Shown here: positions 1 to 64,000 of the stretch, piece by piece
Position numbering within the stretch: position 1 is the stretch's first letter
How the letters are laid out: each line of letters begins with the position of its first letter
NCBI GenBank assembly: GCA_019637915.1
Contig: JAHBUV010000001.1
Span: 2,760,565 to 2,824,564 of the forward strand
Reading direction: 5' to 3'
Length of the DNA stretch: 64,000 bases
From: Pseudobdellovibrionaceae bacterium
GTDB lineage: Bacteria > Bdellovibrionota > Bdellovibrionia > Bdellovibrionales > Bdellovibrionaceae
Position numbers and translations under genes: made by a program
Notes under the pieces: generated by a model
Database searches by the model: none
Seen by the model: the letters and a program-made list of their open reading frames with translations, nothing else
What the model was told of the DNA's origin: nothing

Positions 1-717
1 CTCTTCGCTCGCCGCAGTGGCGTCTCGAGTTTGTACCTCTTCGACCTCTGCGCCTTGTCCGGTCCCATCGGGATTTTCTTCGGTCGCCTGGCGAACTTCA
101 TCAATGGTGAATTGGTCGGCCGCCCGGCGCCGCCGGATTTCCCCTTGGCGGTGAAATTTCCCCAAGACATCGTGATGTGGCCCACTCAGGAATTCGACCG
201 CCTGCGCGGCCTGGCCCCGGTGACGGATCAGCTGGGCGTCACTTCCAATCAGTGGATGGAGTGGCTCGACAAGTACCGTTTCGACGCCGGCATCCGCGAT
301 CAGGTCTATGGCACCTTGAACCGCATCATTCACGAGATTCAGAACGGCAACACGGCGGTCAAAGAGGCCATCGCGCCCTTGCTGACCCCTCGCCATCCGT
401 CGCAACTTTATGCGGCTTTCGGGGAGGGCCTGTTCCTGTTCGTCGTGCTGTTCTTCCTGTGGCGCTCGCCGCGCAAGCCGGGGTTCATCTCTTCGGCCTT
501 CGTCATTCTCTACGCCATGGTTCGCATCGCCGACGAGTTCTTCCGGACTCCCGATGCGCACATCGGCTTTCAGCTCTTCGGCCTCACGCGCGGGCAGTGG
601 CTGAGCGTCGCCATGATGGGAGTGGGGATCGTCCTCATGATCTGGTGGGGGCGGTCGGCGACCATGACCATTCCCGGGTGGGGGCGCGCTCGCTCTGTGC
701 GCATCAACCGGCGTTGA
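1..717 (+). CDS. lgt: Prolipoprotein diacylglyceryl transferase, 5' end missing
   Basis: Inner-membrane enzyme that moves diacylglycerol from phosphatidylglycerol to the lipobox cysteine of prolipoproteins. The reading frame is open from the first base of the window, so the N-terminus lies outside. The visible part carries the family signature GRLANFINGELVGR and the later HPSQLYAAFGEG motif, followed by hydrophobic segments and a basic tail. An internal TTG at base 31 is not needed as a start because family-like sequence precedes it. The window encodes several lipoproteins that would be substrates (792-residue LamG protein, FKBP, PhoD-like protein). The gene ends 2 bp before a perfect 76-bp palindrome that separates it from the convergent hisS. 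Identification is firm; only the length is unknown. Confidence 0.95.
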   Translation, partial: LFARRSGVSSLYLFDLCALSGPIGIFFGRLANFINGELVGRPAPPDFPLAVKFPQDIVMWPTQEFDRLRGLAPVTDQLGVTSNQWMEWLDKYRFDAGIRDQVYGTLNRIIHEIQNGNTAVKEAIAPLLTPRHPSQLYAAFGEGLFLFVVLFFLWRSPRKPGFISSAFVILYAMVRIADEFFRTPDAHIGFQLFGLTRGQWLSVAMMGVGIVLMIWWGRSATMTIPGWGRARSVRINRR

Positions 718-719
718 CG

Positions 720-795
720 AAAGGTACCGCCTACTTTCTGGTATCACGGCGCGCCATATGGCGCGCCGTGATACCAGAAAGTAGGCGGTACCTTT
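720..795. repeat. Perfect 76-bp palindrome between lgt and hisS
   Basis: Bases 720-795 form a perfect palindrome with two 38-bp arms and no spacer, centred on CATATG at 755-760. It lies between the stop codons of two convergent genes. The outer ends read AAAGGTACC toward the centre on both strands, like the other palindromes of this window near 45.2, 45.8 and 56.9 kb. It can act as a bidirectional terminator or mRNA-protecting hairpin (inference). It has no long U-tract. Confidence 0.9.
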
Positions 796-801
796 TGCCT
801 T

Positions 802-2043
802 TTAGCGGAAGTTGAAGTTTTTGAGTTCGGGGCGGGGGATGGTTTTTTGTTCGCCGGTGCTGAGGTTTTTCAGGGCGAACTGGGCGGTTTCGACTTCGGT
901 GGTGCCGAGGATGAGGGCCCATTGGGCGCCGGCGTTGTTGGCTTTTTTCATTTTTTTGCCGACGTTGCCGGAAGAGAAGATCTCGACCCGTTCGCCTTTT
1001 TGGCGGAGCTCGTGGGCCACCTTCAGGCTTTCTTTTTCGCCGGCTTCGTCGGCCGGGATCAGGGCGATCAAGGGTGAGTCCTTCGGGAGCTTGGTTTTGT
1101 CCAGGAGGTCGGCCAGGCGGTCGATGCCCGCGGCCCAGCCGACGCCGGGCGTGCGGGGGCCGCCCATCATTTCGATCAGGCCGTCGTAGCGGCCGCCGGC
1201 CAGCACCGTGCCCTGGGCACCCAAACGGTCGGTCGTGAATTCGAAAACAGTGTGGTTGTAGTAATCGAGGCCGCGCACTAGACGCTGGTTCAGTGTGTAG
1301 GAAATCCCGAGGTCCTTGAGGCCTTGCAGCACCCGCGCGAAGAATTTTTTCGACTCTTCGTTCAGGCACTCCTCGAAAGACGGGGCGCCGGCGATCAGGC
1401 GGCGGTCGCCTTCGTCCTTCGAGTCGAGGATGCGCAGCGGGTTTTTTTCCAGGCGCGTCCGGCTGTCTTGGCTCAGGCTCGCCTTGTGGGGCGTGAAATA
1501 AGCCACCAGCTGGTCGCGGTAAGCCTGACGCGAAGCCGGGTCGCCCAGGGTGTTGATTTCCAATTGCACCTCGCCGCCCAAACCCAGGGCCTGCAAGAGG
1601 TCGTGGGCCAGGGCCAGGCATTCGACGTCGGCCAAAGGGGTTTCCAAGCCCAGGCACTCGACACCGAGCTGCTGGAATTGGCGGTAGCGCCCCTTCTGCG
1701 GACGCTCGTAACGGAACATCGGACCGGAGTAGTACAAACGCAAAGGCAGGTTCTGGGCCAAACCCTCGCTCACGAAAGCGCGGGCGACGCCGGCGGTCCC
1801 TTCCGGGCGCAGGGTCAATTTGTCGCCGCCGCGGTCCTCGAAGTTGTAGGTCTCTTTGCTGACCACGTCGGAGGTCTCGCCCATGCGGTGGAACACCTCG
1901 GAAAACTCGAAGATCGGGGTCTCGATCTCGCCGTAGCCGTAACGACGGGCGATCTGAAAGGCCGTTTCGTCGACGAAACGAAAACTCTTCTTGTCTTCAG
2001 GCAAAAGGTCACGGGTGCCACGGACGCATTGGATTTTGCTCAT
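802..2043 (-). CDS. hisS: Histidyl-tRNA synthetase
   Basis: Class II aminoacyl-tRNA synthetase that charges tRNA-His in the cytoplasm. The 413-residue product has the usual length. It starts with [17 protein letters not shown], the typical HisRS opening, carries motif 2 ([15 protein letters not shown]) and the histidine-binding signatures [15 protein letters not shown] and AGGRYDGL, and ends in an anticodon-binding domain. The ATG lies 54 bp from the divergent DUF3299 gene, so the promoters of both share that short gap. The stop codon is a few bases from the 76-bp palindrome. Confidence 0.98.
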
Positions 2044-2097
2044 TGATGCTTCGTATCACCTTTTTGTGCCCCCCTCAAGCTGTGCCATGATGGGCGA

Positions 2098-2544
2098 ATG
2101 CAAAAGCTGGTGCTGATCGGCGCGATCATTTTGGCGGGGGTTCTAGGCACGGTCGTTTATCTGCGGATCGCCCATCAAGCGCCCATGGACGGCGTGGAAG
2201 TCACCTGGGAGATGCTCGGACAACTCGATTACATCACCGGCAAAGCCGGCTCCGAGCTGGAAGCCCTGGATGGCCATGGCGTTAAGATCCCGGGCTTCAT
2301 GGTGCCGCTCGAGGATTCGCAGCAATCCGTCACGGAGTTTTTGCTGGTGCCGACGCCGCAAGCCTGCATCCACGTGCCGCCGCCGCCGCCCAATCAGATG
2401 GTGTACATCACCATGAAAGAGGGCACGGCGGTCGCCTTCGGTCCGATCTGGGTGCATGGTCGTTTGAAGATCACTCCCAAAAAACACATGTACGGCGAGG
2501 CCTCCTTCGAAGTGGAAGGGGTTTCCGTCGAGCCCTACCGGTGA
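2098..2544 (+). CDS. DUF3299 family protein, membrane-anchored or exported
   Basis: A 148-residue protein with an N-terminal hydrophobic segment (residues 4-22) that is a signal peptide or anchor. The rest looks like the DUF3299 family: a KIPGFMVPLE motif near residue 62, a Pro-rich CIHVPPPPPNQMVYI loop near residue 90, and a beta-rich end. The function of the family is not known to me. It is the first gene of a three-gene rightward operon with an ABC ATPase (7 bp downstream) and an FtsX/MacB-type permease. This suggests a periplasmic partner of that transporter, possibly in metal or lipid handling. The family call is fairly sure; the role is inference. Confidence 0.8.
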   Translation: MQKLVLIGAIILAGVLGTVVYLRIAHQAPMDGVEVTWEMLGQLDYITGKAGSELEALDGHGVKIPGFMVPLEDSQQSVTEFLLVPTPQACIHVPPPPPNQMVYITMKEGTAVAFGPIWVHGRLKITPKKHMYGEASFEVEGVSVEPYR

Positions 2545-2551
2545 GGCGAAG

Positions 2552-3211
2552 GTGAGTTTGATCGAAGTCTCGCACGTCGAGTTCACTTATCCTTCGGGCC
2601 GCGCCCCGGTGTTGCGATTGCCGGAATTCCGCGTCGAAAAGGGCGAGAGGATTTTTCTCTTCGGCCCCAGCGGCACCGGCAAGACGACTTTTCTGGAAAT
2701 CATGGCCGGCGTCCTGCGGCCGCAAAAAGGCTCCGTGCGGATTTTGGGGCAGGACCTCGGCGCCTTGAGCCCTGCGGGTCGTGATCGCTTCCGCGCCGAC
2801 CACATCGGTTACATCTTTCAGAGCTTCAACCTGATTCCCTACCTGAACGTGCGCGAGAACATCGAGCTGCCCCTGCACTTCGGGTCGCGCCCGGGGAAAA
2901 ATCAGCTCGATCATTTGGTCAAGAGCCTCGGCATCGGCGATCTCTTGGCGCGGCCGGTGACGGAACTCAGTGTGGGGCAGCAGCAGCGGGTCGCGGTGGC
3001 GCGGGCGCTCATTGGTTCGCCGGAGTTGATTCTGGCCGACGAGCCGACCTCGGCCCTGGACATGGATCACCGCGAGCGCTTCCTGAAATTGCTCTTCGAT
3101 CTGGCCGGGGAGTCCCAAACCACCGTGGTCTTCGTCAGTCATGACCGCAGCATCCAGAAACTCTTCACCCGCGCTGTGTCCCTGGCGGATCTGCAGGCGG
3201 TGACCGCATGA
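2552..3211 (+). CDS. ABC transporter ATP-binding protein (LolD/MacB type)
   Basis: Cytoplasmic ATPase subunit of 219 residues that starts with GTG. Walker A is GPSGTGKTT near residue 38, the Q-loop is in IFQSFNLIPY, the signature is LSVGQQQR, and Walker B is LILADEPTSALD with the catalytic Glu. The LNVRENIELPL region after the Q-loop is typical of the LolD/MacB/FtsE branch. Its stop codon overlaps the start of the permease (ATGA), so the two are translationally coupled. With the DUF3299 protein upstream it probably works as a mechanotransmission or lipoprotein/substrate-release transporter of the type VII ABC group. The substrate cannot be read from sequence. Confidence 0.93.
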   Translation: MSLIEVSHVEFTYPSGRAPVLRLPEFRVEKGERIFLFGPSGTGKTTFLEIMAGVLRPQKGSVRILGQDLGALSPAGRDRFRADHIGYIFQSFNLIPYLNVRENIELPLHFGSRPGKNQLDHLVKSLGIGDLLARPVTELSVGQQQRVAVARALIGSPELILADEPTSALDMDHRERFLKLLFDLAGESQTTVVFVSHDRSIQKLFTRAVSLADLQAVTA

Positions 3212-4473
3212 TCTTCTTGCGTCTGGCCTGGAAATCCCTGCGCAACCGCCTGCTCGCGACCTCCCTCACGGCCTTGTCCATCGCCCTGTCGGTGGCCTTG
3301 CTCCTGTCCGTGGAACGCACCCGTCGGGCGGCGGAAGAGGGCTTCATGAGCGCCATCTCCCGCACCGACCTCATCGTCGGCGGCCGCACGGGGCCCTTGC
3401 AGTTGATTCTCTACACGGTGTTCAACCTGGGCAACGCCACTCACAACATCTCCTGGGAGAGCTACCAGGACTGGGCGAAAAATCCCATGGTCGAGTGGAC
3501 GATCCCTTACTCTTTGGGGGACAGCTACAAGGGTTACCGCGTCGTCGCCACCAACGGGGATTTTTTCACGCACTACCGCTTCCGCGGTGACCGCGCGGTG
3601 GAATTCGCCGAAGGCGTGAAACCGAACGGGCTTTGGGACGTGGTTTTGGGGGCGGAGGTGGCGCGCCGATTGAGCCACCGCGTGGGGGACGACATCGTTC
3701 TCTCCCACGGAGCGACGAAAGGCGAGAGCTTCCAGGATCACCGCGACAAGCCCTTCAAGATCACCGGTTTCCTGCGCCCCACGGGCACGCCCATCGATCG
3801 TTCGGTCTATATCACTTTGCCCGGCATGGAGGCCCTGCACATCGATTGGCAGGATGGGGCGGCCCCGACCGCGGCCAAACGGGTGGCGGCGGATTCGCTG
3901 AAGGTGGAAAACCTGAAGATCCACACCATCACGGCGTTTTTCCTGCGCACCAAGTCCCGCATCGAAACCCTGCGCCTGCAGCGCGAGATCAACACCTACA
4001 AGGAAGAACCCTTGCTCGCGATCATTCCCGGCGCCACGTTGCAGGAGCTCTGGCATTCGCTCGGTTACGCCGAGCGCGTCCTGCGCCTCATCTCCGCGCT
4101 GGTGGTGGTCGTCGGTTTCGCCGCCATGCTGATCGCCCTCACCACGACCTTGAATGAGCGTCGTCGTGAAATGGCCATCCTGCGCAGCCTCGGCGCCGGC
4201 GGCGGCCGCATGGTGGGCCTGCTGGTTTTCGAATCCGGATTGCTGACCCTGGCGGGCATCGCCGGCGGAACGGCGCTGAGCCTCGGCGCCTTCGCGGCCC
4301 TCGGCCCCTGGCTCGAGAACGAATTCGGCTTCTACCTCGTGGGTCCCGCCCTGACCGGCATCGATCTGCTGGTGCTCACCGGCATCTTCCTCGGCGGCCT
4401 GCTCATCGGCCTCGTTCCCGCCGTGCGAGCCCAGCGCCAAGCCCTGAAAGACGGCCTCAGCGTCCGCACCTAA
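3208..4473 (+). CDS. ABC transporter permease, FtsX/MacB type
   Basis: A 421-residue inner-membrane permease with the FtsX/MacB layout: one N-terminal membrane helix (about residues 12-32), a large extracytoplasmic domain (to about 285), then three helices near residues 290-310, 340-362 and 385-410. The segment ERRREMAILRSLGAGGGRMVGLL is the conserved cytoplasmic coupling region before the third helix. It overlaps the ATPase gene by 4 bp. The gene ends 25 bp from the convergent adenylate cyclase. A stretch just after its stop (4471-4498) looks like a decayed copy of the AAAGGTRCC repeat. Confidence 0.92.
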   Translation: MIFLRLAWKSLRNRLLATSLTALSIALSVALLLSVERTRRAAEEGFMSAISRTDLIVGGRTGPLQLILYTVFNLGNATHNISWESYQDWAKNPMVEWTIPYSLGDSYKGYRVVATNGDFFTHYRFRGDRAVEFAEGVKPNGLWDVVLGAEVARRLSHRVGDDIVLSHGATKGESFQDHRDKPFKITGFLRPTGTPIDRSVYITLPGMEALHIDWQDGAAPTAAKRVAADSLKVENLKIHTITAFFLRTKSRIETLRLQREINTYKEEPLLAIIPGATLQELWHSLGYAERVLRLISALVVVVGFAAMLIALTTTLNERRREMAILRSLGAGGGRMVGLLVFESGLLTLAGIAGGTALSLGAFAALGPWLENEFGFYLVGPALTGIDLLVLTGIFLGGLLIGLVPAVRAQRQALKDGLSVRT

Positions 4474-4498
4474 AGGTCTCAGTTCCCTTTTTGTCGCG

Positions 4499-6340
4499 CT
4501 AGACGGCGTCCTTGATTTTGACTTTGTCGGCGCCTTCGGCTTCGTAGTCGGAGTAGGGGGTGCGGATGTCGATGTATTCGCCGTTCGGGCCTTTGTAGCC
4601 GCGGACTTTGTACATCTTCAGGGCCTCCGAGCGGCCTTTCACTTCGGCGGCGCCGGCGTAGTCGACTTTGAAGGCGTCGCCGACCAGGGCGAGCACGTCG
4701 TCCGTCACCAGCAGGTCCGTGCCGAAAGCCTTCGTCGAAGCCTCGATCCGCGAGGCGGTGTTCACGGTGTTGCCGATGACGGTGTACTCCATGCGCTCGT
4801 CGGAACCGATGGTGCCGGAGATCGCCGGGCCGGCGTGCAGGCCCATCCCGATCATCACGGCGGGTTGGCCGCGGGCGATGCGGCGCTGATTCAGTTCCTG
4901 CAGACCTTTGCGCATTTCGAGGCAGGCGCGCGTGGCGTGCACGGCGTCCTTGTCCGAGGATTTCGGCGCGCCCCAGATGGCCATGATGGCGTCACCGATG
5001 AATTTATCCACGACGCCGCCGTGCTTGTTGATGATGCCGACCATGACGCCGAAGTACTCGTTCAGCATCTCGACGACCTCTTCCGGGGAGCGTTTCTCCG
5101 AGAAGGCCGTGAAACCGCGGATGTCGGAGAAGAAAACGATCACGTCTTTGCGTTGACCGCCGAGACCCACCTCGCCCTGCATGAGATCGTCCGTCACGGA
5201 CGAGCCGTGGAACTTCGAGAAGAGGCTCTTCACCTTGTCGCGTTCCTTCAGGCCCTCGGTCATGTGGTCGAAGGCGACGGCGAGCTCGCCGACCTCGTCC
5301 TTGAAGAGGGACTTCACGTGGGCGGAGGCGTTGACATCGAAATTCCCCTTGGACACGAGGTTGATCAGGTCCACGAGCTTTTCGATCGGCGAGGTGAGGC
5401 TGAGTGAGAACAGGAACACCACGAAGAGGGCGCCGGACAGCACGATGCCGGCGATGAAGAAGGCCTGGCGTTTCACCTCGCGGGCCGGCTCGAGGATGAT
5501 GTCCTCGGAGATCTCCGAGAACACCGTCACGCCGAAGCTGGTCTTGGCGTAAGCGGCGTACAGGCGCACCTTCGACTCGCGGTCGGTGACGGGACGCTGG
5601 CCGCGGGGCGTTTTCGAATCGCGGGCGATCTGCACGCTCTCGGAGCCGTTGAAGTCCTGACGGGCGAGCGCCCGGCGCTCGTCGGAGTGCGCGAGCAGGA
5701 TGCCGCGGCGGTCGACGACGAAGAAAGTCCGCTCTTTGAGTTCGCTGAAAGGCTTTTGCAGGACGCCCAGGTCCACGTCGGCGAGGGCGATGTGCGAGAT
5801 GCGGCCGGAAGAGTCTTTCACCAGGGGGATGCCGACGGTGAACATCGACGGACCGCCGGTGAAGGTGGCGTTCTGGATTTCCAGGGTGCCCTTGGCGACG
5901 GACAGGATCGGGAACTGCTGCCACGAGCGCACGCGGGCGAGGATGGCCGGGTCGACCTTGTAGGTGTCGCGGATGTGCTGGTCTTTGACGCGTTTTTTCA
6001 CGCTGCTGACCGAGGTGCCGTCGATTTTCAGGATTTCCAGGGCGAGGAACGTCTTGTCGCGGTTGAAGTTCATCTCGAAGTCCTCGGACAGGGCGGACTG
6101 GGTGTCGTCGTTCAGACGCATCAGGGCCGAGGCGCTGGTCTTCACTTTGTCGACGACGTTGCCGAGGATGTTCTCCACTTCCGTGGCGCGGGCGGCGGCG
6201 TAGTCGAGGTTGACGTTCTCCTCGCGCTGCCGCGAGGTCTCTTCGAAGTAGTTGGAGCTCACCAGGGCGATCGGCACGGTGACCAGCAACAGCAGGGCGA
6301 CGGTGATGGTGATCAGTTTGACGGAGATCGGGATCCTCAT
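4499..6340 (-). CDS. Membrane class III adenylate cyclase with Cache-like sensor and HAMP
   Basis: A 613-residue receptor cyclase that makes a cyclic nucleotide, most likely cAMP. Order: helix 1 (residues about 7-27), extracytoplasmic Cache-like sensor (30-290), helix 2 (about 291-314), HAMP (about 315-370), cyclase domain (about 395-575). Metal Asp residues are D406 in FFSDIRGFT and D450 in KFIGDA. K447 before the second Asp and the NTASR motif fit an active cyclase, and Lys supports ATP as substrate. It is the last gene of a leftward operon after a FecR-domain protein and a beta-barrel protein (43-bp gap), which suggests that an envelope signal feeds cAMP production. No CRP of the cAMP-binding kind is in the window; the FNR-like regulator at 11.7 kb is a redox type. 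Confidence 0.94.
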   Translation of the reverse strand: MRIPISVKLITITVALLLLVTVPIALVSSNYFEETSRQREENVNLDYAAARATEVENILGNVVDKVKTSASALMRLNDDTQSALSEDFEMNFNRDKTFLALEILKIDGTSVSSVKKRVKDQHIRDTYKVDPAILARVRSWQQFPILSVAKGTLEIQNATFTGGPSMFTVGIPLVKDSSGRISHIALADVDLGVLQKPFSELKERTFFVVDRRGILLAHSDERRALARQDFNGSESVQIARDSKTPRGQRPVTDRESKVRLYAAYAKTSFGVTVFSEISEDIILEPAREVKRQAFFIAGIVLSGALFVVFLFSLSLTSPIEKLVDLINLVSKGNFDVNASAHVKSLFKDEVGELAVAFDHMTEGLKERDKVKSLFSKFHGSSVTDDLMQGEVGLGGQRKDVIVFFSDIRGFTAFSEKRSPEEVVEMLNEYFGVMVGIINKHGGVVDKFIGDAIMAIWGAPKSSDKDAVHATRACLEMRKGLQELNQRRIARGQPAVMIGMGLHAGPAISGTIGSDERMEYTVIGNTVNTASRIEASTKAFGTDLLVTDDVLALVGDAFKVDYAGAAEVKGRSEALKMYKVRGYKGPNGEYIDIRTPYSDYEAEGADKVKIKDAV

Positions 6341-6383
6341 CTCGCACGTCCTTTGAATGAAGCTGAAGCGCGCATGTGTCTCA

Positions 6384-7994
6384 TCAGAAATTGTACTCCG
6401 CGAAGAAGTTCAGGTAGTCGCCCTGCACGGTGGCCTCGTTGACGGGATCGCTCACCTGGGTGTCGGTGGTGGTGGATTTGTAGCGGACCTTGTCCTCGCG
6501 GCGGGCGTAGCCGGCCAGGCCCGTGAAGCGCTTGTTGAAACGGTAGGAGCCCAGGAAACCGAATTGCGTCGACAGGGTCGGCTCGATGCTCTGGCCGTTC
6601 GGCGTCTTCATTTTCATCAGGCTCATGTACAGATGCGCGTTCACCTGGAAGCCGATCTTGGGCGTGAAGGAGTACCAGTACTCGGCGCCGACATGGGGAC
6701 CGACGACGGTGACGTTCTCGTAGGAGTCGACTTTTTGGGTGGCGGCGTTGCCGCGGGCCACTTGGTGCTCTTTGTAATAGAGGCCGAGGGGCGAGCGCAG
6801 CTCACCGCGTTCGCCCAACGGCGCTCTCCACACGGCGTTGAGCTCGCCGGAGACGGAGGTGACGTTCTTGTTTTCCTCGTTGAGGAATCCCGACATGTCG
6901 GCGATGCCGAGGAAACCCCAGGAGGTTTCCGGGCGGAAATAACCCAGGCCCACGCGGCCCGTGCCGCCCACGGCTTTGTAAGAGGTCTGCACGCCCCCCA
7001 CCGGGTCCCAATCGCGGGACGCGTACTGGATCTGGGTGACGAGATAGCTGGCGATGCCGTACCAGCCGTTGACGCGGTCGATGGACTTGCGGACTTCCGC
7101 GGTGAATTCGGCGGCCGGGGTGCGGCTGCCGCCGCGGACCTTGAAGTCGACGCTGCCGACGCTCGAGGTGCCGCGCATCTGGCCTTTGGCCTTCACCTGC
7201 GCTTTGTAACGGCCGCCCGGCCATTGCGCATCGAAGGGCAGGGAGTTGTCGCGGATGTCCTCGATGAGCTGCACCTTCTCCCATTTTTTGCTTTCGGGGT
7301 TGAAACGGGTGAGGGCGACGTCGAACGATTCGGTGTTTTCCGGCTTGCTCCATTTCAGGTCGCGCACGAATTCGTTCTCGGGCCTTTCGAATTCCGGCGT
7401 GCCGAGCTTCGGCCCCAGCAGGGAGAACTCGCCCAGGGAGGTGGCCTCGCTCCGCGCGCCGTCGGCGCCGGCCGCCGTGACTTTCCAGCTGAAGTTCTTC
7501 GCCACCGGCAGGCGCACGGTGATCGTGGGCTCTTTCAGATCCTCTTGTTTTTTGAAGGAACCGTCCTCGGTCTGCAGCTCGAAAAGATAATTCTCCGCGC
7601 CGCCGACGGCCTCCCAGCGGAAGGTCACGTCCGTTTCCTGGGCGCCTTTGGCCGTGATCGCGGCCTTCGGCTCCGGGGACACCAGACGGGCGCTTTCCAG
7701 GTTCACCTGGAAGGGGCTGGGATCGCCCCACTCGCCGGCGACGCCGCGCGAGTCGATGGAACGCAGGCGCATGTTGTATTCGCCCGGCGACAAACGGCCG
7801 TTCCAAGCCGCCTGCTTCACCTTGAAGGCGTAGGTCTTGCCGTCTTTTTTGGTTTGCTGCAATTCGAGCTCATAGATCTGCGCGCCCTCGATGGGTTCCC
7901 ATTCGAAGTTCACCAGGCGGCGGTACTGCTGGGCCTCGGCGGGCAGACCCACCGACAGCAAGCAGAGAATGAGGAGCGCCAAACCACGGAGCAT
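6384..7994 (-). CDS. Exported protein with Fn3/Ig-like repeats and C-terminal beta-barrel-like domain
   Basis: A 536-residue secreted protein. The start ATG overlaps the stop of the upstream FecR gene (TGATG), which fixes the start. Residues 1-22 form a signal peptide ending in PAEAQ. Residues about 24-290 hold two or three Fn3-like beta-sandwich repeats with the motif VxFxWEPxxGAxxYELELQ, much like those in the FecR protein. The last 220 residues alternate polar and aromatic residues and end in Phe (LNFFAEYNF), typical of an outer-membrane beta-barrel. Role is unknown. Context suggests an outer-membrane part of a FecR / barrel / adenylate cyclase system. Confidence 0.82.
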   Translation of the reverse strand: MLRGLALLILCLLSVGLPAEAQQYRRLVNFEWEPIEGAQIYELELQQTKKDGKTYAFKVKQAAWNGRLSPGEYNMRLRSIDSRGVAGEWGDPSPFQVNLESARLVSPEPKAAITAKGAQETDVTFRWEAVGGAENYLFELQTEDGSFKKQEDLKEPTITVRLPVAKNFSWKVTAAGADGARSEATSLGEFSLLGPKLGTPEFERPENEFVRDLKWSKPENTESFDVALTRFNPESKKWEKVQLIEDIRDNSLPFDAQWPGGRYKAQVKAKGQMRGTSSVGSVDFKVRGGSRTPAAEFTAEVRKSIDRVNGWYGIASYLVTQIQYASRDWDPVGGVQTSYKAVGGTGRVGLGYFRPETSWGFLGIADMSGFLNEENKNVTSVSGELNAVWRAPLGERGELRSPLGLYYKEHQVARGNAATQKVDSYENVTVVGPHVGAEYWYSFTPKIGFQVNAHLYMSLMKMKTPNGQSIEPTLSTQFGFLGSYRFNKRFTGLAGYARREDKVRYKSTTTDTQVSDPVNEATVQGDYLNFFAEYNF

Positions 7995-9844
7995 CAGTTC
8001 ACCTTGATCTTCTTCAGCGTGGGAGCTTTCAGGCTCGATTTGTCCGGCACGCGCAAGGCGCGCGGCGAGGACTCGAGGCTTTCGCGGCCCCAGGAGTCGA
8101 CGGCGTCGAGCTTCACGTTGTATTCGCCCGGCATGAGGTTTTTCAGGCTGGCGGAGCTGCCGGTGTACTTTTTCCGCGCCAGTTCCTTGCCGGCCTTGTT
8201 CGTGATCACGAGCTGGTACTCCTTGGCGCCGGGCAGGGGCTGCCAGCGCAGTTCCGTGCGGCCGTCGCCGCCGGCCTCGAGAAGGCCTTCTTCCGGCAGG
8301 AGCACCGGCGGTTTCAGCCGGGGCAGCTCGTTCACGGCCAGGGTTTTCAGATCGGATTTGCCGATGACGGCGCCGTCTTTGTCCAGGGCCTCGATGCTCG
8401 CGACGTAACGGCCGGCCTTGGGCACCGGCGCTTTGAAACGGCCCTCTTTGGCTTCGAACTGCCGGGGCTCGGCGAGGGCGTCGGCCTCGTCGCTCAGGCG
8501 CACGCGGTAGGAGGCGATGTCCTCCTGGCGGGTGGCGGCGTTCCAGCTGAGCTCCAAAGCGGGCTGCGTGGTGAAGGATTGGCTGAGTTTGTCCTCGGGC
8601 AGGGACCAGAGGATCTGCGCCGGGTCTTTTTTGACGGGCAGGGATTTCAGCAGCGTGAAGCGCTGCACTTTGCCCGCCACCGGCTTTTCCTCGCCGTCGT
8701 AGAAGGCGGACATGCGCCAGTAGTAGGCGCCTTCCTTCAGGTTCGGGAGGGACAGCTGGTCTTCCTTGGTGAAGGTGCGGTTGACGAGGGGCTTTTCCAG
8801 CGTGGCGCTGGTCGAGACCTCGAGCTGCACGCGGCTGGCGTCTTCCGAGCGCTGCCATTTGAAGCTCATGTCGAAGGGCGATTTGTCCATTTGGATCTCG
8901 GCGTCGGCCAGGGGGAAGACCACGGCCGGGGCGTAGCGCGCCTGGATGTTCAAACGGGTGACGGGGGTTTCCGCCATGACCTGCTGGTTCTCCGGGTTTT
9001 TCGCGACGAGTTTCCACCAGAATTTCCCGAGCGGCAATTTGGCCTGCAGTTCGGTGGCGCCGGCTTTGTCGGCCGCGCCGCTTTCACGCAGGTCCTTGCG
9101 GGTGGCGCCGGTCAGGAGGGAGACGGTCCACGCCGGGGGCAGGCCCTGCCAGCGGAAGGACACGGCTTTGTCGTGATCGGGATCGATGAAAACGGGTTTG
9201 CCCGCGGAAGGGGAAAGGATCTTCCAGTTCGAGTTGTCGAACTGCAGACCGGTGGCGCTGAGCGAGGAGCTCTTGCCGCTGCCGATCTCTTTTTCTTTTC
9301 CGTCGGCGCCGCGCAGCTTGGCGCTCCCTTCCAAAACCTGCAGGTCCAAACGATCGCCGGAGCCTTTCGACAAGGAGGCGCTGGCGCCCGTCAGGTCGAC
9401 TTTGCCGTTTTTGGAATTGAGCACGAGACCCGGGGCCGCCGCGGCGTCGGCGCCCGGGGCGTCGGCGGCTTTGGCGTTCACGAACAAGGAACCTTCCATG
9501 AGGTCGAGACTGATCTCGCCCTTGGATTTCTGCAGGACGATCAGGGAATCCGGTTCGAGGTCGATGTAACGGCCGTCCTCGAACTGGATGCGCAATTCGC
9601 CCTGCGTGGAGGTGCGCACGGTCTCGCCGTTGTAGAGGCTGTCGCCGGTGTTGACCGCCTGCCAGAGCAAACGCGTGGCGGGACGGCGCAAAACCTCGTC
9701 ACCGACGCGGCTCACTTGCGCGAGCGGCGCCTCGTTGGTGAGATTGAGTTTTTTCTCCGTGGTCTTGTACCAGACCACGGTCGCCGTCGCGCACGACAGG
9801 GACAGCAAAGCGGCGAGCGCCAGACGTTTCCACTGGGATCTCAT
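7994..9844 (-). CDS. FecR-domain protein with Fn3-like repeats
   Basis: A 616-residue exported protein. An N-terminal hydrophobic stretch (residues 8-25) is followed by a FecR-type domain at about 50-160 (GDSLYNGETVRTSTQGELRIQFEDGRY, then DLMEGSLFVNA). FecR domains sit in the periplasm and often pass envelope signals. The rest is a string of Fn3-like repeats with FRWQGLPP, SFKWQRSED, LSWNAATR and LRWQPLPGAKEYQLV cores. It is the first gene of the leftward three-gene operon and overlaps the next gene by one base. There is no FecI-type sigma factor beside it, so it is unlikely to be a classical anti-sigma factor. Partnership with the cyclase is inferred. Confidence 0.88.
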   Translation of the reverse strand: MRSQWKRLALAALLSLSCATATVVWYKTTEKKLNLTNEAPLAQVSRVGDEVLRRPATRLLWQAVNTGDSLYNGETVRTSTQGELRIQFEDGRYIDLEPDSLIVLQKSKGEISLDLMEGSLFVNAKAADAPGADAAAAPGLVLNSKNGKVDLTGASASLSKGSGDRLDLQVLEGSAKLRGADGKEKEIGSGKSSSLSATGLQFDNSNWKILSPSAGKPVFIDPDHDKAVSFRWQGLPPAWTVSLLTGATRKDLRESGAADKAGATELQAKLPLGKFWWKLVAKNPENQQVMAETPVTRLNIQARYAPAVVFPLADAEIQMDKSPFDMSFKWQRSEDASRVQLEVSTSATLEKPLVNRTFTKEDQLSLPNLKEGAYYWRMSAFYDGEEKPVAGKVQRFTLLKSLPVKKDPAQILWSLPEDKLSQSFTTQPALELSWNAATRQEDIASYRVRLSDEADALAEPRQFEAKEGRFKAPVPKAGRYVASIEALDKDGAVIGKSDLKTLAVNELPRLKPPVLLPEEGLLEAGGDGRTELRWQPLPGAKEYQLVITNKAGKELARKKYTGSSASLKNLMPGEYNVKLDAVDSWGRESLESSPRALRVPDKSSLKAPTLKKIKVN

Positions 9845-10038
9845 TTCGAGTCCTCCACCGCCTTTCTATCGGCGCGCGGTTCACGGCAGTGAAGGGACTC
9901 CGGGCCGAGGTCCAGTCCAGATTGCGAGTCGGTTTTTTCCGAACAGGGGGGAAATTGAGTCTTCGCAGGAATTCGCGCGGTCCCGGCCCCGCCTTTTTGC
10001 TAGGAAGGCCCGGGTCTTTCAAGTATCTTCGGCGCTTT

Positions 10039-10512
10039 ATGACGAAGAACTACATCACCCCGCGGGGGATCGAAAAACTGAAATCCGAGTACGCCGCCCT
10101 CCTGCACGGCGAGCGTCCGAAGGTGGTGGAAACCGTCGCCTGGGCCGCCAGCAACGGCGATCGTTCGGAGAACGCCGATTATCTTTACGGCAAAAAACGC
10201 CTGCGCGAGATCGACCGCCGTCTGCGCTGGCTCACCCAGCGCATCGAGGACGCCGAGGTCGTGGACCCGCGCTCCGTCGGCGACACGGGACGCGTCGTTT
10301 TCGGCGCCACGGTCACGCTGTCGGACGAGGACGGCAACGAAGCGGTTTATCAGATCGTCGGCGAGGATGAGACCGACATCAAAGCCGGCCGGATTTCCTG
10401 GAAATCGCCGGTGGCCCGCGCCCTGATGGGGAAAAAAGAGGGCGACGAGGCGCTCATCCGCAAGCCCGCCGGCGAAGAGGCCGTCGTCATCGAGAAAATC
10501 GAGTACAAATAA
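10039..10512 (+). CDS. greB: Transcription elongation factor GreB
   Basis: A 157-residue protein that binds the RNA polymerase secondary channel and stimulates transcript cleavage in backtracked complexes. The N-terminal coiled coil holds the acidic tip in NGDRSENADYLYGKKRLREIDRR, where Asp and Glu residues coordinate the catalytic Mg. The FKBP-like C-terminal domain follows (VTLSDEDGNEAVYQIVGEDE). The GreB form is favoured over GreA by the YLYGKKRLREIDRRLRWL run. The ATG at 10039 gives the normal length; longer in-frame extensions upstream are non-family sequence. Confidence 0.96.
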   Translation: MTKNYITPRGIEKLKSEYAALLHGERPKVVETVAWAASNGDRSENADYLYGKKRLREIDRRLRWLTQRIEDAEVVDPRSVGDTGRVVFGATVTLSDEDGNEAVYQIVGEDETDIKAGRISWKSPVARALMGKKEGDEALIRKPAGEEAVVIEKIEYK

Positions 10513-10537
10513 AAAGTCCCGGAGCGGGCGGTTGCGT

Positions 10538-11284
10538 TCAGCGCGGGATTTCGCGGGGATTGACGTTCATGCGCGTGAAAATGCGGTTCCACGGCAGGGC
10601 CCGCAGCGGGGTGGCGTAATTGTAAGCCTGCGACCCGCCGTTGTGGATGGCGACCACCTTCAGCGTGCGCGAATCCAGAATGGTCGCGCCGGAGCTGCCG
10701 GGAAGCGTGTCGCACTGATGGTAGAAGCCCTTCACGTTGGTGGCTTGGATCCCCCATTGCGGCTGGCCCGGATCGAACATCATGATGCGGCGGCAAAACT
10801 TGGACCACGCCAACGGCGCGGCATCGGCATGACTGAGGATGGTGAGAACCGGTTGGCCGTAGGGGGCCTCTTTCTGAAGTTCCAGGCCCACGAAGGCTTG
10901 CGGCGCGCGATCGAATTGCAGAATGGCGTAATCCAGAACCGGGTCGAGCTGCAGGGCCACGATGCGCCGGCACCGGGAAATCAGGCCGCGGCGGTCGCCG
11001 CGCACGCCCCACTGGATCGTGATGTCCGCGCAGGGCAGGTTTTCGGAGTAGGCGATCTTTTCCTGATCCGTCATGCAGTGACCGGCGGTCAGCACGAAGC
11101 CGCGCCCGATGTGGGTGCCGGTGCAGTCCATGGAGAGCAGCCCCATGGCGTCCACCAGACGGAAAAGGGCGGGCGGCAGATTCAAACCGGCGTCGTTCGA
11201 AGGGGTCAGTTGATCGGAACCGATGATCTTGGCTTGGGCCGTGAAGGCGAACAGGAAAGCGAAAGACAGAATCAATGACCGCAT
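10538..11284 (-). CDS. Secreted trypsin-like serine protease
   Basis: A 248-residue exported protease of the trypsin (S1) fold. The signal peptide is residues 1-18 (ends TAQA). The catalytic triad is visible: H69 in TAGHC, D118 in LDYAIL and S198 in LPGSSGA. Several Cys residues fit disulfide bonds in the periplasm or outside. An Ile-Ile-Gly-like start (KIIGSD, residues 19-24) resembles the trypsin activation N-terminus directly after the signal peptide, so it may need no long propeptide. Single gene, convergent with greB. Such proteases are common in predatory or lytic bacteria, but the target is unknown. Confidence 0.9.
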   Translation of the reverse strand: MRSLILSFAFLFAFTAQAKIIGSDQLTPSNDAGLNLPPALFRLVDAMGLLSMDCTGTHIGRGFVLTAGHCMTDQEKIAYSENLPCADITIQWGVRGDRRGLISRCRRIVALQLDPVLDYAILQFDRAPQAFVGLELQKEAPYGQPVLTILSHADAAPLAWSKFCRRIMMFDPGQPQWGIQATNVKGFYHQCDTLPGSSGATILDSRTLKVVAIHNGGSQAYNYATPLRALPWNRIFTRMNVNPREIPR

Positions 11285-11345
11285 GGTGCCCCCTCGAGGA
11301 GGGGTAGGAGTAGTCTTCCGGGATATAAAAAGTCAATGAAGGTGA

Positions 11346-11377
11346 AAAAAAGAAAAGCCCGGTCGTCCCGGGCTTTT
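11346..11377 (-). terminator. Intrinsic terminator of the 58-residue peptide gene
   Basis: On the minus strand a 10-bp perfect stem (AAAAGCCCGG with CCGGGCTTTT, arms 11353-11362 and 11368-11377, 5-nt loop) is followed by a T-rich run. It lies 40 bp past the stop of the small exported peptide gene. Confidence 0.85.
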
Positions 11378-11417
11378 CCTCGATTCCCACCTGAGTGGTT
11401 GAAATCAACCGCGGCGC

Positions 11418-11594
11418 TTAGTGCGTGGCGTGCGGCTTTTTGCAATCGGCGTGGTCTTTGTTCTTCACGTCTTTGCAGTCGATTTTTTCCGTTTTGGTCG
11501 TGGTGGTCACGGTCTCTTGCTTGGTGGTTTTGGCCGGGGGATTGGCGAACGCGACGGCGGACACGCTGACGAGGGCGGCGATCATGAGTTTCAT
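11418..11594 (-). CDS. Small exported peptide, 58 residues, Lys/Thr-rich
   Basis: A signal peptide (MKLMIAALVSVSAVAFA, residues 1-17) is followed by a 41-residue polar tail rich in Lys, Thr and Asp with two Cys (IDCKDVKNKDHADCKKP) that could form a disulfide or bind metal. The ATG at 11594 is preceded by AAGGAG at ideal spacing; a longer frame upstream lacks this. The gene has its own intrinsic terminator and about 125 bp to the next gene, so it is a single small transcript. The same layout (signal peptide plus short basic tail) is seen in the gene at 19702-19881. I do not recognise a family. Confidence 0.8.
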   Translation of the reverse strand: MKLMIAALVSVSAVAFANPPAKTTKQETVTTTTKTEKIDCKDVKNKDHADCKKPHATH

Positions 11595-11719
11595 GGAATC
11601 TCCTTGGTTGGTTTGAAGGACAAAATGTCCTTCGTTCAATGAACCCAGGGTAAGTCCGTCCGATCAAAACCGCATGAATGTAAGATTAAAATTCGTTAAG
11701 GAGCCGGAGATCCGGCGGA

Positions 11720-12487
11720 TCAGTCGTGGGATTGGGGCGAATTGGGGCTTTCCTCGAGGCCGTTCTCTTCGCCCTCCGCCTTTTGTCTGTCCCGTTCGTG
11801 GATTTCCTGGACCAGGCGGTCCAAGCGGACATTGTCGAGGATGACGATGCGTTTTCCGTTGGCGGCGATCAGCCCGTCCTCGCGGAACTCCGACAGAACG
11901 CGCACGGCGGATTCCTGCACGGTGCTCATCAGCGAAGCGATGTCGATTTTCGTCAAAGGGATGTCGATCATTTTGAACTGACCGTAGCGCACGCTGAAAC
12001 GATCGCGCAGGACTTTCAGCACCAGCAAGGCGCGCTCGCGCAAACTTTTCTTCGCCCAGTGCGCGGCCACGGACATCGTCATCAGGTTGGTGGCGAGTTG
12101 CACCTGGACGAGCTTCAAGAGGGGGATCCGGCCGTCCATGAGTTTTTCGAAGTGGTTCCAGGGCATGGCGCAGACTTCGATCTCGGGCATGAGGGCCTTG
12201 GCGCGCAGACGCACTTCCATCCGTGAGAGATGCATGGCGGGACCGATCAAGTCCCCGCCGGCGGCGAGCGCGAGGATGTCGCCGTTTTCCGTGGTCACTT
12301 TGAAGGCGCCCCGGCGCACGACGATGGAATGCGTTTTCAACAGATGGGTGAAGGAATCTTCGTCGCGTTTTTTAATCGTGAGCATCCCCAGTTCGTATTC
12401 GGGCGTGTTGATCTGTTCTGGCGGACGCGTGGTCCGGAAAGGGCATATTTCGCCAGAAGGGCAAGAGTTGCAGAGGGGATTTTGCAT
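11720..12487 (-). CDS. FNR-type Crp family regulator with Fe-S cysteine motif
   Basis: A 255-residue regulator. Residues about 30-150 are a cyclic-nucleotide-binding-like beta-roll, and 165-235 hold the winged helix with DIPLTKIDIASLMSTVQESAVRVLSEF as the helix-turn-helix. The N-terminus carries C6-x2-C9-x5-C15, exactly the spacing of E. coli FNR (C20-x2-C23-x5-C29), and a fourth Cys at C106 matches FNR C122. This points to an oxygen-labile [4Fe-4S] sensor rather than a cAMP receptor. The tail (residues 235-255) is acidic and low in complexity. An FNR-like palindrome lies upstream of its own start. Target genes are not known. Confidence 0.92.
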   Translation of the reverse strand: MQNPLCNSCPSGEICPFRTTRPPEQINTPEYELGMLTIKKRDEDSFTHLLKTHSIVVRRGAFKVTTENGDILALAAGGDLIGPAMHLSRMEVRLRAKALMPEIEVCAMPWNHFEKLMDGRIPLLKLVQVQLATNLMTMSVAAHWAKKSLRERALLVLKVLRDRFSVRYGQFKMIDIPLTKIDIASLMSTVQESAVRVLSEFREDGLIAANGKRIVILDNVRLDRLVQEIHERDRQKAEGEENGLEESPNSPQSHD

Positions 12488-12851
12488 TCAAATCATATTA
12501 TCCCTGTTCATAGTTTTTGAATATTGATGGATCTCAATAATAAACGCTTTCCTTCCAAAGTTTGTGACTTTATAGGACCTGGATCGATCCGGGCCGCGGC
12601 CCAACCTTCGTCGGGTTCACTCCAAATCAATTCACATTGTTCTGAAAAACCCGGACGAAAGTTGGGCGAAATCAAGGGGTTTGAGTTTTCTGAAGGAATC
12701 AAGACGTGGGTGGGAGAAGGAGGGAAAACTGGACCAAGGTCAGGGGCCCCATTGAATCCTGACAGGAATGTTTTTGCGGTTTGCGGGCAACTGGGCTTTC
12801 ATCGAGGGGAGCCCGCAGGAAGCGCGGCTCATCGGCGAAAGGATTCACCGA
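12488..12851. other. 364-bp intergenic region between divergent genes
   Basis: The part next to the FNR-type gene (about 12488-12570) is AT-rich and holds its likely promoter and an FNR-like box. The rest has no gene that I can support. An in-frame extension of the nuclease gene to 12768 has no signal-peptide-like start and was not used. No terminator or repeat was seen in the remainder. Confidence 0.6.
12497..12537 (-). promoter_or_regulatory. Candidate promoter and FNR box of the FNR-type gene
   Basis: TTGAT-GGAT-CTCAA at 12524-12537 matches the FNR consensus TTGAT-N4-ATCAA in nine of ten defined bases. On the minus strand a GATAAT element (12502-12497) can serve as -10. Transcription would then begin near 12489-12490 and the box would be centred near -41, the classical class II activator position. 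The start codon at 12487 would then have almost no leader. Confidence 0.55.
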
Positions 12852-13736
12852 ATGGCCCTGACAATCTGGTCCGCGGCTTTGTGGTTCTTCATCGGGCTGA
12901 CGCCGGCCCGGGCCATGAACGGGCCGCGGCCCGCGCCGGATGAGCCGTTCAACACCTATTACGCCATTCATGATTCCCTGACCTCCGCCCGCGCCGCCTT
13001 CCAGGGGCCCGAAGAGATGCTCGCTTCATGGGCGCGGGCGATGAACCTCGCTTACGATCTGCTGCGCTTTGATTTCCACGATCGCCCTTTCCCGCCGGGG
13101 CCGGAGCGCTACAACCGCAAGGCCCACTTCGGTTCCTGGGTGGATGATCCGCGCGACGACACCTGCTACAACACGCGGGCCAAGGTTTTGATCCGCGACT
13201 CGCGCCGGCCGGTGAGCTTCAAGGCCGGCAACCGCTGCGTGGTGGAGGGCGGGGAGTGGAACGAGCCCTACACCGGACGCCAGCGCACGCTCGCCTCGGC
13301 CCTGCAGATCGATCACATGGTGCCTTTGAAAAACGCCTTCATCAGCGGCGCCTGGAGCTGGGATTGGCCGCGGCGCTGCCTGTACGCCAATTACATCGGC
13401 AACGCCTTCCACTTGGTGTCGGCGGACGGGCCTGAGAACATGCGCAAAGGCGATCGCACGCCGGCGGACTGGATGCCGCCGAACCGGCCGGTGGCCTGCG
13501 TTTACCTGAGTTCATGGCTCAAAATAAAAATGATTTGGGGTCTCGTGATGCATGAGCGTGAAGCGCGCGCCGTTCAGGCCCTGGTCCGCCAGGAACGCTG
13601 CGATCCCCGGATGTTCCAGATGAGCGAGGCGGAGTTGCTGCGGCAGCGCCAGATCCTGCGGGACAACATGAACCTCTGCGCCCGCTTGCGGCCGCCGCCG
13701 CCCTCGCGGGACGACGACGGGTCCGGCGAGGACTAG
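12852..13736 (+). CDS. Exported HNH nuclease, DUF1524 (GmrSD C-terminal) type
   Basis: A 294-residue protein with a signal peptide (MALTIW... ending ARA near residue 21). Residues about 140-225 form the His-Asn-His-like domain: QIDHMVPLKNAF with D154 and H155, then ANYIGNAFHLVSADGPENMRKGDRTPADWMPP. This is the layout of the DUF1524 nuclease domain, found both in GmrSD restriction enzymes and in secreted bacterial nucleases. The ATG at 12852 is preceded by GAAAGGA and directly starts the signal peptide. Export suggests a role in scavenging DNA, for example from prey or debris (inference). Its stop codon overlaps that of the convergent thioredoxin gene by CTAG. Confidence 0.85.
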   Translation: MALTIWSAALWFFIGLTPARAMNGPRPAPDEPFNTYYAIHDSLTSARAAFQGPEEMLASWARAMNLAYDLLRFDFHDRPFPPGPERYNRKAHFGSWVDDPRDDTCYNTRAKVLIRDSRRPVSFKAGNRCVVEGGEWNEPYTGRQRTLASALQIDHMVPLKNAFISGAWSWDWPRRCLYANYIGNAFHLVSADGPENMRKGDRTPADWMPPNRPVACVYLSSWLKIKMIWGLVMHEREARAVQALVRQERCDPRMFQMSEAELLRQRQILRDNMNLCARLRPPPPSRDDDGSGED

Positions 13737-14122
13737 GACTCCTCGTCGCCGACCGTGGCGGTGGCGTTGTCGGCCGCGACCTGGGCGCGGACCTCGTCCA
13801 TGTTCACGTCGCGGACTTTTTGAATGATCTCTTCCAGCACTTCCTCCGGCAGGGCGCCCGGCTGCAGGAAGATCAGCTCCTTGTCCTTGAAGATCCCCAG
13901 GGTCGGGATGGACATCACGCCGAATTGACCGGCCAGTTCGGCTTGGTCGTCGGTGTTGATCTTGGCGAATTTCAAATCGGGATTTTTGGCGGCGATCCCC
14001 TCGAACACGGGGCCGAAGCGTTGGCAGGGACCGCACCAGGGAGCCCAAAAATCGATGAAAACCATCTCATTCTTTTCGATGGTTTCTTTGATGTTGCTCA
14101 GGTTCAGATCAATCACGCTCAT
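13733..14122 (-). CDS. trxA: Thioredoxin
   Basis: A 129-residue cytoplasmic thiol-disulfide reductase with active site WCGPC (residues 29-33) in FIDFWAPWCGPCQRFGP and the cis-Pro in SIPTLGIF. It is about 20 residues longer than E. coli thioredoxin; the extra C-terminus is acidic and Ala-rich. The ATG at 14122 is preferred over an upstream ATG 11 codons earlier because the family start is MSVIDLN. Convergent with the nuclease gene and sharing 4 bp with it. Confidence 0.93.
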   Translation of the reverse strand: MSVIDLNLSNIKETIEKNEMVFIDFWAPWCGPCQRFGPVFEGIAAKNPDLKFAKINTDDQAELAGQFGVMSIPTLGIFKDKELIFLQPGALPEEVLEEIIQKVRDVNMDEVRAQVAADNATATVGDEES

Positions 14123-14247
14123 GGGGACCCCTTTCTTCGCACAACGTCCCACCATCCCGTCTTGATTTGAAGCGAAAAGACGGCGTCGTCCGGGTGCGTC
14201 TCAGTTTCACTCTCCAGGACCTAAGACCGAAATCCGATAGAAAGGAC

Positions 14248-16626
14248 ATGCATGAATTGAACGTGACCAGGCAACAGATGCATCGCCTCGCCCTTGCGGC
14301 CGTCGCGCTGTTTTTCCTCCCCGCGTGCACGAAGAGCGCGCCCGCCATGGAGTTCCTCTCCGTCGCGTTCCCGGCGCCGTTGAGTTCGGTGAAGAGCCCC
14401 TTTGAACAAGACGCGGACGAGGTCGGCCACATCAATTTCGGCGGCAGCTGCGTCCCTTACGTCAGTTCCTTCGAGATCCAGGTCAACGATTCTTCTTGGA
14501 TGCCGGTGCCGGCCGCGCCCAGCGCGCCCATCAACGGCACTTATCATCCGAACGGCGGGGTCGCCAGCTACGCTTACACCGAGACGGCGCCGGCGGACAC
14601 GACCTACGACACGAACTGCTCCGACGGGCGTTTCCAGTTCTTCCTTTACATGCACCAATTGGATGACCTGATCGCCGCCTCCGGCCAGGTGGCGAGCGTC
14701 ACCGACCAGAGCTATGACGTGCGCGTGATCCGTGTGCGCGGCGTGGGCGGGCCCCTGCCGACCAAACCGCTCGAGTTCCGCAACGACCGCCATGACGATG
14801 ACGGCGGCCCCGCGCCGACCTTGCCGGCGACGTCGTTCAGCGCTTACGGGCGCGGCCAGATCGGCGTCGGGCAATGCCATCAGGGCGGCATCAACCTGAT
14901 GAACGGCAACGACTACAGCGTGATCAACGGCGTGAGCCGTGAATTCACCCTGGAGAAAATGAACTTCGGAGCGCCCGGCGACTTCGAAATCTACTCGGAC
15001 GAGATCTGCTCCATGCCTCTGGGCAAAGTCAGCGGCAAGTCGGTGATCACGATCCCGGCGAACCAGACCCACGTCACGTTCTATTACAAAGGCTCCTCGG
15101 AAGAGCACGCCAGCCTGTCCCCTTATCAGGAGCGCTCCCTCCGGGTGGCGACCGCCTCCGGTCTGACGGCGGTCAATTCCCAGGTCGGCGTCTCCGTCAG
15201 GACGCCGGGCGCGCCCACGCGGATCGTTCTGGAGAACTTCCGTGAAACCATGGCCGTGAACGATTGCCGCGAGATCCGTTTCTGGGCCCAGGACGCCAAC
15301 GGCGTCCCGAGCGCCGTCGGCAGCAACACCAACATCATCCCTAATCTGTCCCAGGCGGCGGGTTTGTCCTTCCGCGCGGATTGCGGCGGCGGCGCCACGG
15401 TGACGCAAGTGACGATTCCCAACGGGGCCTCGCAGGCCCGCGTGGCGATCAAGGCCACGGACGCTTCGTCGAAAAAGGTGACCTTCACCCTGAGCCCGGC
15501 GGGTCTGGCCTTGCCGGATTCTTTGTACGTCAATCCGCCCATCGCCGCCGATCACGTGGCCCTGATGGACGACGCCTTGTTCGCGGGGATGCCGGCCCAG
15601 TCTCCGGACTGCCGCCCGTTGAAAGTCATGCTGATGAACGCGGCCAACGCCATGCAGGGCAACGCCATGGGCAGCAAGCTGACGCTGAATTTGCGCTCGA
15701 ACCCGTCCGGCATCATCAATTTCTATTCGACGCCGGATTGTGCGGCGGCCATCGGCGACGGTCAAAGCGGCGCGCCCGTGGAGTTCGATCCCGGTCAGGC
15801 CCACGCCACGGTTTACTGGAACGCTCAACCGACTTTTTACGGCTCGCAAGTGCATTTCACGATGGATCCAAGTCCCTTCCTGGAGCAGGCCTGGATGCTC
15901 ACCGACGTGATCGTGAACGCGGTGCCGGCGCTGAACTCCCTGGGCTATGTCCCGCAGAGCCAGTGGCGCATGCCCCGCCGCGATGATCTGGGCCTCGTCT
16001 CGATTTCAAGCATGAACGCCCTCTCGAGTTCGAGCATCAACCGCGTCCTGTCCGCCCCGGGGGCGACCCCGCAAGCCGGCTACATCGGCATCGACGGCCG
16101 CGGCTCTGAAAACCGTCGCATCGCGCAGATGGTGATGAATTTCACCGGCACGGAGTCGTTGACCGCCGATCTGAACACCGGCGGGGGCACGCAGATCTTC
16201 TCGGACGGACCCTTCACGATCGCGCTGTTCTTCCGCGTCGACGCCAACGGCAGCGCGATGACCTTGTTCTCGGACGAGACGGGGGACGTCGAGCTGAAAA
16301 TGCTGCCGGACGGTTCGGTCCGGTTCCTGAGCTGCACTTTCACTTTTCACGCCGTCAACGACGGGAAATGGCACAGCGTCCTCGCCAGCCGCGACGCGAC
16401 CAACTGTTACCTCTCGGTGGACGGTTCCATCGATGCCGGCAACCTGCAGCCCCTCGTCACGACGGACAGGGTCGGCTTCACCACCTTGAACTTCGCCAAC
16501 CGCAATGCGGGCGCCACCCCTTTCCACGGGCAGATCGCGGACATCCTCTATTTCGGCGCGAACCAGTATTCGGGTTTCTACACCATCGATCAATCCCTGC
16601 AGTCACGCTATCTGCTGCTTCCTTAG
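14248..16626 (+). CDS. Large lipoprotein with C-terminal LamG/ConA-like domain
   Basis: A 792-residue outer-envelope lipoprotein. The signal ends in a lipobox (FFLPAC, Cys about residue 27 from the chosen start). The middle is long, beta-rich and contains paired Cys. The last 200 residues are a LamG/concanavalin-like domain: TIALFFRVDANGSAMTLFSDE, then DGKWHSVLASRD and LSVDGSID, ending in GQIADILYFG. Such domains bind carbohydrates or proteins at the surface. The ATG at 14248 has GAAAGGA just upstream; an ATG at 14278 is an alternative and would still keep the lipobox. It stands alone. Adhesion to a surface or to prey is a guess. Confidence 0.82.
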   Translation: MHELNVTRQQMHRLALAAVALFFLPACTKSAPAMEFLSVAFPAPLSSVKSPFEQDADEVGHINFGGSCVPYVSSFEIQVNDSSWMPVPAAPSAPINGTYHPNGGVASYAYTETAPADTTYDTNCSDGRFQFFLYMHQLDDLIAASGQVASVTDQSYDVRVIRVRGVGGPLPTKPLEFRNDRHDDDGGPAPTLPATSFSAYGRGQIGVGQCHQGGINLMNGNDYSVINGVSREFTLEKMNFGAPGDFEIYSDEICSMPLGKVSGKSVITIPANQTHVTFYYKGSSEEHASLSPYQERSLRVATASGLTAVNSQVGVSVRTPGAPTRIVLENFRETMAVNDCREIRFWAQDANGVPSAVGSNTNIIPNLSQAAGLSFRADCGGGATVTQVTIPNGASQARVAIKATDASSKKVTFTLSPAGLALPDSLYVNPPIAADHVALMDDALFAGMPAQSPDCRPLKVMLMNAANAMQGNAMGSKLTLNLRSNPSGIINFYSTPDCAAAIGDGQSGAPVEFDPGQAHATVYWNAQPTFYGSQVHFTMDPSPFLEQAWMLTDVIVNAVPALNSLGYVPQSQWRMPRRDDLGLVSISSMNALSSSSINRVLSAPGATPQAGYIGIDGRGSENRRIAQMVMNFTGTESLTADLNTGGGTQIFSDGPFTIALFFRVDANGSAMTLFSDETGDVELKMLPDGSVRFLSCTFTFHAVNDGKWHSVLASRDATNCYLSVDGSIDAGNLQPLVTTDRVGFTTLNFANRNAGATPFHGQIADILYFGANQYSGFYTIDQSLQSRYLLLP

Positions 16627-16643
16627 AATCCTTGAGCGGCGGT

Positions 16644-16678
16644 CTTTCGTGGCGTAAAAAGAAAGAACGCCGCGAAAG
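16644..16678 (+). promoter_or_regulatory. Leader hairpin covering the ribosome binding site of the antiporter gene
   Basis: CTTTCGTGGCGT (16644-16655) pairs with ACGCCGCGAAAG (16667-16678) with one G-U pair and an A-rich 11-nt loop. The right arm contains the AAAGG that is the likely Shine-Dalgarno sequence for the ATG at 16687. It could also serve as a terminator-like hairpin for the lipoprotein gene, but it has no U-tract after it. Confidence 0.5.
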
Positions 16679-16686
16679 GATTCATC

Positions 16687-17976
16687 ATGCTTATCGATCA
16701 TCTCGGGACCCTGTTTTTCGCCCTGGCCGTTCTGCACACCTTCTTCGTCGGTCGTCTGCGCGATCTCAGCCATCGTTTTCCCAAAGACAGTTTCGCGGAA
16801 GGGGTTTTTCACCTGCTTGGCGAGATCGAGGTGGTGTTCGGCGTGTGGGCGGCGGCTTTCCTGGGCCTGATGGCCTGGCGCGAGGGCCTCGCTCCCGCCG
16901 TGACCTATCTGGACGGCGTGAACTTCACCGAGCCCCTCTTCGTTTTCGTGATCATGGCGGTGTGCTCGACGCGGCCGGTGATGGATCTGGCGCGCGCCCT
17001 GATCGTCGGCGTCAGCGCCCTTTTCAATAAAACCCTGCGAACGCCCCTGATCCACACCGAGGTGTTCGTGGTGCTGACCGTGGGCTCCCTGGCGGGGAGT
17101 CTGATCACCGAGCCCGCCGCCATGACAGTGGCGGCCCTGTTGCTGAACTCCATGATCCACACGAAGAATCCGCGTTTGTTGTACCTGCTGATCGGCACGC
17201 TGTTCGTGAACATCTCCATCGGCGGTTCGCTGACTCCCTTCGCGGCACCGCCCATTCTGATGGTGGCGAAAACCTGGGGCTGGGATTTTTCCTACGTCCT
17301 CACCCATCTCGGCTGGAAGTCCGCGGTGGCGGTGACCATCAACAGCCTGATCTTCGTCCTGCTCTTCCGCGGGCCTTTGTCCGAAGGTTTCTACACGCTC
17401 AAGCACCTGAGTCGGAAAGAGGGGGGGCCGCCCCGCGTGCCCGCCGGCGTGACCCTGTTGCATGTCCTTTTCCTCCTGGGCGTCATCATCTTCGCCCATC
17501 ACGCGTCGGTGTTCATGGGGCTTTTCCTGTTCTTCCTGGGCACGGTGGAGGTGAGCAAGCGCTATCAGACGCCGGTTCGCCTGAAAGAGAGCCTGCTGGT
17601 GGCGTTTTTCCTCGGCGGCATCATCGTGTTCGGTCCCTTCCAGACCTGGTGGTTGAAGCCCTTGCTGGTCTCGTTGAGCGATCAGGCCTTGTTCGTCGGC
17701 GCCACGCTGCTGACCGCCGTGACCGACAACGCCGCTTTGACTTTCCTGGGTTCCCAGGTGGAAAGTCTGAGTGAGTCGGCCCGCTATGCCCTGGTCGCCG
17801 GCGCCCTGGCCGGGGGCGGGTTGACGGTGATCGCCAATGCCCCCAATCCGGCGGGTTATTCGATTCTGCAGAATCGTTTCCCTGGCGGAAGCATGAACCC
17901 CTTGAAGCTGCTGATGGGGGCCTTGTTGCCGACCCTGGTCGCCGCGCTCTGTCTGTGGTTGCTGCCGTCCTTTTGA
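16687..17976 (+). CDS. Putative Na+/H+ antiporter family membrane protein
   Basis: A 429-residue polytopic inner-membrane protein with about ten to twelve hydrophobic segments. It resembles the 'putative Na+/H+ antiporter' family (Na_H_antiport_3) and the wider ion-transporter superfamily: GSLITEPAAMTVAALLL and SIGGSLTPFAAPPILMVA in the first half mirror AVTDNAALTFLGSQV and ANAPNPAGYSIL in the second half, the two re-entrant-like repeats expected for such carriers. The transported ion is not proven. It precedes the acyl-CoA dehydrogenase by 12 bp, so the two may be cotranscribed with no evident functional link. Confidence 0.85.
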   Translation: MLIDHLGTLFFALAVLHTFFVGRLRDLSHRFPKDSFAEGVFHLLGEIEVVFGVWAAAFLGLMAWREGLAPAVTYLDGVNFTEPLFVFVIMAVCSTRPVMDLARALIVGVSALFNKTLRTPLIHTEVFVVLTVGSLAGSLITEPAAMTVAALLLNSMIHTKNPRLLYLLIGTLFVNISIGGSLTPFAAPPILMVAKTWGWDFSYVLTHLGWKSAVAVTINSLIFVLLFRGPLSEGFYTLKHLSRKEGGPPRVPAGVTLLHVLFLLGVIIFAHHASVFMGLFLFFLGTVEVSKRYQTPVRLKESLLVAFFLGGIIVFGPFQTWWLKPLLVSLSDQALFVGATLLTAVTDNAALTFLGSQVESLSESARYALVAGALAGGGLTVIANAPNPAGYSILQNRFPGGSMNPLKLLMGALLPTLVAALCLWLLPSF

Positions 17977-17988
17977 GAGGAGTCCGAG

Positions 17989-19158
17989 ATGAAGCCCTAC
18001 GAAGCCGTTGATTTCATGAAGCTCGACGATCTGTTGTCCGACGAGGAGAAGATGATCCGCGATTCGGTCCGCGCTTTCGTCTCGAGGGAGATCATCCCCC
18101 ACGTCGGCGGTTGGTACGACCGCGGGGAATTCCCGAAGCAGCTGATCCCGGGCCTCGCGGAACTGGGAACCCTCGGCGCCACCATCCAGGGCTACGGCTG
18201 CGCCGGCGTGAGTTCCACGGCTTACGGTTTGATCATGCAGGAACTCGAGCGCGGCGATTCCGGCATCCGCAGCTTCGTCAGCGTGCAGGGCGCGCTGTGC
18301 ATGTATCCGATCCACGCTTTCGGCACGGAAGAGCAGAAAAACAAATACCTGCCGAAGATGGCGAAGGGCGAACTGATCGGTTGCTTCGGCCTGACGGAGC
18401 CCGACTTCGGTTCCAACCCCGCCGGCATGCGCGCCACGGCCCGCCGCGAGGGCGGGGAGTTCGTCCTCAACGGCTCGAAGATGTGGATCACCAACGGCGG
18501 GCTCGCCCACCTGGCCATCGTCTGGGCCCGCGACGACGAGGGCAAGGTCGCCGGCTTCATCGTCGAGCGCGGCGATCCGGGTTTCAGCACCCGCGACATC
18601 GAGAAAAAGTTTTCCCTGAAAGCCTCGGTCACCTCGGAATTGATCTTCGACAATTGCCGGATTCCGGCCTCGCGGCAGTTGAACGTCAAGGGGCTCAAAG
18701 GTCCCTTCGCCTGCCTGAACCAGGCCCGTTACGGCATTTCCTGGGGCGCGCTCGGGGCCTCGATGGCCTGTTACGACGAGGCCGTGAATTACGCCAAGTC
18801 CCGCGTGCAGTTCGACAAGCCCATCGCCTCCCACCAGCTGGTGCAGGCGAAGCTCGTCGAGATGCTGACTGACATCACCCTCGGACAACTGCTTGCCTTG
18901 CGCCTGGGCCGGTTGAAAGATCAAGGACAGGAAACAGCAACGATGATCTCCATGGCGAAGATGAACAACGTCTCGAAGGCGCTGAAGCACGCGCGCGCGA
19001 CACGCGACATCCTCGGCGCCAGCGGCATCACGTTCGAGTATCAATGCGGCCGTCACATGCTGAACCTCGAGAGTGTGAACACCTACGAGGGCACGGAAGA
19101 CATCCACCGCCTGGTCCTCGGGGAACACATCACGGGCATACCGGCCTTCAGGGGGTGA
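17989..19158 (+). CDS. gcdH: Glutaryl-CoA dehydrogenase-like acyl-CoA dehydrogenase
   Basis: A 389-residue FAD enzyme of the acyl-CoA dehydrogenase fold. RSFVSVQGALCMYPIHAFG and GCFGLTEPDFGSNPAGM resemble glutaryl-CoA dehydrogenase, which oxidises and decarboxylates glutaryl-CoA to crotonyl-CoA in Lys/Trp breakdown. The catalytic Glu lies in NTYEGTEDIHRLVLG near residue 370, and the C-terminal GITGIPAF-like end (HITGIPAF) also fits. Cytoplasmic. Neighbours are the antiporter (12 bp) and a BLUF gene that starts 1 bp after its stop. The choice of glutaryl-CoA as substrate is likely but not certain. Confidence 0.87.
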   Translation: MKPYEAVDFMKLDDLLSDEEKMIRDSVRAFVSREIIPHVGGWYDRGEFPKQLIPGLAELGTLGATIQGYGCAGVSSTAYGLIMQELERGDSGIRSFVSVQGALCMYPIHAFGTEEQKNKYLPKMAKGELIGCFGLTEPDFGSNPAGMRATARREGGEFVLNGSKMWITNGGLAHLAIVWARDDEGKVAGFIVERGDPGFSTRDIEKKFSLKASVTSELIFDNCRIPASRQLNVKGLKGPFACLNQARYGISWGALGASMACYDEAVNYAKSRVQFDKPIASHQLVQAKLVEMLTDITLGQLLALRLGRLKDQGQETATMISMAKMNNVSKALKHARATRDILGASGITFEYQCGRHMLNLESVNTYEGTEDIHRLVLGEHITGIPAFRG

Positions 19159-19159
19159 A

Positions 19160-19585
19160 ATGGGTCAGGACGTTTTTCAACTGGTTTACTTGAGTCGCGC
19201 GGTGGACGGCATCTCTTACTCGGATCTCAGCGACATCCTCGACCGCGACCGCGAGTTCAACCGGAGAAACGGCCTGACGGGCATCCTCATTTACCGCGAC
19301 GGGTTTTTCATCCAGCTGCTGGAAGGCGGTGAGGCCGAGGTGATGGACGCCATGGCCGAACGCATCCGCGACCGCCGCCACCACCACGTGCAGGTGGTGC
19401 ACGAGATTTCGGCGACGGACCGGCTTTTCGGGGAATGGGCGATGGCCTTCCATGACGGCGACCTCGATGCCGACGGGGAACCGGGCCTGATGGAGACTTT
19501 GTTTCAGCTGGCGAGGGAAGCGAGACGGCCGAAGCTGGAGATCATGACGCCGCTGGCGAGACTGTCGCGGAGATACGCGATTTAA
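19160..19585 (+). CDS. Short BLUF-domain blue-light photoreceptor
   Basis: A 141-residue protein made of a single BLUF domain (residues 4-98) plus a short C-terminal helix and basic tail. Flavin-site residues are all present: Y10 and S12 in VYLSRA, N37 in FNRRNGLTG, Q52 in FFIQLLEG, and W93 and M95 in FGEWAMAF. These match Tyr21, Asn45, Gln63, Trp104 and Met106 of AppA. Short BLUF proteins act by binding a partner. Here none is adjacent except the acyl-CoA dehydrogenase 1 bp upstream, a probable operon mate. The stop codon lies inside the first copy of a 9-bp tandem repeat. Confidence 0.93.
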   Translation: MGQDVFQLVYLSRAVDGISYSDLSDILDRDREFNRRNGLTGILIYRDGFFIQLLEGGEAEVMDAMAERIRDRRHHHVQVVHEISATDRLFGEWAMAFHDGDLDADGEPGLMETLFQLAREARRPKLEIMTPLARLSRRYAI

Positions 19586-19613
19586 ACGATTTAAACGATT
19601 TAAACGAATGAAA
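19578..19613. repeat. Four tandem copies of a 9-bp repeat at the end of the BLUF gene
   Basis: CGATTTAAA is repeated three times perfectly (19578-19604) and a fourth time as CGAATGAAA. The TAA in the first copy is the stop codon of the BLUF gene. The unit is a multiple of three, so copy-number change would not alter the protein end. Confidence 0.85.
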
Positions 19614-19640
19614 CGAACCGGAATACGGGTCTGCTGAAAC

Positions 19641-19690
19641 GAACCGGGAGAGCGGTCGACAGGTTAACCCGTCGACCGGTCTCCCGGTTC
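19641..19690. terminator. Strong hairpin between BLUF gene and convergent small gene
   Basis: A 20-bp stem with one mismatch (arms 19641-19660 and 19671-19690, outer sequence GAACCGGGAG) and a 10-nt loop lies between two convergent genes. It probably ends transcription from both sides, although the T-tracts are weak. Confidence 0.7.
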
Positions 19691-19701
19691 TTGAAACAAA
19701 A

Positions 19702-19881
19702 TCACTTGTTCTTTTTGTGCTTGGCTTTTTTCTTGTGTTTCATCGGCTTGGCCGGGGCTTGTTCGGTCGGGGCCGGGGTGGACATTTCGTCGCCGGCCGG
19801 GGCCGTCGGGGCGGCATGGGGATCTTGAGCGAACACGGAGCCGGCGAACAGCATCGAAACAAGGATCATCGAGAACTTCAT
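19702..19881 (-). CDS. Small exported peptide, 59 residues, with Lys-rich tail
   Basis: Signal peptide (MKFSMILVSMLFAGSVFAQ, residues 1-19) followed by an Ala/Pro/Thr-rich linker and a strongly basic end (KPMKHKKKAKHKKNK). The ATG at 19881 has a near-perfect AGGAGG upstream. No family is recognised. It resembles in design the 58-residue gene at 11418-11594. The basic tail could bind nucleic acid, LPS or teichoic-like polymers; this is speculative. It precedes no other gene on its strand within 700 bp, and a hairpin follows. Confidence 0.78.
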   Translation of the reverse strand: MKFSMILVSMLFAGSVFAQDPHAAPTAPAGDEMSTPAPTEQAPAKPMKHKKKAKHKKNK

Positions 19882-19966
19882 GGAATTCCTCCTGTGGGTG
19901 GTTGGATCATTGCGGACATCCACCATGATGATGGATCATCCTCCTCAAGGACACATGAAAGTTTGA

Positions 19967-21427
19967 TTAATTCTTTTTCATTCTCAGGATGAACATGGCC
20001 CCGCCCTGCGGGTGGTTTTGCCCGCTGAGTTCGGCGGTGTGCAAGTGCGCGATTTGTCGGGCGATCGCCAGACCCAATCCGAAGCCTTGCGCCTGGCGAT
20101 CGGCTCCCGGAGCCCTGCGAAAACGCTCGAAAATGAACGGCAATTCCGCCGGAGGAATCCCTGGACCATGGTCTTGAACCTGCAGGATCGCTTCGTCCGG
20201 CGTCCATCTCAGTTCGAGGCGGACGCTGTCATTCGGCGGCGAGTACTTCACGGCGTTTTCGATGATGTTGATGATCAGATGCTGGAGCAGATCGGCGTCG
20301 CCGCGCACGGGGGCGCGGTCGCCTTCGGCGCCGGTGACGTCGAAGACCAGGCGCACGTGCCGTTGCCGCGCCGTTTTCTCGCAGCGGGACAGGGATTCGA
20401 GGACGATGTCGTCGAGGTAAAGCTCCTGCAGGTTGAGGGCGCCGAGCCCGGCGTCCACGCGCGCCAGCAGCAGCATGTCCTGCACGATGCGCACGAGGCT
20501 TTCGACCTCCTGCTGGGCGCTGGGCACGAAGCGCGCGATCTCGTCCGGCGTGCGCGGTCCCCGGGCCATGGTTTCCAGCTCGTTCTTCATGATGGTGAGC
20601 GGGGTCAGCAGCTGGTGGGAAGCGTCGGCGATGAAGCGCTCCTGACTCTGGAAAGCCAGCTGGATGCGCGCCAGCATCTGGTTCAGGGTCTCCGCCAGGC
20701 GGCGGATCTCGTCCTGGGCGGGGGGGACGGGGATGCGCTGGTTGAGTTCGCTCGCGTCGATGGCCTTCGCCGTCTCGATCATGTGGTTGACCGGCGCCAT
20801 GGCCCGGGTGGAGACGAAGTAACCGCCCATCACGGCGATCAACAAAATCAATGGAATCCCCAGCTGCAGCAGGGTCAGGCGGTAGCGGAACTGCGTTTCC
20901 AGGAGGGACGTCGGCACGGCGATCTGCAGGATGATCTGCGGTTTGGCGGCGGAGTCGAGGGGGAAGTTGATCATCCGGTAGCTGTCGGCCTCGGCGTTGG
21001 GAATCAGGTGCACGTCCTCGACGGTGCGGTAGGAGGCCTCGTCGCCGCGGGCGAGGATCTGGAAATCTTTTTTGTAGGGCGGATCCCACAGGCCGAAGTC
21101 GCCGACGCGGGCCAGGACTTCGCCGGAGATGTGGCGAACCTGGATGAGGGCCGTGCCCAGGGGGAACGGCAGGATTTTGCCGTTGTCGACGCGCAAGGGG
21201 GGGAAGGTCAGGTCGCCGCGCGGGCCGATGTCGATCGAGTCCGAGACGTCGACGGCGTAGTTGAAGAGAGCGTCGTCGAAATCCCTCTGCAGGGTTTCCA
21301 TCATATAGAGGAAGATGACGCTGTTGAAGAAGACGGTGGAGACGCCGAAAATCAGCACGTAGAGCAGGGTCAGCCGCGAGCGCAGGCTGAAACCGCCGAT
21401 GAGCCTACGGAGAGTCGCGGAGAACAT
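19967..21427 (-). CDS. Sensor histidine kinase of an OmpR-type two-component system
   Basis: A 486-residue inner-membrane kinase. Helices at about residues 20-42 and 186-207 enclose a periplasmic sensor of about 145 residues. A HAMP domain (208-260) is followed by the HisKA box with phosphoacceptor H271 in IADASHQLLTPL. The ATPase domain has N-box IIENAVKYS, the G1 box DHGPGIPP and the G2 box GFGLGLAIA. The gene overlaps the end of its response regulator gene by 23 bp, so the pair is coupled. The signal is unknown. Confidence 0.95.
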   Translation of the reverse strand: MFSATLRRLIGGFSLRSRLTLLYVLIFGVSTVFFNSVIFLYMMETLQRDFDDALFNYAVDVSDSIDIGPRGDLTFPPLRVDNGKILPFPLGTALIQVRHISGEVLARVGDFGLWDPPYKKDFQILARGDEASYRTVEDVHLIPNAEADSYRMINFPLDSAAKPQIILQIAVPTSLLETQFRYRLTLLQLGIPLILLIAVMGGYFVSTRAMAPVNHMIETAKAIDASELNQRIPVPPAQDEIRRLAETLNQMLARIQLAFQSQERFIADASHQLLTPLTIMKNELETMARGPRTPDEIARFVPSAQQEVESLVRIVQDMLLLARVDAGLGALNLQELYLDDIVLESLSRCEKTARQRHVRLVFDVTGAEGDRAPVRGDADLLQHLIINIIENAVKYSPPNDSVRLELRWTPDEAILQVQDHGPGIPPAELPFIFERFRRAPGADRQAQGFGLGLAIARQIAHLHTAELSGQNHPQGGAMFILRMKKN

Positions 21428-22082
21428 AACCCACGCCCACGACCGTGTGGATCAGCTTTTTGGGGAAAGGCACGTCGACTTTTTTGCGCAGCAGGTTGAT
21501 GTAGACGTCGATGACGTTGCTTTCGGAATCGAAGTGCACGTCCCAGACGTGCTCGGCGATGGAGACCCGGCCCAGGGGCCGCTCCGGATTGCGCATCAGG
21601 TACTCGAGCAGGGCGAATTCCTTCGCGGTCAAGTTGATGTCCTGGCCGGAGCGCCGGGCCTTGCGGCTGAGCAGATCCAGTTCCAGGTCGGCGTATTTCA
21701 GCGTGGACGTGACGGGACCGCCGGCCTTGCGGCGAAGCAGGGCGCGAACCCGCGCCAGCAGCTCGTCGAAGGAGTAGGGTTTGGTGAGATAATCGTCCGC
21801 GCCCGCATCCAGGCCGTGAACTTTGTCCTTGGTGGTGGACAAGGCGGTGAGCATGAGGAGAGGGCCTTCGAAACCATCGCGGCGCAAGTGCCGGGCGGTG
21901 TCGATGCCGCTCTGATCGGGCAGCATGACGTCGAGGATGATGAGGTCGTACTCGTTCTCGCCGGCGTAGCATTCGGCGGTGGCGCCGGTCTCGGCGAGGT
22001 CGACGGCATAGCCCACCTCATTCAGTCCCTGCTTCAGAAACTGAGCCATTTTGATTTGATCCTCAACGACCAGAACTCTCAT
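21405..22082 (-). CDS. OmpR-family response regulator
   Basis: A 225-residue regulator with a receiver domain (residues 1-118; phosphoacceptor D51 in LIILDVMLPDQSG, conserved Lys in YLTKPYSFDELL) and an OmpR/PhoB winged-helix domain (about 130-222, with LTAKEFALLEYLMRNPERPLGR and the VGVGYVLR end). The ATG at 22082 gives MRVLVVEDQ, the standard start; the ORF reads 12 codons further upstream without family sequence. Partner of the overlapping histidine kinase. It may act on the GH35 gene just upstream on the same strand, but no operator was identified. Confidence 0.95.
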   Translation of the reverse strand: MRVLVVEDQIKMAQFLKQGLNEVGYAVDLAETGATAECYAGENEYDLIILDVMLPDQSGIDTARHLRRDGFEGPLLMLTALSTTKDKVHGLDAGADDYLTKPYSFDELLARVRALLRRKAGGPVTSTLKYADLELDLLSRKARRSGQDINLTAKEFALLEYLMRNPERPLGRVSIAEHVWDVHFDSESNVIDVYINLLRKKVDVPFPKKLIHTVVGVGYVLRDSP

Positions 22083-22138
22083 CGGCGCTATTTGAGCAGA
22101 GCTTGGGGGAGGGAGCAAGCGCCGGGCAAAGACACGGC

Positions 22139-22163
22139 GAGCCGAGGGCGCCGCCCTCGGCTC
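22139..22163 (-). terminator. GC-rich hairpin at the end of the GH35 gene
   Basis: An 11-bp perfect stem (GAGCCGAGGGC with GCCCTCGGCTC, 3-nt loop) overlaps the stop codon of the glycosidase gene. No clear U-tract follows, so termination may be partial, and read-through into the two-component genes is possible. Confidence 0.5.
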
Positions 22164-24615
22164 ACGGTTCTGATGGCTGGGGCTCCACCATGAAGGCGGT
22201 GCTGCCGGTGGGGGCGAGGCTCAGGTGGAAGCCTTGCTGGCGCAGGCGCTTTCCGTTCAGGATCTGGCTGTGCCCGGAGAGGACGTCGGTGACTTTGTAG
22301 GTCACCTGGGGGTCGGCTTCGGACCACAGCACTTGCGCGTGCACGGTTTTCAGCTGACCCGTCTTGGCCGTGACCCACAGACGCGTGCCGTCCTGGCTGC
22401 GGCGGGCGAAAACGACGACCCGGTCGCCGCCGCCTTGGATGCTCACGCGGGGCTGGATGCCGAGATCGGCCAGGATTCCCTTCAGCAGGAGCAAACGCTC
22501 CGGCACGTCCTCCACCTCCCCGTAAAGATCGGAGTTGAACTTCCAGTAGAAAGCCTCATTGACGTGGTAGAAAAATCCGCGCCGGCCATTTTCAGCCGCG
22601 TGACGGCAGCGATAGCCTTCGCCGATCACCTGGCGGAAGGATTGGCACTGGGTCGCGCGGGCATTCCCCGCGAACAGACTCGGACCGGCGCCGTCGTTCA
22701 GCAGGCTCACCACGCCGCCGCCGCGGTTCATGACCTCGCGGAAGAGGTCGAGCATTTCCGGCGTCGTGAAGCCGTTGTCCTGGTGAACGATCAACCGGCA
22801 GGAGTCGTACTCCGAAGCCGGCGACAATCCCCAGTGCAGGATCTTCGGGTTGATGCCGCCCTGGAACAGGTAGGCCAGCAAAGCCGCCGACCAGTCCGAC
22901 GACACCAGGCGCGAGCTCATCCCGGCAATCGGCGACGGCGCGTGGGCGGCGGAATCCTTCAGCAAGCACACCGGATCCTCCACGGCGACCGCGGCCCCCA
23001 GGAACTCCCCGTAGGGCGACATGATTTTCCGGCCGATCTCGCGCACCAAGCCGTAAGGGGCGCGGGCCTCGGCGTTTTCATCCAGGGGCGCATCGAAACG
23101 CAGGATCGCGGGCTGCGTGCCGCCGTTCAGCCACAGGTGGCGCGAGTCCCAGTTGTGGAAGAAGACCTGACGGATCCACGCGGTGAAGTCATCCCAGAAG
23201 GCCGTCGGCAGGGCGTCCTCGGGCGTGGCGCGGTAGCGCTCCCCGGCGCGCAGCTGTTCGTAGTACGGCGCGATCTGGTTCTTCGCCCAATCGTTCTGCC
23301 AGTTGTTGCCCTCGTTGAAGTAGTAAATGAACAAGGCCTTCATGCCGTGGCCGAGAGTGGTCAGGTACGTCTGGCGGCGGGCGTTGTCCGTGACCTCGAT
23401 GCCCGGCCACCAGCCGCCCTGGATCTCGGGGCCCATGACCCACTCCTGACGGCTCCCGAGGTAGAAGTCCGAAGCCGTGTCGGCGGACTTCACGTCGAGG
23501 TCCGCCTTGAAGGGCAGGTTCAGCAGGGGCTTCTCGGGCATCTCGTAGGTTTTTGGATAAAGGTTCACCGTCATCATGCCGGTGACGCCGCGGTCGTTGC
23601 GGTAGGTGTAGTGCGGCAGCAGGCCGTCGTCCGTGGAGTTGTAACTTTCCGCCAGGATGAAAAGCACCTGGGGCTCGCGCACGCCCAGGGACTCCCAGAT
23701 CTTGCGGATCTCGTGCAGGTAGCGGTGGATGGTCTTGTCCTGGAAGCGGTACCAATCCTGGTCTTCGGCGACGTTCAGGCCCGATTGTCCCGGCGGGACG
23801 ATGTCGTTCCAGCGGCCCCACTGGCGGCCGTGCGCGCCGTTGAGGTTTTCCAGTGTGACATAACGCTCTTTCAGGAAGTCGCGGTAAAGGCCGACGGCGC
23901 GCGGGCCGTAGTCGTGGTTGTACAGCGACTGCCACATGAAGTTGGTTTCATTGTCGAGCTGGATGAAGGACACGGGACGGCCGGGGCCGATCTCGGGCTT
24001 CAGGACTTGCGCGTGCACCTGCTGCAGCCACAGGCGGGCGTGGCGGAGCAGATCCGGGCTCGAGTAGCTGTAGACCGTGCTGCGCAGGCCTTGCGGATTG
24101 ACGGCGTGGCTGTCCGGGTATTTGTCGTGGAACCACAGCGGGATGGCGCCGAAACCCAGGAAACCCCACTCGGCGTTGATGTAAGGGCCGGGGCGGGCCA
24201 TGATGTGGCGGATGCCGCGCGCTTCGATCATGCGGATGAAGGTCTTCACGTCGCGCGAAGGGTAATCGGGGCGGCCATCGCCGTCCTCGTCCGCCGTGCC
24301 GTCGAAGTCGAAGCGGCCCTCGGCGTACTCATGGAAGTCCCAGGGGATGTAGAAACTGATGGCGTTCATTTTCGCTTCCACGAAACGGTCCAGGGCTTTT
24401 TCCCACAGGGCGATCACGGTTTCGCGGGGGATGTTGCGGCCGTTGCCGCCGCGCAGGCGGAAGTACTGCACCTCGGCGCCGTAAAGCTGCGGTTGCGGCA
24501 CGCCGTCGATGTGCAACTGGTTTTGACGGAACTCCACGGTGCCGGCTTGGGCGGGGTGGGATGTTCCAAGTCCGGTCGCGAGCACGACGAGGGCCGCGAG
24601 GAAGGCTGCTTTCAT
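22162..24615 (-). CDS. Exported GH35-like beta-galactosidase family protein
   Basis: An 817-residue exported enzyme with a signal peptide (cleavage near residue 24, QAG). The TIM-barrel start resembles GH35: LYGAEVQYFRL, SFYIPWDFHEYAEGRFDF, then MARPGPYINAEWGFLGFGAIP. Candidate acid/base is E223 in IQLDNETNF and candidate nucleophile is E397 in MGPEIQGGWW, the expected positions and spacing for the family. A glutamine-amidotransferase-like domain may follow. It lies upstream of the two-component genes on the same strand and has a good AAGGAG site. Substrate is probably a galactoside or related glycan, not proven. Confidence 0.82.
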   Translation of the reverse strand: MKAAFLAALVVLATGLGTSHPAQAGTVEFRQNQLHIDGVPQPQLYGAEVQYFRLRGGNGRNIPRETVIALWEKALDRFVEAKMNAISFYIPWDFHEYAEGRFDFDGTADEDGDGRPDYPSRDVKTFIRMIEARGIRHIMARPGPYINAEWGFLGFGAIPLWFHDKYPDSHAVNPQGLRSTVYSYSSPDLLRHARLWLQQVHAQVLKPEIGPGRPVSFIQLDNETNFMWQSLYNHDYGPRAVGLYRDFLKERYVTLENLNGAHGRQWGRWNDIVPPGQSGLNVAEDQDWYRFQDKTIHRYLHEIRKIWESLGVREPQVLFILAESYNSTDDGLLPHYTYRNDRGVTGMMTVNLYPKTYEMPEKPLLNLPFKADLDVKSADTASDFYLGSRQEWVMGPEIQGGWWPGIEVTDNARRQTYLTTLGHGMKALFIYYFNEGNNWQNDWAKNQIAPYYEQLRAGERYRATPEDALPTAFWDDFTAWIRQVFFHNWDSRHLWLNGGTQPAILRFDAPLDENAEARAPYGLVREIGRKIMSPYGEFLGAAVAVEDPVCLLKDSAAHAPSPIAGMSSRLVSSDWSAALLAYLFQGGINPKILHWGLSPASEYDSCRLIVHQDNGFTTPEMLDLFREVMNRGGGVVSLLNDGAGPSLFAGNARATQCQSFRQVIGEGYRCRHAAENGRRGFFYHVNEAFYWKFNSDLYGEVEDVPERLLLLKGILADLGIQPRVSIQGGGDRVVVFARRSQDGTRLWVTAKTGQLKTVHAQVLWSEADPQVTYKVTDVLSGHSQILNGKRLRQQGFHLSLAPTGSTAFMVEPQPSEP

Positions 24616-24747
24616 CCAATCTCTCCTTGCAAATTCATCTTCAGAAACAATGCCGGGAGATCAAAAAAGGAGCGCCCGAAAAGGTCAATCAAAAGGATGA
24701 AGAATCTTTCATGTTGTCTCGCATCATGAGGGAGATTGTCGTTTGTC

Positions 24748-24774
24748 AAAAAAAGGCCCGCCGAAGCGGGCCTT
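24748..24774 (-). terminator. Intrinsic terminator downstream of the OmpA-family gene
   Basis: On the minus strand AAGGCCCGC pairs with GCGGGCCTT (arms 24753-24761 and 24766-24774, 4-nt loop) and is followed by a run of seven T. It lies about 65 bp past the stop of the OmpA-family gene and before the promoter region of the GH35 gene. Confidence 0.88.
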
Positions 24775-24805
24775 GGGAAGGCGAAATAAAACTGCAATGA
24801 TTTGA

Positions 24806-24831
24806 GAGGCCGGAGGATTCCCTCCGGCCTC
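24806..24831. repeat. Hairpin directly after the OmpA-family stop codon
   Basis: GAGGCCGGAGG pairs perfectly with CCTCCGGCCTC across a 4-nt loop, 8 bp past the stop. It has no T-run; it probably protects the mRNA end ahead of the true terminator at 24748-24774. Confidence 0.6.
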
Positions 24832-24838
24832 CCGCGTG

Positions 24839-25930
24839 TCATTCCACCTCGGAGAGGATCTGGCGCAATTGCGCCGCGTCTTTGACGCCGTGGAAGTGGA
24901 TCTCGGCGCGGCGGCTGTCCGCGTCCACGCCGCTGCCGGTGGAGGCGAGGGAGCGGCTCACGCCCTGGCCTTGGGCGGCGATGCGGTCGGTGGGCCAGCC
25001 GGCGGAAACCAGGTAGTCACGCACTTGCTGGGCGCGACGCTCGGAGAGCTCCTGGTTCAGGCTGTCCGAACCCGTGGCGTCGGAGTAGCCCAGCACTTCG
25101 ATGGACTCGAAGAGGTCCGAGCGATCCTCCAGGGCGCGGGCCAGACGAGCCAGGCGCTGACGGTCGGGGGCGCGGATGCCGGCGCGGTTGCTTTCAAAGA
25201 AGATGTAGCCGGGACGTCCCGCGAACTCCGCCGTCACCAACTCGATGGCGCCCGCCGGGCGCTGCTCCGTCATGGTCAGGGGACGGCCGTTGCGGGTCGT
25301 GGTTTCCGAACGGGCCGCCGCCTGGCTGACGCTCTGTTTGCGGGCGGCCGGGTTCCAGCCCATCTGGAAGTCGATCATCGCCATGGTCACGGTCTGACCG
25401 GGCACGTTCAGGTCCGTCATCAGGCGTCCGCCGATACGGCCGATGGCGCCGCGGCCCATGTCGAACTCCTTCAAGGCCTGCAGGCCCGCGAAATGGGCGT
25501 CGCCCTGTTCGGCCTCGTAAGCGCGGCCCTGCCCGAGGAGGGCGGCGGCGATCACGCCGGCCTGCCAGCGGTCATCGCGCTGATAGCGGGCGGCGATCTC
25601 GGCCTGCGCCCCGGTGACGGCGCGCTCGACGGCGCCGGTGCGGGAGAACTGCTGGTTCGAGATGCCGTAGCCGAGGTCGTAGACCCCGCGGCCGTCGGCG
25701 CTGTAATAGCTCGCCAACAATTTCAATTGAGACGGCAGACCTTCCGAGAAGTTCGCGTTGGTGTCGGCGCTGGTGTAACCGGCGCCCAGGCCGAGGTAGG
25801 GCACCCAGGCGTCGCGGGGGATCAGGCTGACGGATTCCGAGGAAAGCCGTCCGCGGGTGGTGGTGTCCTGGGCGAGAGCGGGGACGCTCAGGGCCAGGGC
25901 GGTCAGTGTCGTGAGAATCGTTTTCTGCAT
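24839..25930 (-). CDS. OmpA-family outer-membrane protein
   Basis: A 363-residue exported protein. Signal peptide residues 1-20 (ends ALA), then a beta-rich domain (about 40-215) that may form a barrel, a linker, and the peptidoglycan-binding OmpA C-terminal domain (about 245-350): IFFESNRAGIRAPDRQRL, VLGYSDATGSDSLNQELSERRAQQV, then GQGVSRSLAS and DSRRAEIHF. The Asp and Arg that bind diaminopimelate are present in GYSDATG and DSRRAE. A strong AAGGAGG precedes the ATG. Single gene with its own terminator. Likely tethers the outer membrane to peptidoglycan. Confidence 0.88.
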   Translation of the reverse strand: MQKTILTTLTALALSVPALAQDTTTRGRLSSESVSLIPRDAWVPYLGLGAGYTSADTNANFSEGLPSQLKLLASYYSADGRGVYDLGYGISNQQFSRTGAVERAVTGAQAEIAARYQRDDRWQAGVIAAALLGQGRAYEAEQGDAHFAGLQALKEFDMGRGAIGRIGGRLMTDLNVPGQTVTMAMIDFQMGWNPAARKQSVSQAAARSETTTRNGRPLTMTEQRPAGAIELVTAEFAGRPGYIFFESNRAGIRAPDRQRLARLARALEDRSDLFESIEVLGYSDATGSDSLNQELSERRAQQVRDYLVSAGWPTDRIAAQGQGVSRSLASTGSGVDADSRRAEIHFHGVKDAAQLRQILSEVE

Positions 25931-26217
25931 AAAAGCCTCCTTGTTGAGTTCGAGAACATGGCAAACGTTCGAATTATTTCAGAACTATCCGGTGAAAGAC
26001 TTCGGGAGCGAGTGAAGAAAACGGCAAAGCTCCCGCCGCTCAAGTCATTCGATTGACCGCCGGACGCCGGAAGCCCGGCGATCCGGCCCGCCCATCCGGG
26101 CCGGCAACGAAAAAAGCCCTGAATTCAGGCTTCACGCACGATGTTATCCCTATGAATATCGTGAATTTTTATTTGAAATGAGGGGGTTGAAAAATCAACT
26201 TTGAAGGAGAACCAACC
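25931..26217. other. Intergenic region between divergent OmpA and FKBP genes, with GC hairpin
   Basis: No gene is supported. CCGGCCCG at 26083-26090 pairs with CGGGCCGG at 26097-26104, and a smaller AGCC-TGAATTCA-GGCT element follows at 26115-26131. An inverted repeat CACGAT...ATCGTG spans about 26136-26162, 55 bp before the FKBP start, and may be an operator. Confidence 0.45.
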
Positions 26218-26910
26218 ATGAACATGACGATGAAGAACACCCTCGTTGCCGGGACTTTGGTCGCCACGGCCCTGACCGTCGGCTGCACGAAAAAACTCGA
26301 CACCGATATCAAAAAAGCCAGCTACGCCATCGGCCAGCAGATCGGCACCAACCTGAAAACCCAGAACGTCGACTTCGATCCCGAAGTGGTCGCCATGGCT
26401 TTGAAGGACGCCCAGAAAGGCGAAAGCAAGCTGGACAAGGACGGCATGCAGCAGGCCATGATGAAACTGCAGGAAATGGCCATGCAGAAGCAGCAGGCCG
26501 AAGGCCAGGAGAACCTGAAAAAGTCGCAGGCCTTCCTCGAGCAGAACAAGGCCCAGCCGAACGTGAAGACCACGGCCAGCGGCCTGCAGTACACCATCAT
26601 CACCGAGGGCAAAGGCCCGAAGCCGACGGATGAAGACGTCGTCAAGTGCCACTACTCCGGCACGCTGATCGACGGCACCAAGTTCGACTCGTCCTTCGAT
26701 CGCGGCGAACCGGCCGAGTTCCCGGTCAAAGGCGTGATCCCCGGCTGGACCGAGGCCCTCAAGCTGATGCCCGCCGGCACCAAAGCCAAGCTCTTCATCC
26801 CGCCGGATCTCGCTTACGGCGCCCAAGGCCGCCCGGGCATCCCGGCCAACTCGGCTTTGATCTTCGACGTGGAGCTCATCGAGATCATGAAAAAGGGCAA
26901 GAAGAAGTAA
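26218..26910 (+). CDS. FKBP-type peptidyl-prolyl isomerase lipoprotein (FkpA/Mip type)
   Basis: A 230-residue envelope folding helper. A lipobox-like LTVGC (Cys23) suggests lipidation. Residues 28-120 form the helical dimerisation region typical of Mip/FkpA (ASYAIGQQIGTNLK, later an EQNKAQPNVKTTASGLQY linker). The FKBP domain follows at 120-225 with DVVKCHYSGTLIDGTKFDSS, FPVKGVIPGWTEAL and FIPPDLAYGAQG. It catalyses cis-trans Pro isomerisation in the periplasm. Its stop codon overlaps the pdxH start (TAATG). A strong GAAGGAG site precedes the ATG. Confidence 0.93.
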   Translation: MNMTMKNTLVAGTLVATALTVGCTKKLDTDIKKASYAIGQQIGTNLKTQNVDFDPEVVAMALKDAQKGESKLDKDGMQQAMMKLQEMAMQKQQAEGQENLKKSQAFLEQNKAQPNVKTTASGLQYTIITEGKGPKPTDEDVVKCHYSGTLIDGTKFDSSFDRGEPAEFPVKGVIPGWTEALKLMPAGTKAKLFIPPDLAYGAQGRPGIPANSALIFDVELIEIMKKGKKK

Positions 26911-27500
26911 TGAAGTTCGATCTGTCGGCCGACCCCTTTCATCATTTGGACCAATTGGTGAAAGAGGCGGCCGATCATGGGGTGAAAGACGCCAACGCCA
27001 TGGCCTTGGCCACCCTCGGTGACAACGACATGCCCTCCGTTCGCATCGTCCTGTACAAAGGACGGATCCGCGGGGGGCTTTCTTTTTACACCAACTACGA
27101 AGGACGCAAGGGCCGCGAGCTGGATCACCATCCCCTCGCCAGCGTCTGTTTTTTCTGGCCGGCCCTGGAGCGCCAGTTGCGCGTCGAGGGCGAGGTGAAA
27201 AAGCTCACCCGCGAGGAATCGGAAGCCTATTTCCGCACGCGGCCCCGCCTGTCGCAGCTCGGGGCCTGGGCCTCGCGCCAGTCGGAAAAAATCGCCGACA
27301 TCGAGGAGCTCGAGGAGCGCCTCATCGCCGTCGAAAAGAAATACGAGAACCAAACGGTGCCCTGTCCCCCCCACTGGGGGGGCTTCCACCTGATCCCTTC
27401 GGCCTTTGAGTTCTGGTTCGGCCGCAACGGCCGGCTGCACGAACGCTATTGCTATGAGCGCCGGGGCGGGGGATGGGACACTTTCATGCGTTCTCCCTGA
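26910..27500 (+). CDS. pdxH: Pyridoxamine 5'-phosphate oxidase
   Basis: A 196-residue FMN enzyme that oxidises PNP or PMP to pyridoxal 5'-phosphate. The family landmarks are MALATLGDNDMPSVRIVLYKG, FYTNYEGRKGRELDHHPLASVCFFW, RQLRVEGEV, and the C-terminal FHLIPSAFEFWFGRNGRLHER. The start is fixed by the TAATG overlap with the FKBP gene. Cytoplasmic dimer. The link to the FKBP gene is organisational rather than functional. The pcp gene follows after 8 bp, so the three form one operon. Confidence 0.95.
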   Translation: MKFDLSADPFHHLDQLVKEAADHGVKDANAMALATLGDNDMPSVRIVLYKGRIRGGLSFYTNYEGRKGRELDHHPLASVCFFWPALERQLRVEGEVKKLTREESEAYFRTRPRLSQLGAWASRQSEKIADIEELEERLIAVEKKYENQTVPCPPHWGGFHLIPSAFEFWFGRNGRLHERYCYERRGGGWDTFMRSP

Positions 27501-27508
27501 GGAGGCCC

Positions 27509-28108
27509 ATGGGACGGATTCTGGTGACCGGATTCGAGGCCTTCCAAGGGGAAAAACTCAACCCCAGCCGTTTGATCGTCGAGCACTTGCGCCGCGCGCG
27601 AAAAGACGCGGACCTCCTCACCGCCGTTTTGCCGGTGTCCTTTCAGCGCGCTTTTCCCGCCCTGCGCGAGGCCGCCGTTTCGTGGCGCGACCTCGCCGGC
27701 GTGCTGATGTTCGGCCAGGCGGGGGGACGCGACAAGCTCTCCCTCGAGCGCGTGGCCTTGAACTGGATCGAAACCAGCAGCCCCGACGAGGATCATGTTT
27801 TGCCGCTGCGGGCGAAGATTGACGAGTCGGGACCCGACGCCCTTTTTTCCCCGCTGCCGCTCGAGCATTGGAAGAAAAGCCTCGAGGAAAAGGGCGTGCC
27901 GACGGAGGTGAGCCTCAGCGCCGGGGGATTCGTCTGCAACCAGGTTTATTATCAAGCCGCCGCGGCCCTGCGCCCGGCCCGCGTGCCGGCGCTCTTCGTG
28001 CACGTGCCTTACCTGCCGGAGCAGGCCCGGGCCGGTCAGGCCTCGATGCCTCTGGAGACCATGCTGACGGCGGCGGATTTTCTGCTCGGGGCCTTCCGCG
28101 ATCAGTGA
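27509..28108 (+). CDS. pcp: Pyroglutamyl-peptidase I
   Basis: A 199-residue cysteine peptidase (C15) that removes N-terminal pyroglutamate. RILVTGFEAFQGEKLNPS opens the family fold. The catalytic Cys is in GGFVCNQVYY (about residue 138) and the His in FVHVPYLPEQ (about 165). The Glu of the triad probably lies in the KLSLERVALN segment. The ATG at 27509 has GAGGAGG upstream; the frame is open 12 codons further but without family sequence. The end overlaps that of apaG on the other strand by 7 bp. Confidence 0.9.
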   Translation: MGRILVTGFEAFQGEKLNPSRLIVEHLRRARKDADLLTAVLPVSFQRAFPALREAAVSWRDLAGVLMFGQAGGRDKLSLERVALNWIETSSPDEDHVLPLRAKIDESGPDALFSPLPLEHWKKSLEEKGVPTEVSLSAGGFVCNQVYYQAAAALRPARVPALFVHVPYLPEQARAGQASMPLETMLTAADFLLGAFRDQ

Positions 28109-28485
28109 AGCGCTTCGGGTGACACCAGGTAAAACTCCGGCACCTCGACGGAGAAGGTCTCGCCCTCGTCGTTGAGCATTTGATAGAAGCCCTTCATGCT
28201 GCCCGCCGGGGTGGCGAGGGGGCAGGCGCTCTCGTACTCGAATTTCTGGCCGGGTTGGATGCGCGGCTGCAGGCCGATGACGCCGGGACCGCGCACCTCC
28301 TCCACCTGGCCCTGGCCGTCGGTGACGATCCAGTGGCGGTGCAGGAGCTGGGCGGCGGTGTCGCCATGATTGTGGATGGTGATGCGATAAGCGAAAAAGA
28401 AAAAGTCCTGATCCGGATTGGATTGATCCGGCACGAACAGGGATTTCACGGACACTTCGAAGTGGGCTGCCGTTGATTTTTGCAT
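28102..28485 (-). CDS. apaG: ApaG family protein
   Basis: A 127-residue single-domain protein of the ApaG family with an Fn3-like fold. Landmarks are FFFAYRITIHNHGDTAAQLLHRHWIVTDGQG, VRGPGVIGLQPRIQPGQKFEYESACPL, then GSMKGFYQM and FYLVSPE at the end. In enterobacteria it is linked to Co/Mg efflux and diadenosine tetraphosphate binding; the biochemical role is still unclear. The ATG at 28485 sits 9 nt from GGAGGT, a better fit than a TTG two codons upstream. Confidence 0.93.
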   Translation of the reverse strand: MQKSTAAHFEVSVKSLFVPDQSNPDQDFFFFAYRITIHNHGDTAAQLLHRHWIVTDGQGQVEEVRGPGVIGLQPRIQPGQKFEYESACPLATPAGSMKGFYQMLNDEGETFSVEVPEFYLVSPEALH

Positions 28486-28524
28486 GCTCAAGGGACCTCC
28501 GCCGCGATCGCGGGCCGTTTTCGG

Positions 28525-29541
28525 CTACCAACTCTGCAAATTTTCGAGCTCGAAGACAAGGGGGTAGTGGTCAGAGGGCAGATTCAGCTTCGCGTCAAGC
28601 GTCTGCGGGATGTCGTGCTCCAGACCTTGTTCATCTTTGAAACGGTAAACACGCGCGCTGTCCTTTTTCAAATACGGCAACGCCAGGGGGGACAAAAAAC
28701 AATAATCGATTTGCCGCCCTTCGGTGCGCGCGCCGCTGCGCACTTGATAGAACGTGGCGCGTTGTTCCGGACTGAGGCCGGCGACATCCAGCACATCCCG
28801 GAGATCCGTGTTTTCGTAAAGGGGCCGAAACTCCTCATCGGTGCCCGCGGCGCCGGCGTGGCCGTTGAAATCCCCCGCCACCACCATGGGGGTGTTCGGG
28901 TGCTTGGCGCGCAGCTCATGGTGAATCTGCAGCAAAGTCAGCAGCTCCGCCTGGCGGCGTTCAAAGCCGCCGGGATCGATGCGGTCGCGATCCAAACGCG
29001 ATTTGAGGTGGGTGAGGAGGATGATCAGGAAAGGATTTTCGCGATCTTTCTGGAACAGTTTCAATTCCACGACATCGCGAGAGAAGCGGTGACTTTGGGC
29101 CTTGATGGGGTACCCCTGAGCCATGGACTCTCGTTCGTGGGGGTAAAGATAATTGATGGGGCGGTTTTTATTCGAAATCAGGTCATAGTAAAAAGGCTCG
29201 CCCTTGCGGATCAGGAACCCGACGTCGATGTTGCGGTCGGAATTGCCCTCGATCAAGACGGGCGAATAAGCCTTGCTCAAAAACAGCTCGTTGAATTGCT
29301 GCAGGGACTCGAGCCCGCCCACTTCGCAGAGCATCACGATGTCGGGATCGACATCCAGAATGGCCCGGGCCAAGTCCTTGGTCTTGCGCAGGGATTTGTT
29401 TTCGTAGACCGAGGTGCTCAGACGCTGCCACTGCCCTTCGTCCGCGGGGAGTTTGTCCGCGGCGGGCGGTTGATCGAACAGCAGGAAGAGATTCTCCGCG
29501 TTGAGAAGACAGAATCTGAGGTTGATGTTTGTTGGCCACAT
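28525..29541 (-). CDS. Endonuclease/exonuclease/phosphatase family protein
   Basis: A 338-residue metal-dependent hydrolase of the EEP (DNase I-like) fold. The motifs are present in order: NAENLFLL (Asn), VMLCEVGG (metal Glu near residue 73), THLKSRLD, VVAGDFNGH (Asp and Asn), and SDHYPLVFE (Asp-His) at the end. No signal peptide is visible, so it is probably cytoplasmic. It could act on nucleic acids or on phosphoinositide-like substrates; the substrate cannot be decided. It is divergent from the aminopeptidase gene with a 67-bp gap. Confidence 0.9.
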   Translation of the reverse strand: MWPTNINLRFCLLNAENLFLLFDQPPAADKLPADEGQWQRLSTSVYENKSLRKTKDLARAILDVDPDIVMLCEVGGLESLQQFNELFLSKAYSPVLIEGNSDRNIDVGFLIRKGEPFYYDLISNKNRPINYLYPHERESMAQGYPIKAQSHRFSRDVVELKLFQKDRENPFLIILLTHLKSRLDRDRIDPGGFERRQAELLTLLQIHHELRAKHPNTPMVVAGDFNGHAGAAGTDEEFRPLYENTDLRDVLDVAGLSPEQRATFYQVRSGARTEGRQIDYCFLSPLALPYLKKDSARVYRFKDEQGLEHDIPQTLDAKLNLPSDHYPLVFELENLQSW

Positions 29542-29608
29542 ACTGCTCTTTCATTGTATGAAAGGATCACCCTGAATCACAACCATTTCAAAAGGGAGAC
29601 CTGAAAAC

Positions 29609-31099
29609 ATGATGATTCGTTCGTGGCTGGACAAGGCCCGCTGGGACAAGGCGCCGACCCTCAAGGATTTGACGGGTTTTCTGTATCTTTTGGGGGGTGA
29701 AGACCCCAAGGCCCTGGGCCGTTTGCTGAACGAGCACGCCCTTCCCTGGCAGAAGGCGTCCCTGCTCAAGCAGGAGCGCGATCTGCTGTCCTTCGCCGGC
29801 AAAAAAGGCCCGGTGTGGATCGTGCGCCAGAAGAAGAGCCCTCCCGCCGTTTCTCATCAAGGTTTGTTGGAGGACTCGCCTTACACCTATTTCCGCGACA
29901 CGGTGGGCGCCCTCGTGCCGTCCTTCAAACTGCAGCAGCTGGCGCAGCTCTCCGTGGAGTTCTCCGGCACCAGCCGCGAGCAGCAGCTGGGCGCTTTCAC
30001 GGGCCTGGAGATCGCCTCGTACCATTTCCGCGACCTGCAGGATGAAAAGCCGTTGAAAGGCCTGCCGGTCCTGTGGGTCCGCGTGAACCGCGGCCAGGTC
30101 GACCGCGGCATCGTCGCGCAGGCCCGGGCCCGCGGCGGCGCCGTGAATCTGGCCCGCCATCTGGTGAACCTGCCGCCGAACGAACTGCACCCCGCGAGCT
30201 ACGCGACCCTGGCGCGCGCGCTCAAGGCCCCGGGCCTGAGCGTCGAGGTGTGGGACGCCAAACGCCTGGCCAAAGAGGGCATGAACCTGCACCTGGCCGT
30301 CGGCCGCGGCGCTGAAAATCAACCTTGTTTGGTGCGCCTGCGCTGGCGCCCGCCGGGCGCGAAGGGCGGCCGGAAACCCGTGGCTCTGGTGGGCAAGGGC
30401 ATCACCTTCGACACCGGCGGTCTGGACATCAAGCCCTCGTCCGCCATGCGCCTGATGAAAAAGGACATGGGCGGGTCGGCCTGCGTCCTCGGGGTCATGC
30501 AGTGGGCGGCGGCGGTCCGTTACCCCGCGCCCTTGGACGCCTACCTGGCCCTGGCGGAAAACGCCGTGGACGCCGCCGCCTTCCGTCCGAGCGACATCGT
30601 GCGCGCCCGTAACGGTGCCCGCGTCGAGATCGACAACACCGACGCCGAAGGCCGCCTGGTTCTGGCCGACGCCCTGGATGTGGCCGTCACCCGCAAGGGC
30701 GACGATGAGCCCGACGTGGTCATCGACGTGGCGACCCTGACGGGCGCCATCAAAGTGGCCCTCGGCGCCGACGTGGCGGGTTTGTTCTCGAATGACGACG
30801 CGCTGGCGGATTCCCTCTCCCTGGCCGGCCAGTCGGCCGGGGATCTCAGCTGGCGCATGCCTTTGGTGGAGCGCTACTGGCCGAGCTTGAATTCCCCCTT
30901 CGCGGATTTCAAAAACAGCGCCGACGGTTTCGGCGGCGCCATCACGGCGGCCCTGTTCCTGTCGCGCTTCGTGCGCAACAAGTCCTGGGCGCACCTCGAC
31001 ATCTACGCCTGGAGCGACAAAGGCCTCGGGGCCGTGTCCGCCGGCGGTGGCAGCGGCCAGGGAGTGCAAGCTTTGATCGAGTGGTTGGAGGCGCGATGA
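29609..31099 (+). CDS. pepA: M17 leucyl aminopeptidase family protein
   Basis: A 496-residue cytoplasmic zinc aminopeptidase. The N-terminal half is the divergent macrodomain-like region. The catalytic half carries ARHLVNLPPNELHP, VGKGITFDTGGLDIKPSSAMRLMKKDMGGSA (metal Lys and Asp), and the signature NTDAEGRLVLADAL with the metal Asp and Glu and the catalytic Arg. TLTGAIKVALG follows. It removes N-terminal residues from peptides. The stop overlaps the start of a sensor kinase gene by ATGA, an unusual coupling. A GGGAG site precedes the ATG. The pepA symbol is given by family. Confidence 0.93.
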   Translation: MMIRSWLDKARWDKAPTLKDLTGFLYLLGGEDPKALGRLLNEHALPWQKASLLKQERDLLSFAGKKGPVWIVRQKKSPPAVSHQGLLEDSPYTYFRDTVGALVPSFKLQQLAQLSVEFSGTSREQQLGAFTGLEIASYHFRDLQDEKPLKGLPVLWVRVNRGQVDRGIVAQARARGGAVNLARHLVNLPPNELHPASYATLARALKAPGLSVEVWDAKRLAKEGMNLHLAVGRGAENQPCLVRLRWRPPGAKGGRKPVALVGKGITFDTGGLDIKPSSAMRLMKKDMGGSACVLGVMQWAAAVRYPAPLDAYLALAENAVDAAAFRPSDIVRARNGARVEIDNTDAEGRLVLADALDVAVTRKGDDEPDVVIDVATLTGAIKVALGADVAGLFSNDDALADSLSLAGQSAGDLSWRMPLVERYWPSLNSPFADFKNSADGFGGAITAALFLSRFVRNKSWAHLDIYAWSDKGLGAVSAGGGSGQGVQALIEWLEAR

Positions 31100-33042
31100 C
31101 GAGAGGTCTTTCCCTGAGAAAGATCATCCGTTTCAACGCGTCTCTGTACGTCGTCTTTTTCCTGTTTCTGCTGATCTCCTCCGCGGTCTATCTGCACGGA
31201 CTGCGGACGGAGAGCGTCCATGACCAGATCGCCCGGGCCCGCGACAGCGTCCGCACGGACCTGGAGTCCTCGCTGCGCAACGTCCGCCACAACCTGATCC
31301 TGTTCCGGGACATGCAGATGCTCTTCGACAAGGGGTCGAAGGCCGAAGCCCTGGAGCTTTACCTGCAGCTGGTCACCCGGGCCATCGCCGACTACCCCCT
31401 GCAACACAACGCCTATTTCGCCCTGGAAAAACGCCTGGCCCTCGAGAGGTTCGGACGAAACGGTTTCATGGTCTCCATCGAGCGCGGGCCCGGTTTGGAG
31501 GCCGGCGGCGAGGGCGGCCGCGACGCCGCCGGGGGATTCCAGCGCCGGGTCTTCGTCGACGGCGATTACCAGGGCGACGCCGACGACATCTGGTACCACA
31601 TCGCCAAGCGCAGCGACCACGAGGAAATCACGGGCGTTTATTTCGATTCCACCTACAAGCAGAAGTGGGTGGTGACTTTCGCGCTGGGCATCTACGATCG
31701 CCGCGGTTTCGCGGGCATGGTCGGCATCGACATGCTGCTCAGCGATCTCGAGGGCCGTTTGGGCGCGAACCGCCTGGGAAAAACCGGCGGCGTCATCCTG
31801 GTCAATTCCTCCACGGACGACGTCTTGACCCGCCTGCCGGGGGCGGCGGGTGATTTCATCACCGTGCGCGACAACTACGAGCACATCCCGTTCGACAAGG
31901 AGCGGTCGCAGGCCTGGCGCGATCTGCTGGGCTCCGAGGGCCGCCTGCGCAGTTTTCGCGGCGACAACGACCGCGAGTACCTGGTTTCCGCCGCCAGCGT
32001 GAGTGACGAGATCCCGTGGGTGGTGGTGGCCTTCCAGGAAAAGAACGAGGCCTATCAGGCCCTCTGGCTGCAGGTCACGGCGATCGCCGCGGTCGGTTTG
32101 CTGTGCCTGGCGGTCCTGTTTTACATCTCCAACAATTTCCGCCGCCACGTGGTGCCGCCGCTGGAGCAGCTGATCCTGTCGTTGAAGGACAACATCGAGG
32201 CGGCGAAAAAAAACCAGTTCATGAACCTCGATGCCGGGCCCCGCGGTTACCGCGAGATCCAGGAGATCTCGACGCAGGTGAACCAGCTCGTGCGGGCGAT
32301 CAACGACCGCCTGGCCCAGGATCTGCTCAAGGCGGAGGGCGACAGGGCGAAGGCTATGCACGCCGCGCGCATGGCCTCCGTCGGTCAGATGGCGGGCAGC
32401 GTGGCCCACGAGATCAACACGCCGCTGGCGTCGCTGAGCCTGCAGGCGGAGATCGTCGAGGAGCAGCTGCAGGCGATCCAGCCGGTTCCGCTGCGGGAAA
32501 CGCAAACCGTGCGCAACATGCGCGAAGTGATCGACCACATCGCGCGCACGGTGAACGGCCTCAAGGCCCTGGCCCGCGACGGCGACAAGGACCTGCCCGT
32601 GGTGCTGTCGCTTCAGACGTTGATCCACAACGTGATGCTCCTGGGGACGGAGCGCTTCATCCAGGCGGGCATCGATCTGCGGGTGGGGGACATTCCCGAG
32701 GTGAGTTTGCGCTGCCGCAACGTCGAGATCTGCCAGGTCATGGTGAATCTCCTGAACAACGCTTACGACGCCGTCCGCGAGTTGCCGGAGAAATGGGTGA
32801 GCCTTGATTTTGAAACGACGCCCGGTTTCCTGCGCATCCTGGTGACCGACAGCGGGGAGGGCATCCCCGCCGAGGTGGCGGCGAAGATCATGATGCCTTT
32901 TTTCACCACCAAGGACGTCAACAAGGGCACGGGCCTGGGCTTGAGCATCTCCAAGCAGATCCTCGCCGATCACGACGGGGACCTGTTCTACGACGCCGGC
33001 AGCGCCCACACGCGCTTCATCATCATCCTGCCGCGGCTTTAA
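31096..33042 (+). CDS. Orphan sensor histidine kinase with Cache-like domain
   Basis: A 648-residue inner-membrane kinase. Helix 1 spans residues 15-33, a large extracytoplasmic Cache-like sensor covers 35-320 (with [17 protein letters not shown] near 207), and helix 2 covers 324-344. The cytoplasmic part has phosphoacceptor H438 in [14 protein letters not shown], the N box [11 protein letters not shown], and the G boxes DSGEGIP and GTGLGLSIS. No response regulator is adjacent. It is translationally coupled to the aminopeptidase gene upstream. Its stop shares bases with that of the convergent gene (TTAA). Confidence 0.93.
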
Positions 33043-34433
33043 AAGCCCCAAATCTTGCGTTTTTTGACCAGCGAAATCACCGGGGCGGGAACGAGTTTTT
33101 CCCAGGACCTGTCTTTTTTCTCGATGAGCTTGCGCACGTCCGCCGAGTGCCAATAGACATCGGCCTCGTCGCAGCCCGAGATGTCCAGGATCTGCCGCTG
33201 GCCGCGGAAGTAATCGTAGATCTTGGCGGCCGGCCCCGCCGGGCTGAAGACCTTCGCCGTCAGGCAGATCTTTTCCGTCTTGTGGGGATAGACGTACAAC
33301 TTCGTTTGTTGATCGAAGAGTTTCCCCAGGCCTTCCAGCGTGCCGCCTTCCAGGTCGGCGTAGGGCTTTTCGTCGAACAGCTTGTCGAGCTTGGAGGCGC
33401 CCATGATCAGCGCCATGGGCATCGGCGTGAACAGGCGGATGAAGTGCTTCAGGCGGTAGTACAGGGGGAAGTTCGACACCAGCGTGTGGTGCCCCATGGC
33501 GCCCAGGGCGTCGAGGCGGTTCTCCAGGTCGGGGAGCTCTTTCAGCTTGGCGTCTTTGGGCATGACGATCTCGCAAAGGGCCATGACCTCGGTTTTCTTC
33601 TCGGTCATCTTCGGCGCTTCGGCTTTCAGCTGGGCGAGGCCTTTGTGGATCACGTCGGCATGGGTCAGGGTGTAGGGGCGGAAGGTGCCGCGCTGGATGA
33701 GCAGGGACTTGCCCCAGACGGCGTCGGCCATGTTCATCACCTCCCCGTTCGGCGCGAACAGGGCGGCTTCGGCGAGGCCGCGGCGCACGAGCTCGAGATT
33801 CATGCGGCGGTTCTCGAAGTCCGCGAGGTCGGGACCGGAAAAACGCATGAGGTCGATGATCACCTGGCCGGCCTTCAGGTTCGCCACCAGCTCGTTGAGG
33901 AAGCGCTCGGGACTCTGGGTGCCGTAGAAGGCGGCCTCGATCAGGTTCACGCCGAGGATGCCGAGGGCCTCCTGCTGCTGCAGGCGCAGGCGGTCCGTCA
34001 TGCGCACGTGCAGGATGATGTCGTTGAAGGGGCCGCGGGGTTTTGATTGGTAGCGGATCCCCATCCAGCCGTGGCACTTCGGCGTTTCCGGGGATCCCGT
34101 CGCCACGGTGTTGGCGAAGGCGAAAAAACGCGTCTGCGCGCCGCGCTTTTCATCGAGGCGGCGGATCAGCAGGCTGTACTCTTTCTCGAGCATCTTCGCC
34201 AGGCGCGATTCGCAGACGTAGCGGCCGTTCTTCTCGCGGCCGTAGATCTCATCCGAGTAGGTCATGTCGTAAGCGGACATGCTTTTGGCGATGGTCTGCG
34301 AGGCGCGGCCGGCCTGGAAAAAATGGCGGGCCACCTCCTGACCGGCGCCGATCTCGGCGAAGGCGCCGTAGCGCTCCAGATCCAGGTTCACGCGCAGGGC
34401 TTTGGCGGCCGTCGTTCGGATCGTTTCGCTCAT
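33039..34433 (-). CDS. Conserved protein of unknown function, 464 residues
   Basis: A soluble-looking protein that begins MSETIRTTAAKALRVNLD, with SMSAYDMTYSDEIYG and CHGWMGIRYQSKPRGPFNDI later. I recognise it as a widespread family that databases often label TonB-dependent receptor or nicotinate-nucleotide adenylyltransferase. Neither label fits: there is no signal peptide, no beta-barrel and no HxGH nucleotidyltransferase motif. RMTDRLRLQQQEALGILGVNLIEAAFY suggests an alpha/beta fold. The start ATG overlaps the stop of the upstream DUF502 gene (ATGA), so the two proteins may work together at the membrane. Function unknown. Confidence 0.82.
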   Translation of the reverse strand: MSETIRTTAAKALRVNLDLERYGAFAEIGAGQEVARHFFQAGRASQTIAKSMSAYDMTYSDEIYGREKNGRYVCESRLAKMLEKEYSLLIRRLDEKRGAQTRFFAFANTVATGSPETPKCHGWMGIRYQSKPRGPFNDIILHVRMTDRLRLQQQEALGILGVNLIEAAFYGTQSPERFLNELVANLKAGQVIIDLMRFSGPDLADFENRRMNLELVRRGLAEAALFAPNGEVMNMADAVWGKSLLIQRGTFRPYTLTHADVIHKGLAQLKAEAPKMTEKKTEVMALCEIVMPKDAKLKELPDLENRLDALGAMGHHTLVSNFPLYYRLKHFIRLFTPMPMALIMGASKLDKLFDEKPYADLEGGTLEGLGKLFDQQTKLYVYPHKTEKICLTAKVFSPAGPAAKIYDYFRGQRQILDISGCDEADVYWHSADVRKLIEKKDRSWEKLVPAPVISLVKKRKIWGF

Positions 34434-35050
34434 GGCTTTTTCTCCAGGTCGTTGGGGAGGCTGTCGTCGTGGCTCTTCACCCAGGCGGTGAGGGCGAGGC
34501 TCAGGGCGCGGTCCACCGGGATGTCGACCGGGTGCAGGCGCTGCTTCGGCACCAGGAAAGTCAGCCCGCCCAGGCCGTAACTCCACGGGATGTAGACGGC
34601 GACCTTGCCCTGGGTCTGATCCTTCATCTCCTGCAGGTCCTTGAAGGACTCGCGGGTCACCAGGCCCAGCGCCTGCAGGCCCTCGGGGCCCAGCTCCACC
34701 AGCACGACGGCCTTCATGTCCTGCTGGCCTTTTTTCGAGAACAGGTTCATCAGATCGCGCAAAGGCGAATACACCGCTTTGATGAGGGGGATGGACTGCA
34801 GCCGCCGTTCCAGGCGCTGCAACAGTTCCCCGATCAGCAGGTTGTTCAGCATGAGACCGAAAATGAAAACCACGATGACGGTGATGAGGAATCCCAAACC
34901 GGGAATGTACGTTTCCGGGATGATGGTGCGGATCACGCCCCCGAGCAGGTTCTCGACGATGAGCACGCCGGTGTAGAGGATGTAGATGGTGATGGCGATG
35001 GGGAGGAAGGTGAGGAGGCCGCGGAAGAAGATGGCTCGGATTTGCTGCAT
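34430..35050 (-). CDS. DUF502 family membrane protein
   Basis: A 206-residue inner-membrane protein of the DUF502 family. Two hydrophobic helices (residues 5-31 and 53-73) are followed by a cytoplasmic or peripheral domain with IPLIKAVYSPLRDLMNLF and KVAVYIPWSYGLGGLTFLVPKQRLHPVDI, both typical of the family. The ATG at 35050 matches the family start (MQQIRAIFFRGLLTFLP); the frame runs 45 codons upstream without homologous sequence. The function of DUF502 is not established. It is translationally coupled to the next gene. Confidence 0.87.
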   Translation of the reverse strand: MQQIRAIFFRGLLTFLPIAITIYILYTGVLIVENLLGGVIRTIIPETYIPGLGFLITVIVVFIFGLMLNNLLIGELLQRLERRLQSIPLIKAVYSPLRDLMNLFSKKGQQDMKAVVLVELGPEGLQALGLVTRESFKDLQEMKDQTQGKVAVYIPWSYGLGGLTFLVPKQRLHPVDIPVDRALSLALTAWVKSHDDSLPNDLEKKP

Positions 35051-35111
35051 GCAGAAAGCATAGGATGAAACCCGGGGAATCTCAAATGGAGACGGGCGCC
35101 TCGAACGCCTC

Positions 35112-35135
35112 ATCGCGGGACACCGCGATTTTTTT
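35112..35135 (+). terminator. Intrinsic terminator-like hairpin in the leader of the subtilase-PilZ gene
   Basis: ATCGCGG (35112-35118) pairs with CCGCGAT (35123-35129) across a 4-nt loop and is followed by a run of seven T on the plus strand. No plus-strand gene lies just upstream; the next gene on this strand starts at 35199. It may be an attenuator for that gene or may stop antisense transcription from the left. Confidence 0.65.
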
Positions 35136-35198
35136 GCTTGTCTCAAGGCCCCTCGACGAAAGGCCGAAGAGTCTTTGGATGCCACGAAAGGGGTTCGC

Positions 35199-37031
35199 TT
35201 GAGACTCTTTCAAATTCTTGTTGTCTTGCTGGCGGTGCCGCTCGCGCCGGGCCCCTTGTGGGCCCAGGGATCACCTTCCGAGGTCATCGAGGGCGAATAC
35301 CTGGTGAAGTTCAAACCGGCGGCCTTCGGTCAGGTCCTGGGCAAACTGCGCGGCAAGGCGCAGCTGAAAGGCTCTTTCGCCCAAAAGGGCATGTATCACC
35401 TCTCCAACACGGACGCCTCCCTGCTCGAGGAGCTTCGCGCCGATCCCGATGTCCTGTACGTTGAGCCGAATTACCGTTTGCAGACCATCACCGGCGACGC
35501 CCAGGGGCAGGCGGTGAGCGCCGAGGAAATCCAGTCGACGCAAAGCTACACCCAGTCCGGCGCGCCGGTGAAGGCCGTCGAGGCCTGGGCGCGGTCGGCG
35601 GCTTACGACGCGAACAACCGTCCCATCGTCGCCATCATCGACACGGGTCTGGACTCGAACCACTACGTTTTCCGCCAGACGAATTCCCTGTGGGTGAACA
35701 CCCGGGAGATCCCGGGCAACGGCATCGACGACGACTTCAACGGTTACGTCGACGACGTCAGCGGTTGGAACTTCATCACCAACTCGCCGAACTTCTTCGA
35801 TGACGAGGACCACGGCACCCACGTCGCCGGCATCGTGCTGGGCGCGACCCAGAACATCCTGGCCCCGCAGGCGGACCTGGAGCCCGCGAAAGTGCGCTTG
35901 ATGCCCTTGAAATTCCTGGACGCCAACGGCTCGGGTTCCACCTCGGCCGCCATCAGCGCCATGTACTACGCCGTGAACATGGGCGCCAAAGTCATCAACT
36001 GCTCCTGGGGCGGCGGCTCCTACAGCCGCGCCCTGCACGACGCCATCACCTACGCTTACGAGCACGGGGTCATCGTCGTGACGGCCGCGGGCAACTACTC
36101 GAACAACAACGACGTGACGCCGATGTACCCGGCGAACTACGACGTGCCGTCCAATCTGTCGGTGGCGGCCACGGGCGATTCCGATCGCCTGGCGAGTTTC
36201 TCCAACTACGGCGCCAGCAAGGTCCAGATCGGCGCGCCGGGCGTGTACGTTTACAGCACCCTGCCGGGCGGTTACTTCCTGTCCTTGTCGGGCACCTCGA
36301 TGGCGGCCCCCTTCGTGGCGGGCGCCGCGGCCATGGCCGCCCGGGAAGCCCCGAACATGAGCGGCTACCAGCTGCGCAGCATGATGATCGGCACGGCGGA
36401 CGCGGTGTCTTACCTGAGCGGCAAAGTGTCCTCGAGCGGCCGCGTGAACCTGAACAATCTGTTGGGCGTCGCCCAAGGCCAGGTGAGCACGTCCTCCTAC
36501 CAGCCGGCCTATAAACCGGATTACTCGGCGGACCGTTCTCCGGCCTCGGACGCCGGCGCTCCGGCCGGTTGCGGTCTCGTTTCCTCCGTCGCCGGGGCGG
36601 GATGGGGCCTGGGCGGCGGCGGTTCCGGGGGCGGCGGCATGGCCCCGGGCACGGTGACGGGCATCCTGTTCCTGCTGCCCTTCCTGCTGTGGGTGGCCTT
36701 GCGCCTGCGCTCGCCGAAGGATCAGCGCCGCTTCGATCGCTACATCATGCAGTCGGACCTGATCATCAAGTCGGGCGACCGGCAGCTGGTCGGCACGATC
36801 AAAACCATCTCCATGGGCGGTCTGTCCTTCGACGTCGACGAGGCGCTCGAACGCGGCGGCACCATCCAGATGAAAGTCCTCGGTCCCGACGGCCGTGAGG
36901 CCATCGAGGTCGAAGGCCGCATCGTGTGGAGCGAGCAGAACCAATCCTACGGCGTGCAGTTCAGCTCGGTGCGCGAGCAGGCGAAAGCGGTGCTGTTCGG
37001 ATGGACGCGCCACCTGGTGCGCCAGGAGTAG
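35199..37031 (+). CDS. Subtilase with membrane anchor and C-terminal PilZ domain
   Basis: A 610-residue fusion protein. Order: signal peptide (1-22), I9-type propeptide (about 28-95), subtilisin S8 domain (about 135-425) with D148 in AIIDTGLD, H205 in DHGTHVAG, oxyanion N299 in TAAGN and S367 in SGTSMAAP, then a Gly-rich linker, a membrane helix (about 485-504), and a PilZ domain (about 508-603). The PilZ part has R510-x3-R514 (RRFDR) and TISMGG (536-541), close to the D/N-x-S-x-x-G motif, then VEGRIVW and YGVQF. The protease should face the periplasm and the PilZ domain the cytoplasm. TTG at 35199 is chosen because AAAGGGG lies upstream and it gives a clean signal peptide; no ATG fits. A Cys in AGCGLVSS before the Gly linker resembles CTERM-type sorting tails. 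Confidence 0.9.
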   Translation: MRLFQILVVLLAVPLAPGPLWAQGSPSEVIEGEYLVKFKPAAFGQVLGKLRGKAQLKGSFAQKGMYHLSNTDASLLEELRADPDVLYVEPNYRLQTITGDAQGQAVSAEEIQSTQSYTQSGAPVKAVEAWARSAAYDANNRPIVAIIDTGLDSNHYVFRQTNSLWVNTREIPGNGIDDDFNGYVDDVSGWNFITNSPNFFDDEDHGTHVAGIVLGATQNILAPQADLEPAKVRLMPLKFLDANGSGSTSAAISAMYYAVNMGAKVINCSWGGGSYSRALHDAITYAYEHGVIVVTAAGNYSNNNDVTPMYPANYDVPSNLSVAATGDSDRLASFSNYGASKVQIGAPGVYVYSTLPGGYFLSLSGTSMAAPFVAGAAAMAAREAPNMSGYQLRSMMIGTADAVSYLSGKVSSSGRVNLNNLLGVAQGQVSTSSYQPAYKPDYSADRSPASDAGAPAGCGLVSSVAGAGWGLGGGGSGGGGMAPGTVTGILFLLPFLLWVALRLRSPKDQRRFDRYIMQSDLIIKSGDRQLVGTIKTISMGGLSFDVDEALERGGTIQMKVLGPDGREAIEVEGRIVWSEQNQSYGVQFSSVREQAKAVLFGWTRHLVRQE

Positions 37032-37034
37032 GGA

Positions 37035-37673
37035 TCAACGCGCGGTCAACAGGCGCCGGAACTCCTCCGGCGGCGGGCATTCCCACGACAGGGGAATGCC
37101 TTTCCATTTCAGCGTGAGTGAACGTGAATGCAAGGCCATGCGCTCGTCCGCGCGGGCTTTCCCGTAACGGCCGTCCCCCACGACGGGATGGCGGGAAAGG
37201 GCGGCGTGGCGGCGGATCTGGTGAGTGCGACCGGTGTGCAGCTGGCATTCGATGCGGCTGCGGCCGGGACCCCGCTCCAGAACCTGGAAATCGGTGCGGG
37301 CGTCTTTTTGGGCGTCGCGCGGCCCCTGCGGGTTTTGCCGGCCTTCCGAGCGATCGCTCAAAGCCCAGGTCCACACGCCGCCGTCCTCTTCGATCACGCC
37401 CTCCACGACGGCCTCGTAGATCTTCTCGACGTTCGCGGAGTTCCACAGGCTCATCAATTCGGCCGCCGACTTCGGGGATTTGGCGAGCAGCAAAAGACCG
37501 CTGGTCTCGCGATCCAGGCGATGCACGGGGTGCAGCTTCGGACCGCTCCCGGAGAGCAGGCTCACCACGTCCCGGCCGTCCTGCTCCTGGGTGGCGTGGA
37601 CGGGCAGGCCGGCGGGCTTGTCGACCACCAACCATTCGCGGCTTTGTTCGATGATGAGGAGTTCGGTTTTCAG
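37035..37673 (-). CDS. RluA-family pseudouridine synthase
   Basis: A 212-residue enzyme that converts uridine to pseudouridine in rRNA or tRNA. The catalytic Asp is D54 in HRLDRETSGLLLLAK. The opening WLVVDKPAGLPVH and the later LHTGRTHQIRRHAALSRHPVVGD are typical of the RluA family. There is no ATG or good GTG near the expected N-terminus. A CTG at 37673 overlaps the stop of mgtE (CTGA), which matches the ATGA-type coupling seen elsewhere here, so CTG is the likely start; a TTG further in would remove conserved residues. The exact site modified is unknown. Confidence 0.87.
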   Translation of the reverse strand: MKTELLIIEQSREWLVVDKPAGLPVHATQEQDGRDVVSLLSGSGPKLHPVHRLDRETSGLLLLAKSPKSAAELMSLWNSANVEKIYEAVVEGVIEEDGGVWTWALSDRSEGRQNPQGPRDAQKDARTDFQVLERGPGRSRIECQLHTGRTHQIRRHAALSRHPVVGDGRYGKARADERMALHSRSLTLKWKGIPLSWECPPPEEFRRLLTAR

Positions 37674-39028
37674 AGGAGGGAGCCCTTCAGCATGACGCTC
37701 GCCACGGAGAAGTAGATCACCAGTCCCGTCACGTCGACGATGGTGGCGACCATGGGCGCCGAGGCGGAGGCCGGATCGAGCCGGAGTTTCTTCAGGATGA
37801 AGGGCAGCATGGATCCCGACAGGGTCCCCCACAGCACGACGCCGATGACGGCGAAGAAGATCGTCATGCCGACGGCCAGCCAATGCGGGCCGTAGAGCTG
37901 CTCTTTCGCCGGCCACAGCAGGATGCGCGTCAGGCCGATGCCGCCCAGGAGAACGCCCAGGCAGATGCCGGAGAGGAGCTCGCGCCCCAGCACGCGCCAC
38001 CAGTCGCGCATGCGCACTTCGCCCAGGGCCATGGCGCGGATGATCAGGGTCGACGCTTGCGAACCGGAGTTCCCGCCGGACGAGATGATCAAAGGGATGA
38101 AGAGGGCGAGCACGACGGCGCGCTCGATCTCCACCTGGAAGTAACCCATGGCCGTGGCGGTGAACATCTCGCCCACGAACAGGATGGACAGCCAGCCGCC
38201 GCGCTTGCGGATCAGCTCGAAGAAGGGCGTTTTCATGTAGGGGGCGTCGAGGGTTTCCATCCCCCCGATCTTCTGGATGTCCTCGGTCGCCTCTTCCTGG
38301 ATGGTGTCGGCGATGTCGTCGAGGGTGACGATCCCCTTCATGTGGCCGTCGCCGTCGACGACCGGCAGGGCCAACAAGGATTGTTGTTGGAAGATGCGGG
38401 CGATCTGCTCCTGGTCGAGATCCACGGGGATCTTGACGATGTCGGGGTGCATGATGTCCTTGACGGTTTTTCCCGGCGAGGCGGAGAAGAGCTCGCGGAA
38501 GGAAACCACCCCCTGCAGGTGCTGGTTGGCGTCGATGACGTAGCAGTAATAAATCGTCTCGACCTGGGTCTTCGATTGGATGCGCAGGTAGCTGATCGCC
38601 TCGTCGACGGTCATGTCGGGGCGCAGGCGCACGAAGCGCGAGCTCATCAAACCCCCGGCGTTGTCCTCGGCGTAGGCGAGCAGGGCCGAAACCTCGCGCT
38701 TCGTCTGCGGATCGAGGAGGGAGAGCACCTCGTCCTTGGAGTCGGTGCCCATTTCCTGGATCAAGTCGGCCACGTCATCGGGGGCGAGCAGGCGGACCCA
38801 GGAGCGTTTTTCCAGGGCCGAGGCCTCGGACAGGAGTTCGGCCTGGTCATGGGGGGAGAGGCTCAGGAAAAGCTCTTCGGCGTCGGTGCGGCTCAAGGCA
38901 TTGAACTGCTCTTTGCGTTCACCGACGGTGAGCGAAGGCCAGTTGGAGGCCAGCTGGACCAAAGCACTGTCGTTGGCGATGGTTCCGTCATCCGACGCGT
39001 CGTTGTGGATGTTTTCGCTGTTGTCCAT
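37670..39028 (-). CDS. mgtE: Magnesium transporter MgtE
   Basis: A 452-residue inner-membrane magnesium channel. Residues about 20-130 form the N domain, 135-255 the two CBS domains (LMSSRFVRLRPDMTVDEA and IMHPDIVKIPVDLDQEQ), and 275-452 five membrane helices. IISSGGNSGSQASTLIIRAMALGEV is the conserved pore region. The cytoplasmic CBS and N domains close the channel when Mg is plentiful. Its stop overlaps the start of the pseudouridine synthase gene. No Mg riboswitch is visible in the short leader. Confidence 0.95.
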   Translation of the reverse strand: MDNSENIHNDASDDGTIANDSALVQLASNWPSLTVGERKEQFNALSRTDAEELFLSLSPHDQAELLSEASALEKRSWVRLLAPDDVADLIQEMGTDSKDEVLSLLDPQTKREVSALLAYAEDNAGGLMSSRFVRLRPDMTVDEAISYLRIQSKTQVETIYYCYVIDANQHLQGVVSFRELFSASPGKTVKDIMHPDIVKIPVDLDQEQIARIFQQQSLLALPVVDGDGHMKGIVTLDDIADTIQEEATEDIQKIGGMETLDAPYMKTPFFELIRKRGGWLSILFVGEMFTATAMGYFQVEIERAVVLALFIPLIISSGGNSGSQASTLIIRAMALGEVRMRDWWRVLGRELLSGICLGVLLGGIGLTRILLWPAKEQLYGPHWLAVGMTIFFAVIGVVLWGTLSGSMLPFILKKLRLDPASASAPMVATIVDVTGLVIYFSVASVMLKGSLL

Positions 39029-39095
39029 GCCTCGCCCTCGGTTCCATTCCCTATCGGTCGGATGTTTCGAGTTATGAAGGGCCCCCGAGGGAAGA

Positions 39096-40952
39096 TCAAG
39101 TCAAAACTGTCTCTTTGTCCCCTTGGGCGGCGGCCGCTTCGAACTCCCGCATGACCTCTTTCGCGGGACCCAGACGGCGGACTTCGCCGCCGTCGAGCCA
39201 CAGGATGCGATCGCATTTTTCCAGGGTCGACAGGCGGTGGGCGATCAGAATCTGCGTGCGGCCCTCGAAAAATTCCTCCGTGGCTTTGACGAGGATCTCC
39301 TCGGACTGCGGGTCGACGGCGCTGGTGGCTTCATCCATGATGACGACGGGGGCTTTCTGCAACAGGCAGCGGGCCATGCACAGCAGCTGGCGTTCGCCGA
39401 GGGAGAGGTTTTTCCCGCGCTCGGCGACCTTCAGGTTCAGGCCTTCCGGATGCAGGCGGACCCACTCGCCGAGCCCCACGCGGTCCAGGGCGGCGAAGCA
39501 GTCTTCGTCGCTGGCGCGGTTCTCGAGGTCGAGGTTCTGCCGCAGGCTGCCCTGGAACAGCACCGGGTCCTGGGCGATGAAGGCGATGGCCCGGCGGTAG
39601 AGATTGAGGTCGGCGCCCCGGTCGTCATCGCCGACGCGGGCCTCCTGGCCGTCGATCAGGATGCGGCCTTTTTCCACGGGGTAGAGGCGGAACAGGGCCT
39701 GGATCAGGCTGGATTTTCCCGAACCCGTGCGGCCGATGATCCCGACGCGCTCGCCGGGGCGGATGTTGAATGACAGGCCCTTCAGCACCCAGGGCAGGCG
39801 CTCGCTGTAGCGGAACCACAGATCGCGGACCTCCACGGAGGCCGCCGGCGCCATGGTCAGGCGACGGCCGCGCAGGGTTTGTTCGTCCTCGCGGGTGTAG
39901 CGGCGGTGCGTGGTGGGGAAGCGCGCCGACGAGGGCAGGCGACGGCCGGCCTCCAGGGGCAAACGCAGATAACGGTCCAGGCGCTCGACGCCGATCAGGG
40001 CCTCTTCGAGCTGCGACAGCCATTCGAAGAACATCTGCAGGGTGTTGCCGCTCATCACGATGAAGGTGAAGGCGACGCCGATCTCGCCGATGGTCACCAG
40101 GCCATGCCGGGACAACCAGATCGAGGCGAGGCCGGTGATCAGCAGCAGCACCGCCGACTGGGCATTCATCTGATAGGAAAAGAGCACGATGCCGCGGGTG
40201 GTTTGCAGTTTTTTGCGCAGGAAAAAATCATCCAGCGCGCGGAAGCGCAGCCGGAAACTGTCCTCGCGGCGGAAGGAGCGGATGGTGCTGGCGCCTTGCG
40301 TGGTCTCGGCGAAGTGGGCGATGGAGGGCGAACGGCTGGCGGACAGCTCGCGGCGCAGGATCCGCAGGCGGTTGCGGTTCAGGCGGTAGACCAGGTAGTT
40401 CATGGCCGCGATGACCAGCACGAAAACCAGGAAGTAGGACGAAGCCACGGTGATCAGCACCAGCATCAGGATCAGGTCGAAGATGAGGGATAAAAATTCC
40501 GCCAGGGGACCGCCGAACAAACGGAAGACGTTGCCGTAGTCGCTGGAAAAACGCGTGATGATGCGGCCGGCGGGGGTGTTGTCGAAAAAGCTCATGGGGT
40601 AGCGCGAAGTGCGCAAGGTCACTTCGTCGTAGACCTGGGAGATGGCCTGGGCCGAGAGCCGCGAGAAAATCACCCGGAAGCCCATGGTGAGCAGGAAACC
40701 CACGGTGGCCATCGCCGTCAGCACCAGCAGGAAAGAGCGCGCTTCCAGATCGATGCGCCCGTCCACCCAGGCGCCGATGAGATTGGCGTTGCCCAGGAGC
40801 AGCCCGCGGCCGAACAGGCCGACGACGAGGACGGTGAGGATGCGCCCGAGATAGGGCCGGTAACCGAAGAAAAGCGTTTCAAAGACGTGGCGCTGGTAGG
40901 ACTGCTCGCCCAGGCCTTCGCGCTCGGACCAGTTTTTCCGTTCCGTGCTCAT
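39096..40952 (-). CDS. ABC exporter half, ABCC NBD2-like, canonical catalytic site
   Basis: A 618-residue fusion of six helices (about 35-330) and an ATPase domain (about 375-600). Walker A is IGRTGSGKSS, Walker B is VVIMDEATSAVD with the catalytic Glu, but the signature is LSLGERQLLCMAR instead of LSGGQ. This is the pattern of the second ATPase domain in MRP/ABCC proteins. It overlaps the preceding exporter gene by ATGA, which argues for a fixed heterodimer. Substrate unknown; lipids, drugs or conjugates are possible. Confidence 0.93.
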   Translation of the reverse strand: MSTERKNWSEREGLGEQSYQRHVFETLFFGYRPYLGRILTVLVVGLFGRGLLLGNANLIGAWVDGRIDLEARSFLLVLTAMATVGFLLTMGFRVIFSRLSAQAISQVYDEVTLRTSRYPMSFFDNTPAGRIITRFSSDYGNVFRLFGGPLAEFLSLIFDLILMLVLITVASSYFLVFVLVIAAMNYLVYRLNRNRLRILRRELSASRSPSIAHFAETTQGASTIRSFRREDSFRLRFRALDDFFLRKKLQTTRGIVLFSYQMNAQSAVLLLITGLASIWLSRHGLVTIGEIGVAFTFIVMSGNTLQMFFEWLSQLEEALIGVERLDRYLRLPLEAGRRLPSSARFPTTHRRYTREDEQTLRGRRLTMAPAASVEVRDLWFRYSERLPWVLKGLSFNIRPGERVGIIGRTGSGKSSLIQALFRLYPVEKGRILIDGQEARVGDDDRGADLNLYRRAIAFIAQDPVLFQGSLRQNLDLENRASDEDCFAALDRVGLGEWVRLHPEGLNLKVAERGKNLSLGERQLLCMARCLLQKAPVVIMDEATSAVDPQSEEILVKATEEFFEGRTQILIAHRLSTLEKCDRILWLDGGEVRRLGPAKEVMREFEAAAAQGDKETVLT

Positions 40953-42802
40953 TCTCCCCCCTCGGTTTTGTCGGCGTCCAGGGCGGGCAGGGGCTCGCTG
41001 GCCGCGGCCGACACTTCGGGCGGCAGCAGGGGGGCGGGCGCTTCGCCGGCCAGGCGGCGCACGCTGACGGTGAAGTCGCGGAACTCTTTGGAACGCTCGT
41101 TGAGTTCGTGGAAGCTGCCCTGTTCGATCAGGCGGCCGTCCTTGAAGAACAGGATGCGGTCGACCTGATCGAGAACGGTCAGGCGGTGCGTGACCAGCAG
41201 GCGGGTGCGGTGTTTCCACTCGCCGTTCAGCAGTTGCGCCAGCAGTTTCTCCTCCGTGTCGACGTCGACGGCGCTCAGGCAGTCGTCCAGGAGCAGGATC
41301 GGCCCGCGCGCGTAGTGCACGCGCGCCAGGCTGACCCGCTGGCGCTGGCCGCCGGAGAGGTTCACGCCGCGCTCGCCGATCTCGGTTTCAAGGCCGCGCT
41401 CGACGCGCTCGCGGTCGAGGTTGAACTGCGCGGCCTTCAGGGACTTCAGCACCGCCGCGTCCTGGCCGGGGTCGGTGTCGTAATCGAAGACGACGTTGTC
41501 GCGCAGGTTGGCGCTCATGATGAAACCCTCTTGCGGCACGAAGGAGAAAAACCCGCGCAGCTCCTCCTCGCTCAAGCCCAGGGCGTCGCGGCCTTCGATC
41601 CGGTAGCGCCCGAAAGCGGCCCCGGTCTCGCGCAGGAGCGACAGCAGCAGCAAGGTCTTGCCGCTGCCGACTTCGCCGACGATGGCGACGAATTCGCCCG
41701 GCTTCACCGCGAAAGACACGTCGTCGAGCAGCACCTGGTCGTTCACCACCAGGCGCAGGTTGGCGACGTCGAGGGCGGCCTCCCCGGGGGCGGCGGGCGA
41801 AGGCCGTTCCGACGGGCGGGTCATGCGGTTTTCCGTGTCGAGGAAAAGCTGCAGGCGGCGCAACGAGGTCCAGGCGTCGAAACCGAAGGTGAAGAACCAC
41901 GGCATTTGCCGGAAGGGCCGGGTGAGGAAAACGCCGAGGATCCACAGCACGGCGAGGATTTCGCCGGCGCTCAGCGTGCGCTCGCTCCACAAGGTCAGGA
42001 CGGCCAGGGTGGCGATGTTCAGGAAAAAAGTCACCGAGGTCGAGATCGAGTTCATGATCTGACCGTTGGTCACCATGCTGACGCGGTTGTCGGTTTCGAC
42101 GACGCGTTTGCGGAAGATGGCTTTTTCAAAGGCCGCCGTCCAGCCGAGGATGCGCAGGGTGCGGATGTTCTGGATCCACTCGTTGACCAGGCCCGTGCGC
42201 TCCGCGGCCAGCTGCTTGAAACGGTAAAAAAAGCGCGACTGGCGGAACGCCAGGGTGGTGTTCAAAAGCGCGATGGCGACGATCAGGAGCACCGTCGGCA
42301 GCAGCGGCGTCTGGAAAAAAGCCGACAGCGCGAAGGGCGCGAGGATCAGCGGGAACAAAGTCGACGCCCCCATGGGCAGGGTCTGATCGATGAAGACGGT
42401 GGCGCCCGGCACGTCCGTGGCGTAGAGGGACACGGCCTCGCCCAGGGAATGGCGGCTCATCGTATCGGCGCGCAGGGAGAGCATTTTTTCGTACAGCCGG
42501 CGCGAAAAACGCCGCTGCAGGAAAATCGCCTCGCGCGCGCCCAGGTAGCTCGTCAGTTGCGAAAAGCCCTGCGACAGCAGCATGGCGGCGAAGGCGAGGA
42601 GGATCCACGGCAGGCTCGTCGCGTACCAGCCCAGGCTCATGGCGGGCACCGACCCCGTCAGGTGATCGATGAATTCCTTCTGGAACCACGGGGCCGCGAG
42701 GCCCGTCACCGCCGCCATCAGAGACGACAGCAGGATCAGCAGGCGCCAGGACCATCGGTCGAAAATCACGTCCTGGATGAGAGATCGCTCGCGGTGGTCC
42801 AT
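40949..42802 (-). CDS. ABC exporter half, ABCC NBD1-like, degenerate catalytic site
   Basis: A 617-residue half-transporter with six helices (about 20-315) and an ATPase domain (about 345-560). Walker A is VGEVGSGKT, the signature is canonical LSGGQRQR, but Walker B reads ILLLDDCLSAVD, so the catalytic Glu is replaced by Asp, as in the first ATPase domain of MRP/ABCC. A Pro/Ala-rich C-terminal tail (about 590-617) is unusual. It is the first gene of the exporter pair. With the 618-residue partner it should form one active and one degenerate ATP site. Confidence 0.93.
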   Translation of the reverse strand: MDHRERSLIQDVIFDRWSWRLLILLSSLMAAVTGLAAPWFQKEFIDHLTGSVPAMSLGWYATSLPWILLAFAAMLLSQGFSQLTSYLGAREAIFLQRRFSRRLYEKMLSLRADTMSRHSLGEAVSLYATDVPGATVFIDQTLPMGASTLFPLILAPFALSAFFQTPLLPTVLLIVAIALLNTTLAFRQSRFFYRFKQLAAERTGLVNEWIQNIRTLRILGWTAAFEKAIFRKRVVETDNRVSMVTNGQIMNSISTSVTFFLNIATLAVLTLWSERTLSAGEILAVLWILGVFLTRPFRQMPWFFTFGFDAWTSLRRLQLFLDTENRMTRPSERPSPAAPGEAALDVANLRLVVNDQVLLDDVSFAVKPGEFVAIVGEVGSGKTLLLLSLLRETGAAFGRYRIEGRDALGLSEEELRGFFSFVPQEGFIMSANLRDNVVFDYDTDPGQDAAVLKSLKAAQFNLDRERVERGLETEIGERGVNLSGGQRQRVSLARVHYARGPILLLDDCLSAVDVDTEEKLLAQLLNGEWKHRTRLLVTHRLTVLDQVDRILFFKDGRLIEQGSFHELNERSKEFRDFTVSVRRLAGEAPAPLLPPEVSAAASEPLPALDADKTEGGE

Positions 42803-42866
42803 CGCCCGGAATCTTAAACCGCTCCGCGGGACTCGTCATCCGGGAAGCATGCCAAGGGAGGTCAAA

Positions 42867-44438
42867 ATGAAGTTTCGCGCATTGCCACCTGAAACGGCGT
42901 TTGAATACAATAACGGGCACATGGGAAGCTCGCGATTCGGCCGCCGTCATTTTCTCCGCACCAGCGCCGCCCTGACGGGGGGATGGGCTTTGTCATCCTG
43001 CGCGTCGATGGAGCGTCTGTTCGGGCCCGATCAGGGCGTCTATGACGATGAAGTGCTGATCGTCGGCGCCGGGGCGGCGGGCCTGATGGCGGCCTATGAG
43101 CTCAAAAAAAAGCAGATCCCTTACCGCATCATCGAGGCTTCACCGCGCTTGGGCGGGCGGGTGCGCACCCTTCATCATTTCAACGGCGATCAGCAGTTCG
43201 CCGAGCTCGGCGCGGAGTTCATCGACGGCCGCCACGAGACGGTGTTCGCCCTGTGCTCGGAGCTGAGCCTGCCGGTGGACGCCTTGCCGGATCGACTGGG
43301 CGAGGCCGGCGGGTTTTTCGTGCAGGGCTCGCAGGTGATCCCGCGGCGGGACCTGCTGAAAGACCTGCAGCCTTTGGTCAGCAAGCTCGTGCGTTTGCGC
43401 TTGCAGATCACCGGCGACGAGGAGAACGCCGCCCAGGCCTTCGCCGCCGGCGCCAGCGAGGACGCGGCCCGTCTGGATCTGATGTCCACCGAGGCGCTCG
43501 TTGATCAGCTCGCCCAGGGCCTTTCGCCGCGGGCGGCGGCCTACATGAAGCGCGCCTCCCTGGTGCAATTCGGCGTGGAGCCTTCGCGCCAGTCCTGTCT
43601 GCACCTGCTGATGTCCCTGGATCCCGAGGCGCGCTCCTCGGGTCCGTCGCGGGTGCGCGGCGGGATGGGGAATCTCACGCAGGCCCTCTATGAAAGGGTT
43701 TGCGGCGTGCTGCCGGAATTTTTCGTGCGTTTCAAAACCAGGCTCCTGTCGATGCGGGACGAGGGCGGGTTTTTCGAGTGCCGCGTGCAGTCCCCTCAAG
43801 GGCGCCAGAGCCTGAGGGCCCGTCATGTCATCCTGGCCTTGCCGCCCGCCGCCCTTCGCCGGGTGGAGGGGCTCGCCAACCTCAAGATCGCCGCCATCCG
43901 CCGCGAAGCCGTGACGGCCATGAGATTCGCCCATCATTCGCGCACCATCGTGGGTTTCAGCGACCGTTTCTGGAACCTTCGCGGCGAGGGCCCGCTGGGG
44001 AGCGGCGCTTTGATGGGGGACTTGCGCCTGCAGAGCTGCTGGGATTCCAGCCGCGGCCAGGAGGGGCGTTCGGGTCTGATCACTTTCACCACCGCCGGGG
44101 AAGAGGGTTTGAACCTGGGGGCCGACGCCCCGGAGCTGGGATTGCGCGATCTGGAGCGCGTCTGGAAAAAGGTTTCAGCCTTGTCCGACAAACGCTCGGC
44201 GGTGCAGAACTGGTCGCGGGTGCAGGGCCTGGAGGGTTCGGTCACCGTCTATGCGCCGGGGCAGTTCAGCCGCTTCAACGGCGTTTTCCAGGAGGCCGAT
44301 TACCAGGGCCGCCTGGCCTACGCGGGGGAGCACACCTCGGCCGGCCATCACGGCCGCATCGAGGGCGCTTTGGAGAGCGGCCGCCGGGCCGCGGCCCAGG
44401 TGATCGCGGCCCTCGAGTCGGCCGTGAAAAAAGGATAA
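42867..44438 (+). CDS. Tat-exported FAD amine oxidase, probable lipoprotein
   Basis: A 523-residue flavin amine oxidase. The N-terminus carries a twin-arginine signal (SRFGRRHFLRTSAALTGG) and then a lipobox-like LSSC, so it may be folded with FAD in the cytoplasm, exported by Tat and lipidated. The FAD-binding GxGxxG is VLIVGAGAAGLMAAYEL, followed by RIIEASPRLGGRVRT. The C-terminal FAD motif is LAYAGEHTSAGHHGRIEGALESGRRAA. The ATG at 42867 has GGGAGGT 5 nt upstream; the ATG at 42921 is an alternative closer to the Tat motif. Substrate (amine, polyamine or amino acid) is unknown. Confidence 0.88.
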   Translation: MKFRALPPETAFEYNNGHMGSSRFGRRHFLRTSAALTGGWALSSCASMERLFGPDQGVYDDEVLIVGAGAAGLMAAYELKKKQIPYRIIEASPRLGGRVRTLHHFNGDQQFAELGAEFIDGRHETVFALCSELSLPVDALPDRLGEAGGFFVQGSQVIPRRDLLKDLQPLVSKLVRLRLQITGDEENAAQAFAAGASEDAARLDLMSTEALVDQLAQGLSPRAAAYMKRASLVQFGVEPSRQSCLHLLMSLDPEARSSGPSRVRGGMGNLTQALYERVCGVLPEFFVRFKTRLLSMRDEGGFFECRVQSPQGRQSLRARHVILALPPAALRRVEGLANLKIAAIRREAVTAMRFAHHSRTIVGFSDRFWNLRGEGPLGSGALMGDLRLQSCWDSSRGQEGRSGLITFTTAGEEGLNLGADAPELGLRDLERVWKKVSALSDKRSAVQNWSRVQGLEGSVTVYAPGQFSRFNGVFQEADYQGRLAYAGEHTSAGHHGRIEGALESGRRAAAQVIAALESAVKKG

Positions 44439-44492
44439 AAAAGGGCCCGTGTCATGACCGCGGCGGGGCTTTCGGGTTAATTTCGGGGGCCT

Positions 44493-45173
44493 ATGAAGAA
44501 AACTGCCGTCCCGAGCAAAGCCGTCGTCACCCGCGAGGAGAAAGTCCGAAGCCTTCTCGCCAAAGTCATGCCCTCGCCGACGGTGCTGAACAGCTACTCG
44601 GACGACGAGAAAATAAAAATGATTGAGGAACGCTTCACCGAGATCCTCGAGATCCTGGGCCTCGATCTGTCCGATGATTCCATGAACCGCACGCCCCACC
44701 GCATCGCCAAGATGTACGTGAAGGAGCTTTTCAGCGGCCTGGACGCGGCGAACTTCCCGAAGATGACGGTGATCGAGAACAAGATGCGGTACGATCAGAT
44801 GATCGTCGTGCAGGACATCGACGTCATCTCGTGCTGCGAGCATCATTTCCAGACGATTCAAGGCGCCGCGACGGTGGCCTACATCCCGGACAAAAAGGTC
44901 ATCGGCCTGTCCAAAATCAACCGCGTGGTCGAGTACTTCGCCCGCCGCCCGCAGGTGCAGGAGCGCCTGACGAAGCAGATCGCCGACTGCCTGCAGCTCG
45001 TGCTCGAGACCGAGCACGTCGCCGTGCACATCAACGCCAAGCACTTCTGCGTGATCGCCCGGGGCATCCAGGACGCCAACTCCTCCACGATCACCTCCGA
45101 CCTGCGCGGCGATTTCAAGCACCGCACCGACACCCGCAAAGAATTCCTCCTCCACTGCCGCAACCACATCTAA
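44493..45173 (+). CDS. folE: GTP cyclohydrolase I
   Basis: A 226-residue enzyme that converts GTP to 7,8-dihydroneopterin triphosphate, the first step of folate (and biopterin or queuosine-type) synthesis. Zinc ligands are visible: C115 and H118 in [10 protein letters not shown], and C181 in [20 protein letters not shown] and [17 protein letters not shown] are core motifs. About 35 extra N-terminal residues precede the core. The stop codon TAA forms the first bases of a 49-bp inverted repeat arm. Confidence 0.97.
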
Positions 45174-45218
45174 AAGGTGCCAGGTCCTGTTTGGTAACGC
45201 GCCGCTTGCCCGCCCCGG
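45170..45218. repeat. Left arm of 49-bp inverted repeat around the GNAT gene
   Basis: The sequence from CTAAAAGGTGCCAGGTCCTG at 45170 through 45218 is found inverted at 45810-45858 with 46 of 49 identical bases. It begins inside the folE stop codon. Its outer end matches the palindromes at 720-795 and 56842-56908. Confidence 0.9.
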
Positions 45219-45260
45219 ACGGGGGTGGCGTTGCGATCTCCCATGGTTTAATTTTTTCCC

Positions 45261-45779
45261 ATGCTTGAAATCCGCCGCGCCACGGACGCGGACGCTTCGA
45301 TCCTGGCCGAACTGGGGCGAAAGACATTCGTTGAGACCTTCGCCGATGACAACACTCCGGAGGACATCGCGCTTTATGTCGCGGAAACCTTCGGGACGGA
45401 TCAACAGCTCCGGGAAATTCAAGATCCTGCCCGATGGATCGAAATCGCCTGGTTCGCCGGCACCGCCGTCGGCTTTTTGCATCTGCTGAAAGGTCAGCCC
45501 GACCCCTCCGTCCAGGGACCGAAGCCTTTGGAAATTCTCCGGCTCTACGTCGATTCGCGCTGGCATGGAAAAGGGGTGGGGGCCGCCCTGATGGAAAGAA
45601 GCTTGAAAATCGCCTTTGACGGCGGATTCCAAACGCTTTGGCTGGGCGTGTGGGAACGAAATTTCAGGGCGCAGGCTTTTTACCGGAAATTCGGTTTTGA
45701 GATCGTTGGCCAGCATGTTTTTCGCCTCGGCAAAGACGAACAAACTGACTTCATCATGACTCGGGAACTCACGCTTTAA
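45261..45779 (+). CDS. GNAT family N-acetyltransferase
   Basis: A 172-residue acyl-CoA-dependent acetyltransferase. LEIRRATDADASILAEL opens the fold. LEILRLYVDSRWHGKGVGAALMERSL holds the acetyl-CoA pyrophosphate loop (HGKGVGAAL), and LGVWERNFRAQAFYRKFGFEIVG is the typical end. The substrate is not known; the class includes protein N-terminal, antibiotic and polyamine acetylases. It stands alone between 49-bp inverted repeats, between folE and pepN. A 9-bp hairpin (AAATCCCCG with CGGGGATTT) follows the stop codon. By eye its base composition is less GC-rich than its neighbours; this needs counting. Confidence 0.9.
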   Translation: MLEIRRATDADASILAELGRKTFVETFADDNTPEDIALYVAETFGTDQQLREIQDPARWIEIAWFAGTAVGFLHLLKGQPDPSVQGPKPLEILRLYVDSRWHGKGVGAALMERSLKIAFDGGFQTLWLGVWERNFRAQAFYRKFGFEIVGQHVFRLGKDEQTDFIMTRELTL

Positions 45780-45809
45780 AAATCCCCGGAGAGGCAGTTT
45801 CGGGGATTT
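45780..45809 (+). terminator. Hairpin after the GNAT gene
   Basis: AAATCCCCG (45780-45788) pairs with CGGGGATTT (45801-45809) across a 12-nt loop directly after the stop codon. The last three T are followed by GC, so it is a weak terminator at best. The right inverted repeat arm begins at the next base. Confidence 0.5.
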
Positions 45810-45858
45810 CCGCGGCGGACAAGCGGTGCGTTACCAAACAGGACCTGGCACCTTTTAG
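45810..45858. repeat. Right arm of 49-bp inverted repeat around the GNAT gene
   Basis: Inverted copy of 45170-45218 (three mismatches). Read on the minus strand it starts at the stop codon of pepN, just as the left arm starts at the stop codon of folE. Confidence 0.9.
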
Positions 45859-48473
45859 AGCAGGGTGGGTGCCAGCAGTTCCCGCGTGTTCTTCGACAGG
45901 CTCGGCTCGTCGAGGATGCGGCGGATTTCCTTCAGCGCTTTTTCGCGCAGTTCCGGCGCGAGTTTGTTGATCACGTTGAAGGAGGCGCTCAGTCGCGCCG
46001 CCACTTGCGGGTTCTTGGCGTCGATCTCGAGGATGCGGTCGGCGAAGAAATCGTAGCCCGGGTTTTTGGGATCGTGGAAGCACACGAGGTTCTGACCGAA
46101 GACGCGCAACAGGGCGTAGACGTTGTTGGGGTTCGTCAGCTGGAAATCCGGGTGCTTGACCAGGGCCTTCACGGTGTCCTGCGTGTCGGCGCGGCTGGTG
46201 TTCGCCTGCACCGTGAACCATTTGTTCAGCACGACCGAATCACCGCGCCAATCGCGGTGGAAGGACGCCAGGGCCTCGTCGCGGCGGCGGTCGTCGCTGT
46301 CCGCGAGGATCATCAGCGCCGACATGCGGTCGGTCATGTTCTGGGCCTGCGTGTACTGACGATGAACCAGGTCGAGCACTTCCGGATCGCCGGTCTCGGC
46401 CAACACCGAAAGCGCCAGGTTTTTCAACGCGCGCGCCCCCATGCTGCGCGGGTCGATGGCTTCGCCGGAAACTCCCTGCCAGCGGCGCACCAGACCCAAA
46501 AGTTCGCTGCGGTTCAGGCGGGCGAGGGCGGCCACGAGGGCTTGACGGGCGGCCCGGAAGGCGGCGGCATCGATCCGATCCAACTGCTGGGCGAGCATCG
46601 CGTCCGAAGGCAAGGCGAGAAGCGCCGCCTGATAAGCCGGATCCAGGTCGGCGCGCAGCGCCTCGGACCAGGCCGACAGGTAATGCTCGTCCGGGCGCAG
46701 TTCGCGTCCGACTTGGTGATCGGCGACCAGGCGGGCGAGCACCCGCAGACCCGCCTGCTGGGCGGCCTCGCGGCGGTTGAAGCCGTCCGTGTCCTTCGCC
46801 ATCAGGAAGAACAGCTCCTGGTCCGGTCGATCCCAGTGCAGGACCACCGGCGCGGAAAATTCCCGCAGCAAAGACACATGGGGTTTTTGCGTCAGGCCCG
46901 TGAAAACGAAACTTTGTTCCGCCTCTTTCAGCTCGATCAGCGGCAGGCCGTCCGAGTTCAGGCGCACCTGCCGGCTTTGCAGCGGCAGCTCCCGGCCCTG
47001 ATCGTCGAGGAAGCCCAGGCGGATCGGGATCTGAAAAGGCTTTTTCTCGCTCTGCCCGGGCGTCGGCGCGCAGCTCTGGCGCAGGTGCAGGACGTACTCG
47101 CCGCGGTCGGCGCGCCATTCGTCGCGAGCGTCGATTTTCGGCGTGCCGGCCTGGGAGTACCACAATTTCAGTTGAGTGAAATCGGCCTCATTGGCGTCGG
47201 CGATGGCGGCGGCGAAATCATCCGTCGTCACGGCCTGGCCGTCATGGCGCTCGAAGTACAGATCCATGCCGCGGCGGAAACCTTTTTTGCCCACCGTCGT
47301 CTGCATCATGCGGATCAGCTCGGCGCCTTTTTCGTAGATGGTCATGGTGAAGAAGTTGTCGACGGCGAGGCACGACTCCGGGCGCACCGGGTGCGCCGTG
47401 GGTCCGGCGTCCTCGACGAACTGGCGTTCGCGCAGGGAATCGACGTCCTGGATGCGCTGCACGCCCCGGTCCGTCATGTCGGCGGAGAACTCCTGGTCGC
47501 GGAACACGGTGAGGCCTTCTTTCAGCGACAGGTGGAACCAGTTCTGCAGGGTCACGCGGTTGCCCGTCCAGTTGTGGAAGTACTCGTGGCCGACGACGGA
47601 CTCGATGGCCAGGAAGTCATGGTCGGTGGCGCTCTTCGAGTCCGCCAGGACCAGGCGCGAGTTGAAGATGTTCAAGCCCTTGTTCTCCATGGCGCCGGCG
47701 TTGAAGTCATCGATGGCGACGATCATGTAATCGCCGAGGTCGTACTCGCGGCCGAAGGCCTCTTCATCCCACTTCATGGATTTTTTCAGCGAGCTCATGG
47801 CGTGATGGCAGCGGTCCTGCTTGCCGTGGGCGGCGTAGACCTCCAGGTTCACCTTCCGCCCCGAGCGCGTTGTGAAGCTGTCGCGGATGACGCCGAGATC
47901 CCCGGCGACGAGGGCGAAGAGGTAGCACGGCTTCTTGTGCGGATCGCGCCACAGGGCCTCGTGACGGCCGTTGCCGAGATCCCGGGTGTGCGCGCGGTCG
48001 CCGTTCGAGAGCAGCACCGGGTATTTCTTTTTGTCCGCCTCCAGGCGGACCGTGTAGCGGGTCATGACGTCCGGGCGGTCGAGGAAGTAAGTGATGCCGC
48101 GGAAACCCTGCGCTTCGCACTGGGTGACGAAACAGCCGTTGGATTTGTAGAGCCCCTCCAGCGCCGTGTTGTTCTGCGGCTCGAGGCGGGTTTCCACTTC
48201 CAGGAGAAACCGGTCGGGAACGCGGGGAATGACGAGCTTGCCCTCGGATTTTTGATAGTCCGTTGCGGGAAGTTCCCGGCCGTCCAGCTGGAGGGAGCGC
48301 AGGTCGAGATCGCGGCCATCCAGTTCCAGCGCCGCGCCCGGCGTGCGGCGGACGATTTCCAGGCGCGACCGCACCCGACAAAAGTCGTCCTGCAGATCGA
48401 AGTCGAGTTCGACGGAGTTCACGTCGAAGGCCGGGGGCGCGTAGTCTTTGAGATAGATTCTTTGGGTCGTCAT
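45855..48473 (-). CDS. pepN: Aminopeptidase N (M1 family)
   Basis: An 872-residue zinc aminopeptidase of the bacterial PepN type and the usual length. Substrate-anchoring motif GAMEN is at residues 260-264, zinc motif HEYFHNW at 296-302, and the third ligand E319 lies in SLKEGLTVF. TYFLDRPDVMTRYTV near residue 128 is typical of PepN. The C-terminal half holds the helical superhelix. No signal peptide, so it works in the cytoplasm on small peptides. Its stop codon lies in the right inverted repeat arm. Confidence 0.97.
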   Translation of the reverse strand: MTTQRIYLKDYAPPAFDVNSVELDFDLQDDFCRVRSRLEIVRRTPGAALELDGRDLDLRSLQLDGRELPATDYQKSEGKLVIPRVPDRFLLEVETRLEPQNNTALEGLYKSNGCFVTQCEAQGFRGITYFLDRPDVMTRYTVRLEADKKKYPVLLSNGDRAHTRDLGNGRHEALWRDPHKKPCYLFALVAGDLGVIRDSFTTRSGRKVNLEVYAAHGKQDRCHHAMSSLKKSMKWDEEAFGREYDLGDYMIVAIDDFNAGAMENKGLNIFNSRLVLADSKSATDHDFLAIESVVGHEYFHNWTGNRVTLQNWFHLSLKEGLTVFRDQEFSADMTDRGVQRIQDVDSLRERQFVEDAGPTAHPVRPESCLAVDNFFTMTIYEKGAELIRMMQTTVGKKGFRRGMDLYFERHDGQAVTTDDFAAAIADANEADFTQLKLWYSQAGTPKIDARDEWRADRGEYVLHLRQSCAPTPGQSEKKPFQIPIRLGFLDDQGRELPLQSRQVRLNSDGLPLIELKEAEQSFVFTGLTQKPHVSLLREFSAPVVLHWDRPDQELFFLMAKDTDGFNRREAAQQAGLRVLARLVADHQVGRELRPDEHYLSAWSEALRADLDPAYQAALLALPSDAMLAQQLDRIDAAAFRAARQALVAALARLNRSELLGLVRRWQGVSGEAIDPRSMGARALKNLALSVLAETGDPEVLDLVHRQYTQAQNMTDRMSALMILADSDDRRRDEALASFHRDWRGDSVVLNKWFTVQANTSRADTQDTVKALVKHPDFQLTNPNNVYALLRVFGQNLVCFHDPKNPGYDFFADRILEIDAKNPQVAARLSASFNVINKLAPELREKALKEIRRILDEPSLSKNTRELLAPTLL

Positions 48474-48517
48474 GTTCCTCCCTTGACGGGCTGGCGGAGT
48501 CAGGGTGCCATGGAGTC

Positions 48518-48883
48518 ATGGAACCGCAGCTGACTTCGCTCATCATCAATACCGCACATCCCGTTGAAATGCTCGAATTTTACGGCCGCCTCGGCCTGCA
48601 TTTTGAAACGAAAAAAATCTCGAAAGGCGGGCAGTGCCACAAGGCTTTCATCGGCCCCGTGGAGCTGAGCCTTTTTGAAGCCCATGCGGGCGCGCCGTTT
48701 CGCGCGGCCCCGGACGTGCAGCTCACTTTCCGCATCATGGAACTCGACAAGGTCGTGCGCGATCTGTCGCTGATCAAAGGGGTCGAGTGCCTGATGGACC
48801 CGACCCTGCTCCCCGAGGGGAAAAAAGCCATTCTGCTTGATCCCGACGGGCGGGCCATCGAGCTCATCGAGATGAACGCGTGA
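48518..48883 (+). CDS. VOC (glyoxalase/dioxygenase) family protein
   Basis: A 121-residue single-domain protein of the vicinal oxygen chelate fold: LIINTAHPVEMLEFYGRLGLHFE, LSLFEAHAG, then KKAILLDPDGRAIELIEMN. The expected metal residues are His14 in the first strand and the final Glu in IELIEM, so a metal site is plausible. Small VOC proteins of this kind vary widely in substrate, so no reaction is assigned. It is divergent from pepN with a 44-bp gap and converges on the ahpD-like gene. Confidence 0.85.
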   Translation: MEPQLTSLIINTAHPVEMLEFYGRLGLHFETKKISKGGQCHKAFIGPVELSLFEAHAGAPFRAAPDVQLTFRIMELDKVVRDLSLIKGVECLMDPTLLPEGKKAILLDPDGRAIELIEMNA

Positions 48884-48926
48884 AAAGCGCGGCCGGCGCC
48901 TCAAGGGGCACCGGCCTTGGATCTCA

Positions 48927-49490
48927 TCAAGCCAAAAATTCGCGGGCGTGTTTCAGCGAGGTCAAACCCTTGGCGACGGCGGCCAGGCGGGCGACGTCGT
49001 GGATTTTCTCCGTCGCCACGCCGAGCTCGCGGATGGCGTTCTCGTGGCTGGCGATGCAGGTCGGGCAACCGTTCACGGCGGACACGGCCAGCGACATCAT
49101 CTCGAAGTTCTGCTTGCCGTTCGCCGGTTTCATCATCGACTGCATCCGCAGGCCGGCCCGGGTGTAATGCTCTTTGGCCTCCGGGGACAGGTAGCTGCGG
49201 AATTTGTAGTAGACGTTGTTCATGCCCATGAGGCCGGCGGTCTCGGCGGCCTCGCGGATCTGATCATCCGGCGCGCCGAGTTCCTTCAAGGCCACCTTGG
49301 CGAGGTTCGCCATGGGGTGGTTCTCGAGGGACACGGCGATCGCCAGCAGGTTCAGGAACCTCTCGTTGGGATCGAGTTGACCCTCCTCGAGGAGCTTTTT
49401 GAAGTTCAGGGAAAGATCGCGGTAGATCGAGGACGTCGCCTCGAAGTACTCGCTCTCCAGGTATTGATCGACCATCGCGGCGATGTCCAT
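48927..49490 (-). CDS. ahpD: AhpD-like alkylhydroperoxidase
   Basis: A 187-residue protein of the carboxymuconolactone decarboxylase/AhpD fold with the redox motif GCPTCIASHE (C142, C145, H149), as in AhpD. It can reduce peroxides or recycle a peroxiredoxin. Here it is the last of a leftward set of fur-like, ahpC, dps and ahpD genes, so its likely role is as electron donor to AhpC. The ATG at 49490 starts 2 bp after the dps stop codon. Longer frames upstream lie inside dps and are not used. Confidence 0.93.
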   Translation of the reverse strand: MDIAAMVDQYLESEYFEATSSIYRDLSLNFKKLLEEGQLDPNERFLNLLAIAVSLENHPMANLAKVALKELGAPDDQIREAAETAGLMGMNNVYYKFRSYLSPEAKEHYTRAGLRMQSMMKPANGKQNFEMMSLAVSAVNGCPTCIASHENAIRELGVATEKIHDVARLAAVAKGLTSLKHAREFLA

Positions 49491-49492
49491 GA

Positions 49493-49981
49493 TCAGCCCT
49501 CCAGCAGGGAACGCAGCATCCACGCGGTTTTCTCGTGGAGCTGGATGCGTTGAGTGAGGAGATCGGCGGTCGCTTCGTCGGCGGCTTCTTCGGCCGCGGG
49601 GAAGAGGGAGCGCGCGGTGCGCACCACGGCCTCGTGGCCTTCGACGAGGTGGCGGACCATGTCCATGGCTTCGGGCACGCCGTCGGCTTCCTGGATGGAG
49701 GTCAGGCGGGCGTATTCCTTGTAAGAGCCCGGAGCGGGGAAGCCCAGGGAACGGATGCGTTCGGCGATGAGGTCCACGGCCGCCCACAGCTCGTTGTATT
49801 GCCCTTCGAACATGAGGTGGAGGGTGTTGAACATCGGACCGCGCACGTTCCAGTGGAAATTGTGCGTTTTCAGATAGAGGGTGTAGGTGTCGGCCAGAAA
49901 GCGGCTCAGGCCTTCGGCGATTTTTTTGCGGTCGGCTTCTTTGATGCCGATGTCGATCGGCGGGGCGTGCGTGGCTTTCAT
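49493..49981 (-). CDS. dps: Dps-type ferritin-like protein
   Basis: A 162-residue four-helix protein that oxidises Fe(II) with peroxide and stores iron in a 12-mer, protecting DNA. The intersubunit ferroxidase motif is clear: [28 protein letters not shown], then [12 protein letters not shown]. The ATG at 49981 gives the normal length and has GGAG 9 nt upstream. In-frame codons further upstream, including an ATG-ATG, would add about 30 residues that are not part of the family. Its position after ahpC fits a peroxide-stress operon. Confidence 0.93.
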
Positions 49982-50086
49982 TGCTACCATCTCCGTTTCG
50001 GATTCAAATTCTTGAAAATCAGTCATCATTCGGACAGGCCACGGTGGACTCCCGATCGGGAGCCCACCCGTGGCGGGGGACAAGGC

Positions 50087-50617
50087 TCACAGCGTGGCTT
50101 GGCCTTTTTCCCAGTTGCAGGGGCAGAGTTCGTCGGTTTGCAAAGCGTCCAGGGTGCGCAGCACTTCCTTGACGTTGCGGCCGACCGACAGGTCGTTCAC
50201 GGAAACCCAGCGGATGACGCCGTCCGGATCGACGATGTAGGTGGCGCGCAGCGGGACCATGTCCTGCGGGTGCAACACGCCCAGGGCGCCGGTCAGTTCT
50301 TTTTTGATGTCGGCGAGCATGGGGAAGCCCAGGTTTTTCAGATCCGGGTGGTTGTTGCGCCAGGCGAGGTGCACGAAGTGCGAATCGCAGGAGACGCCGA
50401 ACAGCTGGGCCTCACGGGCCTGGAAGTTCTTCAGCTCTTTGTTGAACTCGGCGATTTCCGTCGGGCACACGAAGGTGAAATCCAGCGGCCAGAAGAAGTA
50501 AACGGCCCATTTGCCTTTGGCGTCTTTCTGGCTGGCTTCCGTGAATTCTTTGCCTTTCTCGAGGGAAACGCAGGCTTGCATTTTGTACTCAGGGAACTTC
50601 TGACCGATACCCAGCAT
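50087..50617 (-). CDS. ahpC: Peroxiredoxin AhpC
   Basis: A 176-residue 2-Cys peroxiredoxin. Peroxidatic Cys is C51 in DFTFVCPTE. The C-terminus carries LCPCNW with C165 and C167, so the resolving Cys sits in a CxC arrangement near the end. The set W-A-V-Y-F-F-W-P-L-D is typical of AhpC. It reduces peroxides in the cytoplasm. The neighbouring AhpD-like protein is a probable reductant; no AhpF is in the window. It lies 53 bp after the perR-like gene. Confidence 0.95.
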   Translation of the reverse strand: MLGIGQKFPEYKMQACVSLEKGKEFTEASQKDAKGKWAVYFFWPLDFTFVCPTEIAEFNKELKNFQAREAQLFGVSCDSHFVHLAWRNNHPDLKNLGFPMLADIKKELTGALGVLHPQDMVPLRATYIVDPDGVIRWVSVNDLSVGRNVKEVLRTLDALQTDELCPCNWEKGQATL

Positions 50618-50670
50618 GATAATCTCCTTTAGCTTGGGGTGTTTGTTTTGAACTGTTTCTGAAACTTCGG

Positions 50671-51087
50671 TTATTCCACGCGGCCTTTCACGACGACGTC
50701 CACGCGGTGGGCGCGGAACTTCTTCGGCAGCTTGTACGTCACCTCGACGTCCTCTTCCGGCAGGTCATAAAGACGACCGCTTTTCTCATCGAGGAAATGA
50801 TGATGGTCCTCGATGTTGTGATCGTAAATGACCTTGTCGGAATGGGGGAGGCGCAGAGCCTGCAGCAGGCCGGCTTCCACCAGGGTGCCGAGAGTATTGT
50901 AAACCGTGGCTTGACTGATTTTGTCGAGGTTCTTTTCCGCCCATTCGCGCACCTGGTCGGCGGTGGGGTGATCGGCCTCGCACAGAATATGGCGGAAGAT
51001 GGCGATGCGCTGCAGAGTGGGCTGCACGCCGGCGTCATTCAGCTTTTGCTCGATCTCGGCGGGACTCAGGCAAAGTCTTTTTGTCAT
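50671..51087 (-). CDS. perR: Fur/PerR-family peroxide regulator lacking the structural zinc motif
   Basis: A 138-residue regulator. Residues 10-80 form the winged helix (VQPTLQRIAIFRHI and SQATVYNTLGTLVEAGLL). The regulatory metal site is likely H40, D90 and H95-H97 (YDHNIEDHHHF). The CxxC pairs that bind structural zinc in Bacillus PerR are absent: the segment reads HHHFLDEKSG where HHHFxCxxCG is usual. It is first in a peroxide-defence set, and a perfect 7-1-7 palindrome of PerR-box type lies upstream, which favours PerR over Fur. The ATG at 51087 has AAGGAG upstream. Confidence 0.9.
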   Translation of the reverse strand: MTKRLCLSPAEIEQKLNDAGVQPTLQRIAIFRHILCEADHPTADQVREWAEKNLDKISQATVYNTLGTLVEAGLLQALRLPHSDKVIYDHNIEDHHHFLDEKSGRLYDLPEEDVEVTYKLPKKFRAHRVDVVVKGRVE

Positions 51088-51151
51088 GGCCGCTCTCCTT
51101 CCATCCGCGCTCCCCAGGGGATTGCCGCAGGGAATCATATTCGTTCTAGAG

Positions 51152-51166
51152 TTAGAATAATTCTAA
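51152..51166. promoter_or_regulatory. PerR/Fur-type operator upstream of the perR-like gene
   Basis: TTAGAAT-A-ATTCTAA is a perfect 7-1-7 palindrome, the layout of the PerR box TTATAAT-N-ATTATAA. It is 65 bp upstream of the start codon in an AT-rich stretch. An overlapping weaker copy (TTCTA-GAG-TTAGAA) begins 8 bp to its left, so more than one dimer may bind. Confidence 0.75.
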
Positions 51167-51272
51167 ACGTAGATGAGGTCAAGGGGAGGATCGGTTTTGG
51201 GACAGGGTGTGAAATATCTGGAAAGACTGGATTTTAAGGGCCTGACGGAAATCCGCCGGCCCTGACCAAAAA

Positions 51273-52421
51273 TCAATTCAACTTGATACTGACGCTTTGA
51301 ACGGTCTTGCCTTCGATGTCCTTGATCTCGATGCCGACGCGTTTGCGTTTCCAATCGATGTCGAGCAGGCCGAAGTTTTCCTTGATGTACACCGGTGACA
51401 CGTAAGTGCTGTCGTTTTCCAGCTCCGCGTCGGCCTCGTTGATCGGTCCCGCCGTCACGTCATAAAGCGGGCCCCAGCCTTTGACGTCGGTCTTGGCGAT
51501 GCTCGCCAGACGACGGTCGCCGGAAAGCACCAGGACGTTTTTCGCCTTGGTCTTTTTCAGCAGCTGGAAGAACTTTTCGCGCTCGTGCGGGAAGAGGCCC
51601 CAGTTTTCCGCGTTGGGCTCGGTGGCCACCAGCTGGATGGGCGTGACGATCACGCGCAGCTGGGCGGGTTTCTGCAACTGATCCTCGAGCCACTCCCACT
51701 GATCGTTGCCGAGCAAGGTGGCCGACTTGTCGTCGTTGACGGCGAAACGGCGCGGTCCTTCCGAGGCCTTTTTCAGCGGGCTGCGGAAGCTGCGGGTGTC
51801 GAGCATGATGACCTGCATGGTCGGGCCGCTCACGCGCTTGCGGCGCTTGCCCGAGACCTGTCCGCCCATCAATTTGGCGTGGTAAAGACCGTCGCGGTTG
51901 AAGGGGATGCTGTCCTTGACGTAGACCCAGTGATTCAGGAAATCCCGGCGAGCCTGCGCTTTGGTGGCCGCATCGGCGCCGCCGTCCAAAGTGCCGAGGT
52001 CGCGGTCATTCCAGATCGCCATGAAGGGGATCTTCTCGCGGGCGTTGCGGTAGTCCGCCAGCGCATCGAGTTTTTTGTACTGGTCGCTGATGGAGTTGGT
52101 GTCCGTCGCATCCACCAGATCGCCCACGAACAGGAACAGGTCCGGCGAAGCGGCCAGCACCGTCTTCCACAAGGGCTGGGCCTCGTTCTGGTTCGCGCCG
52201 CCGGCGAAGGCGATTTTTTCCGGAGCCTGGGCGAAATCCACGCCGCGGGGATTGTAGGGCAGGGCCGTCGGGGCCCGTCCTTCAACCGCGGCGGCCTTCG
52301 TCCCGTTGGCGGCGCGGGCGGAGCCCTCCGCCGTCGCGCCGTGATGCCCGGCCGGTTGGTGCGAACAACCGGCGGCAAGAAGGCCCATTCCAAGAAGTCG
52401 GACAATGTTGCGAGCCTTCAT
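51273..52421 (-). CDS. PhoD-like metallophosphatase lipoprotein with altered active site
   Basis: A 382-residue lipoprotein (lipobox LLAAGC, Cys19) of the PhoD-like metallophosphatase fold. The scaffold motifs are in place but the residues are changed: FAGGANQ (72-78) where FGSCxxQ is usual, IWNDRDLG where WDDHDxG is usual, and GDRRLAS where GDRHxxE is usual. D101 in VGDLVDATD is kept. Loss of the Cys and both His suggests that it does not hydrolyse phosphate esters. It starts 1 bp after prpC and so probably belongs to the prp operon. Role unknown. Confidence 0.8.
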   Translation of the reverse strand: MKARNIVRLLGMGLLAAGCSHQPAGHHGATAEGSARAANGTKAAAVEGRAPTALPYNPRGVDFAQAPEKIAFAGGANQNEAQPLWKTVLAASPDLFLFVGDLVDATDTNSISDQYKKLDALADYRNAREKIPFMAIWNDRDLGTLDGGADAATKAQARRDFLNHWVYVKDSIPFNRDGLYHAKLMGGQVSGKRRKRVSGPTMQVIMLDTRSFRSPLKKASEGPRRFAVNDDKSATLLGNDQWEWLEDQLQKPAQLRVIVTPIQLVATEPNAENWGLFPHEREKFFQLLKKTKAKNVLVLSGDRRLASIAKTDVKGWGPLYDVTAGPINEADAELENDSTYVSPVYIKENFGLLDIDWKRKRVGIEIKDIEGKTVQSVSIKLN

Positions 52422-52422
52422 T

Positions 52423-53598
52423 TTAGCGGCGCTCGTTCAAGGGTTTTACGGCGCGCTGTTCGGCGCCGATGTACTCGGACAAGGGACGGATGATGCGGTT
52501 GTTCGCCCGTTGCTCCATGAAGTGGGCCGACCAGCCGGTCGTGCGCGCCATCACGAAGATCGGGGTGAAGAAGTCGATCTCGAAGCCCATCATGTAGTAA
52601 GCCGGGCCGGCCGGGAAATCGAGGTTCGGGTAGATGCGTTTTTTGTCGACCATGACTTTTTCCAGGGTCTCGTAGATCTGCATCCACTTGGTCTCGCCGG
52701 TCACTTCGGCCATCTTCAGGGCGTACTTCTTCATCGTCGGCACGCGGCTGTCGCCTTTGCGGTAAACGCGGTGGCCGAAGCCCATGACTTTTTTCTTTAG
52801 CGACAGGGCTTCCAGCATCCACGACTCCGCCTTGGCCGGGTCGGCGATCTCGATCATCATGTGCATGACCTGCTCGTTGGCGCCGCCGTGGAGCGGGCCC
52901 TTCAGAGCGCCGATGCCGGCGACGGTGGCGGAGTAGATGTCCGATTCCGTCGACGCCACCACGCGGGCCGTGAAGGTCGAGGCGTTGAAGCTGTGCTCGG
53001 CGTACAGGATCAGGGACACGTCGAAGGCCTTCACCACCTCCGGCTTCGGAACCGTGCCGAAGCACATGTGGAAGAAGTTCTCCGAGAGCGTCAGGTCCTT
53101 GCGCGGCGGGATGAAATCCAGGCCTTTTTTGAAGCGGTAATCCGCGGCGACCGCCGTCGGGATTTTCGCCAGCATGCGGATGGCTTTGTCGAGGTTGGTG
53201 GCCGGGGTGGCGTCCCAGACGCGCTCGTCCTCACAGCCCATGAAGCTCACGGCGGTGCGGATGGAATCCATCGGGTGGCACTTTTTCGGCAGGGCCTTGA
53301 TCACGCCCAGGCACTCTTTCGAGATGTCGCGGTACTGGCGCTCTTTCTCCTCGAAGTCCTTCAGCTGGGCGGCGGTCGGCAGATCGCCGTTGTACATGAG
53401 GTAGGCGACTTCCTCGAAGCGGCAGTTTTCGGCGAGATCCTGCACCGGGTAACCGCGGTAGATCAGGGAGTTGGTGTCGGGATTCACCTTGGAGACGGCC
53501 GAGGTGTCGATCACGGAACCCTCGAGGCCTTTTTTGGTGTTCACTTTGTCCGGTTCCGGAACGTAATCCGGGTTCACGTAATCTTTGGATTCGACCAT
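52423..53598 (-). CDS. prpC: 2-methylcitrate synthase (citrate synthase family)
   Basis: A 391-residue type II-like citrate synthase placed third in a prpD-prpB-prpC operon, which points to condensation of propionyl-CoA with oxaloacetate. Active-site motifs are GPLHGGANEQV, GFGHRVYRKGDSRVP and YPNLDFPAGPAYYMMGF with the catalytic Asp. RTTGWSAHFMEQ near the end binds CoA. It may also serve as a citrate synthase. It follows prpB by 14 bp. Cytoplasmic. Confidence 0.95.
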   Translation of the reverse strand: MVESKDYVNPDYVPEPDKVNTKKGLEGSVIDTSAVSKVNPDTNSLIYRGYPVQDLAENCRFEEVAYLMYNGDLPTAAQLKDFEEKERQYRDISKECLGVIKALPKKCHPMDSIRTAVSFMGCEDERVWDATPATNLDKAIRMLAKIPTAVAADYRFKKGLDFIPPRKDLTLSENFFHMCFGTVPKPEVVKAFDVSLILYAEHSFNASTFTARVVASTESDIYSATVAGIGALKGPLHGGANEQVMHMMIEIADPAKAESWMLEALSLKKKVMGFGHRVYRKGDSRVPTMKKYALKMAEVTGETKWMQIYETLEKVMVDKKRIYPNLDFPAGPAYYMMGFEIDFFTPIFVMARTTGWSAHFMEQRANNRIIRPLSEYIGAEQRAVKPLNERR

Positions 53599-53612
53599 GT
53601 TCTCTCTCCTTG

Positions 53613-54512
53613 TTACTTCAGTTTAAAATTGAAAATGTTCTGATCAAAACTGTTGTATTCCTCGTAGCGCGTGAGCTCGTAGAGCTCCTTGCGGTGCTGC
53701 ATGCGATCGAGGATGCCTTCCTGCGTGCCCTGGGCTTTGATCGCCTTCAGGCCCTCTTCCGTCGCTTTCATGGCGAGGCGGAAGGTCGTCACCGGGTAGA
53801 TCACCATGTTGTAACCCAGATCCTGCAGGGTCTCGGTGCTGAGGAGCTTCGACTTCCCGAACTCCGTCATGTTGGCGAGCAAAGGCACGCTGACGGCGGC
53901 GCGGAATTTCTCGAATTCCTTTTCGTCCTGCAGGGCCTCGGTGAAGATCATCTCGGCGCCGGCGTCGATGTAGGCCTTGGCGCGCTCGATGGTTTTATCG
54001 AGCCCTTCCATGGCGCGGGCGTCGGTGCGCGCGATGATCAGGAAATTCGAATCGAGGGCCTTGCCCCGGCAGGCGGCGGCGATCTTGCGCACCATCTGCT
54101 CCACGGGCACGACGGCTTTGCCGTCGAGGTGGCCGCAGCGCTTCGGGTTCTCCTGGTCCTCCAGGTGGCAGCCGCTCAGGCCCATCTCGATGAGCTCCTG
54201 CACGGTGCGCGTGACGTTCATCGGCTCGCCGAAACCGGTGTCGGCGTCGATGATGGCGGGCAATTTCGTGGTGCGGGCGATCTGCCGGCCCCGCTGCGCG
54301 ACTTCCGTCAGCGTCGTGAGGCCGATGTCGGGATAGCCCAGGTCGTTCGACAGGACCGAGCCCGAGATGTAGACGCCGTCGAAGCCCTGGCGCTCGATCG
54401 CCATGCTGACGATCGGCGACCAGGAGCCGGGAAACTGCAGGAGCCTCCCGGATTTCAGGGCCTGGCGGAACATCTGGCGTTTGGTCGCGGGGGATTCAGC
54501 CGGGAACAACAT
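53613..54512 (-). CDS. prpB: 2-methylisocitrate lyase
   Basis: A 299-residue TIM-barrel lyase that splits 2-methylisocitrate into pyruvate and succinate. Catalytic C126 lies in the signature PKRCGHLDGK (KRCGH). PGSWSPIVSMAIERQGFDGVYISG and IIDADTGFGEP carry the substrate and metal sites. Second gene of the methylcitrate operon; it starts 1 bp after the prpD stop codon, so translation is probably coupled. Cytoplasmic. Confidence 0.97.
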   Translation of the reverse strand: MLFPAESPATKRQMFRQALKSGRLLQFPGSWSPIVSMAIERQGFDGVYISGSVLSNDLGYPDIGLTTLTEVAQRGRQIARTTKLPAIIDADTGFGEPMNVTRTVQELIEMGLSGCHLEDQENPKRCGHLDGKAVVPVEQMVRKIAAACRGKALDSNFLIIARTDARAMEGLDKTIERAKAYIDAGAEMIFTEALQDEKEFEKFRAAVSVPLLANMTEFGKSKLLSTETLQDLGYNMVIYPVTTFRLAMKATEEGLKAIKAQGTQEGILDRMQHRKELYELTRYEEYNSFDQNIFNFKLK

Positions 54513-54513
54513 C

Positions 54514-56022
54514 TTAGAAAATGCCTTTCTCGTCGCGCTTGTTGTTGGTCAGCTTGTCGATCGGGATCTGCACGTTGAGCAGCTTCACTTCGTTGGCGGT
54601 CAATTCCGGCAGGCGTTCGCAAAGCGAGATGAAGCGGTTGCGCTCGTCCTTGGTGATGATGCCTTCGGTGAGGGTGTCGAACTTGCGGATGTAGTCGGCG
54701 CGCTGGAAGGGCTTGGCGCCGGCCGGGTGGGCGTTGGCCACACCGAGCTCGTCGACGATCTTGCTGCCGTCGTTCATGAGGATCTCCACGCGGCCGCCGA
54801 ACTGTTTTTTGTCCGGGTCCATGGCGTGATAGGCCTCGGTCCATTTCGGATCCTCGAGGGTGCGGATCTTGTGCCACAGGCGGACCGTGTCGGCGCGCTG
54901 GGCGCGTTCCGGCGAGTAGGAGTTCACGTGGTGCCAGGTGCCGTCCTGCAGGGCCACGGCGAAGATGTACATGATCGAGTGATCCAGGGTCTCGCGGGAG
55001 GCCTTCGGGTCCATCTTCTGCGGATCGCCGGCGCCGGTGCCGATGACGTAGTGGGTGTGGTGCGAGGTGTGGATGACGATCTCTTTCACGTCGTCGAAAT
55101 TCTTGATCTGCTTGCCCATGCGGAAAGCCAGATCGATGAGGGCCTGCGACTGGTACTCGGCGGAGTGCTCTTTCGTGTAGGTCTCGAGGATGGCGCGTTT
55201 TTCCTCGCCGTGCTCCGGCAGCGGCACTTCGTAGCGGCCGTTTTTCCCGGAGAGCATGTAAGCGATGACGGAGTCCTCGCCTTCGTAGATCGGGCTCGGG
55301 GCGCCTTCACCGCGCATGATGCGGTCGACGGCCTCGACGGCGAGTTTGCTCGAGTGGGCGGGCGCGAAGGCCTTCCAGGAGGAGATCTCGCCTTTGCGCG
55401 ACTGGCGGGTGGTGAAGCTCACGTGCACGGCCTGCTGGATGGACTGGAAGATCGTTTCGACGGGCAGATCCAGCAGGGCGCCGATGCCGCCGGCGGAGGC
55501 CGGGCACAGGTGGGCGATGTGGTCTTTCTTGAACTCGTGCAGGCAGATGGCTTTGACGAGGTTCACGTGCAGCTCGTAGCCGGCGACGATGCCGCGCAGG
55601 AGCTCCTGACCGTTTTTGTTTTTCTGCTGGGCGACCGCCAGGATCGGCGGGATGTTGTCGCCGGGGTGGGAGTAGTCGGCGGCGAGGAAGGTGTCATGGT
55701 AGTCGAGTTCGCGGACGGCGGTGCCGTTGGCCCAGGAGGCCCATTCACAGGAGAACGTCTGGTCGTTCGGCATGCCGAAGACGGTGGCGCCGCCGGCGCG
55801 CGGATGGGCGAGGGCCATGGCGCGGGCCGAGGCGACGGGGCGGCGGTTGGCGGCGGCGATGGCCACCGAGGCGTTGTCGATGATCCGGTTGATCACCATG
55901 TCGATGACGTCGGCTTTGATCGGGGTTTTGTCGACGCAGATCTCGGCCATTTTCCAGGCGAGCTGGTCTTTGCGGTCGAGTTTTTCTTTGGACGGATAAA
56001 CGCGGACGGGGTGCTTTCTCAT
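54514..56022 (-). CDS. prpD: 2-methylcitrate dehydratase
   Basis: A 502-residue enzyme of the MmgE/PrpD family that dehydrates 2-methylcitrate to 2-methyl-cis-aconitate. Key segments are NGTAVRELDYHDTFLAADYSHPGDNI, HEFKKDHIAHLCPASAGGIGA, SSWKAFAPAHSSKLAVEA and ETLDHSIMYIFAVALQDG. It is the first gene of a leftward operon with prpB, prpC and a PhoD-like gene. GAGGAG precedes the ATG. No PrpR regulator is next to it. The cycle lets the cell use or detoxify propionyl-CoA from odd-chain fatty acids or from Val, Ile and Met. Confidence 0.96.
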   Translation of the reverse strand: MRKHPVRVYPSKEKLDRKDQLAWKMAEICVDKTPIKADVIDMVINRIIDNASVAIAAANRRPVASARAMALAHPRAGGATVFGMPNDQTFSCEWASWANGTAVRELDYHDTFLAADYSHPGDNIPPILAVAQQKNKNGQELLRGIVAGYELHVNLVKAICLHEFKKDHIAHLCPASAGGIGALLDLPVETIFQSIQQAVHVSFTTRQSRKGEISSWKAFAPAHSSKLAVEAVDRIMRGEGAPSPIYEGEDSVIAYMLSGKNGRYEVPLPEHGEEKRAILETYTKEHSAEYQSQALIDLAFRMGKQIKNFDDVKEIVIHTSHHTHYVIGTGAGDPQKMDPKASRETLDHSIMYIFAVALQDGTWHHVNSYSPERAQRADTVRLWHKIRTLEDPKWTEAYHAMDPDKKQFGGRVEILMNDGSKIVDELGVANAHPAGAKPFQRADYIRKFDTLTEGIITKDERNRFISLCERLPELTANEVKLLNVQIPIDKLTNNKRDEKGIF

Positions 56023-56213
56023 GGATTCTCCTCAGGGTGTCATGAACCTCGCCACGCTCGCACGGGCCCTCGCTCCCGTCAAGAAAGCGGGGCGCGGGGA
56101 GAGGACGGAAAAAGCAACCGCAACACTGCGTCAGATGCGGCTTTCCGGGAAAAGCGGAGTGGTGCCTCGCGTTGCATGCGGGCTCTCTCTTCTCAGGGGA
56201 TTTTCAATCCGCT

Positions 56214-56801
56214 TCAGAACTCGATTTTGCGCGGGAAGTGGCAGGTGTAGCCGCCGGGATTTTTCTGCAGGTAATCCTGATGATAGCCTTCGGCTTTCCA
56301 CCATTCGGTGAAGGGCAAGATTCGGGTCACGACGGGTTTTTTCCAGGCGCCGGATTTGTTGACGCGCTCGATGACTTTCTCGGCGACGCGCTTTTGCTCG
56401 TCATTCAGGGTGAAAATGGCCGAGCGGTATTGCGTGCCCACGTCGTTGCCCTGGCGGTTCTCCGTGGTGGGGTCGTGGATCTTGAAAAAATACAGCAGGA
56501 TTTTCTCGTAGCTGGTTTTTTGCGGGTTGAATTCGATGCGCACGGATTCCGCGTGCCCGGTGGCGCCGGTTTTCACCAGCTCGTAGGTGGCGTTCTTGAT
56601 GGTGCCGCCGGTGTAGCCCACCTCGACATCCACGACGCCGGGTTGCTGCCGCAGCAGTTCCTCCATGCCCCAAAAGCATCCGCCGGCCAGCACGGCCACT
56701 TCATGACGACTCACGGGAACCTCCTTCTTGGCCGCCCGGGGCGCCGCCCCCGCCGTCCAGGCCATCAACAAAATCAGAACGCTTCCCCCGAACCACTTCA
56801 T
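56214..56801 (-). CDS. msrA: Exported peptide methionine sulfoxide reductase A
   Basis: A 195-residue reductase for methionine-S-sulfoxide. Catalytic C42 is in [38 protein letters not shown] and [22 protein letters not shown] follow. A hydrophobic stretch at residues 5-19 ending AGAA looks like a signal peptide, so it probably repairs envelope proteins. The ATG at 56801 is preceded by a partial copy of the AGGGTGCCAG repeat rather than a good Shine-Dalgarno site; a longer frame upstream runs through the palindrome and is not supported. No MsrB is in the window. Confidence 0.92.
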
Positions 56802-56841
56802 CCCCGTAGGGTGCCAGGCTCCCCTCCCCGACGCAAGCCCA

Positions 56842-56908
56842 CCCAAAAGGTGCCAGCTCCTGTTTGGGGATGCAGCGCATCCCCAAACAGGAGCTGGCAC
56901 CTTTTGGG
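56842..56908. repeat. 32-bp-arm palindrome between tamA and msrA
   Basis: Two perfect 32-bp arms (56842-56873 and 56877-56908) with a 3-nt loop. The outer part reads AAAAGGTGCCAGCTCCTG toward the centre on both strands, nearly the same as the repeat around the GNAT gene. It lies between two genes of the same direction, in the leader of msrA. Confidence 0.92.
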
Positions 56909-56913
56909 AACGC

Positions 56914-56947
56914 GCGGTGTCCACCAAGAGGAGCTGGCACCCTTTAG
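56914..56947. repeat. Single diverged arm of the same repeat at the tamA stop codon
   Basis: On the minus strand CTAAAGGGTGCCAGCTCCTC begins at 56947, with the TAA being the stop codon of the tamA-like gene. Another short fragment (AGGGTGCCAGGCTCC) is at 56808-56822. Confidence 0.75.
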
Positions 56948-59709
56948 AAGGTGCCGATGGAGAGGTGGAAGCGCCAGGGGGCTTCGTTGGGGCGGGGCTT
57001 GAGTTTCCAGCCGAATTCGACGTTCAGGGGGCCGACGGGGGTGTTGTAGTGGAAGCCGAAACCGGTGGAGTCGCGGTAGTCGTCGGGCAGGTTCAGGCCG
57101 ACGATGCGCACGGTGCCGCCGTCGTAGAAGACCGAGCCGCCGATCTCGCCCCAGATGGGAAAGCGCACTTCGGACTTCAAGAGGCCCATGGTGGCGCTGG
57201 TGAGGAGCTTGTACGTGTCCGTGCCGCCGAGGTCGTTGTTGTTCGGGAAGACTTCATCGGTCCCGGCCTCGTAGCCGCGCAGCGTGGAGCGACCGCCCAG
57301 GACGAAACCGACCTTGTCGTACGGCACGCCGCCGTCAATGCCGTGACCGACGCTTTGCAAATAACCGCCGCGTAGGGAGTTCGCCCACACCCAGCCCGGA
57401 TTCCAGAACGTCCAGTAGTGGGTGGCCGAGGCCGTGCTCCGCCAGTACTCGTCGCTTTTCACGCTGCCGATCTTCGGCGAGGAAAACTCCACCGAGAGCT
57501 TGCTGAGGGAGCCCTTGCTCGGGTTGAAGGGGTTGTCGCGGTAATCGACGTCCAGGCGCAGGATCGTGGAGGCGATGTCGAGCTTGCTCTCGCGGTTGCT
57601 GTTCAAATAAGTGTTGTTGTAAGTCCCGAGGCTCCAGACGTCCCAGATGCCGGTGACGTGCGAGGTGAAGTCGCGCTCGATGGAGTAAGTCGTCTGGTTC
57701 GACTCCTCGACCTTCTGCTCGGTGTAATCGACGATGGTCTTCGAGCGGCTGACGTTGGCGCGGAAGCGGTTGCGCGTGTTGAACAGGTAAGGCTCGAGGT
57801 AACCGAGCACGACCTTGTTGTCGAGGTACTTGAGCTTCGTGTTGTAGTTGGCCTCGACCCGCGCCGACACCCCGCGACCGGTGCCGAACAGATTGCGGTA
57901 ACCGATGCCGGTGTAACCGCGGATGGTCAGCTCGTTCTCGTTGGTGGCGCCCACGCCGATGGTGAAGAGCCCCGGGTTGCGCTCGGTGACGCGCACGATG
58001 ACGGTGCGGTTGGCGACGGCGGTTTTCTCTTCGAGGGTCTTCACCTCGACGCTGCCGAAGTAACCCGTGCGCTGCAGGCGCGACACCGTCTCCTCGATCT
58101 TCGACGGCGTCAGCAGCTCGCCGACCTCGAAGTCGAGTTCGTTCATGATGACGTAATCCTTGGTGAAGGTGTTGCCGTCCAGGAGGATGGAGGCGACGCG
58201 CACCTGCGGTCCTTCCTGGATGCGGTAGAGCAGCTCGGCCCGGGTGTTGTCCTCGTTGTAAGTGACCAGATCGCCGCTCTCGTTCAGGATCTGCATCTCG
58301 ATGAAGCCGTGCTCCTGGTAGAAATTCTTCAGCGCCGCCTTGGATTTCTCGATCTCGTTCAGGCGCAGGGCCTCGCCGGCGCGCAGGTCCAGCAGGCCCT
58401 GCAACTCGGCGGACGGGAAACTGAAATTGCCTTCGAAGGAAATACCGTCCACCAGGGTGAGCGGCCCCTCATCCATGTTCACGTGCAGGGTGATCTTGCT
58501 GCGGTCGCGGTTGTACTGGGTGCGCGTCGAGATGATCTTGGCGACCAGGTAACCCTCGTTCTGCAGCTCGAGGACCAGGTTCTTGAAGCCCGTCTCCAGA
58601 TCGTCCTTGTTGTAAAAACCCTGGTCGACGATCTTCGAGCTGTGTTCCTGGATGAACTCCGCGTAGAACTCCGGCGGCCGCGAGATGCGGCCGCGCACGT
58701 CGATCTTCTCGAGGCGGATCTGCGGCCCCTCGTCGATGATCAGCAGCAATTTGCGCGAGAAGGGGGTCGAACCCTCGTTCTCCTCGACGCGGGTCTCGAC
58801 GCGGGCGTAACCGCGCTGCAGGTAGGCCTGACGGATTTTTTCCGCGAGCTCGTTGCCGACGCTGGGGTTGACGGTGAAGAAGTTCTTGAGGTCGATGATC
58901 TTCTCCTCGAGAAAACGGCTGGACAGGGCCTTGTTGCCGCGGAAGTCGACGGAGTAGGACTCCGGCTTGTCGACGCGGAACGTGACGACGGCGGAGGTCT
59001 CATCGGCGGAGAATTGCGTTTCCGGCCCCGTCAGTTCGGCGCGCAGGTAGCCCTTCGTGCGCAGCTCCGTTTTCAGGATGTTCTGGGCGTTCTGCAGGCG
59101 GTCTTCCGTGTAGGGGGCGCCACGCAGCTTTTCCAGCAAGCGCTTGAGGCGCTCGTTCAGGGCGCCGTTGGCGGACTCGACCCTCCAGTCGCGGACCACC
59201 GTCACCGCCCCTTCGTTGACTTTGACGTTCAGCTGCACGAGACCCGGGGTCTCCTCCGGCGTTTCGATGTCGATGATGGGATTGAGCGCGCCGCGGTCCT
59301 TGTAGGCGTTGCGCAGGCGGGTGGCGGCCTCGATCAGAGCGTCGACCTGGTAGGTGTCGCCCTTGGCCAGGCCGAAAGCGCCGCGGGCCGCCGACTCGCT
59401 CAGGATGTCCAGGCCCGTGAAGCGCACGCCGGCGATGCGGCGGGCGAGGCGGACTTCGAGTTTCCACGGGCCGCCGGCGTCCTCTTCGACCACCAGGGCT
59501 TTTTCCACGCCCGGCATGCGCTGCAACGACCGCAGCAATTCGTCCACGGCCTCGAGGCTCAGGCTTTTCCCCGCCAGATTCGGGTCGGTTTTCAAAAGCT
59601 CCTCGCGCTGGGGCGCGGGCAGGGCCGACAGGTCCACGGCACGGGGCGCCGCCTGGGCCAGCGCCCCGCCGATCAGCCATGCCAGCAGAAACAGCCCCGT
59701 CCGCCTCAT
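56944..59709 (-). CDS. tamA: Omp85-family protein, TamA-like, with an extended POTRA array
   Basis: A 921-residue outer-membrane protein with a signal peptide (residues 1-21, ending AQAAP). About 540 residues of repeated POTRA-type units follow, for example [34 protein letters not shown] and [18 protein letters not shown]. The last 360 residues are the barrel, with the lid-lock motif in [12 protein letters not shown] and a final aromatic end (FHLSIGTF). E. coli TamA has about 577 residues and three POTRA units, so this has about twice as many. The start overlaps the stop of the tamB-like gene (ATGA), which supports TamA rather than BamA. Confidence 0.93.
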
Positions 59710-62700
59710 TTGAACTCCCGTTTGAATTCCAGATCGAGGCCGAAGATCGAGTCTTTTTTCTGGGCGGAATCCCGTTGCAGGGTGCCTTCCTGCCCCTCGC
59801 GCTCCTCGTAGGAGCCGATGGCCGAGACGTTGCTGTTGATCTGATACTGCAGTTTGAACTCCTGGGAGCCGACGTCGCTGTTCATCGGCCGCAGGTACAT
59901 GGCGTTCAGGCGGTCCGACAGGCGCTTGGTGAAGGTCCACTTCGGCACGCTGATGTTCTTGGTGCTGTCGTAGGTCGAGGTGATCTGCACGCTGATGCCG
60001 GTGGTGTTCTGGAAGCCTTTGCTGATCCCGCTGCGCGACAGGCCGAGCCCGAGGGCCTCGTAACCCAGCTGCTCGGCCTGGGTGCGCGACGATTGCGAAC
60101 CCTCCATTTTCTGCGAAGTCACGCCGAGGGCGAGGAGCGAGATGATGTCCTGTTCGGGCAGGGGCGGCACGCTGGTCATGCGGATGGTCGGATTCGGTTT
60201 CGCCGGCCCCTGCACGAGGACGTTGATGTCGTATTCGCCGACGCGGGACTGGGCCGAGAGGTACAGCTCCGGATTGATCTCCTCGGTGTTGGTGAAATTG
60301 ATGTTGCCCGTGTTCACGTCGAAAATCTTGTCCTTGATGATGATCTTGGCGTTCTTGTCGATGCTGATCCGCCCCAGCAGGATCGGGTTCTGCGGCGGGC
60401 CTTTCACCTGCAGCGTGCCGGTCAGCGTCCCGTCCATCAAGGAGTTCCGCACCACGATGTTGCGCAGGAGGAGGACCTGCAGGTCGAGGACCACGGGATC
60501 GAACTGCGCCTGCCGCAGGATTTTCGGCAGATAGGGGCTGACGCGCAGGTGGGCGTTCGTGTCGTCGCCCTCGGTGAATTCTTTTTCGATCAGGGCGGAG
60601 GACACCTCGTAGGTTCCCGACAGCACGAAGGGGAACCACTTGCCGGAGAACAGCAGGTTGGCGCGGCCGTTGGTGCGCACCTTCTCGGGCACGTTCATGC
60701 TCAGCCCTTCCGCCTGCAGGCGGATGCTCACCGGGATGTCGCCGTAGCCGTTCAGCTGCACGGATCCCTCGCCCGAGAACTGTCCGCCGGCGAGCTGCCC
60801 TTGCAGGTCCTGGACGAGGATGCGGCTGTGGGAGAAGATCACGTCCGTCTGCACTTTCTCGAGCGGATGGGGGAAGCCCTTCAGGCGGATGAAGGTGTTC
60901 TTGATCGAGGCGTTGCCCAGGATCTGCGGTTTCCACAGCGTGCCGCTCACGGTCGCTTCCATGCGGAAAGGCCCGCCGAGATCCTCGAGGAACGGCGTCA
61001 GCATCTGCAGGAGCCGGAGGTCCGCCGAGGCGGCGACGCTCAGATTCAGGCGGTCCAGCCGGAAGCCCTCGCCGCGCAGGCGGATCGAGGTGTTGCCGGG
61101 GCCCTCCAGCATGAAGTTTTTCAGCGAGATGTCGCCGCGGTCGAACTGCACCTCGGCGCTGTCGCGGTTGCTCAGGCTGAACGCGCCCCGTTTCAGGGAC
61201 AGGTTCCTCACCAGGACGCGACCGCTGAGCTGGTCGAAGCGCCCGCTGTCGGAGGAGAGCTCGATGTCGGACGTCAGGTTGGATTCGTACTCGTTCTGAA
61301 GGTTGGTGGCGCCGACCAGGGACAGCAGGCTGGTGAAGGCCCAGTCCGAGGTCTTCAGCCGCACGTGCAAAGGGGCGCGCCCTTCCTGGAAGGGCAATTG
61401 CCAGTCGCCCTGGATGCGGTTGCCGAAAAGGTTCGCCTCGCCGGCGACCAGGTCCCGCGTCAGGTGCACGTTGAAGAAGGAGCTCGGCACCTCGTGCTCG
61501 TCGACGACGAGGTCCGACAGGGAGCCGCGCAGTTTCATGTCGGGGCGGTCGACGGGCCCCTTGATCTGGCTCGAGACGTTCAGCTGCCCCGAGAGGTTGC
61601 TGCGGATGCGGTTGACGAATTCGGATTCCTCCAGGCGGAACTGCGCGAGGTCGACCAGCAGGTCCATCTCCTTGTGGCGCGAGATGCCGCCGGTCGCGAC
61701 GAGGGTCGCCGGGCCCTTGCGCATCTCCGCCGTCTTCAGCGCGATGTTGCCCTCGACCCCTTCGGTCACCAGGCGCAGCTGATCGAAGGAGTCGCCCTGC
61801 AAGCGGCCGTTGCGGAAAGTGGCGTCCAGGCGGTGATTGAGTTTCCAGAAGTTCAAAGGGCCGTCGAAACTCATCTTCGCCGCGCCGGCGGCCTGCACGT
61901 CGAGGGGGAATTTCCAGATGCGCGAGAACACGGTGGTGATGTCGGCCGCCTCGAGGTTGCCGGAGTGGAAGGATCCGGCGATCTGATCATGGCGCAGGTC
62001 CAGATCGAGTTCGCCGCCGGCCGTGGTGCGGCCCAGGGTCATCATCAGGTCCTCGAACAGCAGATGGCCGTCGCGGTAGCGCAAAAGACCGGCGACGGCG
62101 CCCAGGGTGTGGTTCTCGAAAACGAAATCCCGCGTCGCGAGTTTCAGTTCGAAGGTGGCGCTGTCGGAGTCGCCGCGGGTGAAGCCTTCCACGGGTGAGG
62201 TGCCCTCGAAGTGCAGGCCGGAGAGGTCCTCGATGTCTTTGAAGGCGATCTGCGGGCTCTTGTAGTCGATGCGGAAACCGGTCTTGAAGTTGACCGTGCC
62301 GTCCACCTGGCCGCGGCTGCCGCCGATGCGCACGCGGGTGCTGAACTTCACGTCGTCGGCCGTGATGGCGGCGTCGCCTTCCGCCTCCAGGTCGCGCAAG
62401 GAGACGATGGTGTGGGCTTTGTCGCGATTCTCGGCGCGCACCAGGAGGTGGTCCGCCTTGACCTGCCCGCGGCAGTTCACCCGCAAGGGCGACAGCTCCC
62501 CTTCGCAGGGCAGGGTGGCGCCGAGGGTGATGTCCACCGGGATTTTTTTCAGGTTCAGGGATTGGAAGAGGGCCTGCAGATCCAGGTTCCTGGTGCGGGC
62601 CTCGGTGCGGAAGGCGAAAGGCGCCTGGAACTCGAGGGTGGTGTTGACGAGTTCCGCCTGCCCGGCCGGATGCCCCAACGTGATGTTCTTCACCTGCAGG

Positions 62701-63680
62701 GCTTTTTGCGTGAGCGTGCCCTCGAGGCTGGCGTCGCCGATGTGCAGGTTGCCGACGCGCACGGCGCGGGTGCGGGCGGTGAGGGCGTTTTCGAAATGCG
62801 CCGTGCCCTGCAGGCGGATGTCCGTCTCCACGGCGAGGGAGCCCGACAGCGGCGGCAGCTTCACGTCCGGCAGGAAGGCGGCGAGCTCCTTCGCGACTTC
62901 CTCCAGGTTGACGTCGGCTTCCGCCTGCATGCGCAGGCGCGGTTTCAGGGTCAGGTTGGCGGGATCGTCGGAGCTGCCTTGCGCGCGCAGCACGATGTTG
63001 TTGCGGCGCACGCGCAGATCCTGCAGCAGCAGGCTGCGCGCCCCGAGTTCCGCCGACAGGGTGGCGCCCACCGTGACGGCGGGGGCCTGTTTCCAGGCGA
63101 CGGTGATCTCCGGCAGATGGGCGTCCAGCCGCAGCCGCCGGTCGCGGTTCTGCAGGATCAGCGTGCGGGCGAGGAGTTGCGCGCGCAGTTCCTCGCGGCG
63201 CGAATCCAGCTCCCAGCGGGCGTTTTCCAGAACGATGTTTTTCAGCGGCACTTTTTCCAGCCAGCCGAAGAGTTGATCCAAGGGCAGGGCTTTCGCGGGT
63301 TCGGACGAATCGAGCAGGGGATCCAGCCGCACGGCCCCTTCCGGCTCCTGCAGGACGAGGGAAACCACTTCGGCGCGACCGAGCAGCACGTCGAAGAAAT
63401 CCAGACGGACGCGCAGGTTCTTCACTTTCACCGGGCCGAGGATGTCGGCGGTTTTGCCCAGAGGTTTGACCTCGAGGTCCGCGAGCTCGGCGCCGAGGGG
63501 GAACACCCGCAAACGCAATTCCCGCAGTTGCACGTCCACCAGGCCGCTTTCAGCGGCCCGCGCCAGCGCCTCCCGCTTCACCCACTCCGCCAGACGCGGC
63601 ATCGCCACCAGGTCGATCAGCGCCCACAGGACGAGCAGCGCGGCGAGGGGGGTGAGGAGGATCAGCAGAACCCTTTTCAC
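59706..63680 (-). CDS. tamB: TamB-like translocation and assembly protein
   Basis: A 1324-residue protein with an N-terminal membrane helix (residues 2-22) and a very long repeated beta-strand region, as in TamB and AsmA-like lipid-transfer bridges. The C-terminal DUF490 (TamB) domain is clear: LTGTLQVKGPPQNPILLGRISI, NINFTNTEEINPELYLSA, and PPLPEQDIISLLALGVTS. The start is GTG at 63680, overlapping the stop of the upstream gene (GTGA). It should span the periplasm and work with the TamA-like barrel in outer-membrane assembly or lipid transport. Confidence 0.94.
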   Translation of the reverse strand: MKRVLLILLTPLAALLVLWALIDLVAMPRLAEWVKREALARAAESGLVDVQLRELRLRVFPLGAELADLEVKPLGKTADILGPVKVKNLRVRLDFFDVLLGRAEVVSLVLQEPEGAVRLDPLLDSSEPAKALPLDQLFGWLEKVPLKNIVLENARWELDSRREELRAQLLARTLILQNRDRRLRLDAHLPEITVAWKQAPAVTVGATLSAELGARSLLLQDLRVRRNNIVLRAQGSSDDPANLTLKPRLRMQAEADVNLEEVAKELAAFLPDVKLPPLSGSLAVETDIRLQGTAHFENALTARTRAVRVGNLHIGDASLEGTLTQKALQVKNITLGHPAGQAELVNTTLEFQAPFAFRTEARTRNLDLQALFQSLNLKKIPVDITLGATLPCEGELSPLRVNCRGQVKADHLLVRAENRDKAHTIVSLRDLEAEGDAAITADDVKFSTRVRIGGSRGQVDGTVNFKTGFRIDYKSPQIAFKDIEDLSGLHFEGTSPVEGFTRGDSDSATFELKLATRDFVFENHTLGAVAGLLRYRDGHLLFEDLMMTLGRTTAGGELDLDLRHDQIAGSFHSGNLEAADITTVFSRIWKFPLDVQAAGAAKMSFDGPLNFWKLNHRLDATFRNGRLQGDSFDQLRLVTEGVEGNIALKTAEMRKGPATLVATGGISRHKEMDLLVDLAQFRLEESEFVNRIRSNLSGQLNVSSQIKGPVDRPDMKLRGSLSDLVVDEHEVPSSFFNVHLTRDLVAGEANLFGNRIQGDWQLPFQEGRAPLHVRLKTSDWAFTSLLSLVGATNLQNEYESNLTSDIELSSDSGRFDQLSGRVLVRNLSLKRGAFSLSNRDSAEVQFDRGDISLKNFMLEGPGNTSIRLRGEGFRLDRLNLSVAASADLRLLQMLTPFLEDLGGPFRMEATVSGTLWKPQILGNASIKNTFIRLKGFPHPLEKVQTDVIFSHSRILVQDLQGQLAGGQFSGEGSVQLNGYGDIPVSIRLQAEGLSMNVPEKVRTNGRANLLFSGKWFPFVLSGTYEVSSALIEKEFTEGDDTNAHLRVSPYLPKILRQAQFDPVVLDLQVLLLRNIVVRNSLMDGTLTGTLQVKGPPQNPILLGRISIDKNAKIIIKDKIFDVNTGNINFTNTEEINPELYLSAQSRVGEYDINVLVQGPAKPNPTIRMTSVPPLPEQDIISLLALGVTSQKMEGSQSSRTQAEQLGYEALGLGLSRSGISKGFQNTTGISVQITSTYDSTKNISVPKWTFTKRLSDRLNAMYLRPMNSDVGSQEFKLQYQINSNVSAIGSYEEREGQEGTLQRDSAQKKDSIFGLDLEFKREFK

Positions 63681-64000
63681 TGATGACCCCGCCAGGCGTT
63701 CAGCAGCGAGTGTCCGGAGCGGTACTGCGGGCGGGCCGCCAGCAGGGACTCCATCACCTCGATGGCGGTGTGTTTCTGGCCGAGTCCCCACAGGGCCTGG
63801 GCGCGCAGATAGGCCGTGGCGAAAAACGCCTCGGGGTCGGGCGCCTGCGTGACTTCGACCCGCGCCAGCTCCTGCAGAAGCTCGAGATGGCGGCGCGCCG
63901 CCAGCAGCAGCTCCAGGCGCAGCCACTGCGTGGAGGCGCCGTCGTCCTCGCTCAAGGCGAGCAGACCCAGCGCGTCCTCCCAGCGCTCCAGCATGGCCGC
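63677..64000 (-). CDS. C-terminal end of a TPR-like helical repeat protein, truncated by the window
   Basis: The frame is open to the last base of the window, so at least 107 residues of the C-terminus are seen. They form short helices rich in Leu and Ala, with AYLRAQALWGLGQKHTAIEVMESLLAARPQYRSGHSLL, a clear TPR-like unit. It overlaps the tamB-like gene by GTGA, so it may be a co-expressed helper of the TamAB system. Full length and function are not visible. Confidence 0.75.
   Translation of the reverse strand, partial: AAMLERWEDALGLLALSEDDGASTQWLRLELLLAARRHLELLQELARVEVTQAPDPEAFFATAYLRAQALWGLGQKHTAIEVMESLLAARPQYRSGHSLLNAWRGHQ

Follow-up and report, generated by a model that had tools for sequence, protein, structure and literature searches.

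Background

Single-copy Y1 transposase genes with inverted flanking REPs, which are also dispersed between genes, have been described in work on REPtrons and BIMEs (Nunvar et al., 2010, PMC2817692). Inverted doublets of extragenic REPs that form long hairpins are known as REPINs (Bertels and Rainey, 2011, PMC3116915), and REP subclasses that do not carry the GTAG tag have been described as well (PMC6006769). In the sections of Di Nocera et al. (2013, PMC3733652) drawn on here, TIRtrons (TIRYT) consist of a RAYT-like gene within non-GTAG terminal inverted repeats that form a moderate family of single or dimeric copies; these sections do not name Bdellovibrio and do not describe passenger genes between the repeats. 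The literature searched contained nothing relevant on a RAYT or REPIN of Bdellovibrio or the Bdellovibrionaceae.

Here we describe a locus of a Pseudobdellovibrionaceae bacterium (GCA_019637915.1) at which a GNAT acetyltransferase gene is enclosed by inverted repeats. Its genome shares with REPtrons a single-copy Y1 transposase gene between inverted REPs of a kind that is also scattered intergenically, with REPINs the inverted extragenic doublets and long hairpins, and with TIRtrons a RAYT-like gene in terminal inverted repeats without GTAG. There are also differences: the repeat tag begins with GGTGCCAGG rather than GTAG; the gene between the arms at this locus encodes an acetyltransferase and not a RAYT; and whereas the hairpins here have 3-nt loops within a 61-bp near-perfect palindrome, the loop of the GNAT doublet is the size of a gene. 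The locus thereby reveals a Bdellovibrionaceae RAYT-linked REP family whose copies sit on stop codons and whose palindromes stay near perfect as their inner sequence changes.

A GNAT gene within inverted repeats between folE and pepN

The window, that is, the whole stretch of 64,000 nt analysed (contig JAHBUV010000001.1, positions 2,760,565 to 2,824,564), has the following features at this site:

44493..45173, forward strand: folE (GTP cyclohydrolase I; Pfam GTP_cyclohydroI, E 4.6e-64), whose TAA stop overlaps the left arm
45169..45219, forward strand: left arm of the inverted repeat, one REP unit of subtype B and member of a genome-wide family
45261..45779, forward strand: intact gene for a PaiA-like GNAT N-acetyltransferase of 172 aa (Pfam Acetyltransf_1, 4.5e-18)
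45780..45809, forward strand: candidate hairpin AAATCCCCG...CGGGGATTT, 3' of the GNAT gene, from direct reading of the sequence
45809..45859, reverse strand: right arm, one REP unit of subtype B in the opposite orientation to the left arm, overlapping the pepN stop codon
45855..48473, reverse strand: pepN (M1 aminopeptidase; Pfam Peptidase_M1 and DUF3458), convergent to folE

A preliminary description of this DNA had reported 49-bp inverted repeats around one short gene, each starting in the stop codon of the gene outside it. Both observations hold, and the arms are slightly longer than described: they measure 51 nt each, are complementary at 48/51 positions (94%) and lie 589 nt apart, the left one over the folE TAA (45173) and the right one over the pepN TAA (45855). 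A 27-nt core of the arm is found at two places in the whole window, namely the two arms, where shuffles expect 0. The left arm consists of the tag AAAAGGTGCCAGGTCCTGTTTGG followed by the imperfect hairpin GGTAACGC-GCC-GCTTGCCC. When the arms were folded individually as DNA, neither did better than shuffles, and the individual REP hairpins were therefore rejected as strongly folded DNA. A known RNA family was likewise rejected, with no Rfam match at 44400-46600. The arrangement can be explained without pairing of the arms as a 49-bp RNA stem, which had also been proposed.

Among PDB entries, the GNAT protein is closest by sequence to PaiA (1tiq, 1.7e-29), and its similarity to the PaiA-type spermidine/spermine N-acetyltransferases extends over the whole length. 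However, its match to the NCBIfam equivalog model SpmdActasePaiA (2e-36) falls under that model's own cut-off; the protein is PaiA-like by sequence. The comparison of base composition with neighbouring genes, as the preliminary description had recommended, gave a positive result: the GC content (56.3%), GC3 (65%) and codon score of the gene are each the lowest among 45 window genes (mean GC 62.4%, mean GC3 82%), a set selected mechanically in which a few ORFs may be false. Homologues at E<=1e-30 are sporadic: among 369 genomes of the phylum, 6 have one, its own included, and the identities (40-44%) do not exceed 44%. The gene is single-copy in its own genome, and the one same-genus genome compared (G001) has no orthologue. 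Because of this atypical composition and sporadic distribution, the GNAT gene looks to have been acquired horizontally and recently.

The arms belong to a dispersed REP/REPIN-type family

When the genome (3.32 Mb) was searched with a 16-mer from the arm, 33 sites were found that matched exactly or with one mismatch. A 20-mer with up to 3 mismatches detected 51 half-sites, compared to 0 for a reversed-pattern control. The arms are ordinary members of a dispersed REP/REPIN-type family with more than 50 half-sites in the genome. As in REP/REPIN families, the repeat is short, extragenic and present in many copies, mostly as inverted doublets (51 half-sites, 19 doublets). Its commonest form is a 61-bp near-perfect palindrome, AAAAGGTGCCAGGTCCTGTTTGGnnATGCG followed by its reverse complement, and one such copy lies in the window:

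56845..56905, no strand assigned: solo REPIN of 61 bp that belongs to the family of the arms (DNA fold -38 kcal/mol, z -13.5)

A further REP unit follows about 40 nt beyond this REPIN and ends near 56941.

The 19 solo palindromes all have a half-site offset of +34 nt, and 18/19 pair at 24-26 of 26 positions. Since they do so despite 14 different inner half-sequences, the palindrome is kept while its sequence changes. Such near-perfect palindromes with varied inner halves suggest that one arm is corrected from the other. The conserved tag at the foot of the hairpin is GGTGCCAG and not the tetranucleotide GT[AG]G. We therefore do not class the family with the canonical GTAG REPs and term it REP-like or TIRtron-like.

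Both arms belong to subtype B of the family, which occupies four places in the genome, these arms being two of them, and none in 99 relatives. Over 40-45 nt the arms are each other's closest copies, and they agree at several bases outside the hairpin where other copies differ. Counted from GGTGCC, the first 30 nt of the right arm match the REP at genome position 2346415 at every base, and the left arm differs from them by one base. As subtype B exists at only four places, the two arms probably have a common local origin.

A RAYT gene enclosed by the same repeats

The genome encodes a transposase within repeats of this family:

G000:C1:670750-671388, own genome: RAYT, a Y1-transposase gene (L075; Pfam Y1_Tnp above cut-off)

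The best NCBIfam match of this RAYT is REP_Tyr_transpos (1.4e-15), below the model cut-off. The gene is enclosed by 69-nt inverted arms with two REP units in each. We compared it with its relatives and found that, among the retrieved loci of 18 close RAYTs (L075 itself and those of relatives at an identity of at least 57%), 14 place the gene between inverted arms of the GTGCCAGG type, whose positions are near-constant. L075 is one of these 14, in each of which a Y1 (HUH) transposase is flanked by two inverted repeats of one family, as in known REP/REPIN systems. Such arms were present around 0/12 more distant RAYTs (45-51% identity). This distribution ties the repeat to the RAYT lineage, in the manner of REPtrons and TIRtrons. 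The arms of the GNAT gene share family and topology with the RAYT element, with the acetyltransferase in place of the transposase.

The RAYT gene (L075:1751-2389) has a GC content of 46.5% compared to about 63% for the 64-kb window, which suggests acquisition. A second Y1-transposase-like gene (G000:C1:2222738-2223337; L031, L077) lies in a 522-aa frame and is distant, at 38% identity to the RAYT.

REP copies abut stop codons and fill convergent gaps

Analysis of gene context covered the REP neighbourhoods of the bacterium's own genome. In a hand count of these sites, about half of the sides facing the 3' end of a gene had the REP tag within about 4 bp of the stop codon, whereas no side facing a gene start had the tag that close. 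At several convergent gene pairs REPs occupy the entire gap as far as the stop codons, as at 627676-627776, where both stops are overlapped, with both ends at -2. Thus, the arms at the GNAT locus begin in the folE and pepN stop codons because the tag end of this family habitually coincides with a stop codon, and they are inverted because folE and pepN converge, with one REP on each stop codon.

The same habit generates inverted repeats elsewhere. At 2845941-2847719 (L160) of the same genome, two genes, one for a small secreted-looking protein and one for an alpha/beta-hydrolase-like protein, lie between two arrays that constitute inverted repeats of 100 nt with 98% identity. We rejected this region as a cassette, as it is better read as two arrays, each in its own convergent gap. 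Long inverted arms alone are therefore no proof of a cassette, and caution is needed wherever gene orientation and a preference for stop codons can create long inverted repeats around a gene. A further candidate for an enclosure of the GNAT type, G000:C1:1502228-1503063 (L076), was rejected as a single REP and a REPIN on the stops of successive genes. There, the REP lies on one stop codon and the REPIN on the stop of the next gene, which encodes a DUF2239 protein and is flanked by both.

The folE-pepN gap in relatives

The preliminary description had proposed that a bare palindrome in the folE-pepN gap of relatives would support insertion of the gene into it; the gaps of relatives gave a mixed picture. 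In many relatives from the family, folE and pepN are adjacent without the GNAT gene, with 15-146 bp between their aligned ends. Two family relatives have a similar short palindrome in the gap, as AAAAGGTGCCAGGCACCTTTT in one (L064) and in a GGTACC version in the other (L053), but it is missing from most, and in the same-genus genome G001 another gene lies between folE and pepN without any REP. In no relative did we find a folE-pepN site that is marked by subtype B REPs but empty. The converse pattern, a gene conserved at this place in all relatives with the arms absent, was not observed: the gene is missing from nearly all of them.

The gene in the gap of G001 (L068) encodes 661 aa and was assigned as NHL-repeat-like by eye from its repeated sequence. 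Other genera carry still other genes between folE and pepN, and insertions may have occurred in this gap repeatedly.

Origin of the arrangement

Altogether, we consider it likely that the arms are two resident RAYT-linked REPs on convergent stop codons, with an acquired PaiA-like gene in between. According to this model, the resident family would have supplied one copy on the folE stop and one on the pepN stop, and the tag ends, abutting the stop codons of converging genes, would have produced the inverted pair. The acetyltransferase gene, acquired horizontally on this reading, occupies the loop between the arms, and we infer that it entered an interval already marked, or simultaneously marked, by the related REP pair. 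The arms would act as repeat ends and not as a recombinase-driven switch.

Three histories remain for this arrangement: insertion of the gene into a REP doublet, joint movement of doublet and gene, or spread of the REPs once the gene was in place. Insertion is weakened by the lack of any bare long-loop doublet in the bacterium's own genome, in which every +/- doublet has the 34-nt offset, although one relative (L148) has two complete REPs as a bare doublet with a longer loop. Against joint movement stands the lack of a known second copy of the unit, and against late spread to both stops the rarity of subtype B. Insertion of the GNAT gene into the middle of a standard 61-bp REPIN is disfavoured, as the arms share about 20 nt past the normal half-palindrome. 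The GNAT locus offers a concrete candidate case of a REP doublet with a gene as its load.

That two REPs were inserted independently, or by local spread, after the arrival of the gene, such that the inverted repeat is a by-product of convergence, is a possibility to which we give appreciable but less than even weight. Placement of the tag end on stop codons at many other sites fits this course of events, as do the arrays at 2845941-2847719, where inverted repeats arose from separate convergent gaps. Moreover, REP loci are clustered locally (5 neighbouring pairs within 2 kb vs 0.4 expected), and a comparison over 30 nt places the right arm no farther from the REP at 2346415 than from the left arm. 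However, half of the four subtype B places would then have to fall at this one locus, and independent insertion does not readily account for the bases past the hairpin at which the arms agree and other copies differ.

It is unlikely that the REP-GNAT-REP segment is a cargo-carrying REPIN that the RAYT, acting in trans, moved as a unit into the folE-pepN gap. The RAYT element has the same topology, a gene within inverted REPs; the GNAT gene is foreign-looking; the unit extends from one stop codon to the other, as the solo REP arrays do at other convergent pairs; and the closest match of each arm over 40-45 nt is the other arm. Against this, the same unit is not known from any second locus, the GNAT homologues examined in other genomes have neither REPs nor inverted arms around them, and one insertion beside one target alone would not set both ends on stop codons. 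The general proposition that an unrelated gene can travel as cargo in the loop of a RAYT system's REP doublets, moved in trans, is a shade more doubtful still; if true, it would make REPINs a vehicle of gene capture, beyond miniature repeats.

Of the alternatives offered in the preliminary description, insertion into a palindrome or a mobile cassette may apply, whereas the invertible segment is unsupported: long inverted repeats around one gene whose start is near one arm would suit a phase-variable segment flipped by a site-specific recombinase, but we regard this as highly improbable and rejected it, as no recombinase is encoded among the eight neighbouring genes scanned (37.7 to 52.4 kb), the arms belong to a dispersed family, a scan for promoter-like sequence gave no match between them, and the genes enclosed at other REP pairs are unrelated. 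Homologous inversion between the 51-bp arms at low frequency is always possible.

The hairpin at 45780-45809, absent from the output of a terminator scan with a loop limit of 8, is possibly a weak terminator of the GNAT gene itself, judging from its sequence. By analogy to the solo palindromes, the arms may insulate the folE and pepN transcripts.
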